Source: Symbiodinium natans (taxonomy: Eukaryota > Sar > Dinophyceae > Suessiales > Symbiodiniaceae). Taken from it: DNA of 64,000 nt. This document shows positions 1 through 64,000 of this stretch, in pieces. Both the position numbers and the translations under genes were made by a program. Below the pieces are notes generated by a model. The model saw nothing but the letters and a program-made list of their open reading frames with translations. It was not told the origin of the DNA and did no database searches. The stretch covers positions 186,001-250,000 of the forward strand of contig CAJNDS010002094.1 of NCBI GenBank assembly GCA_905221605.1, written 5' to 3'. Position 1 is the first letter of the stretch; each line of letters begins with the position of its first letter.

Positions 1-235
1 AAGGAGAGAAGGAGGAGAGAATGAGGAGAGAAGGAGGAGAGAAGAAGGAGAGAAGGAGAGAGAGAAGGAGAGAGAGAAGGAGAGAGGGAAGGAGAGAGAG
101 AAGGAGAGAGAGAGAGAGAAGGAGAGAGAGAAGGAGAGAGAGAGAGAGAAGGAGGGAGAGAGAGAAAGAAGGAGAGAGAGAGAGAGAGAGAGAAGGAGAG
201 AGGGAAGGAGAGGGAGACGGAGAGAGAGCAGGGGA
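1..235. repeat. GA-rich low-complexity tract
   Basis: The stretch is almost entirely G and A on the plus strand, built from irregular GGAGAGA/GAAGGAGA words. The long open frame through it encodes only Arg/Glu/Gly and is not a credible gene. Confidence 0.95.
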
Positions 236-242
236 GTGGCGA

Positions 243-330
243 GATGGGGAGATGGGGAGATGGGGAGATGGGGAGATGGGGAGATGGGGAGATGGGGAGA
301 TGGGGAGATGGGGAGATGGGGAGATGGGGA
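243..330. repeat. Tandem octamer GATGGGGA, 11 copies
   Basis: Eleven uninterrupted copies of GATGGGGA follow directly on the GA-rich tract. Because eight is not a multiple of three, all three frames read through the same 24-nt period (Gly/Glu/Met/Arg/Trp/Asp), which explains the overlapping open frames here. Confidence 0.97.
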
Positions 331-800
331 GAGGAGTCGTCCGGTGGTCGTTTTGAAAGATCATGCGAATATTGGACACACTCAGAGGTTGTCACTGCGA
401 GATTGCTCATGCAGAGCATTGCATAGCGAAGGCATTGTCGTGAAGGACAGGATCCAAATTGTACAGGGATCCGTCTCGTAGCCACAAACACAGAACACGA
501 AGCCCGGCCTCCAGGGGCAGCTGCTGTGCCATTTTGCGGAGAACGGGGAATGCTAGTCAAGCTCTAACCTGTTCTCTGTGAGCTGCATGGTAACTGCTTG
601 CCGATTGCCGCTAAAACACAAGCACTTGCCCTTAGCACTAAGTCACTAAGCAAACTCACGTCTTGTCATGCTGTCACTCTGCAAATGCAGGAAACGTGCG
701 TTGCAACACGAAGGAAACCTCACCCTAAGAATTCAAGGCTGCCGTGGGCCAATTCGATGGCGGCTGGGGCTGCTGGCATGAGCAAACTCCGCTTGCAAAG

Positions 801-850
801 AGCAAGAAAGGGCAAGAAAGGGCACGAAAGGGCAAGAACGGGCAAGGAAA
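801..850. repeat. Degenerate decamer repeat (GGGCAAGAAA-like), about 5 copies
   Basis: Five adjacent copies of a 10-nt unit with one or two changes each. It lies between 331 and 958, where I see no supported exon. Confidence 0.8.
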
Positions 851-957
851 GCGGGGCACCAAGAGAAACTCCGTCACATCAACGCCCGTGGCACCCCAGG
901 CCTTGGATGATACTGAAGATGATAGGGTTACGACTGGTTGCCAATTGTTGTACGGAG

Positions 958-1257
958 TCAAGCGCCGAACAGGTTTGACCGTCGAGTCGCACAACAGCTT
1001 GTAAACCACCTCAGTGCCATGGGTGTTGCAAGCAGGGTTTCCAAGTCTTCACGAGTCGAGGGGGGCACCAAAGGTCTCATGACCCATGGCTCGGGTATCA
1101 CCTGGCATCCGAAAGTGTCGCGGAATTTTTGAGATGTCCGGAACATTCTATGGTGTGCTGAGAATGCGGCCTGCTCATTGGTGAAGCCCAAGGCGCTATG
1201 GCGGCGTTCGAGCAATGCCTCTGTGAGTCTTTCGTCCAAAAGCAGGGCTTGAAACAT
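958..1257 (-). CDS. Possible exon, unknown protein
   Basis: A 99-codon minus-strand frame whose first half has protein-like composition (for example LLLDERLTEALLERRHSAL, helical and charged). No domain was recognised, splice sites could not be fixed, and the other two minus frames are also open over much of the stretch. From 1380 to 2480 the sequence has open frames on both strands but nothing I can assign, including a 232-codon minus frame at 1848-2546. Confidence 0.25.
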   Translation of the reverse strand: MFQALLLDERLTEALLERRHSALGFTNEQAAFSAHHRMFRTSQKFRDTFGCQVIPEPWVMRPLVPPSTREDLETLLATPMALRWFTSCCATRRSNLFGA

Positions 1258-2520
1258 TCGCCAGGCGCCTGAAGCAACTGCTCAGCCGAACAAACGGAAC
1301 TACTCAAGTCTGCCAGTCTGGTCAGCAGCCCCCAGAGCATGTCCTGACGCCAGGAACATGAAAGGCAAGAGTTTTCCACAGTAACACATCAGCAGGATGC
1401 TGTAACCAAGCAATGCTAAAAAGAGGGCTAGCGGCCAGTGCAAGTATACCTCTCAAGACCATCCGGAAGAGAGGTCGAACTGACCATGTACATGGGAAAA
1501 GGCATGTTGCCCAGCAAAAATCTTTGTTCTTAGGTTCCAGCTCAATGGAAGTATGACCGACTCTGGTGAAAGAACACGCGTTTTGCTGAGCTGCTTAGGG
1601 TCCTAAAATGTTCCCAATGTATCTTGGAAAACTACTAGGGTACAAAGTCAAACGTTCATGCAATGCACCAAAAAGGGATCCAAGATGCCAAGCTTCTTGT
1701 GGGTAGCCGGACCCTTTGGAGAGAGCCCCGCAAGACTGCAACTTTGTGTGCTCTTGAGTTCCACAAGCCGCTGTACATAAAGCAAAAACAAAACAGGAAA
1801 ACAAGAAACCAACCAAATGTTCAGAAGTCTTTAGAGGAGCCGGACCCTCATTTTAAAAAAATCAGAATAATCATGATAACAAAAATAATAATAATCCCCG
1901 CACGATCGTTTTTTGGTGGAAAGTTGTCTTCGCCACAACAAAGAAGCGAAAGAGCCAGAAGCTCAGGGTCTGCCGACGGGGCAAGTCCCTCGGGCTTAAG
2001 TCCTTCTGGCTTTGGCTCTCCAATGCTCTCTACAAAAACAAAGAGGTGGGCAATGTGCAAGCTTTGCGACACGTGCCTCCGCAAAAGTACACAACCAAAA
2101 CAGAAGCCACGGTGCTTCAGGAGACTGTTTGGGAGCCGACCCTCGATAAAGGGTACTGCAGCATTCCTTGTTTTGCTTTTTGTCGCCTTTTGGGTTTTGT
2201 TTGGTTCGTGTGCTACATGATTGGAAATGCGCATGTTTCCTTTTCTGGAATGTTTTTGGACAAGTACCCCCGAACTGGCTCTTTTGGTTCTCCGCATGCA
2301 AAACACGGGAATGCCAAGCTTGGAGGATTGCAGCTTGTTTGTTGTAGATGGTGTGCATAAAACAATGCTTTTATGAACGTAAAATGCTAGAAACACGCAC
2401 TCCCACAGCACCCTGTTTTTCTGGCCGACAGCTTGATTGTCATAGAATTGCAGCAAGCCAGTCCTGAGACCACTTCTCTGGCAGCGCCTCAAAGAACTCC
2501 GGCATGCTTGTTGAACAAGC

Positions 2521-2880
2521 TCATGGTGAAATAACTTGCTTCGCATACAGCATCACGTTTAGGCTTACAACCTGTCGGAGTCTTGACAGAATGCCACCGA
2601 CGCTGGACAGAAGATCTCTGCGTTCGTCCTTGCATGTCTGGGCTCTGTGCGGGGCGGCTCGGCTTCGACGTGGTCGACGGCCGGGATCCCACTGCGACTG
2701 CGAGAGAACGCCAGGTACAGCTGGCATGGCTCTCCTAGGTCCTAGGCACAGCGGTCCTGAATTCGACGTCGAGGGTCTGGCTGCCATTCCTTCGGACACC
2801 TGGTGGGCTGGCTTTGAGTAGGAAAGGTATTCGGAGCGACCGGCCCGAACCTCAAGCTTCGGAGGGACGTACACATCCAC
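2521..2880 (-). CDS. Possible coding region, strand uncertain
   Basis: A 119-codon minus frame (with DERRDLLSSVGGILSRLRQV) overlaps a 105-codon plus frame at 2504-2821 (ending with GLAAIPSDTWWAGFE). Both have reasonable composition and neither matches a family I know. The minus strand is preferred only because all better supported exons lie on it. Confidence 0.2.
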   Translation of the reverse strand: MDVYVPPKLEVRAGRSEYLSYSKPAHQVSEGMAARPSTSNSGPLCLGPRRAMPAVPGVLSQSQWDPGRRPRRSRAAPHRAQTCKDERRDLLSSVGGILSRLRQVVSLNVMLYAKQVISP

Positions 2881-2967
2881 ATCGAGCGTTCGGGCAATGA
2901 TGACCTGTCAAAGGACACCGGATCCTGAACCTCGAATCGGAAGGTAACATTCTGACTCAGTCAACAT

Positions 2968-3080
2968 ACGTACGTACGTGTATATATATATATATATATT
3001 TATTTATTTATTTATATTTATATTTATATTTCTATTTACATTTATTTAGTTATGTATTTACTTACTTATTTATTTAAACA
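2968..3080. repeat. AT-rich simple sequence (TACG, TA and TTTA runs)
   Basis: A short (TACG)n run passes into (TA)n and then (TTTA)n/(TTTATA)n. This is ordinary microsatellite-like DNA with no open frame of note. Confidence 0.9.
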
Positions 3081-3479
3081 TATAATGCACGTCTAAGGAT
3101 ACTTATCTGTTCACGGATACTGATTTATCTGTTCATTATTTTGCGAATTAGATGTCAACATGCTCCACAGGTGAAGGGTGAATGAACAGGAAGACTAAGA
3201 ATTACACAGAGTGAGTGCGCCTTGAGGACATCTCGGCGTCGCTTGCCAGCCGCCCCAGTGAGTGCGGGCTGAGCGAGAGGTGAGAAGCGCTGCTTAAACT
3301 TGCAGAAGTCACAGCACATTTTTGCGACAGCCATGGGCCGTGAGGCGGGGTGATCTCCATGGTTCCCGGTCTTGCTCCTTGAGCCCTTCAGTGTTGTTTT
3401 GACTTTTTGGCTGCTGCACTGTCACTCTACCCTACTCGTCCCCCTTCCTCAGTTTCAAGACCGTGCTGTTGACGTCACA

Positions 3480-3830
3480 CAGCAGACATGGCCGGGCACG
3501 GTGTATGTTGCGATATCACGCACAAGGCATTGGGTTCTCAAGACAAGGGGCGCCATTGGTTATTGCATTGGGTTGCGCATGCTGTGATAACACACACACA
3601 CAAGACGGCTAGTACGAGGTGTGGCGGTGTGTCTTGTGATATCCTACACGAAACAGAGAACGATGGTGCTGCGGGCCTTGGGTTGTGTATGTTGTGATAA
3701 CGCACACCCACACCCACACCCACATACACACGCACACACACACACACTCACACAGAGACACACACACACACAAGGCAGGACTAAAAGCTCATACAGGCAT
3801 CGGCGTGTGTGCGTGTGTATGATGTGACCA
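3480..3830. repeat. Degenerate repeat with TGTGATA(A/T)C core and CA runs
   Basis: The word TTGCGATATCACGCACA near 3509 recurs in altered form (TGTGATAACACACAC near 3581, TGTGATATCC near 3634, TGTGATAACGCACAC near 3692, then TGATGTGACC near 3820). The copies are separated by about 55-130 nt and followed by (CA)n tracts. I see no gene between 2881 and 4150. Confidence 0.6.
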
Positions 3831-4199
3831 GTCTCTCGAACGGTTCAAAACACACGTTAATACCAACACGAGCGGCCGTCCTTTGCGAGGGCTTGCTTTC
3901 TGAAAAGGGGGGGGCCGTTACAGAACGACGGAAATTTCACAGTGCAAGGCTTGTTCGATGCCACACTATTTGTTGGTGTTCATCATAAATCTTGATTCCA
4001 AGCTTGGCACACCCCTCCCCAGCCCGTTCCTGGACTGTACTCAGCAACTGCCCATGACCAGAGTGCCCAGATGTTCCCGGTGGCTTCAGCAGCTAAATCA
4101 GAACTGTCAGAGCTATCGCACCGTTGATCGCTGCGGGGCAAGGTTCAGGGGACGTGAATCAGTGAAGCAACTGAGTCAGCAGCCTTCATCGTGGTGGTC

Positions 4200-5651
4200 T
4201 GGGACCTCCGCATGCTCCTTGTTGTCGTGAAGGCTTGCTCCTACCATCCATTGGCCAAGCAGACGGAATTGAAACTCCACGATGCGCAGTTGTACTACGT
4301 ACGGCCTCATCCTCCCATCTTCCCGAACGAAGTAGAGCGTCTGTCGCCTCTGATTCATCTTCTTGTTCGCATATCAAAAGGCAGAGAAAGCAGAAGGCCT
4401 TGATGGCTTCGTTCTCTTCCTTCACACGGTCCTTGATCCAATCGTCCATTCGAGCGAGAACCTGCGGACGGCGTGAGTCGGACAAGGAGGGCATTCCAGC
4501 TTGGCAAGATGAGGAGCCTCCGCATACTGCTGGTGCATGCTTTCCAAACGGGCATATGTCCACGCCTGTTTGCACCGCTATGCATAGATCGTGTCGGCGA
4601 AAGAGCGAAATCACATAGCCATGCTCCGCAACAAGCGAGAGGGAGAGAGAGAGGGGAGCGGAGCGAACAGTGAAATGGGCTGGGCCGGTGGCAGCGATGC
4701 AGCGGCATCGACATATCAGGCCGTGTCGCTCAGCTGCACAAGCACAGAGGCATCAAAGTGAGCCGTGGTGTGAAAGCAGCAACGTGCGAGCGCAACGTGC
4801 TAGAGCAACGCTAGAAACCTTTGTGTAGGCATTGGGGCATGTGCTAGTGGCAGACAGCCTTTGAGGGCTGCAACAAGCTCGGAAGTTTCAGTGCTGGTCT
4901 CCACGAGCTGACTTGCAGATGCCTGCAACACAAGTTTAAGCGCCGGCCGCACAGAAATGGAAACAGAAACAATGCAGCACCCACGCCTCTAGCAAGGAGC
5001 TGTCCTTCGAAGACGCCACGCAAGGCAAACCCAAGTGGGCTGCAGGCTGCAAACGAGAAACTGACAGCTGCAGTATGCTGCAGTCCTCCTCTTCTGGCAA
5101 GGATCCAGATTGAGCCGCTTCTGTCTCGAGTTGCATCGCCTCTTGCTCTACACCCGTGGGCTCTGCACAGCCAAAGCCTGGCACATCAACGATCAGAGTG
5201 TTTGAGACCCATCTGAGTCAAAGTTGTACTATTTTGTACAAGATGTCACACTTCTGTGGACCGCACGTTCTGCAGACTCATCGAGCCAGGTTGCAAGCTC
5301 CTCAAATTGGAGCATCTGGGAACTGCATGCTTCTGCTGTAGTCACAATGTCACGGCCTGGAGAGAGGACAAATTTGGAGGGGGAGGCTCCACACCAGCAG
5401 CATCGAAGCAGTTTAGATCCTGCGCATGGAAAGCCGAAGGACACACAAGCCGAGATAGAACCTTCACAGCAGCGCTGGGCCATGGGAAAGTGGGCCCCAT
5501 GGGGCTTCATGGGCCTGATCAGCTTGGCGGAAGGTCCACCTCAAGACGGCCGCGGCGACTTTGAACCTGGCCAGCTCCAGCGCCTGACCAAAGGAAGCAT
5601 TAGCAGAGAGTTGCCGACAGAGAATGCGGGACTCGAAGATGGTTGCGGCGC
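4200..5651 (-). CDS. Multi-exon gene, unknown function
   Basis: Several minus-strand blocks with good protein composition fit one gene. The first begins at 5651, directly after an acceptor (GTACAG), and reads FESRILCRQLSANASF then LELARFKVAAAVLRW. The next (about 5426-5255) contains MLQFEELATWLDESAERAVH. A block at about 5178-5020 is acidic (LETEAAQSGSLPEEEDC). One at about 4465-4395 begins after CCGCAG and reads ARMDDWIKDRVKEENEAIKA. One at about 4350-4250 contains RPYVVQLRIVEFQFRLLGQW and appears to end at a GTAGGA donor. No domain was recognised. The helical, charged segments would suit a structural or scaffold protein, but that is a guess. The 3' end and stop are not located, and upstream exons may lie beyond 5.65 kb. 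Confidence 0.5.
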
Positions 5652-6081
5652 CTGTACGCGCCTATGCGTTTTTAGAGCGTTTTGCATGGATACACAGCGA
5701 GAGCGCAATCTCAATTGTTGTTCAGGCAGGTGCGCGAAACACTAGAGGCTGAAGAAAACTTTGGGCCTAACTACGTTTTCGCTCGGGTTTTAGGCTCATG
5801 TTTGAAGAGGCTGCAGAAGAAATGCTTATTTTAGAGAGAGTTTGTATAATCAAAGTATTTACTTGCCTTAGGTTACACTTAGGGTTAAGGATTGGGTTTA
5901 TGCATGTGCATGCATGTGCAGTATGTTGTACAAAGAGGCGAAAACGCTGTAAATACCAGTGTGTTGCACAATATGGATGACGTTCTTACCCCCCCCCCCT
6001 CCCCACCCTCCTCCAACCCCCCCGCCCCCCCACCCCAATACCCTGAAACCTGCAAAAACGCATAGGCACGTACAGGCGCCG
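5646..6081. repeat. Inverted repeat (28-nt arms) around an intronic C-rich segment
   Basis: The arms at 5646-5673 and 6054-6081 are reverse complements with one mismatch (core CCTATGCGTTTTT). The loop of about 380 nt contains strong C runs at 5991-6036. The left arm covers the splice acceptor of the exon starting at 5651. From 6082 to 7060 open frames exist on both strands but none is convincing. Confidence 0.75.
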
Positions 6082-7059
6082 TCACCTCGAACATGTCAAG
6101 AGTGGGATGAGCGTGGATGATGGGGATTTTCAGACAATGCTGCCAAGCGATTCGGGAATGAACCCAGCAGTGTCAATTGACAGCCGCTGGATTCAATAGT
6201 GCTTCTTTCAGCAGCAACTCTGCGAACTATGTACAACGAGGAATCCTCATCTCCGGCGCCACGCCGCATATGCCGCATATGCCGCATGGGCAAGTGCTAT
6301 GGGAGATACCCAGATCGCGGTCTCTGCCTGGCCACCACAGGGCTCCTGGAGCATCAGCGCCAGAGAAGGCAAGTGGTGACTCTGGGCTTCTCTTCTCTCC
6401 TTGCAGGGGCAAAGACGTTGCCCCAAGCGCCATCTCTGTCATGCAGAGCGGGTCCACTTCCCTGGGCAAAGGCTTTCGGAGAATCGCATGAATTGGGTGT
6501 GGGGTTGAACGTTACAAGCTCGCTCTCACTAATCACTCCAAAAATCCAGAGCATTGCAAGGCCAGGGATTGAGTGGCTGACCCCGGCGAGATCTCCAATC
6601 CAATTGGAGCTGACGAGTCCTCTGGGTGGTCCACCTCTGATGTGCTCCTGAACAGCATCCGCGCACGCAAATGCGGCTCACATGCGCAGTTCCTTTGGGG
6701 GCGGCGGGCCTGGCTAACCTTCGCTGAGACTGAGTGGACCTCTCTTGCAAGGGTCCGAACCTGCACGCCACAACAGCATGCCACGTCTGTCTGCCCATTC
6801 ATTCCTAAAGGTTCGGAAGCACCGAGCCTCAGAATCAAAGTGCACTGCCGTCGGCAGCACTGGCCTCTTGCTTCACGGATGAGAAAAGGAGAGGCTGCAG
6901 GCTGCTTGGCACAGAACATGAGCCCGAGCGTTGTACGTTTCCTCAGGCAGAGCATTGGATGTCATGGGCGTGCCTCCTGGCCACGTCAGATATACCAGCA
7001 AGCTTGCCACCACAAGCAGATGTGAGTATCTGTAAACCAGGCAAAATACGACCATGAGC

Positions 7060-10000
7060 TTACATGAACTTCAGACCAAAAAGAGTACCACAGAACAGGT
7101 GCTGGTTCGGATTCTGTACTACAGCATCTCCGATCTCAAGGTACTTCGGGCCTGTACCCTCATCCATGCCACTGGGATATGCTGACTGGAATTTGACCTT
7201 AGCTGTGGATCGGAAGATCAAATGCAACTCTCGACTCTCGCGTTTCGAGAAATGGTGGCCGCCGCCGTGCTGAGCCGGTGGCCGACATGTCTTGCAATGC
7301 CTGCACAAAGGCCGACGAGCTTGTCGCAGACGAACACAATCAATTCCAGTGATCCGAGAAGATGCAATGAACGTGATACTCTCGAAAGGCCTCGGTTTGG
7401 GCTTCGCAAACCTCCATGTTCGCTCGACTCTTTGCCTGGCGCCCTTCCTCTTCAGCCCGCTCCTCCTCGACAAAAGTTCCAGAAACGCCAGCACTCGGCA
7501 GCTCGAAATTTGAGCCGATTGTCTTCCGGATTCTTCCGGTGCACATTCATGAGCTGTCCATGCGTATCGGTGCGTTTCCGTCCTCCTGTATCCGGGCCTC
7601 GATGAAGGCCTCCAACCTCGAAGCAGCAGCACTCCAACAAGACAAGCGCACTCTGAGAAGGCGTTCGGCCTATCCAGTTCCTCACTCACAGCGTTGACTT
7701 CCTCCTCCGCCTGGCACTATGCGGGGCGCACTCTCATCTTCTGCAAGGCGAATCGCTAAGAGGAGCAGCTGTGAGGCGCGTTTGAGTGTATGGGCGTAAG
7801 GGGGCCTGCTTCGGCTTTGGTGGCTTCCTCAGCAGACAGAAACCTGCTTCGACAGATTTCGATTCAGGGGTAACGAATGATCCGGAGAATCTCAGGAGAG
7901 GGGGGCGCTGCAGTAGGAGCCCTGCTCAATGGTGTCCCAAAGCTCCGCCAAAACGGTTTCCACTTCCTGCCTTTCACACCAGCGCTTGTTTAGACTGTGG
8001 ACTTGCTGCTCAAAGCGGCTCTGCCATTGCTGTTGTTGCTGGGGAAGCTACTCCAGATCCAACCCGGAGTCGGCACCGCTTGACCCTCATTTCCGGCGTC
8101 TTCTCTTGTCGAACGGCTTCAAGCTGATCTTGAGCAAAATATTGATCAAAAGGGAGCTTCTGAGGTGCTGGCGCCCATGCGCCTGCGCCAGCGCTGCGGA
8201 GGCAGCCTGCACCTGCAAGACTCGAACATGCCACACTCCAGGGAACGAAGCCTTGATGGGAACATACCAATGACCCTCATAGACCCTCACCAGCACATTT
8301 ACCGCATGCCTGCTCCCTGGTGGATGGTGCATCGCTTCTGCTTTTCTGGTTCCACTGGAACGCACCTCAGAGGTGCAGGCCATGCATAAGAGCGTAAGGA
8401 GTAGAACAGCTCACCGCAAAGTCTTGAGTAGTCGCTGAGCGACCCCATGCTTGTTCCAGCTCTTTGAAGCGCTGGTGCAGCGACTTCCCCTCACAAATCG
8501 TTCAAGCCCCCATTCTCGATAGTGAGAAGAGTCATGAACAGTGCAAATCCGGGCCTCTCCGGAGCTCAAACCCGCAAGGGCCACTTGGGAGAGCACTTTA
8601 TACCTACGCAAGGAGCTGAAGTACAGCTGCAAGAATCCATGCCTCTGCCACATTACTTCTTCGGTCACTCTGCCGTGGCCCCTTCGAACTCCTCCCGCAT
8701 CTTGCGGACCTTCTCGTTGTCAACCTAGCAGCCACAGCAGCCAGCGCACTTGAGAAAAAGCACTACGAAAGTGAGCATGAAAACTTTCGCGGGACATCGC
8801 GCGACCTTGGCCAGCACTGGCGCATCGCCACTTCTGCCAGAGTACCATGGCACCATTGGCACTGGTCCTGTCTTGATCTCTCATGAAGCTGGCCGAACAG
8901 CGGAGCAGCTGAGTGGGTCGGACGCCTCCACGCAGCTGCGCAGCATCCTCCAAATGCAGGCTGACGGCGGGGACAGCCGGGACGGCAGCGAGGACGGCAG
9001 CAGGGCCGTCGATCTGGTCCTGGCTCTCTTTGGGAGCCAGTGTCTTGGTCTCGACACCTGCAGGACATCAAAAACTCACGGGGGGGGGGGGGGGGGACGT
9101 GCCGCCGGCGTACCTTCACGGGCATCTCGCTGGGCAAGGGCGGCTTCGGCAATCTCACGTGCCTGAACAAGTGACTTAAATGCAACTTTCTGTATCTCGG
9201 ACAGCTGCATTTTCATTTTCTCAATGACACCTTGGCAGCAGCTTCTGCGGCGGCACGACCCCGCAGAGGTTTCGCCGTTTCAGCCATGGCTACATATGGC
9301 TGTTCTCCGGCACATCTTCCAAAGCATGACGGAAGGCTATCTGGAGTATGGAGGTGACGGCCGAACAAATGGAAAAGTCAATGGAGTCAGTGGCCATCGC
9401 TATCCAGTTCTATAAGGAATAAGAGACTCAAGTGTAAGGTGCAAGCACTCATGGCACAGGCAGCTCACCTAACAAAGAGTTGACTACTGGAAGTTCAAGT
9501 CGAAATCACATCAAGCTGCAAACGGAGAACTTAGGACTTCCCGCCGCCCCTGAACTCTTGTCTTGGCTTGCAGGCCGAGATCGTATCATCTCTCATCTTG
9601 CTCCATGCAGACTTCTTTGTGGTGTGTTCGGAGTTGAGCAGAAAGCTGAAGCGAAACTAATACTCCTCTTCAAAATCCAAACTCCAAACCTCAAGCCCTG
9701 CCCTTGCCTGCAAGCTAAGAATGCTCTGGCTTGACAACTGCCATGGCTGCTCATCCAATGCGCCACGAACCTGGAGTTTGTGTGCCAGCCGAAGTTGCGC
9801 TGAAGCCTTCTCCTCCCAGAATCCACCCCTGGCAAAGTTCAAAGGGCAAGTAGTGAACGCACGAGCGAGACCATAGACAGGACAGGGCGACGTCATTTGA
9901 CGGTGTCGCTCCTCAAGAAATTGGCAAGTTGATTCTGCACAAGTCAGCGGTAAAGCGGTAAGGAAGGGGATCCTCCACAGCCTCCTGCTTGCGAAAGTTG

Positions 10001-13000
10001 GCATGTACCCAAAGCTTATCTGCGAGGTCCTGAGCACATCACTGATCTGACTGAGGGATCATGAAGAATGAAGGATAGACAGATAAACTTCACGACGTCT
10101 TCCGACGTGTCACTGCCATCGGGGTTGACTGGGCCCGCCTGCAGCTGCTCACTGAGCTCATCTGCTTGCCGCGAACCAGGAGCCACGTTGTTCCTGGAAC
10201 TCCATAAGAGCGAGATTTTCATGGCATGGCAGCATTGCTGTTGCTTCACCTGATTGGAAAGGACCGAAGAAACTCTTCCAGGACCTGAGCACAAGAGATG
10301 CGAAGAAACCCATCAACTCACGGGAGTCACGGGAGGCTCGTCCGGGGTCGCCTGGGCCTTGTCATCAGGACGCTGCAGAAATTCCAGAAACCTGTGAAAC
10401 ACCATTCGGCTCAGCAACGGCATGGGGTCTCCATTTGCCAAACGTGTCATAAACATGTCTCCGTCTCTCTTTATCCGCATTTCTAGTTAAGCTGTACTGG
10501 CAGTACTCCACCATCAGACTGACATATCTTCTGAACCACGGCACTACAGGGACTGCAAAGATTACAATCGGATTCAAAGGGCAAGTTCTCGGCTCAGACA
10601 AAGACGATGGTTGAACAAGTGTCTTGGGCCGTTCGGGCTTTGCTGCAGACATCAGGGTATCAGAAGGTTTGGCTGCAGCGGTCTACGGTTCAGGTCTCGG
10701 GTTTGGGCTGCAGCAACAGAGACCTGGCGGCAATATCATTGTTAGCCCTACCAATGACTGTTCAGTGTTGTACTACACGCTGTGTGGGGCCTTCGCTGCA
10801 TGAAGATGAGGTCCTTGCAGTAGCCGCCAGCGTGATCATCCACCTCTGCAGACTCACAATTTGCACATCCTGACACACTGAACCACCTGAAGTGAAAGCT
10901 CTTGTGGCCTCTAGCAGTGCTTCGCGGATCCCCAGCCTCGCCAGGCATCTCATCTGTGCCATTGTGATATAAGCTCTGACATGCTCTGACATTCCTACTG
11001 GTAGCAGGTTTTAAGCATCTCGGTGCTTGGCAGATAGTGACTCACATTCTGCAGCCAAAGGTTCTGGAATGCCTCATAGGCACATGCTCATGTTCACTCT
11101 ACCGCATCAATGAATACATGATCCACATGCGACATACCTTTGCACTTTCACGATCTTGCATGGCAAGTTAAACAGCAGGGCAGGCAACCAGTCACGGAAG
11201 CTGCAACAAGCCTCCTTCGTTTGGCGACTCTCCTTGATGGTGAGTGTGTTCACTTCCTGTGCGGAGCACCGTCGCATTGTAAAGAACCAGGCGGAATTCA
11301 CGGAAGCTGCGCCTCCTCCTTCGCCTCTTCCTCCTCCTGCAGCTGCTCGACTGCTTCATCTTGCTTGTCCTCTGCTGGTGCCTCCCCAGCCTTCGCCAAG
11401 GTGCATATGGTATGGTGAAGCAATGGTACCGAAGATGAGAAGGAAGCCTTTACGCATAGGACTCGGTTCTGTACTTGTGCATGGGCTGAGGAACTGTACT
11501 CTACTTGTTCAAGCAGAATGTAGTTGCCCGGCAGTGGGTTCCAACAAAAATCGCAGGTTAGCCACACCCATCCTTCCATTTTGTTACCCTTCATGGCTCG
11601 CTGCCTCGTCTGCGGCATCACCCTCTGAAGTCGCTGCTGCCTCGGCCGTTTCAGGTGCCTCGGGTGCTGCATCCGCTTCCACCGGGGCTGCCTGCCACAG
11701 AAAGACCCAAGCGACCCATGGCCCATGACCACACAACACCAACGATACCACAAGGAATTTCAAGATCCCCGAACCTCTGGCACTTCCGCTTCTGCCTTTG
11801 CAGCATCCCCAGCTGCCTCTTCAGCTTCCATCATAGGCCTTGTGGAAAAGGGAAAAGGAGGCATGAGGAAGTCGTGCGCTCAGCAGAAAAGCGAAGATTC
11901 CTGTGCCAGAAAGCAATGAGCTCGCGGATTCGCTTCAGGATTGCCTGACCAAGAAGACTTTGATCAGCAGAAAAATGCATGCCCTAAGGGAGGCAACAGA
12001 AGCACAGCAGCGTGAACACGAATGATGGCAGAGGAGAAGGTGCTCTGTCAAACTGCACTACTAGTAGTGCATGTCGTGCCAGTCTCAGGCACTAGTGCAA
12101 CAAAAACACGAAAAACAAATGACCTATTTCGAAGATCCCACCATAAAAACGCAGCAATTTGACGGGCGTGCAGGGATCAGAAGGGAATGAGCACTCCAGC
12201 GATACTCTGGGATACGGTGGGGGGGGGCCCCCCCGGCGAGATTCTCGGTGCGATGCTCAGCCTGCAGGGATACTCTGGGGGGAGGGGGGGAGGTGCGATT
12301 ATCTGGTAGGTATCCCACGGATACTCGGCGGGATTCCCTGCGGAAGTCTGTGCAAGATTCTGATTCTCTGGTGATTCCATCGACGATTACAGGAGAACCA
12401 GGCAAGCAGAACAGCTGAGTGGAAATGTAACAACCCCACTCCAGGGATTGGGACAAAAACACGGAGATTGCACCTCCGGTGCAGGAATGATATCCTCACC
12501 TTCTTCTCCGTCCTGATGGAAGGCTTGAGGGCTGTTCCCTTGCGAATGACAGCTTGGAAAGCTGAACTCCTGCACCAGGATGTCATGAGCGTTGTGGAGA
12601 GGGGTGGAAAGCTTGGTCGCGAAAACCTGTCTTTGCAGAAGACATGGTGAGCAACATGGAACAAGCCAGGGCCATCATGCAGCATCCTCTTGAAATCGCC
12701 ACCTGAGCGCTCTCGAACAACCAGGATTGATCCGCAGCACACTGTGCCGCAGCCAGCTCCTCTGAGAAAGTGAGGGAAAACAGAGACCATGGGCCATAGA
12801 CTCATATAATCGCATATACCAATGTGCGCTTTACCAATTCTCTCGCACGCCCAACAGGCCCGGAACAGCCTCCTCCAAGCCGCGGCAGCGCACGGGCTCG
12901 CTCTCATTCGAGCGCCCTTCTGACATGTCCTGGCACTTGGAACGCCCTCTTGGTCTCTTGCACTACAGTGCAGTGAAGCAACAAAGCTGCAAAGCCATTT
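7060..13000 (-). CDS. Ala/Glu-rich coiled-coil-like gene, many exons, unknown function
   Basis: At least ten minus-strand exon blocks share an acidic, alanine-rich, helical character. Best defined is 12626-12474, flanked by an AG acceptor and a GTGCAA donor and ending EGEDIIPAPE. Upstream, a block ending at 12835 before GTAAAGC reads SEGRSNESEPVRCRGLEEAV. Others are near 11840 (MEAEEAAGDAAKAEAEVPE), 11700 (EADAAPEAPETAEAAA), 11400 (EDKQDEAVEQLQEEEEAKEE), 10180 (RQADELSEQLQAG), 9832 (FWEEKASAQLRLAHKLQ), 9210 (QLSEIQKVAFKSLVQAREIA), 9062 (KTLAPKESQDQIDG), 8712 (VDNEKVRKMREEFEGATAE), 8490 (KSLHQRFKELEQAWGRSA) and 8040 (RFEQQVHSLNKRWCERQEVE). Coiled-coil-like segments and low-complexity Ala/Glu linkers suggest a structural protein. 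One gene or two adjacent genes cannot be told apart by eye. Confidence 0.6.
9079..9096. repeat. Long G run inside or beside an exon
   Basis: An uninterrupted G run lies just upstream, on the plus strand, of the exon reading QKVAFKSLVQAREIAEAAL. On the minus strand it would encode polyproline if exonic. A donor GTGAGT immediately after it on the minus strand makes an exon-end position plausible. Confidence 0.7.
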
Positions 13001-13252
13001 AAATGAACTGGCGTGCTGCTCCTCCTTTTGCACGGCCTCCAGCACTGCGGCCTGACAAACCAAGCGTGGGGCGCTAGAGAAAAACTTCGGTGCCTCTTAT
13101 TCAAGTGTTCAGAGGGCGAACAGCGAACAAAATGCACGTTGCGTAGGATTACATAGGCACGCAGAAGTGGGGCAAAGCGATGGAGTATCGAAGGGGGCAG
13201 GAGGGGACAAGGCCTCAAAATGCCTCAAAGAACGCCGTGGTGTTGGCATCTG

Positions 13253-13564
13253 TTACTGGTCCCAGTAGTAATCTCCGCCCTTCTTGTTGGTGGACTGTGC
13301 AACTCCTATAACTACACCGCCCTGTTGCACATGCTTTGCTGATGCTTTCCTGTAGGTATGACAAGGCCGCACAAAGAAGACCCTTCGTGCGATGGTTGTG
13401 CCGCCTCTTGCCTGAAGCCCAGAAGGGGGGCAGGGGGATCTAGGGATAGGGATAGGTCGACTCGACGTGCGAGGAGGATGTCCACAACCATGCCTCTGAG
13501 CACATGGAACGAAGAATCGACCCCGCCCGGAGAGGATGAATGACCCAAGGTGCCAGCTCCACAA
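13253..13564 (-). CDS. Possible exon, unknown
   Basis: Overlapping minus frames are open, one containing LRGMVVDILLARRVDLSLSL. There is no recognised domain and no confident splice site. From 13,565 to 14,300 I see nothing that can be assigned. Confidence 0.2.
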   Translation of the reverse strand: MWSWHLGSFILSGRGRFFVPCAQRHGCGHPPRTSSRPIPIPRSPCPPSGLQARGGTTIARRVFFVRPCHTYRKASAKHVQQGGVVIGVAQSTNKKGGDYYWDQ

Positions 13565-14303
13565 GTGCTCTGCCTAAAACAACGGGCTGACTGTCTGGAA
13601 AATCAGGAAGGCATCAACGGCATCAGCACTGGAAGACTCAGACGAGTTCAAGCTCCATGTGCTTACTTCCTACGACCACAGTTTGTTGTGAGGCTAGTTG
13701 CTGCTCGGGATCGGAACCCTGGGTTGCTTTGCATGGCCTTAACTTAGCACGACAAGTGCAATCCAACGACTGCAAAAAGAGTGCAGCAAAAAGATTGCGA
13801 TAGGTAAACATGTGTAAGCATACATATACACATGCGCAGCATGCTCATAGTAACTGCTCTTTGCAAACGTGGCTGCTACAGTAGCTCGCTCCCAAAAATC
13901 ATCAATCACCCCTTTTCATGGAGTGGCTGTTTCAGAAACAAAGATAGGACCGGAATTTCCGTGGAGTATGTTTCCAAGTCTCTACACGAACAATACTGCC
14001 GCTGGTCCGTGAAGAACTGACTTCTATCACTGGCTTCAACATAAGCCGACTTACTACAACTACTTGCAAACTACACAAATCCACGCACGCGGGGTTTTAA
14101 AGTTTAGGCTTCTCGACACACTCACACGAAACGTATTGCACCCGCCCTCAGCTAAGAAAACTGATTGCCGAAATGTACCTGGGGTGTTGTGAGAAGAGTC
14201 GTGCTCTCAGGCTTGCCACTGAAGCTCGGAACGAACGTCTGGTGGGTCGTTCTCAAAGTTGTGGTCCCTTGTTGGCTTCCCCAAATATGCTGTAACCGGA
14301 ACC

Positions 14304-14575
14304 CTAAAAGCGAGCGGCCAGCTCATCGCGCATGATCGTGTCAAGAGAAGTATTGTGCTCAGGGAGGTCACAGTCAGACAAGTGGGTTCCATCGCGCAAA
14401 GTCTTCTGATGTCCTACACCAAAACATAGGCGGGCAGCACTGGATGAAAAGAGATGGTTTACACCCAACCAATCCTGCTTTCGGGGATCTACCTTGGGAT
14501 GCTGTAATTTGGGCATCTGACTTCTCGACCTTCAGGGGCGGGGCCCCTTGAAAATGCAAACGATGTTGTCCGCAA
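14304..14575 (-). pseudogene. Degenerate ubiquitin-like domain
   Basis: On the minus strand the order of ubiquitin landmarks is kept but spread over shifted frames. First comes IVCIFKG (like the MQIFVKT start), then, one frame over, PLKVEKSD (like ITLEVEPSD). Next, again shifted, is ARLCFGVGHQKTLRDG (like QRLIFAGKQLEDG), continuing LSDCDLPEHNTSL (like LSDYNIQKESTL). The frame stops at ARF with no Arg-Gly-Gly end, so it could not be conjugated as ubiquitin. Two frame changes favour a pseudogene; a short unrecognised intron is the alternative. The similarity is from motif memory, not an alignment. Confidence 0.45.
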
Positions 14576-15078
14576 GCTTTGAACAGGTCAAGATGATGTC
14601 ATGCGATCTGGCAGTGCCAGGCCAAGCTTCCACGTGTTTTCGCTGAGTTGACCCTGAGATGCCCTGAGGGAAGTGACAGGTCATAATGCTGCGGGGGAAC
14701 TGCAATTCAATACTGGCAACCATGACTCCAGCCACACTGCGGCTCTATGTGCAATAGCACTTTTTCTTGTTTGGGGGGAGGGCGGGGGGACTGGCACAAG
14801 CATCACCGACTCTACATCGGCTGCATCGTTGGAAATCCTAGAAAACAGGAAGAGCAACCACGCACCAGGGCACCAGGAGCGAGCACCCATGCTAAAAGCC
14901 TCCCCTTTGCCTCACCCCAGATTTTCGCTTTTGTTTTCGGCTTCCGGGCTTCCGTCCACGCAAGTTCAACTCCTTCTACAGCAGGTCAATACTGTATTCT
15001 TTCAGTAGATCAGATGTGGCCTCATCTGGATGGCGCAATCGGATAATGCGCACCTGGGCGCAGATCGATCTAGAACGG

Positions 15079-15720
15079 TACAGTTACAGCCTCAGGAACT
15101 CCTCGCAGCTCAAGGGCCAAAAAGTCAACTCCTTCGGCTTAGGCCAGAGCAGGCGGAGCGAATTCTGGATCAAAGTCTGCCTGCAACAATACACTGTCAA
15201 CAGTTTGTCCGGCTGAGCCTGCAGTACCACGAGGCCTTCTCTGCAGCCTTTGCCAACTCGCGTTCCTGCAACCAGGTAGTGCCAGCATTTTCTTCACAAA
15301 GTCTCAATGGCACATTCTAGCGGGATCTGGCCTTGGTGTGCTTTGTGCTTGAAAGATGCTTTTCACTCATAGTCGGCATATCACTACTCTCAAGCCGTTC
15401 CCTTCCCTTCCTCCCCCGCACCCCCCGCCCCAGGGCATTTGGGTTCGGAAACTTTACGAACATGAATGCCTTGAGCCTCTGCCTGTTGCAGGTTGCATGG
15501 TCCTGAAACGCAGTACACTATTTGCGATGAGGAAACTGCACGGGAGGGTGTTGAGTGTGGCTTGACAACTTGGGTAAGCCATGTGGGCCTTGGAGATGGC
15601 ACATTCTCCATTCAAAGCCTCTAGGCCTAGAAAACTGGCGAGGCGACTGCTCCCATTACAGAAACCGTGGAGAAGAGAGCACCGACAAGACTTTAAAGAC
15701 GCGCTGAAGCCGGTCATGTC
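15079..15720 (-). CDS. Exon fragments, unknown gene
   Basis: Three minus-strand blocks look coding. One at about 15275-15225 starts after TTGCAG and reads ERELAKAAEKASWYC, apparently ending at a GC-type donor. One at about 15185-15080 reads ADFDPEFAPPAL then GVDFLALELRGVPEAV. One at about 15720-15590 contains FLGLEALNGECAI. They may be upstream exons of the 7-13 kb gene or a separate gene. From 15.8 to 16.3 kb all minus frames are open, but none stands out. Confidence 0.3.
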
Positions 15721-16302
15721 ATGGCCGGCTTCTGGGCACGGCCAAATCTCGCATCAAGTTTGCTGCTGCGCACCTACGAAAAACTTCCAAGCATAGACCC
15801 TGCGAGCCCATGTCAATGCTAACATCACAATGCCAAAGCTTCAGTATACATGGCTCTACACTCTGCACGTCTCCACGGCGTTGCCGCATTACTGCCAGAT
15901 GCTAAACTCTGCAAATTCTGCGCATCACGACCCGATCGTACATCGCAGATGCTGGTGCCTCAGCCTTGACCACAGGCGTTGCCGAGCTACCCTCTGTCCA
16001 AAACGGCGCCAGTAGGGATCCCAGTCGAGCCTGGTGGACACGGCGAAACTTGCGGGCTGCTGGTGGCTCGAGCGCAGCTCGCCTGATGGTTGTCTTCCGA
16101 ATCCTGAATCTGCAGCAGGGAGGAGGTGAAGCCCTGCAGGGCCGCCTTGCCGAAAGGCACATCATTGAATCATGCTCCTGAACCGGAGGCTCCGGTGGTC
16201 TCCGCCTCCCAGCTTGCGAGCTGCCGCAGATCCGTGGGATATCCCAGCAGCAAGATACCCTTCGGCCTGGCAACAGAATCAGATGCAGAATTTTGACAGG
16301 TG

Positions 16303-16375
16303 GAGGGGGGGGGGGAAGGGGAGGGGGGAAGGGGAGGGGGGAAGGGGAGGGGGGAAGGGGAGGGGGGAAGGGGGT
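16303..16375. repeat. G-rich tandem repeat (GGGGAGGGGGGAA-like)
   Basis: A 13-nt purine unit is repeated about five times directly outside the left 34-nt terminal repeat. Each unit carries G runs of four to six, so G-quadruplex formation is possible. Confidence 0.9.
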
Positions 16376-16380
16376 GGGTG

Positions 16381-16414
16381 GCTTAAATAGGGTCTATTTG
16401 GAAGCTGAGACTCG
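16381..16414 (+). repeat. Left terminal inverted repeat, 34 nt
   Basis: Identical to the reverse complement of 24869-24902. The related word TTGGAAGCTGAGA recurs at about 16454. Confidence 0.85.
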
Positions 16415-16499
16415 GGTTTTTAGACTAACCAATGCGTCTCCACGAGAGCATTCTTGGAAGCTGAGAGTGGTGTTTTTGTGTGGTAGATACAAAGGAAAG

Positions 16500-19400
16500 G
16501 GCATAAGAAAGTAGCGAAAGGAGCTCCTCAATTCCCTTCCTTATCTCCTATGCTCTTTTCCTTATTCATTGCAACAGGAGAAATCAGGAAAAGGGCCTCC
16601 ATTCCCCTCTTGTTCTTCCTTTCTTGTGTTTTTGTCATTTAAAGGGGAACGGGAGAAGAGAAGGGAAAGAGAAGGAGACAGGAGAGATAAAAGGAAGACA
16701 ATTTTAATGGGAAGAGCCAAGAAAAGAATAGAAAAAGATGAACAAAGAAGATGGAGAGACAAAACAAGGCGCAAAGAAAATGGCACTCTTCTTTATCTAT
16801 CCTCTCTCCCTTCTCTCTCCCTTCCCTCTTTCTTTTCGAAACAGAAAAACGAAAAAGGAAGAACTTGAAAAGGAGAAGGGTAAGGAAAAGAGCAGAAGAG
16901 ACAGGCCGAAAAGAGGGATATGATGAAGTATGGGCAATGTCCACGCGCAAGGAGTCACCCTCTGCTTACCCTTCCACTGCTTTATCATACAAGTTCCTTT
17001 CTTGTGTTATATTAGTTAAAAGGTAACAGAAGGAGAGAAGGGCAAGGGAAGTGAGAGAGGAGAGACAACAAGGAGGCCATTTGAATTTTCTGGAGGGGTA
17101 CTGAAAAGAAGAGAAGACACAATAAACAAGGAGACGGATAGCACTCTTCTTTATCTATCATCTCTCCCTTCCTTGTCTCTCGCTTTTCCCTCTATAATTA
17201 AAAAAATAGGTGCCCTCTCCCTCTTCAGGAAGCCCCCTTGCCCTTATTTTGCTAGCTTTCTGAAACGACAAGGAAAACAACACATAGAAAGAGAGGAAAG
17301 GGAATGAAACAATAGGCAGTGGAGCTCTTCAGTGTCTTTACCTATCTCTTTTCTTCTTTTTCTTTTTCATTCAATAAGGAAAAGAAGCTTCCTTTGGTGT
17401 GATTTTGAGATTTAAAAGAGAACAAGAGAAGAGAAGGGAGAGAGAAAGGAGAGAGGAGAGATCAAAAGGAAACAATTTTCATGGGAAGAGCAATGACAAT
17501 CATGGAAGAGAAATGAAGACAGGAGAGGGAGGTGCAAAATCAGGCAAAGAGAAGATGGTGCTCGTTTTCTTCTTTCCTCTCTTTCTTATCTTTCCCTTTC
17601 AAATAAAAAACAAAAGGAAGAACAATGAACATGTAAAGGAACCCATTTTCTTTTTTCCGCTTGGGAACAAGGAAAAGAACAGAGGCGATAGGGCGAGAGG
17701 AGGGATTTGCTGCAGCGTGGGGAGGGTCTACGGACAAGGAGCCAACCCCGCTCACTTTCCCCATCCATTGGAAAAGAAAGGAACATGGCCTCCATTCCCC
17801 TCTTGTTCTTCCTTTCTTGCGTTTTTGTCATTTAAAGGGGAACAGGAGAAGAGAAGGGAGAGAGAAGGAGAGAGGAGAGACAAAAGGATTGCATTGTTAA
17901 TGGGAAGAGCAAAGAAAAGAATAGAAGAGAGATGAATAGAGAAGAGGGAGAGACAAAACAAGGCGCAGAGAAGATGGCACTCACTCTTTATCTATCCTCT
18001 CTTCCTTATCTCTCCCTGCCATCTTTCTTTTCGAAATAAGAAAACAAAAAGGAAGAACTATGAGAAGGAGAAGGGTAAGGACAAGAGCAGAAGAGACAGG
18101 CCGAAAAGAGGGATATGATGAAGTATGGGCAAGGACCACGCGCAAGGAGTCACCCTCTGCTTACCCTTCCACTGCTTTATCATACAAGTTCCTTTCTTGT
18201 GTTATATTCGTTAAAAGGTAACAGAAGGAGAGAAGGGCAAGGGAAGTGAGAGAGGAGAGACAACAAGGAGGCCATTTGAATTTTCTGGAGGGGTACTGGA
18301 AAGAAGAGAAGACACAATAAACAAGGAGACGGATAGCACTCTTCTTTATCTATCATCTCTCCCTTCCTTGTCTCTCGCTTTTCCCTCTATAATTAAAAAA
18401 ATAGGTGCCCTCTCTCCTCTTCAGGAAGCCCCCTTGCCCTTATTTTGCTAGCTTTCTGAAACGACAAGGAAAACAACACATAGAAAGAGAGGAAAGGGAA
18501 TGAAACAATAGGCAGTGGAGCTCTTCAGTGTCTTTACCTATCTCTTTTCTTCTTTTTCTTTTTCATTCAATAAGGAAAAGAAGCTTCCTTTGGTGTGATT
18601 TTGAGATTTAAAAGAGAACAAGAGAAGAGAAGGGAGAGAGAAAGGAGAGAGGAGAGATCAAAAGGAAACAATTTTCATGGGAAGAGCAATGATAGTCATG
18701 GAAGAGAAATGAAGACAGGAGAGGGAGGTGCAAAATCAGGCAAAGAGAAGATGGTGCTCGTTTTCTTCTTTCCTCTCTTTCTTATCTTTCCCTTTCAAAT
18801 AAAAAACAAAAGGAAGAACAATGAACATGTAAAGGAACCCATTTTCTTTTTTCCGCTTGGGAACAAGGAAAAGAACAGAGGCGATAGGGCGAGAGGAGGG
18901 ATTTGCTGCAGCGTGGGGAGGGTCTACGGACAAGGAGCCAACCCCGCTCACTTTCCCCATCCATTGGAAAAGAAAGGAACATGGCCTCCATTCCCTCTTG
19001 TTCTTCCTTTCTTGTGTTTTTGTCATTTGAAGGGGAACAGGAGAAGAGAAGGGAGAGAGAAGGAGACAGGAGAGATAAACGGAAGACAATTTTAATGGGA
19101 AGAGCCAAGAAAAGAATAGAAGAGAGATGAACAAAGAAGATGGAGAGACAAAACAAGGCGCGAAGAAAATGGCACTCTTCTTTATCTATCCTCTCTCTCT
19201 TCTCTCTCCTTTCCCTCTTTCTTTTCGAAACAGAAAAACTAAAAAGGAAGAACTTGAAAAGGAGAAGGGTAAGGAAAAGAGCACAAGAGACAGGCCGAAA
19301 AGAGGGATATGATGACGTATGGGCAAGGTCCACGCGCAAGGAGTCACCCTCTGCTTGCCCTTCCACTGCTTTATCATACAAGTTCCTTTCTTGTGTTATA

Positions 19401-21722
19401 TTAGTTAAAAGGTAACAGAAGGAGAGAAGGGCAAGGGAAGTGAGAGAGGAGAGACAACAAGGAGGCCATTTGAATTTTCTGGAGGGGTACTGAAAAGAAG
19501 AGAAGACACAATAAACAAGGAGACGGATAGCACTCTTCTTTATCTATCATCTCTCCCTTCCTTGTCTCTCGCTTTTCCCTCTATAATTAAAAAATAGGTG
19601 CCCTCTCTCCTCTTCAGGAAGCCCCCTTGCCCTTATTTTGCTAGCTTTCTGAAACGACAAGGAAAACAACACATAGAAAGAGAGGAAAGGGAATGAAACA
19701 ATAGGCAGTGGAGCTCTTCAGTGTCTTTACCTATCTCTTTTCTTCTTTTTCTTTTTCATTCAATAAGGAAAAGAAGCTTCCTTTGGTGTGATTTTGAGAT
19801 TTAAAAGAGAACAAGAGAAGAGAAGGGAGAGAGAAAGGAGAGAGGAGAGATCAAAAGGAAACAATTTTCATGGGAAGAGCAATGAAAATCATGGAAGAGA
19901 AATGAAGACAGGAGAGGGAGGTGCAAAATCAGGCAAAGAGAAGATGGTGCTCGTTTTCTTCTTTCCTCTCTTTCTTATCTTTCCCTTTCAAACAAAAAAC
20001 AAAAGGAAGAACAATGAACATGTAAAGGAACCCATTTTCTTTTTCCGTTTGGGAACAAGGAAAAGAACAGAGGCGATAGGGCGAGAGGAGGGGATTTGCT
20101 GCAGCGTGGGGAGGGTCTACGGACAAGGAGCCAACCCGCTCACTTTCCCATCCATTGGAAAAGAAAGGAACATGGCCTCCATTCCCCTCTTGTTCTTCCT
20201 TTCTTGCGTTTTTGTCATTTAAAGGGGAACAGGAGAAGAGAAGGGAGAGAGAAGGAGAGAGGAGAGACAAAAGGATTGCATTGTTAATGGGAAGAGCAAA
20301 GAAAAGAATAGAAGAGAGATGAATAGAGAAGAGGGAGAGACAAAACAAGGCGCAGAGAAGATGGCACTCACTCTTTATCTATCCTCTCTTCCTTATCTCT
20401 CCCTGCCATCTTTCTTTTCGAAATAAGAAAACAAAAAGGAAGAACTATGAGAAGGAGAAGGGTAAGGAAAGGAACAGAAGAGATAGGCCGAGAGGAGGGG
20501 TATGATGAAGTATGCTTACCCTTCCACTGCCTTATCATACAAGTTCCTTTCTTGTGGTTTATCAGTCAGAAGGAAACAGAAGGAGAGAAGGGAAAGGGAA
20601 GTGAGAGGAGATAACAAGGATGCCATTTTTCTGGAAGCGCAACTGTACCGGAATGTGGCCACAACAAGCAGGCCAGGGAGGCTCAGGCGGGGCAAGTCTC
20701 TCCCTAATTAGAAAAAATCAACCTTGCTATTCACAGGTAGGCGCCCTTCTTCCTCTTCAGGAAATCGCCTTTCCCTTATTTTGTTATTTTGCTTTTTGAA
20801 GCGAATAAGAAAAACAACAAATAAGAAGAGAAGACAGGGAATGACTAGGTAAAGAGAGGAGCTTTTCAATTTCCTCCCTATCTCTTATGTTACTTTTCCT
20901 TCTTGGGCGGGTGTCCTTTTTTCTTCCTTGAAGATGCAGAAAACTATCAAAAAGGACACCCGTTCCATCGCCCACAATTCCCTTCCTTATCTCCTATGCT
21001 CTTTTCCTTATTCATTGCAACAGGAGAATTCAGGAAAAGGGCCTCCATTCCCCTCTTGTTCTTCCTTTCTTGTGTTTTTGTCATTTAAAGGGGAACAGGA
21101 GAAGAGAAGGCAAAGAGAAGGAGAGAGGAGAGATAAAAGGAACACAATGCTAATGGGAAGAGCCAAGAAAAGAATAGAAGAGAGATGAACAAAGAAGATG
21201 GAGAGACAAAACAAGGCGCAAAGAAGATGGCACTCTTCTTTATCTATCCTCTCTCCCTTCTCTCTCCCTTCCCTCTTTCTTATCGAAACAGAAAACGAAA
21301 AAGGAAGAACTTGAAAAGGAGAAGGGTAAGGACAAGAGCAGAAGAGACAGGCCAAAAAGAGGAATATGATGAACTGAAAAGAAGAGAAGACACAATAAAC
21401 AAGGAGACGGATAGCACTCTTCTTTATCTATCATCTCTCCCTTCCTTGTCTCTCGCTTTTCCCTCTATAATTAAAAAAATAGGTGCCCTCTCTCCTCTTC
21501 AGGAAGCCCCCTTGCCCTTATTTTGCTAGCTTTCTGAAACGACAAGGAAAACAACACATAGAAAGAAAGGAAAAGGAATGAAACAATAGGCAGTGGAGCT
21601 CTTCAGTGTCTTTACCTATCTCTTTTCTTCTTTTTCTTTTTCATTCAATAAGGAAAAGAAGCTTCCTTTGGTCCTTTGGTGTGATTTTGAGATTTAAAAG
21701 AGAACAAGAGAAGAGAAGGGAG
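16500..21722. repeat. Purine/pyrimidine-biased satellite, unit about 1.19 kb
   Basis: Landmarks recur at regular distance. GATTTTGAGATTTAAAAG occurs at about 17401, 18597 and 19790 (spacing 1196 and 1193) and again at about 21683 in a rearranged, shortened copy. AGTTCCTTTCTTGTG occurs near 16991, 18187, 19380 and 20540. Copies differ by scattered substitutions and small indels. Each unit alternates long GA-rich and CT-rich blocks. The many Arg/Lys/Glu- or Phe/Leu/Ser-rich open frames repeat with the unit and are composition artefacts. Confidence 0.92.
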
Positions 21723-21784
21723 ACCCGGGCTCGTAATTTAGTATTGAGGGGCAGGCCCGGGCTCGTGATTTAGCATCGGGGAAT

Positions 21785-22610
21785 TTAAAAAACCAATTTC
21801 ATTTCAATGTCCAGGGGCCCGATTTGGCCAAATTTTGCCGGGCAAAATTTGGCCAAATCGAGCCGCGCATTTCGCATCGCGTACGACGAGCAGCCCGATT
21901 TGGCCAAATTTTGCCCGCAGACTGCCCGGCAAAATTTGGCCAAATCGGGCTGCCCTTCGTATGCGATGAGAAATGCGCGGCTCGATGTGGCCAAATTTTG
22001 CCCGGAGGCTGCCCGGCAAAATCTGGCCAAATCCAGCCGCGCCTTTCTGGAGGCCCGAAATTATTTAAACTATCGCGGCTCGATTTGGCCAAATTTTGCC
22101 CGGAGGCTGCCCGGCAAAATTTGGCCAAATCGAGCCACGCATTTCTCATCGCATACGAAGGGCAGCCCGATTTGGCCAAATTTTGCCCGGAAGCTGCCCG
22201 GCAAAATTTGGCCAAATCGAGCCGCGAAAGTTTAAACAATTTCGGGCCTTCAGAAAGGCGCGGCTCGATTTGGCCAAATTTTGCCCGGAGGCTGCCCGGC
22301 AAAATTTGGCCAAATCGAGCCGCGCATTTCTCATCACGTTCGACGAGCAGCCCGATTTGGCCAAATTTTGCCCGCAGACTGCCCGGCAAAATCTGGCCAA
22401 ATCGAGCCGCGCCTTTCTGGAGGCCCGAAATTATTTAAACTATCGCGGCTCGATTTGGCCAAATTTTGCCGGGCAGTCTGCGGGCAAAATTTGGCCAAAT
22501 CGAGCCGCGCATTTCTCATGGCATACGAAGAGCAGCCCGATTTGGCCAAATTTTGCCCGCAGGCTGCCCGGCAAAATTTGGCCAAATCGAGCCGCGATAG
22601 TTTAAATTAT
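21785..22610. repeat. Nested palindrome array (ATTTGGCCAAATTTTGCC core)
   Basis: About nine copies of a palindromic core occur: ATTTGGCCAAATTTTGCC, a short centre, then its reverse complement. The spacers come in two kinds, one containing CATTTC.CATCGC.TACGA and one containing TTTCTGGAGGCCCGAAATT, and each kind occurs in both orientations, so larger palindromes enclose smaller ones. Both strands read as repeated WPNFA/GKIWPN-type peptides in several frames, a by-product of the symmetry and not evidence of protein. Confidence 0.93.
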
Positions 22611-24772
22611 TTAATTCTGGGAGGGGGGGGGGGCCTGGTCCTGCTGCTCCCCCCCCCCTTTTCGGATTTAAATTATGTTAATTTTTTTAAATGATTCAAA
22701 TTATTTAAATTATTTAATTCCAGGGGGGAACCGAAAAGGGGGGGGGGGGGCAGGCCCCACCCGGCCCCCTCCCCCTCCCAGAATTAAATAATGTTAAATA
22801 ATTTAAATCCGAAAGGGGTGTTCAGGATTTAAATTATTTAAATTATTTAATTCTGGGAGGGGGAGGGGGCCCGGTGGGGCCTGGCCCCCCCCCTTTTTCG
22901 GAATTTAAATTATTTAAATTTTTAAATTATTTAAATTATTTAAATTATTTATTTTAAATAATTTAAATCCGAAAAGGGGGGGGCCAGGCCCCACCGGGCC
23001 CCCTCCCCCTCCCAGAATTAAATAATTTAAATAATTTAAATCCTGAACACCCCTTTCGGATTTAAATTATTTAAATTATTTAATTCTGGGAGGGGGAGGG
23101 GGCCCGGTGGGGCCTGCCCCCCCCCCCTTTTCGGATTTAAATTATTTAAACTATTTAAATTATTTAAATTATTTAAATTATTTAATTCCAGGGGGGGAAT
23201 TAAATAATGTAAATAATTTAAATCTGAAAAGGGGGGTTCGGATTTAAATTATTTAAATTATTTAATTACCCCCCCCGGAATTAAATAGTTTAAATAATTT
23301 AAATAATTTAAATAATTTAAATAATTTAAATAATTTAAATAATTTAAATCCGAAAAGGGGAGGGGGGGCAGGCCCCACCAGGCCCCCTCCCAGAATTAAA
23401 TAATTTAATAATTTAAATCCGAAAGGGGTGTTCAGGATTTAAATTATTTAAATTATTTAATTCTGGGAGGGGGAGGGGGCCCGGTGGGGCCTGGCCCCCC
23501 CCCTTTTCGGATTTAAATTATTTAAATTATTTAAATTATTTAAATTATTTAAATTATTTAAATTATTTAAATTATTTAATTCCAGGGGGTGAATTAAATA
23601 ATTTAAATAATTTAAATCTGAAAGGGGGGGTTCGGATTTAAATTGTTTAAATTATTTAATTACCCCCCCCGGAATTAAATAGTTTAAATAATTTAAATAA
23701 TTTAAATAATTTAAATATTTTAAATCCGAAAAGGGGGGGGGGGGCCAGGCCCCACCAGGCCCCCTCCCCCTCCCAGAATTAAATAATTTAAATAATTTAA
23801 ATAATTTAAATCCGAAAGGGGTGTTCAGGATTTAAAGTATTTAAATTATATAATTCTGGGAGGGGGAGGGGGCCCGGTGGGGCCTGGCCCCCCCCCTTTT
23901 CGGATTTAAATTATTTAAATTATTTAAATTATTTAAATTATTTAAATTATTTACATTATTTAAAGTATTTAAATTATTTAAATTATTTAAATTATTTAAT
24001 TCCAGGGGGGGGAATTAAATAATTTAAATAATTTAAATCTGAAAGGGGGGGTTCGGATTTAAATTATTTAAATTATTTAATTCCCCCCCGGAATTAAATA
24101 ATTTAAATAATTTAAATAATTTAAATAATTTAAATAATTTAAATAATTTAAATAATTTAAATAATTAAAATAATTTAAATAATTTAAATAATTTAAATAA
24201 TTGAAATCCGAAAAGGGGGGGGGGCCAGGCCCCACCATGCCCCCTCCCCCTCCCAGAATTAAATAATTTAAATAATTTAAATCCGAAAGGGGTGTTCAGG
24301 ATTTAAATTATTTAAATTATTTAATTCTGGGAGGGGGAGGGGGCCCGGTGGGGCCTGCCCCCCCCCCTTTTCGGATTTAAATTATTTAAATTATTTAAAT
24401 TATTTAAATTATTTAAATTATTTAAATTATTTAAATTATTTAAATTATTTAAATTATTTTATTTATTCCGGTGGGGGGGAATTAAATAATTTAATAATTT
24501 AAATAATTTAAGTAATGTAAATAATTTAAATAATTTAAATCCGAAAAGGGGGGGGGGCAGGCCCCACCGGGCCCCCTCCCCCTCCCAGAATTAAATAATT
24601 TAAATAATTTAAATCCGAAAGGGGTGTTCAGGATTTAAATTATTTAAATTATTTAATTCTGGGAGGGGGAGGGGGCCCGGTGGGGCCTCCCCCCCCCCCC
24701 TTTTCGGATTTAAATTATTTAAATTATTTAAATTATTTAAATTATTTAAATTATTTAAATTATTTAATTCCT
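22611..24772. repeat. AT-rich (AAATTATTT)n / GC-rich palindromic array
   Basis: Runs of TTTAAATTATTTAAAT alternate with short G-rich or C-rich blocks such as GGGAGGGGGAGGGGGCCCGG. The junction around GAAAGGGGTGTTCAGGA is flanked by inverted arms about six times. No coding potential. Confidence 0.93.
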
Positions 24773-24796
24773 TGCCCCAGACCCCCCAGAAACGAT

Positions 24797-24900
24797 AATA
24801 GGGTCTATTTGGAAGTTGTCTCTTGTAAATAAGTATACGTTTTGGGGCCTTATTTCCTCTTTAAAACACGAGTCTCAGCTTCCAAATAGACCCTATTTAA
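24797..24900. repeat. Short hairpin-type repeat at the right end of the block
   Basis: AATAGGGTCTATTTGGAAG at about 24798 is the inverse of CTTCCAAATAGACCCTATT at about 24880-24898, leaving a loop of about 60 nt. The right terminal repeat is therefore also one arm of a roughly 100-nt inverted-repeat unit resembling a small MITE. Confidence 0.75.
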
Positions 24901-24902
24901 GC
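24869..24902 (-). repeat. Right terminal inverted repeat, 34 nt
   Basis: Exact reverse complement of 16381-16414. It is followed outward by a G-rich tract, as on the left side. Confidence 0.85.
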
Positions 24903-24917
24903 TGCACACGGGGGAAG

Positions 24918-24920
<3 letters not shown>

Positions 24921-24987
<67 letters not shown>
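24921..24987. repeat. Homopolymer of 67 G
   Basis: Sixty-seven consecutive G just outside the right terminal repeat. The length of such a run is unreliable in any assembly. It abuts the last recognisable exon of the minus-strand gene to its right. Confidence 0.9.
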
Positions 24988-24991
24988 CTGC

Positions 24992-27900
24992 ACCTGACTG
25001 GCTCTGGCGGCTCCTCCTTCTTGTCCTTTGCCTTCGGCTTCCTGAGCGTCTGTTTTTTTTCGAATCAAAGTGGGGAGATGTGAGGAGATGTTGGCTGCCC
25101 GGCTTCTTGGGGTCCTCCTCCTCCACCTTAGACTTCTGCAGGTGTCATATATAAGCTCCTAATGGCGTCTTATGGGGCACGGATGCGAGCCACGGAGCTT
25201 GTGCTTATTCAGCTTCATTCCGAAGACTTGCTCAGAGGCTGGGGCGGGCTTCGGTGCCGGGGCCGAGAGCAGCTGGCGCGCACCACGGAAAGTTCCAGAA
25301 AGCGAAGGGGTAATCAGGACATGAGAGGAGACAAGCATTTGCCTCGATCTTTCGGAAGAGCATTTCAGCCTGCAGCCCTGCCGATATGGACCTCGACAAC
25401 TGGCAGCTTTGAGTTGTGTTTCAATGTGACGTGGACAGCGGGTTAATGTCAAGATGCCAGCCTCTGCGATGTAGCCTCTCGCCCAAGCTCTCGCATTCGT
25501 GCAAGGATGGGCCAGTCCGGCTCCTTGCGGTACGAGTCTCACAAGACAGGGAAAAGCGCCTACTGCAACTCAGATGTGAAACGCCGGGACTACAAGGTGT
25601 AGCGGACCTGAGGAGGCTTCTCTGCCAGCGCGATGCATTCACCGACCACCTCCACTCCGCGTGCAGTCCACGTCTTGTTAGAACCCGATGAATCAGAAGT
25701 GGCGTTCGAATCGACTATCTATCTCTCCTCCGATCTGCCTCCGATGGTCTCAGGATGGCATATCCCAGCTCCTTCAAGGCATGCAAAAGCAACACAAGAG
25801 AGAGCGCCAACTACTATGCAGCTCCTGGCTGAGGCGATCTACAAGTGAATTGCAAAGGGCCGTCGTCCGACCTACGGATAAAAGGAGGATCTCTTGATTT
25901 CTGTATCTGCAAGAGTTTGCTGAAAGAGCGAAAACTCGACTCACAAAACAAGTCATCGTGGCAAGCTGAACCCGAGACCCACACCAGAGACAAGGCCAAC
26001 TGGACTCCCGACGAGCGCAACCACGGGCAAGAAGTCACTAGGAAGCTGTGCCTCCCAGGCTGAGCTATGAGATACAACGTGAGAATTGCGCAAACAATAA
26101 GGGCTTGCGAGCGGCGAAAGAAAGCAAATGCGAGCATGCGTGCCCATTGGGTGCAAGGCAGTGCTGTCGGACAAGTTTTGAACTGTCACAGGCAGTGACA
26201 TGCAAGAGGGGACTGCATCTCTATCTACAAGGCAAATCAATGTTCGAGGTTCGTTGGTGTCCCCAAAAGGATACCAATATGCTGTGCAACTGGACATCGA
26301 GTACTGGATGGACTTTCTTATGCTGTCGGAAGGTCAGAGGGTCAAAAGCAAGGTGCCAAATTTCCAGTGCAAATGCTCACGTAGAAAAAGGAATCTCCAG
26401 TTCGTCGTCCGACAAGCATAAACTCTCTTTCAATGCTGCGAACTGCGGCCTAGCAGCTAGCATAGCAGCAGACATCTCTCCAGACTCTGCTGCCCATTCC
26501 GCACACAACAAAGATGGGTGCCAAATAAGCTGTTGGCCACCGAAACACCCTACAGACGCTCCTTGGGGAGGTAACATAATGTCAATCATCTGCAGCAGTG
26601 AATGCTTGCTTCACTGAGCACAATGGGAAAAACATATTACATGGGATATTGTAACAGCCCGACTTTCCTCAGCATGCCAAACTGCAATCTGAGAAGAGAC
26701 AGCTGCGAATTAGAACTACCAACGGACCCCAGAAAGTCGTGACAGTTCCCAGATGAGGCCAAAATTGGCCAATCCAGGGTGAAATGAACCGACTGCAACG
26801 GAACATCCCCGAAGAGGATGCAGCCGTGCAGGCTGTAATCGCATTAGCTGAAAGACAAGCTCAGCAAGACTCTGAAAGTCTCTTGAAATTTCTGTGTGGT
26901 GGGGTTTCTTGCGCTGTAACAATACTGGACAGCATCTCGTGCACCAGAGATCAGAGTCAGGCAATGCATTCTGCAACGCAGGACTAACGCAGGACTACAC
27001 GGAGGCAGTGCTTTGTTTACTGCCTTTCGAAAAGCGCATCGATTGGGAGCACTTCTGCTGCTTGCGTCTGATCGCCAGCCGCTCATTGATTTCCACAGCT
27101 GCGGTAACAGATTTTAGAAGCTGCTCACACCTGCAAGTGGGGAAATCACAACTGCTGGATGGAAACTCAGAACATGATGAGAGCGTACTGGCCACTTCAG
27201 CTCCGTCCAATACATGAGTAAGGGTTGGCCTGCGGCACACTGAATCTACGTCCGCTTCCGTTGCATATTCGCCAGCAGGCACCTGCCAGCGAACACCAGG
27301 GATGAGAGTCAGCCACAGAGTTGCCGGCAGAAAAAGTCCCGCCTTCATGCCTCCTGTACGGATACCAGGACGATCGCTGGACTTTGGAGATTTTCTCGTT
27401 GATTTCGCTGCTGCTACAGTGACAGGTGGAGTCTGCGGCGCCTGTGACCATCAAGTGGACATGCACCATGCAATACCATGCAACGCCATGCAACGCCATG
27501 CAAAATACCACGCACTTTTTTGGAGTACACTGGAGTAGCAGTTATCAGGCTAAGGATGCCACATACGTGGCCGAGCTCCCGTCACTTCCAAGGCTCTCCT
27601 GCGTGCAGTTCCTGCCGGCCAACAGCATTGAAGATGGGAGGTGCAGTGAGCTGCAGAACTTTGGCATTGAGCTTTTGAAGCCATGGGCCCATGGGCACCT
27701 TCGCAGGGCTGACAGATCCCGGGACCAGGCTGTCGAATCGGATGTGGACCTTGCGCAGACTCATGTTCTACTCATGTTATCTCATGCTGCTACTGGGCTG
27801 CTTGGTACACACCAGGCTTTTTTCGAGCATGAGCGTCCACACCTGGTGGAGGTTGGCGTGCTAGGATCCTTGAACGGGTCCTCTGAGCGGAGATAGTTGT

Positions 27901-29750
27901 GGTCTACGCAAGCAGTACCCCAAGCAAGACTCTGCTACACGCACCAACGAAGTGGAGTAAAAATGAAATCCACCGCGAAGTGGCATTGCCCGGCCTTGGT
28001 CTTCCTGAGGCCCTCGGCCAAAGCGAGCCGCTCTGCCAGCTGTGTCGTGCACGCCTCCCACGTCCCGACACGCGCTTAAGGTTTTTGTAGGGTATTTAGA
28101 GTATGGGAACCTGCACTGGATTCATCACAATGCCCGAAAGCCTCGAGAGCTTCGATTCGCTGGTCCTTCTCAGCTAGACTCTGCTCAGCCTTGCGAAACG
28201 GACAAAAGTTCACGCAGCACGAGTGCGAGGCTATGCTCAACGCGAGAAGCGAGAACCGCACCTGCTGCAATCTTGCCAGGAGATCTTCCGATGTGTTTCC
28301 CACGGGCTGCGGCTCTTTCTCGTCCGAAACCAGCTCAGACTGTGGGTGATTCGCCCCAGACATGTTGCTCTTCATCTGCTCTTGCATGCAAGGCCAGCTT
28401 GGCAATGGGTTGCTCAAAGGAAACAAGAGAGGACACGAAGGGCTGGCAGGGCTTGTTACCCACTTTGCGGTCCGAAGGGTCCGCTTTCCAGCCTTGGCAA
28501 GACTTCAGTTTCCAAATTTCAGAGATGGAGCGCACTAAGTGCACTGCGTGCACTATGGCTTTGGGCTTAGGCATGTTCTACAGCCTACAGCTTAGGGTTT
28601 AGCTTCAGGCTTCTGCAAATCGATACATTGCGGGGGCATTGCAGCACCCAAGCTTCGCACATTCAAGCCCTTCGCGCTCATCGCGCTCCAGCACCTCGGC
28701 TGCTTGGGCAGCTCAGCAGCTCCAAGGGCATCTCGTCTCTGCCATGGAGCTGAGGAGGAACAGAAGAGCACGGCGAAGTCGTCACTCCTCGGGGACCATT
28801 GGTAGCCTCAAGGGGGTATGCCCAGAGCATTGCCAAGCTCGAAGTTCAACCTTCGCCGGCCTTGAGTGTTGAAAACGATGGTTCAGAGGAAGTACACCGG
28901 GCGCGTCTAGACGTACTTGGTGCACCTGCTAGAGCTGGACATGGTTGACTCGAACACTGTTGATGAACATCACTCGCTGGGTGGTAGGAGTAACTGTCAG
29001 CCGCTGTTTTCCCTGAAAAGCGGTGTTTTTGGGACGGTTCGCGCATGGGATGCAGCTCAATGTACGGTCGGACAGCCACACTCAAACCACAACAAGTTGA
29101 TAACAGAAATCACGAACCCCAGTCACCGAACACGACCCGTATGAAATACTGCAACATCCTTGCTACTCGGAACCGCTCCAAAGGCATTCAACCATCCCAC
29201 TCGGCACATAGCTATACCTTCCTCAAGATTCTGCAGACCGCGACAAAGTCGAAAGGTTTCAGCTTGTCTGGACGCTTTGGAAGCTTTGGGTTCAACCCTA
29301 GGTCCACTACAACAATACAAGACCTAGCAATTAGAGACGAAGCAATGCAGCAATGCAATGAAGAGAGCACATTTCATTCGCACCGATTCGCACCTTCGTC
29401 TAACTCGAACCATGCTGGCGGCGCCTCAGCTCAGGTAGCTACGTCACAGCAGGTCATACCAGAACTGACTCAGTCAGTGACCAGATCTGACTTAGTCCGT
29501 GACCCATTCGATAGGGGCTGCATCGTGATCACCACAACTCATGATGCGCCTGAGCTAGCATGAACTATAGAGGAAAACCACTCGGAGCCAACAGAGCAAT
29601 CAGGAAGGAGTCAGGCCTTTTCGGGCTGCATCCAGGGCAGCATCCAGCGCTTGGCTTACGCAGCGCACGTCAGAAAACTGGAGCCCACGCAAGCAGTCGA
29701 GGGAGGCCGCGTCAAGCAGAGAGAAGCCAAGCTCAGCAACAAAATCAATT
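24992..29750 (-). CDS. Charged, coiled-coil-like gene, many exons, unknown function
   Basis: Minus-strand exon blocks run from right to left. About 29750-29620 begins after an AG next to a GAA repeat and reads IDFVAELGFSLLDAASLDCL. About 28720-28660 contains AAEVLERDEREGLECAK. About 28387-28262 contains NTSEDLLARLQQ, with a GTGCGG donor. About 28195-28130 contains RKAEQSLAEKDQRIEALEAF. About 28070-27965 contains TTQLAERLALAEGLRKTKAG. About 27760-27600 contains FDSLVPGSVSPAKVPMGPWL. About 27135-27020 begins after TTGCAG and contains EQLLKSVTAAVEINERLAIR. About 26515-26390 contains EWAAESGEMSAAMLAARP. About 25535-25450 contains WPILARMRELGREATSQRLA. The end is basic and acidic (KSKVEEEDPKKPGSQ near 25140; LRKPKAKDKKEEPPEPV near 25050). 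No domain was identified, and one gene or more cannot be distinguished. Confidence 0.55.
27463..27502. repeat. CATGCAACGC-type decamer minisatellite
   Basis: Four tandem decamers of the form CATGCAAYRC. The same decamer family occurs at 37913-37966. Confidence 0.75.
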
Positions 29751-29755
29751 CTCCT

Positions 29756-29810
29756 CTTCTTCTTCTTCTTCTTCTTCTTCTTCTTCTTCTTCTTCTTCTT
29801 CTTCTTCTTC
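29756..29810. repeat. (CTT)n microsatellite, about 18 units
   Basis: Uninterrupted CTT triplets (GAA on the gene strand), directly upstream of the exon beginning at about 29750. A (CT)n run follows at about 29841-29868. Confidence 0.95.
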
Positions 29811-30339
29811 TCAGCGCTTTGCAGCCCCCCCGAAGGCCAAGTCTCTCTCTCTCTCTCTCTCTCTCTCCTTCTCGCTCTGTCCCTGCAGTATGTGCGGTAG
29901 CCTCTCTGTCTCTCTCTTCGTAGCCTCACAACCGTGGAGTGCAGTCAACTCTCGAGGGTCTTTTCCGCATGCGGTCAAGGCAGCTCATGTGTTGGCTTCG
30001 TTTCGGCCAGGGCCTCAGACACTTCTCGCATCTCTGTATTGGCTTTGTCAGTTTTGTGTAAAAGAGAACTGCAGCCGGCGGCCACATGACCAACACTGCT
30101 AATTTCGACCCTCAAACATGTACAAACCTATTTGCCTGAGGAAGTAAAGAAGCAAGCCAGGAACGGTGGGAAGCTAAGAGAAAATGCGCTGACGCGAAAA
30201 AACAAAGGAAATGAATCACGAAGCGACATGGAACCTTTCACGACGAGGCGGAAGCAACTCACCAAGCTACTTCCGCTGTACTGTCATGATAGGTCATGAT
30301 AAGCCGACAGGCTATGGTTCAAAAAGTAGCTTGGGCAAT

Positions 30340-30545
30340 GCACCGAAGAGGAACCGAAACGGATCCGAAAAGAGACCAACACGGAACCGAAATGGAGCCG
30401 AAACGGTACCAAAAGGAGAAAGGACCCGGAAGGGAATTGACACCGAAGAAGGAGCCGAGACAAGACAAAAAGCCGAAAGAAATTCAAAAGGAACCGAAAA
30501 GAATGAGAAAAAAAAACGGACAAATTTGCACGAAGCCGACACGTA
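30340..30545. repeat. Degenerate GGAACCGAAA-type repeat
   Basis: The words GGAACCGAAAC, GGATCCGAAAAG, GGAGCCGAAACGG and similar recur about every 11-17 nt, with a further copy near 30765. Nearby simple repeats are CTCCTTCATG x3 (about 30790-30819) and GAAAGAAT(C/G) (about 31073-31120). Apart from these I see no supported gene between 29,811 and 31,400. Confidence 0.6.
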
Positions 30546-31404
30546 AGCGAAACGGAACCCAACATCCTGGGAGGGTCTTGGTCTTTCAACATCTCTGGGG
30601 CTTTCGGCTCCTTGAAAGACTTGGGAAGACCCTTTGACGCCCCGATCCCAGATGTAACAGTGTGAGAACGAGCCGTGTCACAGTATGTCAGAATGAAAAA
30701 TAAAGGGGGAGCAAGTGAAAAAGGAGTCACATGGGAGTCGCAAAGGAACCCAAGAGGAACTAAGGAGCCGAAAAGGAGAATTCAAAAAACTCCTTCATGC
30801 TCCTTCATGCTCCTTCATGCTCCTTCCTTCCTTCCTTCCCTAATCATTTAACATTAGAAGTGGAACCAAGTGGAACCTTTTACTAAAAGTAAAGTACGCT
30901 CACGATGCTCGTCTGCGTGTGTATTGCCGTTCTCAGCTTGCCGTGCACCTTTGCGAGGCCCAAGCGTGCGGGCTCCGAGCAAAGCGAAGCACGGAGCAAA
31001 GAAATTTGTCGGCTACAGCTTGCACGGGCCACCTCGAGGCGGCCCTTGGAGCTAGAAAGCAAAGAACGGAAAGAATTGAAAAGAATGGAAAGAATGGAAA
31101 GAATCGAAAGAATCGAAAGCATGGGAGATTGTGTGCGTGCTGGGGGCATTCTCGAAGCTATCGCGGTATGACTGTCGGATTACGCATTTTCTATCAAAAG
31201 GCCAGCCTCTTTCCCGAGTTAAGAAACATTCAGCCTCATGGATCTCTTGAAGAGCTCCCGGGATTTTTACCAGCCAGCACAAGGAAAACTGCGCAAGTTC
31301 GCAGATGAAAATACAGACGAGGTGGTCAATAATATCCAACCAGACCACTCCCCACCAAAGGGAAAGGGAAGTGTGCGCCACAAACTGCAAACTAAGCGAA
31401 ACAA

Positions 31405-33480
31405 TTAACAGTAACACCCAAACCCGATCACCTGCGGGATGCACCGGCCTGCTGCACATCTCCTGGCCGGAGAAACGTGAGCTGCACGTGTCCAGGCTGC
31501 CTCAGCAGAAAACCCGTCTCTAAAATCGGCGTCTTGTCTTCTCGAGGGCTGAGACTTTAGCGAGGGGATTTCAGCAAAGCTCTCGTCCATCTGCAGCCAC
31601 TTGTGGTTCTGCGCCGCATTGGAGCTCAGTCGCTCCTTACGAAAAATGCGGCGATGGTTGATTCTCCATTCATCCGCGCAACCGAATAACGTCCCTGTCC
31701 TCGGCCACCAGTCTCAGCGAGTCTGTCACAAACTCAGCCGACTCCTAAACAGTCCCCGATAAGTCATGACTCATCTTCCGTGGGACGCATGATTCAGCAC
31801 ATAGTGGATATGCGAGCGAGTCCTTGCTCAATGGTTCCCACGACGGTGGATCAAACTCCAGCGGGGCGGTTACATTGGAGGGAGGATAGAAGGGTTCCTT
31901 GGCTTCAGCACATGCGAAATCGGCAACACAGTATGTCTGCACATCTGATATCATGATGAGGCACGTATCCAGCCAGGAGCGTAAAGATGATCACTCCCAG
32001 GGCAAACACGTCCACCGGTCTCCCATAATCCTCCAGCAAGGTCCGCAAGTGTGTATCAAACTCGATCTAAGGAAAGAGCCAAGAGAACAAAAAAAAACAG
32101 GAAGATAGTTGTAAGCATCATCCAGAATTCAATATGTCATAGAGCAAACACAAACCAGTTCTTTGTTTGACGGAGAACCTGTTCGGAAAGGATCTCCGGC
32201 GCCATGTAACCATGAGAGCCTTGTAGCCCTGTCCAGTGTTCTCGGCTCTGTTTCTGAGATTTGCGAACTGGCAATGGACATCTGAGGCTCTTCGCCAGTA
32301 AAGCGGCAGAGGAAGGGTGCCTGCAGGTGCCACAGAGGCAAAGCTCAAGTTCCATCAACCCTCAGCTATCCTCAGCTGATGACCTTTCGAGGGCACTCTC
32401 GTGCAAGGCCGAAGTCGCCCAGCTGCGCGACTAACCTCGGTGCGTCTTTTTTGCATTGCTCCACCGGGCAAGCCACGCCAACCACTGAGAACGCGTCCCT
32501 GACCCGGTAGGAACCAGAAATATGTTGCGCGGCTTCACGTCGCCATGCAAAATGAACAGGTCCTGGTGTACAATGGAGAAATGATCGAAACAGTCTCTGA
32601 CTCTGCTAAGTGCTCTGCTGCGCTCTGCTCTGCTTTGCTTTTGTGCAGCTGCTTGTCGACTCTGTAAAAGACCGCATCTGGTCACTTATGGCGATTCGGC
32701 GGAGTGCCTCGTGAAGATAGCGAAGGCCTTGCAGGGACTACCAGCTACCATGACTCGGAAGTACCTCTTCTGTGCTTGAAGTGCTCTTCGCCCTCTGTGC
32801 GCTTCTCCCCGCCTTCCAGGAGTTGCCCACACAACCTGGCTGCCTGCGCGCGAAGCTGGCGAAGCTAGCGAAGATGCATGCCAGAAAGACCCAGACAACC
32901 TGATGCTACTGCGACGGCGACAAAAGCTTGCCAAAGGCAGGCGAACAGACAGACCGGCAGGCCGGCAACCAGACAGACAAAGACGCAGACAGATGGGAAG
33001 GCCGCGAAACTCTTACTTTTTTACCGAACGCCATCTGAGGTGAACTGCTATTTCATACCCGAAAACCAAAACCCGTATTCCAGGGCTGAGTTGGAGGCAG
33101 CTCGGTGCCAATTATAAGCCCTGGGCGACGACCGACCAAATCGTGCACCATGTATGACCGTCATGAGAAGCCGAACCAACAAAGTGCTGGACTAAAGTGG
33201 ACTGAAGACTGCCTGCTTCTCGGCTAGCATCCCCCGCGGTCCCAGGGCCTTGCTCTAGGGAGATGCAAATTTGCAAACACTCATACTCACACGTACTCAC
33301 GCAGCAGAGATTCTCAGCATGACACCGCGTGGAGATCGCCTCCAGCTGCAAATGGCATAACCAGCAGAACCTGCAGCAACTCCGTAGCGCAAAGTCTTCC
33401 CTGGGGAGCATAAAGCGGCCGCCCCTGCCCGCCTCTATGTCGTACTTTTTTTGCTTGGAACCCCAGCCGACCGGCATCCC
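31405..33480 (-). CDS. Serine/threonine protein kinase
   Basis: Kinase subdomains appear in order on the minus strand, split by introns. A possible first exon (about 33480-33376, MPVGWGSKQKKYDIEAGRGG) may hold the glycine loop. The catalytic loop, at about 32600-32520, reads LHGDVKPRNIFL (HGD instead of the common HRD). LGDFGLARE follows at 32396-32422. GSHGYMAPEI is at 32191-32220. YGRPVDVFALGVIIFTLLAG, the subdomain IX helix, is at about 32030-31970. A block at about 31900-31790 reads PLEFDPPSWEPLSKDS. SAEFVTDSLRLVAEDRDV starts at 31744. RLSSNAAQNHKWLQMDESFA (about 31630-31565) matches the usual end of the domain. The arrangement resembles CaMK-type kinases. It would phosphorylate Ser/Thr; substrate and location are unknown. 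The N-lobe lysine and glutamate were not located, and the stop is uncertain. Confidence 0.8.
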
Positions 33481-33509
33481 AGGGGACACCAACAACACCC
33501 CCTACAGTC

Positions 33510-33760
33510 CTACAGTTTAAAGTTTACAATGCTTAAAGTTTAGCAAGTTTTAATTTCAAAAAGTCTTAAGCTTAACAAGTTGTAAGTTAAAAAGTTTAAG
33601 GTTTTAAAAGCTTAAAAGCTTTAAAATGCAAAGTTGAAAGATTTAAAACTCACAATGTTTAAAGCTCAAAAGCATTAAAGCTTAAAAAGAAGACTTTAAA
33701 AAACAAAGAATAAAAAGGCTTAACAAGTTTGAAGCTTACAGTATAAAGTAGACCCGACCC
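33510..33760. repeat. AT-rich degenerate TTTAAAGTTTA/AAGCTTAAAA repeat
   Basis: Short related words (TTAAAGTTTA, AAGCTTAAAA, TTAACAAGTT) recur irregularly, ending in GACCCGACC repeats near 33750-33775. I see no gene from 33,500 to 34,600. Confidence 0.6.
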
Positions 33761-34609
33761 AAACTGACCCGACCGGGTTTAGGCTACAGGGTCAACGGCT
33801 AACGGTTTAAAGTTTACAGTTTGCAGAGGCTGGCACTGGACCTGCATACAACCCTAAGCCCCAAGGAGCTTGTCGTGCCAACCTTGCCTCGCCACTGCAG
33901 TGGTGGCAGGCCCCGGGCCCAGGCGGGTCGCGTAGCGTTCAAAGTACATCACTGCTGCCAGTGCGACGTAAGAGCCTCTGAAGGAGTTTCCGCGGCGTAG
34001 AGCAGCGGCCTTGGGGGTCAGACTCACTGCCGCACGTTGAGATGAACACCTGACATGTGGGTGCTAACATGAATATAAGGGCATCACGCTACAGGAGGAT
34101 ATCCTCCAAACTCAGCTGATTCTGGCAATGGAATGACTACAAACAGTGCTGCTGACAATAGTAAGCATCCGATGAAGTGAGGTTGTTGCGAGATGCCTGG
34201 GTGGTATTTCTTGATGAGTATCTAGGGCAGCAGCACGGTATTGTCATGCGCCAGCTGACGTTGAATCTGAATCTCCTGCCGAAAGTAAGCTCAATTGTCG
34301 CATTGAGCATGTACGAGCAACGCGCTGGTTCCTCCTTCATGGTGGCCACCTCTTCTGGATCCTCATCCAGTCTTGCGGCCTCACGCAGTATCACCAGTTG
34401 TCCAACTGTTGTCACGATTTACCCCCTCAAGAAACTCTAAACGATCCTGGACCAAGTGCACTTCTGGTTGTCGCACAGTAGGATCTAGTCACTCTAGTCT
34501 CTCCAACGCACCAAGGTGATGAGCTGATGCAAGCGACTCCTTCACATGCCGCTCGGGAGTTCCTCCCGAGGCAAGCATGATGCTTCTGCGGGTGGCGGAA
34601 AAATGTGCT

Positions 34610-36027
34610 CTACAGCGCCATCGCATCTAGCAATGGCACGTCAGAGATGTCGGCTATGTGCTCCACATATTGCCGGAGCTTCTCGGGCCACTTCACGTCC
34701 TTCACGATGGTAAGCCTCCGCAAAGTGGGGAACAAGGTGATGTCGTCGTAAGAATAGCCACCTTCATTGACTGACTCAGAGCTGTGGAGCATCTCGCTGA
34801 GCTCCGGCAGCTTCCCATTCAGCCTCAGAACTCTCTCGGCTCAAAGGGAGAGCGCTCGGAGTAGAAAAACAAGCAACCACGACATCATACAACGAAATGG
34901 AGTGAGGCGGAGAAAATGGGAGAGAGTAAGAGCAAGAGGTTTTCAGAACTTTGGCCAAGCCGCTCTTCCAGTAGCGGCCCGCTTGTCTCAAGTGCTTCCT
35001 CGAAGGTCATGCCAGAGAGTTGGTGGTTTTTCACCCACGTGGCCCGCGCGGCTTTCGTGGAGAACTCGGGGTACAAGGCCATGGCATCACGAGGCCTCGT
35101 GGCTTTTGGCTTCCGGTGGCTTTGTTGGCTAGAAATTGGGGTGGGGGGGGGGATAAGCGGACGGGGGTCCTTAGTCACTTCGGCTTGAGGAACCTTGACC
35201 GGAGACATCCACGCAAAGCGGAGACACCAGGATTCCCTGAAAAGTCTGTTTGCAGGGGGGAACAAAAGAAACAGTATGAGTCGGTGGGTGCTGATTGGCA
35301 ATGAACCAAAGTAAGTTGAGTTTTTGTAGATCAGGTCAACCAGTCTCAAAAAACCGTAACCTGATGATAACCTAACAGTGTCTTCTTACAAGACACCCGA
35401 ACCTGAACTAAATATTATTGGTTTTCACGGCAGCCTCAACGAAAGAGATAAAAAGAAGACATGCAAAAAATGGTTTATCGTTCTTCGCCTTGGGCAAGTG
35501 AGTATGTTCCTACTCAAAGCAAGCTGCCTCGTGATCTTGCGCAGGAGGTCCTTGTTGTCGCTGAGCCATGTGCTAATGTCTTTGCGGCCAGCGGCCTTGG
35601 ACAGAATCGGAGTGTCATCCAGGGCATCGACCTTTGAGACAATGTCCAGGGACTCGCCCATGGCTTCGCCGTCAATCTCCATTATCGGGAGAACCTTCTT
35701 GCCAATCATTCTGGTAGGGGTCACGACGTCGTCATTCATCAAGAAGTCCAACTTGAAAGGTGTCTTTTTCAACCCAAAAATCATCCGGGCTCGGACGCAG
35801 TACGGGCAATGATCATAGACATAAAGCGTAGGCACCTCCGCCTCAAGCTCTTCGGCCGTGGCCGAACGGCCCCACTCGCCGGTGGCTCGCCTGGCCACCG
35901 CGGGCACCCAGGCGGGTCCAGGCAGCGCTGCCAAGGGGAGTGTCAGAAGGAAAAGGCTTCCGACACATGTGCTCCAATTGCTCCGTGCACGTGCAGTGCG
36001 CGGGGGTTGGGCTCGAAGCCAGGCCAT
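34610..36027 (-). CDS. grxB: GrxB-type (glutaredoxin 2) protein with leader peptide
   Basis: The enzyme is a thiol-disulfide oxidoreductase that uses glutathione. Exon 1 (36027-35528) starts MAWLRAQ, followed by a hydrophobic run (VGSLFLLTLPLAALPG). The thioredoxin-fold domain follows, with LYVYDHCPYCVRARMIFGLK containing the CPYC active site, then TPTRMIGKKVLPI and GESLDIVSKVD. It ends at a GC donor within ITR|. Exon 2 begins at 35095 with PRDAMALYPEFSTKAA and continues into the all-helical C-terminal domain (FEEALETSGPLLEERL). A third exon (about 34845-34610) reads LNGKLPELSEML, then YDDITLFPTLRRLTIVKDV, and ends PLLDAMAL followed by a stop. Domain order and motifs match bacterial glutaredoxin 2 (GST-like fold). 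The leader suggests secretory or plastid import. The exon 2/3 junction is not exactly placed. Confidence 0.88.
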
Positions 36028-37200
36028 CGCCGCAGTGCTGCCGGTTGGCCCTAAACTGGGTTTTGAGCAAGAAAGGCGGAGAAAGTGGCCGACTGCTCAG
36101 ATATGCTCAGATGACACTGGCCAGCGTTCGGAGATTTACTTCTTCCTTCGTTGCAAGAGCAGGGCATTGCATGGCAGCTTTGCCTTGACAACCACGCGCT
36201 GATCCCGGTCCATGTTATGGCCCAAGAGAACGAGGTTGCATGCGTCGCCCTAGCAGGATTCCATGGATTCCCCACAAGAGGCCACATAAAGCTCACAAGG
36301 GTAAAGCTTCGGGCGCATGCGTGAGAAGAAGGCTGGGCTGCCGCACACCGCCGTGACGGCCGTCATGCAGAACACGAAGAGCGCCCTGAGGCACAGAGAA
36401 AACAGTGCAGAGGGCATGCCAAGTTTTTCCCATAAAAACGAGTACAGCGCACAAAGAATGCTACAAAATCAGAGCCGGAGTCAGGCCTTCAAGTTGAAGT
36501 TGCCGCTCAACGAGAAGGATGGTGCACACTCGCACCATGGGCAAACCTCTGAAGAGTTGGGCTTCAGCTGTTCCGAGCGCAACTTAAGAATCTAAATCGC
36601 ATGTTGAGATCAAGATCCCAGCCCTGGCACACAGAGACAGAGCTTTGGTACAAGAGCGACACACGACCTGCAGCCATCTGGATGACATAACACTCGTCAA
36701 GACGGACTTTCGAACGCGCAGTCGAGTCCAATGCAGGCCTCGGCCTTTTGCACAGACCTTTCCGCATTAACCTCTCGTGAAGAGCCGTCTGATGCAGCCT
36801 GCGTAACGTGCTGCATCATGCTTCATTCAGCGCTTTCGATGTCATACACACATATACACGTGGGCGCAAGGCTCGTGCAGGTCATCTCGTGCTTGGCCCA
36901 CCTTCAGAGAAGCCGGCGCCTTTTTCGTAGATGGCACGTCAGGCCGAAGCCTGTCTGCCTTTCAACGCTATTTGGCTTGTTCTGAGCTTGGCATGCATCT
37001 ATTGAGGCTCGGGCAGGGGAAGATGGTGCCATCGCGCCAGCATCACAAAGCTATGCTCAGTTAGCAGATACCTAGGCCTTGGGCATAGGCACGGGCAAGT
37101 CCTGTGCTGATTCCAGAAGTTGTGTGTCCGGTCTTCGGATGCTTCATCTGATCATGCCGAGAGGTTGAAACCCATACGGATCATGGCAACAACGTGAGGG

Positions 37201-37941
37201 CTACATTGCTGCATTTTTGGAGCTGAATTCCTGCAGAATCGAATGAGGCGGAGCTGAGGGCATCTTCCAACAGCGCAGCGTCCAATGCCTTGCGAGTTCG
37301 TGGGACAGCCTGCAAGATATGCCGCGAAAATCAACGAAGTAAACGACAGCACGGAAAGTCCGAAGGCTCCGAGATTTGAAGCCCATTCCGACAAGGTCGC
37401 CTGGTGATCCAAGCTCGTGGATGACTTGCAGAGCCACTGTACCACCTTTGGATCCGAGGCAAGCAGTTCTGGCTGACGTGAATGTGAGGATCCGAGACTG
37501 GGGTCTTTGGCTCTGTGGCCCTAAGGCGGAAAAAGACGCATCGGGCATGGTGCGGCTGTGGCCCCGGGCGCTTCCAAGCCGTGGCTCGGAGGCCTGAGCC
37601 CGAGAGCGGCTCTTAACAGACCGACAACAAGACAAAACGGGGAGAGCAAAAATGAGCAAACGCCAGGAAGAAGCCGGCCTCCGAGGCCTCGGGCGTCTCC
37701 CCCAGCCGCGCCAAGGCGCCGCGCAGGAGGCCCAACGCCTCCTCCTGCAGTGGTCCACAGAGTCTGAAGGACTTTCAAAACAGATTGCCCCACTGGCCCA
37801 CGGTGCTTCACTTCCATTTGAGTCCTCGCTGGGCTTGTGCTGCGCCCAGGCGCCGCGAAAGAACAAGTACTCCGTCATCAGGTTTTCCCTCACGCAGGCA
37901 GTGATCTCCTGCGCCATGCAACGCGATGCAATGCGATGCAA
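37201..37941 (-). CDS. GC-rich open region with possible exons, unknown
   Basis: A 246-codon minus frame is open throughout, but the likely coding parts change frame. VRENLMTEYLFFRGAWAQHK (about 37890) lies in the long frame. EEALGLLRGALARLGETPEA (about 37750-37690) follows an acceptor CTGCAG in another frame. VALQVIHELGSPGDLVGMGF (about 37440-37380) is again in the long frame. No domain was recognised. The region from 36,030 to 37,200 shows nothing I can support. Confidence 0.3.
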   Translation of the reverse strand: MHRIASRCMAQEITACVRENLMTEYLFFRGAWAQHKPSEDSNGSEAPWASGAICFESPSDSVDHCRRRRWASCAAPWRGWGRRPRPRRPASSWRLLIFALPVLSCCRSVKSRSRAQASEPRLGSARGHSRTMPDASFSALGPQSQRPQSRILTFTSARTACLGSKGGTVALQVIHELGSPGDLVGMGFKSRSLRTFRAVVYFVDFRGISCRLSHELARHWTLRCWKMPSAPPHSILQEFSSKNAAM

Positions 37942-37966
37942 CGCGATGCAACGCGATGCAACGCGG
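37913..37966. repeat. GATGCAACGC decamer minisatellite
   Basis: Five tandem decamers (GATGCAACGC with small changes), related to the unit at 27463-27502. Confidence 0.85.
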
Positions 37967-38745
37967 CATTTTGGCTTTTTGTGGTGGCGGCGATTATCGG
38001 ACGAATCGGAGTTGGAAATGCCTCCTGGCTCAAGGCTTCAAGGAGCCCACAACTGATGCGAAAAAGGCTTCATCGATGCATCTCGCCCTGAAACCCTAAA
38101 CAGAACAGCCAAAGTCACAAAACCTGCTCCAACACTCACACCCCGTAGAAGTGGGATGCATGGAGGGGCCTTAAGCATGGTAAGGAGCGCGAAATGAGAA
38201 ACTCAGAATTCTACAGGGAGGATGGTGAGAAACGCGCACGGGAAGCGGCGGCAATCTCAAACTACCCAAAAGGAAACTCCAAGAATGGTAGAACACCAAG
38301 TCCTCAAGTTCTGAAGTCCGGATATTCTACGGGGATAGGGCAACTGCAGACCTGAGCAACTCGAGTAAATGAGCGAGTCTTAATATTTCATGGGTCAGGG
38401 TTTCCCTCTTCAAGGGTTCGTCACACTCCACCACTCCCACTCCCAATCCGATCGCCAGTAGAGGGCTTTGGGTTCACAACGTCCTTAGTTTTGGTTTCAC
38501 ATCCCCCCCCTCGCATGGGGCTGCAAGGCAAAGGTTCGCTGAACAGTAAGTACTGGTATCCATGATCATAGTCCTCGGAAGCCGCAATCTCGATTGCTGG
38601 TGCCGCCTGAGCACTGGAGAAGGTATAGTCGAGTAGATGTACCCAAGCTGCTCACCCTGCTCGCTTGGTTTGCTTGGATGCTTGCAGAGGCAGCATCGGA
38701 GTCTCTGACCTCAGAGTAGCGCATACAAGCACACGTGCACGTGCA

Positions 38746-38750
<5 letters not shown>

Positions 38751-38776
<26 letters not shown>
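38751..38776. repeat. (CA)n microsatellite
   Basis: Thirteen CA dinucleotides. From 37,970 to 39,600 there are open frames but no supported exon. Confidence 0.9.
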
Positions 38777-39355
38777 CCACGAACGCCCGCACGCACTCAC
38801 TCACTCGGACTTCATGCACGGATGTGCTGATTTCACTCTCTCGATGCCACCATGTGCTTGCAACCAACAGAACATAAAACGCAAGCCGAGTGGCAACACA
38901 TAAAGTGCAGACCAAGCTGCAACTCAGCTTAACATGATGTTGGAAAACGTACAATTCGGCTTGCGCAGCGAAGATGTCAACAGGACGAACAGTGGGTCGC
39001 TTGCAGTGTCGAGGATGTTACAAAAACACCATAACAGTATTGTCGTGGCACGTACATATGCCTGATCAGGCCATGCATGCCCAGGTATTCCAGCGTGTCT
39101 TCGTTGGTGGTAGACTCTGGTCCTTGCTACCACTCCCTGCCGGAAAACACGAGGCATCACATCACACATGGTACTTAGAAAACCTCAGAAACTCAAGCAG
39201 CCTACGTCTCTCAAGTTCGTGGTGAACTTCGGGATGTAAACGCACAGATGTCATGTAGTTAAACCGTTTCTATTTTGGGTATCGGAGACGTAAGAAAGTT
39301 GCAGGGGTTTAGGATTTGGAGTTCTGGGCCATGCTACAGACCCGTTACAAGCCAT

Positions 39356-39575
39356 GGGGAGGGGCGGGGGAGTGGGGGTGGGAGTGGGGGGGTGGGAGTG
39401 GGGGGGGGAAGTGGGGGGAGTGGGGGGGGGGGGAGGTGAGGGTTGGGGTGGGAGTGGGGGTGGGGTGGGGGGGGGGGAGTGGGGGGGGGGGAGTGAGGGT
39501 TGGGGTGGGAGTGGGGGCGGGAGTGGAGGGTGGGAGTGGGAGTGGGGTGGGGGTGGGGGTGGGGAGGACGGGGGG
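39356..39575. repeat. G-rich GGGAGTGGGGGTG tract
   Basis: About 220 nt almost without C on the plus strand, with G runs up to ten separated by single A or T. Potential G-quadruplex region; the Gly/Trp-rich or Pro/His-rich open frames are artefacts. Confidence 0.95.
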
Positions 39576-39808
39576 CTACTCTAAATCGGCGTCCCCGTAA
39601 GTTACATGTCATGACCTGATAGGATTCCGTATAAGCATGTACTTCCAGCATCCCAATCCTAAAGCTAAGCACTTTGTGAGGTGCCGTAGCGATCGAGATT
39701 CGGAAAACAAGAAATTAACAGGCAAAATCAGAGGTCGTGCCGTAGTGGACCTCAACACTGAGGTCCGAACAGACACGCATTCGCTTGTGGCTCCTCTCTC
39801 TGACCTGC

Positions 39809-42800
39809 AAAAGCCAAAAATGCGAAACAATGCAAGAGAACCTAGCTTGCGCCTGCACCACTGCAGCCGAACAGCTGGCTTTTGCTTGGACCCTTCCAAT
39901 CGCCGCCGTGGATCTTGCTGCCCTCTGGCTACCCTGGAAGCCCTCAAAAGCCCTCCCAAGCGCTTCCTTTGCAATGCAAAGATTCGCAAGCTGCTGAATT
40001 GAAAGATGCTGGAGAGATAGGCGAGTGGGCAACAGGCAACAGAGAAAAAACCGACACCGGAGTCGACGCCTAGGCGGTTTTCAGCCGTCTGCAGGGCCGA
40101 GCTCGGTTCTTGTTTGGCTTAACCATAGCTGCTGGTGTGCTGCCGCTTTGTGGCAACAAGCGTGGACACGAGTCGGACACGAAAGCATGACTGTCGATGC
40201 CTTTGTTGTTCACTCGGCATCCGATGCTACTAGAACCACCACAGTTAAGCGGGCTCGAGGCGGGTGTGCGAAGCACGCAACTTACCTGATGGTGTTCTGC
40301 ACGTCTGCATCTGCGCATTGATCGCAGCGAAGGGGAAGCCTCCTCTTCTCCACGGCGACCGCTGCACCCTGCTCCAACGGCCTATTGAGAAGAGAATCAA
40401 AAGCTGCCTGTGTCCACTCTACATTTGCCTCAAAGCTTGGAACTTGGAACAGGGCGCTGCGTCGTCGTCTGAAGATGCCTCCTTCAGCGAGGACCGCCCA
40501 TCCAGCTAATCTGCAAGATTGATGAACGGGATTCAGCAGCGCGCTTCTACCACTTCTGCATCTGGGAAGTTGGAGCGGTGCCTGGCAGTACAAAACCATA
40601 CAGAGTTGATCCCATGTGTGAAACTGCAGTCGCAGGAACCGTAGGAATCGCAGCAATAGCGATTGCGGCTCAACAACCCATGTATCCACACTGCTGCAAA
40701 AGCAGTGCGGTGCTCAACTAGGACACCTTGCTCAATACTTATGCTCGGGAGCCCCCAGGGACAGACTTTATTTCCTCGTCATTTGTACCCCCCATTGCAC
40801 AAGATTCCGCAGGCATGCGCCCTTGAGCAGCGAGCCCTCGACGCCTTGAGAATAGGGACCCCGAGCATGGATTGAGGACAGAGACCATCTCGAGCTGCAG
40901 AGAGACCGACATTCCCCCACGTCCCGGAGCGCGAACAGGATGACCCCATTTGCATTGTCGGCCAGGGGCCAAGATTCAAAAGATGTAGGCAGTGGCCACA
41001 ACAGACGGATCGCATTCAGCATCCCTCGGCCCGTTGCATTGAGGCCCTGGAAACTTGAGGCAGGAACATGCAAGTGCACTGCAATCATGATAGCACCGAC
41101 CATGAACTGTCACCAACCTCAGGTCATTCCATTATACGGATTACACGGTGCTGAGAAAAAAGCGGAAGGCGACATGAAACTGAAACAAGGACCCCGTCTC
41201 TTCGATCAGAAACAAGAACAGAACCAGAGCTGAAAGCATCTTGTTTGATTCCACGGTGTGATGCACTCGTAGACCTGCTACACCCCTGGGGCTTCTGTCG
41301 AACTCTTTGCAAGGAACGTTCTGCGTGCGCGTGCTTTGTCATCAGCCAGCGACATTGAGCAGGGCAACGGGGCCTCTGCTTTATTGCCCGCTCTTCTCGA
41401 GCTTTCTCAGCCATCCTGTTCCATGCCTCCAGGGGGAGGTTAGCATTGGTAGGACTAGTCGCAGCAGAGTCCACTCAAAAGTGTGCTCAAGGGGAAGAAG
41501 GGCAAGGCTGGCTTAAAGCCCTTTGTTGACTTGGACTGCCTCATCCTGCTCGGCGGCTGCCCGCTGCGCATACGCTAGCTGCTTGGCTTCCCTCTGCTCC
41601 CACTGTGCCTCGCAACAGATCTCCGCCATCACTGCTACACGAGTCTATTCAGAATGCCGCCAATACCCGCGCAGATCTGTCCAACATGTCCCAGAGCAAA
41701 GGGAACGGAGTGGAAAGGCAGAGTACTCGAGCGGAGCACCTGCTTGCGCCTCAGCTTGAAGTCGTAATCTGCAGCTTCTTGTCGGTACCTCCAATCTGGG
41801 AAGCTCTGAAAGTTTGTCAGTTTTTACTGCTCGGATCTGGATCAACGGCACTGGGCCGTCTCTGCCAGAAGCCAGGCGAGCAAGTCCTCTTCCCTGTGGA
41901 AAGCATCTAAATGGGCTCCTTATGCTCCTTCACAGCAGGAAAAGCAAACCCGAGAGGGCTCCGGGCTTCTTCTTGGCTTCAACGGCTGCCTGGCGATTGC
42001 ACGCAGCGCGCAGGCGCAATTGAAGCTTTAGCCCCCCATTGTGTGCAACTTGCACAACAAAAAGGGCTCTCAGGGCCATAAAACAACTGGGATGCCCGGC
42101 CGTGGTGGCTGCCTGCTCGTACTGTACGCGACGCTGCCGACGCTCCCTTTCCTGACCATGGGTATTTGCCGTGTCACTTGCGCAGACACTGCTTTGCTTA
42201 TTTTGTTGGAGCCCTGCGTCCGTCTCTTTCCTCGCACATTGGAGTGAAGCGAGTCATGGCTCTTCCCATTGGCAGCAACACTGTCCCGCCGATGCGCCAC
42301 AACTGCTGCAAATCTGCAACGCAGCGGGTTCCAAACACGTTTTGAAGCGCAAGCTGTTGCCCTTTGCAGATCTATTCAAAAAATGGGGCAAGGTTTCTGA
42401 GATTTTTCTCTTGACAGAGCCTTCTTGGACCTGGCATTGGCATCCATCTAGTCGCCAGACCCACGAATACTTTGTTGGCATACAACAAAACACTTCCTCT
42501 ATGCAAGAACTCATCGCACAAGATGTCACAACTTGCACAGTGGAAGCACTTCGATTCGAATGTTCGACCGTGCTTTATACACTGGACGGCGCAACCCTGC
42601 AAGGCATGGGAGTGGCAACCGGAGCCGCCTTGCGAGCAATATCTGTCTGCCGCTTTGTGTCTCGAATCTTCTCCATTCCTCAGTCGGTGGCTGTGGGTGG
42701 TTGCAGTGTTTGCCGGAAGTTACTTACATATCCAACTTGTCCGAGAAGGCCACGTTTGGCAGATTCGATTTGCAGGCGGGCCTCAATGACTCGAGGCAGG

Positions 42801-45800
42801 GTCCCATGCAGACGAAAGCCGGCCAACAAACTCTCCAGCCTTGGAGGGAAGCTTCTCACTCATCTTCTCGTGAAGCTCCTGACATATGGAATCTTGCTCT
42901 CAAGAGCTACAGCTTCAGCATGCTTCGGCCAAAAAACTGTATGCGTGCAGGGATCGTACCTTCAGAGTCGCAGCCTCGATCGTTGCAGTGTCAGTTCCTG
43001 AGTGCTCAGACCTCGGACGGGCAATGCGTTCCATGGTCGTCTCTCACAAGCCGCACGACATGGCCTGGCATGAGGTGGCAAGCACTGTTCCCGAGGACCT
43101 TGCGTATCGATGCCAATCCGCTGGAGGTTTTTTTCGAACCAGGCAATGCCATGCTCCTGCCAAGCCAGTGGTCCTTCTTCCGTCTAGCGAATGCAGACTG
43201 AGGATTGTCCTCATCTCCTTCCCTGAAGCCGCAGTCTTGCGCATGAAGCTCGCGGACTGTAGCTATCCTGTTGAGGACGCAGGCGAAGCTTCCTTGCCCA
43301 GTGTCCTGCGACAGCTCCTCTGCTGATCTCTGCGGATCATTTCCTTCTCGAAGTTTAGGTCCTCCAATCGACAAATCAATGCGCAATGCCAGCCCTGTTA
43401 GGTGCAACATGGTGCAACAGGACTCTGGCCTTCTCGAGCAGGTTGTACTTCTTCTCCTGCACACCCTGCGCGCAAGAATGCACACGAAACATTCAAGCCG
43501 TCCCCCTGCACGACTTTGGCTGCGCAGGCTATGCCTGCCAGTGCTGCTCTCCAGCTTTCCTTGCAAGCTCCTTCTGAGCCTTGCTGCTCTCCCTGGCAGC
43601 GGAGAGAGCTGCATCAAAACCGAACTATGGAGGACCAGCACAAAGGCATGATGAACGGACACAATCTAGCTGCGCCGACATTTTCTTGATCTGGGAGTGT
43701 CTGAACTCCTGCACATTGGCGCTTCTCTCCACCGTCTCCTGCAGGAATGTGCGAGAAGAACGCAGAAGAATGCCCAGGACCCATCTTCTGGCACTGCTAT
43801 GATGCTGCCTGATACTCTCTTTCTCGGGCGCTTCGCAGCTGCCGGGTGTGTTCGTCTACGAAGGCCTCAAAGTCTTGCGGCGTGGGTTGCTCTCGTTATT
43901 CTCTGTTTTATTGCAAGACAGATGTGCCAATCTGACCGGCCTTGTTGTGCACTTCGTAGGGATATCGCTGATCTATCGGCCGAAGCGCTTTCACTCTCTG
44001 ATCGAAGAAGTTCTCCTTGGCCGCACGACACTTGGACTCCAAAGGCATGATTGTTTTATGTGGCGCCTCCTCTTCACCTCTCACCTGCTTCTGCAGCCGG
44101 GGTCGTCCATGACGCTCTGTGCCCTGCAGCTGATGCCCATTGCCAACGCTGCGTCCCCAAAACGGCTGAAGCAGCACGGGCAAAGAACCGCCCCGCCTTG
44201 GACAACGTCACGGCCCCCTTGGCCTCCAAGAATTCAGGGACTCTTCGTAAAAGCATCAGAAAAAGCAAGTACAAGGCTCGTGGTGGCCTTGGTGCTAAGG
44301 ACTCTCCGAAGCTGGTACAGGATTCTGGCGGCAAGGGCAGACTCGTCGCGGCACGTCTTGTGCATGGTCAAGCCGAGTCACCGAAGAGAAGATCCGCGGT
44401 CTTCGTCCATGATCTCCTCCACCTCACGGTTCCGACATCTGCAGTGCTTTCCTTTGTCCTGGAAAGCCCCTTCCTTGCCCCCCTCCCAGCACGAGCACGG
44501 CCTGGGCGTCGGAAAGCTTGATGCTCAGCTCTTGGACCTCGGCATTCAACACATTGCAACATATCAACGCCGTCAGCACGGTGTCTGACATCGTTCGAAC
44601 AGGCTGTGCAGCAGGCCGATTCCCGAAGTGCTTTCTGCACCATTGAGAAGTTCTGCCTGTAGCAAGTCGAACTACCACATCCCTAGGCCGCATGTTTTGA
44701 CACCATATCAGGCCTTTTCGCAGCCAGATGAGATTCATCCACGAATTCCTCCTGACACCGGCATCCGCACCATCCAGTCTATTGCACCAACCGGACCGAA
44801 GCAGTGCAGCGACACCAAACGGTTGCCTCGAATGCTTGCAAGAGGCCATGCTTGTAAAGCAATTCTCCGAACAGATACCTGAGACAGTCGCTGATCAGGC
44901 GTGATTTGCTCAAAGGAATCCGAATCCCTTGTTTCCACTCCTGACTCTTCGCTACGGCCACCAAGGTCAACGGAAGAGGCCCCAACCCATTCGCGAAGTC
45001 ACGCTCAAACACCTTCACCTCGCACAGCAGAAGCTCAGCACAGACTACGTCAAAGATTGCGGGAAACCGTCAGTATTCCACCACCGGCCCTTCCAAGACA
45101 AGAGTCGACGATGCTATACTACCCCCGCTTTTCATGTTAACCTCCCTTTGGCACACAAACACGAACGCCGGAGCTACTGGGCTACCAGGTCATGGCAGAA
45201 GCACACACGCACACACGAACCAACGCGCGCACACCCACACAGACTCTGTGAGTGTGAGTGCAAGTGCGAGTGCGAGAGTGTGAGTGTGTGTATGTGTGTT
45301 TACATGATATCAGCCCTCTTGCCGCTGCCTTCCGAGACAGGCAAACATCTTTGTTCAACCTGCACAGAGAGAGTCAACTGAGCAACCACATAGCATGTCA
45401 TTGCAAGTTATAGAGGTGCAAAACGAACGAATGCTGATCCCGCACCAGGCGCCCTGCCAATCAAGAACCAGTTGCGACATGCCACGGCTTGTTCAAGCCG
45501 GCTAAATTACAGTTGCAATTGGATTTCTGAAGGTTGGACTTGGGGAGAGTAAAGCTGCAAAGCTCCGATGCAAGCCGTGACCTAACTCTGCCAAATGGAC
45601 TGGGTATGCTTCTGGAATCCAGGCTTGCAGTCCTCTTGCTTTGTAAGGAAGCTGTGACCGGCAGACAGGTTCATGAGCGACACATGCAGTTGCAACGGAC
45701 AGAGCACAAGCCCAAAGACTGGGGATGATTCTCTTGTCGAGCTTTTCACCGACTTGCCTTACGGGCCTCCCTTTGCTTCCGTCAGCACAGGGAGGATGGG

Positions 45801-46290
45801 CATCTAGTGTCTGCCTCCGTGTGCCTCGCATGAGCAGAAGGTTCGCAAGTGAAACATGATCTGAAGCACTCGAGCACGCGCCTCAGTGTGCTTTGCGAAC
45901 ATCTGCACCGACCGCCTTGAATGAGCTTCTCAACTTCAATGAACCCTTCAAACGGTCAAACAAACAGGAGTGCGAGGAGAACCTCCTGGATACAGCTGAA
46001 GCCGTCTCTTTGCAAGCGCCGACGCAGACCTGACGCCATCACCGCACTACAACCGATTGACAGTCACACTGACTCCGGCACAGCAGAAGTCTCGTCAAAT
46101 ACCCATCGGTGCAGAGTGCTCTCAAACGTCAGACGGGAAGCGCTCGAGCTCTCTTCCGTACTCCTTTGCATGTCCTTTCGATTCTTCCGCTGGCGTTCAG
46201 CACATTCGAAGCTTCAGCCTTTGCTTCTGCGGCCTGCTTCTCTTGCAAAGCCTGGAAGCCTTGAAGTGGCTAGTCGAACTGGCTTCATTA
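39809..46290 (-). CDS. Coiled-coil-rich exon series (one or more genes), unknown
   Basis: Minus-strand exon blocks with heptad-like charged helices continue for 6.5 kb. They include QALQEKQAAEAKAEASNVLN (about 46250), VKVFERDFANGLGPLPL (about 45030), EEFVDESHLAAKRPDMVSKH (about 44740), NAEVQELSIKLSDAQAVLVL (about 44550), VEEIMDEDRGSSLR with GTGACT donor (about 44400), AALSAARESSKAQKELARKA (about 43610), QEKKYNLLEKARVLLHHVAP (about 43465) and RLEDLNFEKEMIRRDQQRS (about 43370). Further left are LPRVIEARLQIESAKRGLLG with GTAAGT donor (about 42800), LQLRLRAACNRQAAVEAKKK (about 42020), DWRYRQEAADYDFKLRRKQV (about 41810), WEQREAKQLAYAQRAAAEQD (about 41590), LEAWNRMAEKAREERAIKQR (about 41415), and FEANVEWTQAAFDSLLNRPL ending at 40285 before GTAAGT. 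The last, 39997-39809, lies between CAATTCAG and a GTCAGA donor. This suits a long cytoskeletal or scaffold protein; more than one gene is possible. Confidence 0.6.
45194..45305. repeat. CA/GT-rich low-complexity sequence
   Basis: CA repeats pass into GAGTGTGAGTG-type and GTGT repeats. The stretch from 45,100 to 45,900 otherwise holds no supported exon. Confidence 0.8.
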
Positions 46291-46480
46291 GAACACCACA
46301 GCTGCTACTGTCGCAGCTTCTTGGATTGGATTTGATTGGATTGACGAAGTGCTCCAGCGCATCTAAGTTTATCTTCAATGAACTGCAAACACCCGTTTCT
46401 CAACGGCCTATCAAAGCACTACCTGGCGGACCGACCAGAGTGACCAGACTCTGCAAGAAAGCTCGGACGGAAAGCACAGA

Positions 46481-48557
46481 TCACAAGGCCAGGCCTGTAT
46501 TGATGTCTGTGAGCAGCCCAGGGCCTTTGTAGACCAAGCCGGTGTAGACCTCTCCAAAGCCCATTGCTGGCCACGATGGCTCTTCACGAATTGTAATGAG
46601 TGTCCAAGAACAGCTGACACAAAACTTTCAAGTCACATCTGTTTCGTCGAGGTCTCTTGTCGTCGGCGTGAAGATCAAGAGCCAATCAAGATGGCATGTT
46701 CCATGCCCCAAACCACCTGGCTTGGCCTCCCAAAGCCCCAAAACATCCCAAGTCTCACATTCTCCCCCAACAACCGATTCAGTCTGCAAAAAAACAGATG
46801 CCGGGGGAGTCAGAAACCTGGTCGGGAACACGTGAAGAGGGGGAGAAGCAAGAGTTTGAGTCGGGGATGAGGGCGGCCCTATCGAGAAAGAGGGGGGGAC
46901 GAGTTGGAAGCACACGTAAGCTGTGGTTCTTCTTCCTACAAGAATTTCTGTGAAATGGCGAACCCTTTCGCGGAACCCTTCCGCGTTCCTTCCGCGAGTA
47001 CTGTTTCTACGCGTCCGCTTCGTTGCTTCCACGCTTCCGCGAACAGATTTGCGTAGTTTCGAAAAGCTTGCTTCCGCGATTTGGTCGGCAAGATATAACC
47101 TCGAACATGCGCCGGCTGGTCCAAAGCGAACGAGCTCGACGAAACACTGCTGAAACTTGGAGGGGGTTCGATCGCTACACGGACAAAACAGTTACGCACA
47201 CCCATGAGGTCCAGGTGTCGGTTTTGAAGGCTGCAGGCATCCCAGGTTCCCACGTCTACTACGCATGCGTCAGTATACGTCGCGTCATTGACCTCAGCGC
47301 CGCAACGCGTCATGCAAGTCGCGCCTCGACAAGACTTGCTCCGGCACGAATCTTCTCGTACGCAGCCTCCAAGCTGGGCATGCTAGAGCATTGGGGCAGC
47401 GTTTGAAGTGCAAAGACTATAGCGTGCCTCTGCACTATCAGTGCCCCCAACGCCAATGATGGGAAGTCTCCCACCTTTCATGGGAAGTTCACACAGTTGG
47501 TGAGTTATGGTGAGTTGGCCAACCTGCCTGTGGCTTCGAAAGCTGACCGTATGGCAGCAACGCTGCGGGCATGAATGACCCTGCCACTGACGCCACCCTT
47601 GCCAATGGCATCTGCAGCCTGTCGCCCGCTGCTGGACAGCTGCGCCTCTGGGTTCTTGATCGTGTTGGAGATGACCAGACCATCCACGACGTTTGCATCT
47701 TCGATAACTCTCAGAAGCTCTCGCTGACAAGCTCGCCCGTCTTCAGAGTCCGGGGTTGCCATGAGCTTGACCAGCACAGGCGGCGGAGCCTTCTCCCATT
47801 TCATCTCTTTCTTTTGTCTGGCAACAGCACTCAAGAGATCGGCTAATGCACTGGGCTCTTCAAATGTCTTTCCCTCCGCCGTATTGGGACACGAAACGTT
47901 AATCACGACAAAGTCGGCAAGGGGAGCCAAGGTTGTGAAGCTCTGGACAAAATCATCCACAGCGGCCGGCCCCACTATTGCAGGACTGTGTGTCTTGGCA
48001 ATGTTGATCCCTATAGGCGCACTTCCATCCGCACGAGAGAATGTCTTGAGGCGGGCTGCGACACACGCGGCACCCTCATTGTTCAGGCCCATGCAGTTGA
48101 TCACGGCTTGGTCACTGGGGATTCGCCAACATCGAGGCTTCTCATTCCCTGCTGCAGGTTCAGCAGAGATGGATCCAACTTCTGCAAAACCAAGCTCCAT
48201 GAACCCAAGTCGGTATAAAGGGACCTTGCCAACGTTGTAGAAACACAGGTTGGAAGTTTCCGCTAAACTTTTACGACATATGAAGTCACCCAAAAAAAAG
48301 GCTACTCCAGCAGCAGTGTCCAGCGCGGCATTCTTGTCAAATCCTGCCGCGATGCCAACCGGCATGTCCTGACACATCGAGAAATACATTCTACCCGCTA
48401 CGAGTCGCGGCACTATTGCTAGGAAGCCGAGGTCCTGACAAAGGTCAACCGCCCTCCAAACAAGCTTTGCCGCAAGCTCGGTCCAGGCGGAGTCGGCCTT
48501 GCTGCGGCCGGGCGTAGCAGCCAGTCCTTGGACAGCACGGGAAGCATCTAGGCTCAT
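46481..48557 (-). CDS. pyrD: Dihydroorotate dehydrogenase, class 2 type
   Basis: The enzyme oxidises dihydroorotate to orotate in pyrimidine synthesis; class 2 enzymes use FMN and a membrane quinone. The first frame begins at 48557, although the first exon may be shorter. VGIAAGFDKN is followed by MELGFAEVGSISAEP, PSDQAVINCMGLNN, GINIAKT, ADFVVINVSCPNTAEGK (the catalytic-loop region with serine as in class 2), PPPVLVKLMATPD and DGLVISNTIKN. It continues over short exons: 47474-47428 (GRLPIIGVGGTDSAE), 47366-47325 (AAYEKIRAGASLVE) and 46549-46481 (VYTGLVYKGPGLLTDINTGL, then stop). The joined reading follows the family order exactly. Three downstream introns start with GC. An 81-nt in-frame segment (48305-48225) is probably also an intron. 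No N-terminal membrane anchor is obvious, so the true start may lie further upstream. Confidence 0.92.
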
Positions 48558-48599
48558 CTAGGTGCTTGCCCGACAGCATCTCGCTGAGCAGCCCGCCAA

Positions 48600-49700
48600 T
48601 GGCAAGTTGGCGGTGGATGGCTCAAGCAGCAACCGACACGCCTTTGACACAGCATGACACAGCTGAACTTGGGTCAGGGGTTTAGGGGGCGGGAGTGTGG
48701 CCTGGCATGCCCTGTCTGGGATATGCAGGCGACAAGGTCTGTTAGAAGGTGTAGCTCTTCCCAACACTCGTGCGGTCGCCAGATCCTGTGCTCTGAAAGA
48801 ACTGCAAATTCCTGCCTGCAGGAGCTCTCCTGCTCGTAGCGTCAAGTTGTGCGCTGTCTCTGCATCCGTCTGCCTCACAGACCGATTCACTGATCTTTCG
48901 ATAAACTCATCTGCTGGTGAACTGCGCAGCTGAGCGACTGGCACTACCATCGGAGCTACCTGCTTCCACGTTCGCTCGCAAAGAAGCTCTGCAACCCCAG
49001 CATCCAGCATCCCCTTCCCAGGCTTTTGAGCTCCTGACGAAGGTTGTGTAGAGCCTCGTGGAAACTGACTCACGCCTCAAGCTGCGACATGGCGACACAG
49101 CGACGCGTCTGCGAAATTCTGCGAAGCATTGTCAAGCTTCGGGTTGCAAGCGTTCTGAGAGCGAGTCCAAGCCAAGCGGTGGTCCTCCTGACGTTTCGGA
49201 AGACGCTGCAAGTATGCCTGGCAGAAGTGGCATGACATGACGTGAATGGCTCGGCATGGCTTAGCCAGCTGAAGTGGGAATGGGGCTCGCACCCAGCCGA
49301 GAGCCGCCGCACCTTCACGCACACTGTGTCCATGCCATATTAGGGCTTTCCCATGCTTCCCATATCCCCAGATGACCACCTGTCACACCAGCTGCACGGA
49401 ATGCTGCCTTGCGGAAAGATGAACCTGCGAGGATCTGAAGAAAGGCCGGAAGGACAGCAGTTAAGTTCTCAGGACAATTAGGCGCCGGCTACTGGCCGCC
49501 ATGGCCAAACTCGGGAGAAGAGAGAATCTATCCGAAAACCCTCTCAACTCAGGATGTCGGCCATATGCTATCACGCAAGCTTATGTTCACCATCTTGCTC
49601 TCTGGCTCTCTGACTCACTGGTGCTGGACCGTGCATGTCCGTTTTGCTACGCATCTCCTCGACGCTGGAAACACCTTTGCGAGCACAGCCACCGAACAAT
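48600..49700 (-). CDS. Exons of an unidentified gene
   Basis: Three blocks have good splice sites. The first ends at 49619 before GTGAGT and reads VSSVEEMRSKTDMHGPAP; the hydrophobic MLFGLFGGCARKG just before it could be a start. The second, 49064-48960, lies between GAGTCAG and GTAGCT and reads EALHNLRQELKSLGRGCWML. The third, 48929-48816, lies between GCTCAG and a GC donor (GCAGGA) and reads SSPADEFIERSVNRSV and TLRAGELLQ. Further left, LAIGGLLSEMLSGKHL (about 48620-48570) precedes the DHODH frame and may close this gene or belong to the DHODH N-terminus. No domain was recognised. From 49,700 to 50,960 I see no supported exon. Confidence 0.5.
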
Positions 49701-50965
49701 CCGAACAGCATCAAAGCTCCTGCACTCGGGCACTCGGGAGTCTGGAGGACCGACACACAAGAATTGATATTTGCATGTTGCGAAGAGGCACGCAAGTCTC
49801 ACAGCTCAAGCACTGTCGATCAACAGTGCGGTTAATTGGTGCTCTTACTTAAAGCACGGACACCATGGGAATGTGAAACAGAGGCATCAATTTGTCCACA
49901 AACCCGTTCTTCATACATCGGTCCCCTATGTCTCATCATGTCTCGTAGCACTAGTGACAGATGTTTCTCCATGATTGTTTCTTCTGCAACTTGCTACGCG
50001 CTACACTGCGAAAGGCCATACATGTGTCCTTATGGAAGTGGCCGAAAATCTCCCCACGTGTTTGGACAGGAAAAGCCCTCCCGCAGGTAATGTTAAAACA
50101 GTACCTGGGTCGCTGTGAGGCATCGTCCACAGGACGTGCTGCTCTGACATTTGCTCCCGGAGCACACACGCTTGGTGTGGCTCTCCATCAAGGGTACAGC
50201 AAAAAAAGACGAACACTCAGGCGTTGGTCTCGCTGTCCAACCATCGAACACGCCGGCCATCTTGCCATTCACCTGCTAAAGTTCATGCTGCAGCTACCCC
50301 CAAGACATCGCAAACTTTGCATCTGCCAAAGATCTAAGTGATCTAAAGCGCCGAACCTTTGCGCTCCTCGCCTTGCGCGGTGACCTGGGGCTGTCTGCTG
50401 GGTACGATTCCCACGAGTTCTGCGACACGAGTCCTCGTTCCCTCTGGCAAAACCATCGCCATAGATAGCTGCAATGGTCAAAAGCTCCGAAACCACAGTC
50501 AGCAACAACGCGCCCGCACTCACATTCGGCATCACTCGGTCATCTACCTCTGTTCCGCCTATCAAATGTACAAGACCTCTACACCATTACTGCACAAAGT
50601 CGAGTCAAAAAGAGGGCGAATATGAGCACGCTGCCTAATTATCTTCGAAATCCTCCCTCCATGTTTGTGAAATCTCTAGCCTTATGCTTCATCCTCCGTC
50701 TGCGTAAGTAGTGTCATTCCGATTCGCGGGTGCACTGCATGCTGAGGTCGTTGCATAGACTCCAACACCGTGCTGCTTGCCCTCTTTCCTGGCTTCCGCA
50801 AGAGTGATCTATTAGTTATCTCATGTGGAAACAATCAACCCCCGGACTAGGGCAAAACATTTCAGGACCACCACTGCCCCCTGTACTTCCGTCCATCTGG
50901 CCAGTTGAACCTGAGCAGAGAGGTATTGCAGCGTATGGGAAGCCACTCAATTCCACAACATGAAA

Positions 50966-53900
50966 CTAAGCTCTGTGCGTTCCTTCACCATCCTTTTGAT
51001 CGTTCTTGTACTCCCCTTCGTAGGATCGACCATCCACCCAGGTGAAGTTTCCATGACCTTGAGCACAGCCGCTACCATCAAACTTGACCCCCACAACCCC
51101 CTCCCACGATCTGACAACGCTTGGGACCAAACCGTGCATTCTGTTCTTCATCCACTGTCCCTCGAACTTTCTGCCATCACCCTTGCAGCAGTAAAACCAT
51201 CAATGATACAAGACAAACTATGTTGTCATCTACTAGTACCCTGAGGGCAGTGCCCATTGGTACACGCCGACACCGTTGATGTCGTTGTCAACAAACTCTC
51301 CCTGACATTTAACTTCATCATGTCGTGCACAGTGCAAGCCACCGCACCATGAAAGATACAATGGGAATGGATGAGAGATCTAACATCGTGCAGCAAGGGG
51401 GTTGCCCTCGGCTTACTGCGTTTCCTCAATTTGGCCAGAACTCTCTTGCCGAGTACACTACTACGATTGCTTGTCATTGAAGCCGTCTTGTTGTGAAGCA
51501 GAACTGATACGCAAGATGCGGCTAACCCAAAGCATGGCCGCCAATCAACGGCCCTCAAAATGCGTCAAGAAGCGTTCTTCTGTTCCCCTGGATGTCTGGC
51601 CTGGTACTTGGAGCCATCTGACCAGGAGAAGTGCCCCTTGCCGCTCTTTCTACCAGCCTGACAACTTAATTTGCCTGCACGCTGTGGTTCAAGTAAACAT
51701 TGCGACACTAGTGACGTTCAACAACATGCCTCGTACTCACCTTCATATTTGGCACCTGCAATGGCGCAAAAGCAAAGAGGCATACTCAGTGAACGCGAAA
51801 GTCCACTGAAGCAACGTAGACTGAAGGCGGGCCATCTGGCCAGATCTCCTTGCCGTTCCTGCGCTCGTTCAAAAATGCTCCCTTCATCTAGCTGACATTT
51901 TAGCTGCATGGCACTAAGGCATTTGCCCGTGCTGCTTGTCATCAGCCTGAAGTGGTCGAGATTGTAGCAAAGTGGAGCAACCACGCCTCCCTCACCAGCC
52001 GCTCCGATCTGCTCTGATCTGCTCTTTCCACAAAGCATATGATGCCGTAAATTGCCGCAATATGCCGTACAACAGAGCTCTTGGCCCAGTTGCCCTCGTA
52101 CCGGGAACCATCGGCATGATGGTACCTCATTGTTACAATGCGCTCATTTTCTGGGCACTGCGAGCACAACTTCGAGAGAGCACACTCCGTAGCCGTGGGC
52201 TTTGTCTGACTTCCACTCGCCTTCATAGACCTCACATGGATCTTCAGAAAAATGCTGTTCTGAAAACAAGGCATGCCAGTGCGTATTCTCAATCACTCGT
52301 GATTTCAGAGCTCTGAGCAAGGCTAGAGCAGGCTTGCGATCGCGCGCTCACTCTTCTTAGTCTTACAAACCTGCGGGTATAATTACAAGCATTCCTGCCT
52401 GTGGGACATTTTAATGATATTAACACACCCTCGTATCTTGGGCTAAAAACATAATAATACACAATACAACCGTGTGAGCGAAGAACACAAAAACTCAGTA
52501 AACATGCGTGCTCGTGCGTAAAGGTGTTCATTAGGAGCACGTCTATATCAGTATAAGCATGAGGTGAGTACAATGAGCTCACGAATGCAATTAATTGACT
52601 GTCAGGGGCTCTCTCTGCTACAACTATCTATATTTGCGCAAAGTCCCCATAATTTTCAATTAAGGTGCGTGTGTGCTGACTATATGTTAAACTAGAAGCA
52701 TGAGCATGACATGAATTCCTTTCCAAATACTTAAAGTAAAGAGTATAATGCAAATACCGGGTGATACAAGGACAGGTATGCAAAATCCGTTCATAAAATC
52801 ATTCACGTCATCTCAAATTTTAGAAACAGGCTTATGAAGAACAAAGAATCTTGCAAGTTTTGTTCTTTTCATCGCTGATTTTGATTGACGAAGATTATCT
52901 GTTGAAAACCCAGAATTGCTAACATTATTCATACGGGCTAGCAAATATAAAGCCCGTCAAAGACAGTCCTCAACCATGAGTAGACTTCATGCATGACCTA
53001 TATGAGTGTCCCAAAAGACCCGCTAAAGTAGCATTACTAACGGACTTTGGGGTACTCACTCAGTTCATACATGCGCAAGCTCATGTATTCGCTTCATTCA
53101 CACTATTATGAACGAGGCCAGTGAACGAGTGCAGCTACTTCGTATGCTCACTTCCTGCACTAGTTCATCTGTGAGCGGATCAGTATTTCTATAATGGGGC
53201 TTTGGGCCCGTAATGTATCAACATGAGTGCCAAGTGGTGCCATAACTTCTTCTTGTGCGCATGCATCTTTATAGTAAAAAAATGTCGCCCACTACAAACG
53301 CATTATAGTACTAAGCGCCCGTGCAGATAAAGGATTCATGGCGCGGAGGTGATCCGCCCACCCCCCACTCAAGCGGGGGAGGCGTTAGTGAAGACCCCCC
53401 GCCCCACACCAACCCCCCTGCCCTTCCCTCCCACCACCTGGCCCCTGCCCCAGTGTCTGAAACGGCTCCCCTGCCCTTCCCTCCGATCCTCCCACCGGCC
53501 CCTGCCGCTCCGATACACGCCCTCACCGCCCCCTACCCCCCCCCCCCCCCCCCGCCTCAAAGCAACGCCCCCCTGTGTGCCTGCCAGGGCAGAAGCCCTT
53601 GCCTTAGCAATGGGATGGGCATGCAGGGCCGCCGGCCGGCAACATCCGGCCCCCAAACGCGGCTTTCGAAGGGCATGATTTTTTGAGGCGCATTTTTCAT
53701 GGCGAAAACGCGCTATCCCCCCCGGAAATGGGGGCCCGGAGAGCATCAGCAGTCACCCCAAAACAGCGCGCATCATCAGCATCAGCGGTTCTGGCCTCGG
53801 GTTTCGGAAGCGGCTGGGGCTTCGAAAACGCAGAAACCATCGTAAATACCGTGGTTTTCGTGCTGTCAGGGACATTTCCGTGTGGAGGCCGCCATTTCTT

Positions 53901-55830
53901 CGCACAACCCACCAATGCTTCGAGGCCGGAGCCGCTGATGCTCATGATGCGCGGTTGGGTGGCGGGCTTGGGTGCGCATCATCGAGGCTTCGCTTCTATT
54001 TGTGGATCCGGCGGGCGAGCAGCAGCAGCATCAGCAGGTCCTTGGTGCTGCGGGGGCGGGGGGGGGTTCAGGGCAGCAGGACCTCCAAGGCCCTGTAACT
54101 ACACCGCTATCGTGGGCATTCCCGGCGGCGCGTGCGCGCGCGGCGCGCCTTCGTTTCACACTCCCGTCCTCCTAAACCTGCTGGGGGCGTTGCCCGCCCC
54201 TGGGCGCAGCCCCTTTAAATAAGAATAATACTAATAATAATAATCTGGTGGACACAGCCAACACGGAAAAACGACTCTACAACCGTTGTTGACGCCAAGC
54301 AGCATCTCCGTCGACGTGCTCGAATCGTCCCTTGCCGTGCGCTTTGTCATTCTCCTGGCTACAGTCCCGAGATGTCCCGAATCAGCCAGAAGGGGACACG
54401 AAAATAGAAGAACACAAAAAAGGTGACACAAAAGGAGGACACAAGAGGAGGACACAAGGAGAACGTTCGCCGAGCATGTGGCCCAGCTGCCGGTGTACTT
54501 GGCTCCATCGGGCCACACCTTTTGGGAGTTTGGGCGCAATTTGGTTCCATGGACGAGCCTCAACTAACTGACAGTGTGGAGTTTGGGCGATTGAGGCAGT
54601 TGAGGGGCAGAGCATACTTACAAGATCAAGGGAACGAGTAGTAATCACTCTCAGCAGAGGCTGGAATACTGTCTGACATGCCCCCCAGCCACGAACCAAG
54701 GTTAGAAAATATCTGGACAGGCCGAGGAATGTAGATAAGCACTCAGCCTTACCCTCTAATGACTCTAATGTTTGGCTCATTGTGGCGGCCGCTTAGAGAA
54801 TTTTTGGGTCCCTTATCCACATGAATCATGATTCATGAACGATGTACAACATCCCCACTTACGCCAGCGCGCTCTTAAGACCAACTGTCCACCTTGGTCC
54901 ACCTAAACATCGAAAGCGAGCGAGCTGTTGTATCTAGTGCAAAGCTCCGATTGTGCTTGAACTTGTATGACTTGATGCCCGCACAACACACATGATCTTC
55001 TCTTCTGCTGCGCAGCGTTCGGAAAACTGAGGTGTGGCCGACGGGAAAGAAATGCGTGCCGGAAAGTGTCACCCATTGAAGGCATCTTCTATGTTGCCGG
55101 ATTGACAAGAGCCTGTAGGCATGGGAAACATAAGCAGGGTCGGCAACCTTCGCAAAAATCCTTTTCGCCGATGAACCTTTGGATTCTGACATCTTGTATT
55201 GGTACAGGTACATGCAAGATCCGCCACGGTCCCTGCCTGTTCTCCTTGTCCATGACGGGCATTGCCTAGAAGGGACTCGTTCGGCACTGATTGCGCCATG
55301 AATTGGACTGAAGGTCAAGACTGTCAAAGCTAAGCCACCCATCCACTCACCAGTGTACGTAGCTCCATTCTCAAACCTCAGTCAAGAGCCCAGTTGCGGC
55401 ATTGCGCAAACGAAGGGCTGCAACATGGACACCTAAGAGGCGAGACTGGTGTGGGCCACGCTTCTCCAGCTTGCCATCGCTGGGAAACTTGCCCTGTACA
55501 GGCCCAGGGCATCACATCACTGGGCAGGTCACTAGTCGCTCGTTTGTCGACACCCTGTGGTCAAGCGTTGATTTGAGCGCTGGGCGTTGACTATGTTTGG
55601 CGAAAACCCAGGCAAGACGAGCACGGCACACAGCACACAGCACTACGGGTGAGGGCCCGCCTGAACCTCGACAGCATTGCCTTCCGCACCAGTGCAGAAG
55701 GTGCATCCCACGTTGTTGTTCCTCGGCACATGCATGTGAACTTTATGACTGTATGCAACATGTCAGAAAAACACACACTTGGAACTTCCAGGGCTTGAAC
55801 CCCATCTGGCTGGCAGGGGGCAAGTGTTCG
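50966..55830 (-). CDS. MORN-repeat protein gene with very small exons
   Basis: MORN repeats (about 23 residues, consensus YxGxWxxGxxHGxG) are typical of membrane-contact and cytoskeletal scaffold proteins. On the minus strand they occur right to left. FENGATYTG (exon ending 55351 before GTGAGT) joins in frame to NARHGQGEQ (exon 55265-55237). [10 protein letters not shown] is the 28-nt exon 54518-54491. PRYEG is near 52430, [16 protein letters not shown] near 52230-52180, [10 protein letters not shown] near 52110-52080, AKYEG near 51757-51742, [13 protein letters not shown] near 51640, and [16 protein letters not shown] near 51080-51020. Introns repeatedly interrupt the codon for the Gly of YxG. 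Possible upstream exons are [13 protein letters not shown] (about 55500) and [20 protein letters not shown] (about 55730-55660). Both gene ends are unknown. Confidence 0.75.
52590..53310. other. AT-rich intronic stretch without recognisable features
   Basis: Within the MORN gene this interval is AT-rich compared with its neighbours, has no long open frame on either strand and shows no repeat structure that I can see. Confidence 0.5.
53320..54215. other. GC-rich island with inverted repeat inside the MORN gene
   Basis: Base composition changes sharply to GC-rich at both edges, with a C run at about 53539-53553. The arms at about 53765-53800 and 53919-53954 are imperfect reverse complements sharing CATCAGCGG. 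A 179-codon plus frame (53683-54222) crosses it but looks like a composition effect (Gly/Ala-rich, no domain). It is probably an insertion into an intron. Confidence 0.6.
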
Positions 55831-56629
55831 AATCAACTACCAGCCAGAACTCGCACGAGTGGACAAACATGCATGAAGGTTTCCCACAAGGACTTGCAGC
55901 ATGATCACACAAGTTACGGGTGAACAGTCAAAGAGTTCTCTGCATCATGCTCACCAAATGCTCGTTTGCCAAATGCACGTTGCTTCCACGCCAAGGAACC
56001 TGCAAGCTGAGTACGATGTTGTATGCTTCGTGCGTTTTGTCCTGCATTGGTTGTTTGTGTCTGCTGCTCTTCTTATGGTGACGAGATGACCAGGGAGAGA
56101 GCTTTACTAATACTTCGTGCTGGGGGCTGGGGGCGGGGGGGCTGGCGCTCCCATTTTGAAACTTCTGTCACACGGCCTCAGTGACGAAAGTAGTGAAACA
56201 ATTGGCGAGCTGTAGTACTTCGCACTACGGCGCAGTCTCCGACAAGCACGCCTGAGCTATGGTCGAACCTCATGTTTCCCCGACGATATGGCCAAGACGG
56301 AAAGCGATGAGAAAGTCTTCGAAAGCACAACACCCAGCTAGCCGGCTTCAACATGTTTCAACAAGATAGGTCGGGGCTCCACAGAAAAGCCCTGAGCTTT
56401 CACAGGACCAAATGCTGCATGGTACTGGAAAGAAAGCCTTCCAGAGATGTATGCAGCGAGCTGAACGCTTGCTTCAGCACGATGCCTGGGACCATTAACA
56501 AATGCTAACCATCCTAACCCTAAGCAAGAGCAGATTCTCGAAACTCTGTAAGATCCTGCAAGCAGAGTCTCTGATTCTCTTGAAAGTTTCGAGAGCTGCT
56601 CAGCGACTCACAAATGGCAAATCAGGGGC

Positions 56630-59600
56630 CCTGTGTGTCAGTCAATGGATACGTCTCCCCATGAGAAGGTAGAGAAAGCAAGCCATGGTGCAAGGCATCT
56701 AGACACACTGAACAACTCAATGGACACCGCCTGAGATTCATGATATTCGTTGTCTGCTGGAGAGTGATCCGCTTTTGCGTCATGCCCATGACCATGTTCG
56801 GATGCTGGCACGGGGTCGAGACTCATCAAGGGCTTCGACGGCGCAGGATCTGCTAGCCATATCTGTCACATCTCAACTGTCAACAAAGCAGGAGTACGGT
56901 CTTCGGGCTCCAGCGGCAATCTCCCCAACCAGCAACGGATAGTCGCAATGGAGCCGCGCTCTGCTGGAAGCCCTGTTAGGTGCAAGAGGCTTAGCAGATG
57001 GCAACAGCATGGCTCAACAGCATGGCTCAACAGCATGGCTCAGCACTTCACTTGAGGGGCCCCACCTGCAGCTTTGACTCGGTCTTGGCAAACTGCCTGG
57101 CAGTGCACTGGCTGAGAACTGAAACGGGAGGCTCAATGGCTCAATCATGCCGTCAGCGGCTGAGAGTTCGAGTCAATCCCGTACTCACCTGGAGCCGGAG
57201 GCGTAACTTACAGGAATGTGCTCAATGTTGCACAATGACCATGTTAACAATGCTGCTCAAACATGTACCACTTCCTACAACGTGGTACATGCTTGCCTTT
57301 AGATTCACCTCTGAGGCCTGGGCCCGTCCAACCTGCTTGAGAGCCTCTGTTGTCGAGAAAATATTCCGAGGATGCTGGCACTCCGTTGTTCGAGAGTCAG
57401 GCGGGCCGAACTAGCACGGGACGGAGGCTCTGAGTGGTTCCTGCTCGACACATTGATGCTGACACACCTTCCAAGAACACAGCTGCGCAAAGAAACCCTG
57501 AAACCCCCTGCCTTGTTTGCCGCGCTGGCAGCTCCGAGAAATCACGAGGCTTGGGCCGCGTCATAAATCCTGGGCCCGCACTCTGCCGGCAACAGACTTC
57601 CTTCTCAAGCCAGCCATCGGTATGTGTGTAGACAAAATATGACAGCATGCTTGGCGGGCGGGCCGAAGTCGTGCTCGTAGGTGCTCAACATCTCGGGTCT
57701 ATCGGCCATCTTGCGCAGGTGGTGCTTCACTGCTGCAGTCCTGAAACCCGACATGGCCCAAGTGTCAAAGTGTCAGCCTTAAGCTCCGTTGACTGCATCC
57801 TGGTGCCGACACGTATAGGTCCTGCCTGTGCAGATGCTGGTGGGTCTCCGTCTCCCGGATGTGCCGCGGATACACCTCACAGGATCACAAGCGGTCTGGG
57901 CTTAGCGGTATGGGACTCACTGCGAAGCAGAACTAAAGATGATCTGGGTGCACAACCTGCACGTCGCGAACAAGGCGGCCGCCGCCCCGAACATCATGCC
58001 ACTCACCAGCCTCAGAGAAGAAAATGAACACCGGAGCACATAGAACACCGAGTAAATGAGTACATGTGGGTCCATCTCAGCCCAGATCTGTCTGTTGATG
58101 ATCTTTCCCTCTGGGAAACAGCCTAGGAAGCAACTTCGCAACAGCCCTAGGCTTCGAGATGGCCACCCCTTGCAGTTCAGCCGAGCTCGTGACGGCGCTA
58201 CCGTGTTCACACAGATCTGAGAAGGCAGCTGAGAGCAGTTCTGAAAGCAGCTGAAAGTAGCGGACTCTGGAAGGAGCAAACAACAGAAAACCAACGGAAG
58301 CATGCTCACACGCTCGGCTTTGAGAGACTGAGCTCAAGGCTGGCTGGGGTGCAAGTCCCGACGGATTTGTCATGGGAGCCTTCTGTGCAGAGCACTGCAG
58401 GGGCTCGGATAGGCTCGGAAGTGAAGGCTTCTGGCCGAGCTTGCGGCGCAGCGAGAAGAGGAGTCACCCAACTGGGCTCCCTCTGTTACGCTTTGGACCT
58501 CCACATGTTTGAGCCAGAAGCCTGCATGAGCGGGAAGCGACTGACAAAGAGTTTTGGCAGACCCGTCCGCAGAAGACCCTGGAGCATGGAAGATGTAACG
58601 AACGCAACGACCCTGTTCTCACTGCTTCCCGTACCTTAAGCTGAGATTTGCTGAGTCTGTGCCAGCGGCGGGAACTGTGCTCGGACTGCCGCTCCGTGAG
58701 CCACAGATCTGGGATCGAGCTCTCTGGACAGCTCTGATCGCCTGATCGCCTCCTCTTTATGCTCACAGGGACCAGGCTCACAGAGAAGGCGCGCACTTCT
58801 CGAGGGACTTCGCACTTCCTACTTCGTCTGGGTTTTGAGTCGGTGAATGGCTGAAACTCTGATACAATGAAGTGCGCGAACGAATTTGAAGCGATGTGTG
58901 TCACTGTGTGTCAGAAGGTAGTGTACGGAGGTTGAGCAGACTGGTCAGCTGCTCAAGCCCGTGGTCCTGAACATGTTGGCAAGTTCAGAACAGTTTCAGA
59001 ACACTGCACAAGACACAGGATGGGCCTCAAGCCAGGTGCAGCTCAACCTGTCTTGCCAATCACCTTGTCCTGAGCCAGCGCAAATGTCTTGGTGCACGAC
59101 GCCCATGTGCTTCCGTTCGTTGCCAACACTGCTTAACATCAACACCTCGGAAAAAGGGAAGCGTACCTGCCAAAGCTGCGCCGATTTGGAGAACACCATG
59201 TCATAGAGAGGCTTGATGTTGGCCTCCTATACAATGGAGCTGACACAATCCTCATCGAGCAGCGAGAATGGCACTCTGACGAGTCCTGGTATGTTCCAAC
59301 ACAAATACCTGCACAGCTGCTCAACAGTGATGAGGCAAAAGAACAAGGTAGAGCCATCTCATTGGGAACTCAACTTGGTGTCACGCCGGTGCAGAAGCCC
59401 AGAACCATCATGGTGAACATCGCCTCCATTCGTGCAAGATCAGGCAGGGCAGTCTTGCACACGGCACACGCCTTCAAGCGGGACCAGCCCAAGGAAAACA
59501 AATCAGATCTGACCTCTTGCTAAAACCCACTCACTTGAGGCATACATTGCAGACATTGCAACACGGTATTATGCAAGCGCGTGGACCACTTGGATACGAA

Positions 59601-59647
59601 AGCCAACGTGACCTGCTCATTTGTTTCTTCCACAAGCGAGCCCCCGT
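56630..59647 (-). CDS. Multi-exon gene, unknown function
   Basis: Well-bounded minus-strand exons include the following. About 59647-59535 (VTLAFVSKWSTRLHNTVLQC) ends before GTGAGT. About 59460-59390 (ALPDLARMEAMFTMMVLGFC) follows. The 60-nt exon 59226-59167 (IKPLYDMVFSKSAQLWQ) lies between GTATAG and GTACGC. About 58600-58480 reads GSSADGSAKTLCQSLPAHAG. About 58260-58100 reads YFQLLSELLSAAFSDLC. About 58120-57980 reads KIINRQIWAEMDPHVLIYSV followed by a hydrophobic stretch. About 57732-57640 begins after GACTGCAG and reads RKMADRPEMLSTYEHDFGPP. About 56830-56680 reads DPVPASEHGHGHDAKADHSP, histidine- and aspartate-rich. The hydrophobic part hints at a membrane segment. I do not recognise the family, and two genes are possible. 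Confidence 0.5.
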
Positions 59648-59994
59648 CTCAATAGTCGCGATCCCAATGCTTCCCCGAAACTAGACCCTGTAAGTCAGCA
59701 GCATCAAGCTGCACGCATCTTCTTGCAGTGTGCATGATTTGCTCATGCCAACTGAGATGCAAAGCCACATTGGCGGAAGTCCATCATTCAGACAACCAGA
59801 AAACACACTCTTTGGCAGCACTTGCTGCGGCACAATTAGCAACGTTGAGCGCTTTGAACTGCGCCATTCTAAAGCTAGTGAGCTAGACCATATCTCCTTC
59901 GACGTCCTGCATGGCATCCTCCCCGCCTCGGCACATCAAGCAAAACACACCGCACTGCAGTATGACAAAGAAAGCCAAGGATTGAAAAATTGTA

Positions 59995-60085
59995 CTGAAA
60001 ATAGTACTCAAAGAGTGCTCAAACACCAGTAGTACTCACATAGCACTCAAATAGTACTCAACTAGTACTCAAATAGAACCTGAAT
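59995..60085. repeat. AAATAGTACTCA tandem repeat
   Basis: Seven or eight degenerate copies of an 11-14 nt unit (AATAGTACTCA), lying between two minus-strand genes or in the 3' part of the AAA gene. Confidence 0.85.
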
Positions 60086-60399
60086 AGTACCCAACAGTCG
60101 AGACTCGACAAGTGCCATGCTCTTCGTTGAACGCTTTGTGTCTCAGACCCTGCTCGGCATTGTGGGTCGGCTTCACCCTCCGCAAGGCACCTGGTCATTC
60201 GCAACACATGCACCACATGTACCAGCAAGAGCCACTGTTGCAGCTGAGACGCAATCGAAATCACGCTTTGCTATATCTCGCAATTCCCGTGTCACCTTGT
60301 GAGCAAAGATCGCAGAAAGAACGTGCCAGGCGGCTTTTGCCAACAGGTTGTAGCAACTAAGACAACTTGAGACCAATCTGAGCAAAGCGACCTGAGAGC

Positions 60400-62838
60400 C
60401 TGCACGCGCAGAAGCCATGGAAGCCACCTCCCGTACTGGACCCATGGCTGCCTCACACAGCAGTTGCTGCAAGTCCGAGCACGAGAAGCCTGCAGGGGTG
60501 CAAAACATACCCGCAAAAACATCGGCAAGGCATCACTATATAGACTCTAGACTACAACACATGTTTTGGCACAAGCACAGGTGGCGAATGCGCTTTTCTT
60601 GCCTTCGGTGCGCTCCACAATGTACTGGATGTCCGACTCGCTTATGTCTCCCCGAAGCCCGACTTTCGAGTTGTGCTTCTTCAACTGAGCCGCCAAAAGG
60701 GATTGGCGGGCATGCTTGCCAGGCAGCGGAACATATAGACGCTTTGGCAGCCTGCGGAGCACAGCATGATCCAGGTCCCACGGCATGTTGGTAGCTCCAA
60801 CCAGCAGAATCTTCCTGGATTGGTCTTTGCTTTAAACCGCTTTCGGTATAGTGCCTACGAGCTCGAGGCTTTCGAAGGCACCGTGAAGGAATTCTAGTAA
60901 TTCTAGAGCCCCCGCCCTTGGAACCCCCAGCTTACGCAGAGTCTTGAACGAAGGCTCAAATTCAAACATGAGGGAGCTTTCGTAACCTCATAGAGGCAGT
61001 GGCGTGCACAGCGAAGCTTATCTACGAATTGTACATACGCCGAACAGAAGCACCTTGAAGGGCGTACCTGGCTACTGCGAATGTGTCGATCCTGCTAGTT
61101 GTTACTCGACTTCGAAGGCGGCACGTCGATCCAAACAGGACTTCAGTGACTGAAGGTCACACGTGTGCAAGGCGTCATGGATGCAGAAAGGCAGTCACGA
61201 TGCCTACAAAGATCTCGATATTCACCGACGAGTGCTAATGTTTTGAAACGCATAATTTGTGGGCATTCTGGGAAAAAAACCGACACTGGAGATGCCAGAA
61301 TCCAGGATGAGGACTGCACATCGTACATGTTGATTCCCATGAATGTCATGGGTCAACGATGACTTGAAACTGGTCGAGGATAACACTGGCGAGAGGAACG
61401 GCGAGAAGGGCTCATGCACATGCACATTTGTGTATGCACATCGCAGTTTCACTGGTTCCACAAACACTCAGATTCACGAAACCATAACACATCCGGGTCT
61501 CTCGTCAGCTGCTGTATCGGCTCCTTCCAAGGACGTGAGGAACTCGTTTTTGACTCTGCGTGAGGCCTCGTTGTCTGCATCTCGACGCTGGCTTAGCAAG
61601 GAATCGATCTCATCCAAGAATATGACGGAGGGTTGCCTGTCCGCAGCGAGCTGAAACAATGCTTTCACGGTTTTTTCTGCCTCTCCAATCCATTTGGACA
61701 TCACGGTGGAAGCGTTGACATTGAAGAATGTCGCCCCGCACTCTGCAGCTATCCACTTAGCAAGCAAGGTCTTTCCTGTACCAGGTGGGCCAAAGAGCAG
61801 AAGGCCACGGGCTGGCTTTGTTAATGCGGATTGGAAAAGCTCAGGATGCAAGCGTGGCAGAATCAAAACTTCTTCGATCTGCATTTTAACGAAGCTTAAA
61901 CCAGCGATATCGTCCTTCTTGATGGCATCTGCGGCATCAGTGCGATGAATCGTCGCCTCCAGCGCGGGCACAAGCCGTTCAAGCTGATCCGCATCTGCAA
62001 TTCGTAGCCAGGCATCACTCCATTCATGTTTCTTGTCACAGGCATCTTGATGCAAGCGCTTCGGAGCCCGACATCTTGCATCTCGCTTTAGAATTGACTG
62101 GCTGACTTCTTCCAGTTCCAGTGGAACTTTCTGTGTACTGGGCTGTGGTTGTTTCTTGCTGGCTACCTCTGGAAATAGGTCTGCAGCACTTCGGAAGCTA
62201 CTTGGGGCATCTGCTCGTTCGGGAGCCTCTCGACCATCAGACCCGAGGGGTTCAGAGCGCGAATGGATTTCTCCAGCTTGCCCCAAGGCGGTGTGGCTGC
62301 GTGCCACTGCAGTTTTTGCCGTCTGTGAATCTCTCACGGGCCCCACGGCCCCCAATGGGATGCGTGCTGCGCTCCCTTCCGACCCTTCCTCACTGGCAAG
62401 TGTGGAAGATCTTGCACACACTGGAGGAACGATGGGAGAGAGTTTCCAAGCCTGCGTTTGAACAAGACTCTGAAACTCTTCCAGATCGGCTGTGTCGTCA
62501 ACGAGCTGGGCAACCTCTCCAGGTTGGATTCCGGACATGCGTGGCAAGGCCTCGACCTGTGATGAGAGCGAGACCAGCTCATCCTCGACGTGATCCCAAA
62601 TCTCAGCAAGAACTTCAGCTGATTCCTTGGAGCCTTGCTCGACTCCGGTACCTTTGCACACCTGGCCTAAGATCTCCAACTCTTGTTCAAGGCGGCGCTG
62701 CCTGTCGCCCAAGTCATTGCCGCCTGACCGCGAAATCGAGTCCTTCATCATCAACGCAGCAAGCTCTGAGTACAGCTTGTTGATTCCATCAATTCCATCA
62801 CTCTGCGGGCACCGGACATTGCTCACAGAAGCAGCCAT
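60400..62838 (-). CDS. AAA ATPase, meiotic clade (katanin/spastin/fidgetin/VPS4 type)
   Basis: Members of this clade form hexamers that pull on tubulin tails or ESCRT proteins using ATP. Exon 1 starts at 62838 (MAASVSNVRCP) and has an N-terminal part of about 290 residues with acidic, helical and Ser/Pro-rich segments. The AAA domain follows: DIAGLSFVKMQIEEV, Walker A GPPGTGKT, pore loop MSKWIGEAEKTVKALF, Walker B VIFLDEIDSLLSQRRD. Exon 2 (about 60830-60603) contains KILLVGATNMPWDLDHAVLR with RR/PKR arginine-finger region, and the lid. It ends in ERTEG at a GC donor (GCAAGA). Exon 3 (60489-60400) reads FSCSDLQQLLCEAAMGPVRE, typical of the lid helices. The C-terminal helix was not found with certainty; VTRELRDIAKRDFDCVSAA (about 60300) is a candidate. 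The exon 1/2 junction is not exact. The sequence looks closest to fidgetin-like or spastin forms, judged from memory. Confidence 0.88.
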
Positions 62839-64000
62839 TGATGCCAGCGAGTGAAACGAGTGTGTATCACGACTCCCTCAAGTCTTTGCTAGACACGTGG
62901 GAAACCAATCCTGAACGTGGAACAGCTAGCACGACCCTCGGTCTTCTGTGTTTCCACTCTGTGAGCTGTCGGGATGGGGCAATGGGCGAGAAGGAAGATC
63001 GCTGCAAGCTGCTTAGTCCCTGCCGGTGGTCCAATCCTTTTTAAGCTTTGGAGGCCAGAGCGTCCATCACTCACCACTCACAAAGCTAACACTAATGTCA
63101 CTAATGCAGTGATGCAGTAACGCAGTGTAAGCTTCGATGACGTTGGAGGTGTGTTCAGTTCTGGTCTCTGTAAAGCAAACCAACGCTGCCACGGCAGGTT
63201 TGGCTTGCAGCTACATTCCGCGCAAGCAGACGACTTGGAGTTGGCTGCAAAACTTGCCCATATCAGTCACGGGATGACCTGAGAGCTGACAAGTCAACCA
63301 TGTGTGCCCTTTAACAACGCCAGCTTTAGGTCGGCACCATTAAGGGGAAAAACTCCGAGCATCGCTGACGCAGCCGCTGCCAAGCAGCAGAGTCCTCCAG
63401 AAACGCAGGCTCACAATTTTCACAAACATGGAGTTGGCATTTGCACGGAGTCAGAACCATAGTCCTTTCCGAACTCTTGTGCTAAGTAGTCGAGCAGCTT
63501 TTTGCTCTCCTTCAAGCAGATGACCTGCACAGTATGCACAGTGTGGGCTCCGACGGCTCCGGGACACTGACATCATCTGACATCGCAGTAGGGAAACGGC
63601 CCCAGGAGGAGCCCATGCCTTCGAGGCACATTATGGTCACATTCTGGTCACATCATATGGTCACATCACGGTTTTACGTCACGGTTTTACGGCAGGCCTC
63701 CAGCAAGGCCTTGCAGTCTCTGCCAGCACTTCTCAGACACTTCAGACCTTTGCTAGGCTTCGCTGGGTTTTCACGGCATTGTGCGTCTCTGCGTGTTCTC
63801 GGGACACTTCAGCCCTGAGCCATAGAGCACCTCCACCAGGAAAAGATCTTGTGACTCCTGATTAGAAGTCACAAAGACCACAATCAAGGAACGATTTGCT
63901 TCCGTGGACGGCCCGCCTTTATTCGGCGCTCCACCTGGTCGACAAGCTTCGACGCTGCCTGCAAGGCAGTGGAAAGCAATCAACTGGAAAGAGGTCTTGG
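62839..64000. other. Region upstream of the AAA gene, no supported gene
   Basis: Open frames up to 94 codons exist on both strands but none shows domain motifs or convincing splice sites. A short degenerate repeat (GGTCACAT-like) occurs at about 63630-63670. The gene's promoter presumably lies here; I recognise no motif. Confidence 0.5.

Follow-up and report, generated by a model that had tools for sequence, protein, structure and literature searches.

Nested palindromes in a dinoflagellate genome: a probable self-rearranging satellite inside a dispersed, transposon-like family

In a stretch of 64,000 nucleotides from the dinoflagellate Symbiodinium natans, in the following called the window, a region was noticed in which near-perfect palindromes alternate with spacers that are themselves present in both orientations. 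It was asked whether this nested symmetry is real, how it arose, and whether it indicates a mechanism of replication, hairpin copying or hairpin transposition, as an initial annotation had hinted. The half-core GATTTGGCCAAATTTTGCC was found 18 times in the window when up to 3 mismatches were allowed, every time within 21821-22588, and the expectation from 100 shuffles was 0. The 18 half-cores form nine palindromic cores, P1 to P9, which agrees with the earlier count of about nine. The arms of the cores are 19 nt long and consist of GATTTGGCCAAATTTTGCC and its complement, each arm contains the 12-nt palindrome ATTTGGCCAAAT, and in seven of the nine cores the two arms are perfectly complementary. 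The loop is asymmetric and 12 nt long in eight of the nine cores and is reduced to 1 nt in P1; among the eight 12-nt loops only that of P8 is inverted. Two spacers separate the cores, namely A with 37 nt (four forward, one reverse) and B with 48 nt (two forward, one reverse, and a cut-off reverse piece), and their occurrence in both orientations had been described correctly. The array has fixed periods of 87 (A plus P) and 98 (B plus P), and strong direct periods of 185 and 370 bp. The left limit that had been given for the feature was off by no more than about 30 nt; on the right the palindromes run on past 22610 into a second array.

21817-22612, unstranded: palindromic array 1, with the order P1 A+ P2 A- P3 B+ P4 A+ P5 B- P6 A+ P7 B+ P8 (loop inverted) A+ P9 B- (cut)
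21821-21859, unstranded: core P1, loop cut to 1 nt
21897-21946, plus strand: core P2
21984-22033, plus strand: core P3, two arm mismatches
22082-22131, plus strand: core P4, with its loop at 22101-22112, of which another subfamily has the exact inverse
22169-22218, plus strand: core P5
22267-22316, plus strand: core P6
22354-22403, plus strand: core P7, one arm mismatch
22452-22501, minus strand: core P8, loop opposite to those of the other seven loop-bearing cores
22539-22588, plus strand: core P9

The folding of array 1 as single-stranded DNA was predicted to yield -383 kcal/mol, compared with -166.3 +/- 6.4 kcal/mol for 20 shuffled sequences (z = -33.8). The window was also scanned for inverted repeats with exact arms of at least 16 nt and loops of at most 80 nt, low-complexity arms being filtered out. 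Beyond the region of 21.8-24.9 kb a single inverted repeat was found, which is CA-rich and lies at 3723-3821, and three first-order simulated sequences yielded none at the same settings. The half-core shuffles, the z-score of the fold and the scan of the simulated sequences rule out symmetry by chance, and the earlier statement that such symmetry exceeds chance was verified. A coding repeat was also considered. In array 1 several frames of either strand are mostly open; nevertheless coding is unlikely, since 185 bp, the period, is not divisible by three and the spacers flip. One open frame across array 1 had no match in Pfam, and no Rfam family matched the window at the gathering score. A search for a phage or plasmid origin gave no match, and the half-core was found in 0 viral contigs. 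Among bacterial and archaeal genomes, the exact 19-nt half-core was present in two contigs of metagenome-assembled bacteria (L001 6499-6517 and L002 7033-7051), which are probably chance matches in 257 billion bases.

Array 1 was found to lie between two terminal inverted repeats, which are exact over 34 bp at both ends, exact identity stopping thereafter. The palindromes therefore are not the ends of the element, which are these separate repeats at 16381 and 24902. Copies of the element share the end sequence TGTGCAGCTTAAATAGGGTCTATTTGGAAG..., beyond which their flanks differ; the window has this end at 24908 and its inverted counterpart at 16381. In its interior GA repeats occupy one side and palindromic arrays the other.

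16381-24902, unstranded: the complete 8.5-kb element including both terminal inverted repeats, with no gene recognised
16381-16414, plus strand: left terminal inverted repeat GCTTAAATAGGGTCTATTTGGAAGCTGAGACTCG; the G-rich sequence in front of it ends in GGGTGGGTG
16564-21672, unstranded: GA/CT-rich tandem repeat with a period of about 1192-1196 bp, irregular near its right end
21718-21781, plus strand: 32-nt repeat of the CCCGGGCTCGTGATTTAG type, two copies
22601-24769, unstranded: palindromic array 2, with (ATTTAAATT)n linkers and G-rich islands in both orientations
24797-24897, unstranded: terminal hairpin with 19-nt arms AATAGGGTCTATTTGGAAG and a loop of 63 nt
24869-24902, minus strand: right terminal inverted repeat; outside it come TGCACA and a G-rich run that extends to 24987

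Half-cores are absent from the window outside of 16381-24902, and the element contains no long frames outside its repeats. Elsewhere in the window, frames match a quinone-type dihydroorotate dehydrogenase, an AAA ATPase and glutaredoxin 2. The dehydrogenase gene lies at 47325-48390 on the minus strand, and its next exon seems to be joined via a GC donor (AGAG|GCACGC), as read by eye.

The second array lies directly to the right of array 1. Its sequence is different, its linkers are AT-rich, and its design is alike. Its loop R, an 18-nt island, is inverted at 23042-23059, i.e., in one of the six window copies, and across eight loci it is inverted in four of 36 copies of the exact motif. Array 2 thus is a different sequence with the same architecture and behaves like array 1 in loop inversion. 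The motif ATTATTTAAACTAT is common to spacer B and array 2, its reverse complement is likewise present in array 2, and at the junction array 1 runs out within a B spacer. The common motif and the position of the junction suggest that the two arrays grew side by side.

The genome, 759 Mb in 2543 contigs, was searched with an array query of 826 nt. For 40 scored of 555 candidate places 150 matches were obtained. The best match at each of these 40 places had an identity of 91-100% over at least 617 of the 826 query bases, the window's own match included, and at the best eight places, again including the window, at least 711 query bases were covered. The same core, for which a search elsewhere had been proposed, is thus widely present. 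Twenty fetched neighbourhoods were compared, and in the window-type copies the similarity spans the GA-rich repeats, array 1 and array 2. The window and L011 share 5.6 kb at 99.5% identity, and the window and L012 share 16861-24771 at 91.7%. The order of the nine cores is identical at these two loci, which lie on two other contigs (C1890 and C746) and have other flanks. Additional core arrays, which are second, partial or rearranged ones, were observed close by in L014 (6767-6892), L020 (2387-3159), L021 (7988-8482), L025 (6393-6626) and L030 (1167-1662). The genome also holds 205 exact copies of the dinoflagellate spliced-leader sequence and 0 copies of the reversed control, from which a dinoflagellate host was concluded.

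A 27-nt piece of the element end was found in 459 exact copies in the genome (226 forward and 233 reverse), and the reversed pattern used as a control in none. Among the first 100 of the 459 ends listed, 25 adjacent pairs point inward and are 5.4-12.9 kb apart (24 of them 5.4-9.8 kb), compared with three outward pairs. Of 20 neighbourhoods of array copies, 19 contain at least one end motif in the stretch fetched; the exception, L013, reaches a contig end. The outer flanks of 24 ends were mostly unrelated. Similar flanks were found in the duplicated segments L018/L019 and L021/L030, which share flanks and are not independent loci, and at ends lying in the family's own arrays (L022, L025 and L030). 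Short matches connect five outer flanks, of which at least three are TTTAGGG-like. Such repeats, of the interstitial telomere type, flank L017, L029, L031, L032 and L033, at L032 on both sides.

All 38 element ends that were read abut G/C runs. Of the nine GTGGGTG ends, eight border a G-run on the outside and one (C565) a C-run; of the 29 TGTGCA ends, among which two pairs share flanks, 15 border a C-run, 13 a G-run and one a run of mixed type. In the window the G/C-rich flanks are at 16302-16380 and 24909-24987, and outside the right end the poly-G proper extends from 24917 to 24987. In eight cases both ends of one element could be compared. The run type is the same on both sides in five of them (window, L032, L038, L039 and C565), which is what insertion into a single G- or C-run would give, and differs between the sides in three (C1719, L031 and L037). 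Because the ends abut G/C runs, no target-site duplication is readable. A search for an empty site with the joined window flanks matched in the genome only the two flanks of the window itself. The G/C runs at the ends might reflect a target preference or a tailing of the ends. It is tempting to speculate, albeit with considerable doubt, that a dinoflagellate transposon family has its ends at poly-G/poly-C tracts, either because homopolymers serve as targets or because tailed ends are captured, and carries self-inverting palindromic satellites in which the loop orientations form a readable and reversible record of template switching for each copy.

To characterize how the arrays differ, eleven copies were aligned to the window, five of the window type (L011, L012, L013, L015 and L016) and six of a second subfamily (L018, L020, L023, L024, L027 and L031). 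All six copies of the second subfamily have the exact inverse of the 12-nt P4 loop (22101-22112), and none of the five window-type copies does; the number of independent inversion events is small. Apart from the loop, L018 differs from the window by just nine single-base changes over about 630 shared nt, and for that reason it is not credible that six chance substitutions gave a perfect reversal of the loop. Whole units were also gained or lost, the insertions measuring, relative to the window, exactly 87 nt or 98 nt. Differences by the 98-nt unit (B plus P) were found in two of the eleven copies (L015 and L016) and by the 87-nt unit (A plus P) in four (L020, L024, L027 and L031). Two further copies, L013 and L023, are messy near P8-P9, with neither a clean flip nor a clean gain of a unit. 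The module strings of the copies are one theme with variations, in which spacers, loops and copy number vary. The flip of the loop is seen in clean pairwise comparison; the flips of A and B are inferred from the module order.

The two arms of each core were then compared with one another. Counting was confined to 50-nt cores with at most 4 mismatches per arm, and the foreign L001 and L002 were left out, as were L003-L010, short stretches of places already represented by the window and L011-L017. The fetched copies contained 223 cores, many of them near-identical, which were reduced to 33 distinct ones. Among these 33, not a single variant was matched by a compensatory one in the other arm, and 35 variants were present in one arm only; the expectation for paired variants is 0.69 if the arms are independent. 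Arm-to-arm copying therefore is rare compared with mutation, and the idea that hairpin copying keeps the arms perfect is not supported. The exact inversion at 22101-22112 is that expected of spacer inversion by template switching, and the homogenisation of the arms that this model predicts is absent, which counts against it. Polymerase switching and recombination between the arms are equally good candidates and are indistinguishable from the present data.

Seven elements with both ends were available for an inspection of the interior, namely the window element, L031, L032, L037, L038, L039 and C565 (L035 plus L036), which contain 18, 16, 2, 10, 19, 13 and 16 half-cores, respectively; in L032 a gap of 100 N lies beside the two half-cores. 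Further satellites in the interior have units of 55 bp, of 31 bp or, where GA-rich, of about 0.9-1.2 kb, and another consists of AT linkers with G-islands. A 31-bp relative of the CCCGGGCTCGTGATTTAG-type repeat forms a longer array in L031 (2635-2972). In L038 an extra 116-bp tandem repeat with 4.8 copies was observed at 3514-4074, which is absent from the two reference elements compared. No transposase was recognised among the longest open frames of the seven elements, and an assignment as autonomous transposon of the terminal-inverted-repeat order was rejected on this ground. Ten frames of five elements (window, L031, L032, L037 and L038) had no Pfam match above the cut-off, and the strongest matches below it came from a low-complexity frame of L038. 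Frames of more than 400 aa were present only in C565 (L035 1931-5372). They are related to proteins that are repeated in the genome, with frames of up to 2655 aa. Four frames of the insert in C565 gave only weak Pfam matches below the cut-off, among which were coiled-coil-like families and a CCCH zinc finger. As a candidate autonomous partner the 12.9-kb copy in C565 was rejected; from the weak finger match and the related repeated proteins, our guess is that its insert is a nested retrotransposon.

Taken together, array 1 is probably a palindromic minisatellite that is rearranged by direct and inverted pairing and dispersed by its carrier, a large and apparently non-autonomous dinoflagellate element with terminal inverted repeats, in whose interior it lies. 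Array 1 is enclosed by terminal inverted repeats, hundreds of such element ends exist in the genome, copies that are nearly identical have different flanks, and the arrays differ by whole core-plus-spacer units and by an exact inversion of a loop. The element would be moved, or would have been moved formerly, by a transposase supplied in trans, and the array would have spread with it. Because each core is nearly the same on both strands, neighbouring cores would serve both as direct and as inverted repeats. Units could be added or removed where direct copies pair, by slippage or unequal exchange, and pairing of inverted arms or template switching could turn over the 12-nt loop within a core or the 37- or 48-nt spacer between cores, so that the flips of the loop, of A and of B would all be covered. 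The nested symmetry would thus be a by-product of the pairing process, without being a selected structure. The lack of a transposase and of a readable target-site duplication speaks against this explanation, as do the missing homogenisation of the arms, the small number of independent inversion events and the irregular differences of L013 and L023. Of the mechanisms hinted at initially, two parts stood, i.e., a transposon-like element is involved, and the symmetry is tied to a rearrangement of inverted arms, as seen in the exact inversion of the 12-nt loop between the copy groups.

A selected function of the palindromes, as binding sites or as hairpin RNA for transposition, replication or silencing, would offer a different reason for paired arms, and we regard it as unlikely. 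Perfect 19-nt arms are present in 157 of the 223 cores, many of which are near-identical, and in the window the arms are less variable than the spacers (3 of 342 versus 15 of 329 positions, p = 0.003, counted relative to references chosen by the analyst). Low arm variation could reflect selection, or it could merely mirror exchange along an array in which 18 copies are homogenised. Selection for pairing would be at odds with the missing compensatory pairs (0 of 35), with the variation of spacers, loops and copy number between copies and with the lack of an Rfam match at the gathering score in the window. L032 has just two half-cores, although a 100-N gap lies beside them. Another reading holds that the whole stretch was copied back on itself once or several times at a fork or a break, leaving long inverted arms. 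Array 1 indeed contains what look like inverted arms, with lengths of 208, 162 and 152 nt and identities of 88-89%, the longest being 21928-22135 and 22165-22372, where similarity ends at the loops of the next pair, P2/P7. The mirrored cores P3/P6 and P4/P5 lie fully inside these 208-nt arms, and their loops point in the same direction where a foldback predicts opposite ones; a single long foldback was rejected on this basis, and the strong direct periods also argue against such copying, which has little probability.

Repeated insertion of the cores themselves as small transposons, of the foldback or miniature type, would be in line with the dispersal of the array copies. Yet the cores come with the spacers A and B at the fixed periods, the clean insertions and deletions comprise whole core-plus-spacer units, and in the window half-cores are confined to the element; this origin is very improbable. 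The duplication or collapse of one palindrome during assembly was likewise considered. Such arrays trouble assembly, and the related element L032 has its 100-N gap next to a core. Conversely, the same order of nine cores recurs on C1890 and C746 within other flanks, and the copies within an array differ by point changes. Judged from the assembled contigs alone, an artefact appears to be most unlikely. The nested palindromes are real and far beyond chance, and the best account of them is a palindromic satellite that rearranges itself within a dispersed family of transposon-like elements.

With its facing terminal inverted repeats and its near-identical copies dispersed in unrelated flanks, the element shows two features of a non-autonomous DNA transposon of the terminal-inverted-repeat order. 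Several other classes were rejected. Miniature inverted-repeat transposable elements (MITEs) are short, with less than about 800 bp, and the 25 inward end pairs with distances of 5.4-12.9 kb are too long for this class. Classical satellite DNA forms long tandem arrays of many kb, and array 1 has about 0.8 kb and is dispersed. A Polinton or an integrated DNA virus, which would have polymerase, capsid or integrase genes between its terminal repeats, does not fit an element in the window that has no long frame outside its repeats and four open frames with no Pfam match above the cut-off. The foldback class (FB/Tetris), in which long terminal inverted repeats consist of tandem repeats and mirror each other, was dismissed as well, since the exact terminal inverted repeat ends after 34 bp and the two sides of the element hold different repeats. 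A published description of the palindromes or of the element was not found in the open-licence literature, which was the scope of this search. In the accessible text of that literature the core sequence occurs in one paper only, on soybean, and the end sequence in none.

Short-spacer inversions between inverted repeats are usually documented case by case. With many palindrome copies in one genome, the rates of loop and spacer inversion, of unit gain and loss and of point changes could be compared on one tree. In addition, a large and apparently gene-free mobile family of a dinoflagellate links satellite DNA, transposon ends and G/C homopolymers. Helentrons are of the rolling-circle type, for which terminal inverted repeats are not expected, and the element differs from them in having such repeats. 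It resembles the satellite-carrying, non-autonomous Helentrons of the Pacific oyster, as far as the available part of that report describes them, in that short satellite-like arrays are dispersed by a non-autonomous element (PMC7492417).

In yeast, template switching between short inverted repeats leads to an exact inversion of the spacer, while arms of more than 9 bp remain unchanged, and in the accessible part of the study the inverted spacers gave substitutions of 2-5 bp inside genes (PMC8604942). The exact inversion between unchanged inverted arms at 22101-22112 is alike in this respect. Unlike the cases in that part of the study (PMC8604942), it concerns a 12-nt loop, and by inference spacers of 37 and 48 nt, in repeated non-coding DNA, and arm homogenisation is absent. 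The loop inversion may thus resemble the spacer inversions of yeast, at a larger scale and in repeated DNA. Tetris of Drosophila virilis is a foldback transposon for which the available part of the description gives repeats within terminal inverted repeats of up to 1,735 bp and target duplications of 8-10 bp (PMC4079207). The element in the window differs in its 34-bp terminal inverted repeats, in its palindromic arrays lying toward one end, in repeat units that are themselves palindromes and in its unreadable target duplication. Like Tetris, as portrayed there, it appears to be gene-free, ends in terminal inverted repeats, is modular and varies in tandem-repeat number between copies, and an autonomous copy has been found for neither; Tetris can seed satellite arrays (PMC4079207). 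By analogy, a non-autonomous element with terminal inverted repeats that carries satellites, as does Tetris, may be the closest working likeness.
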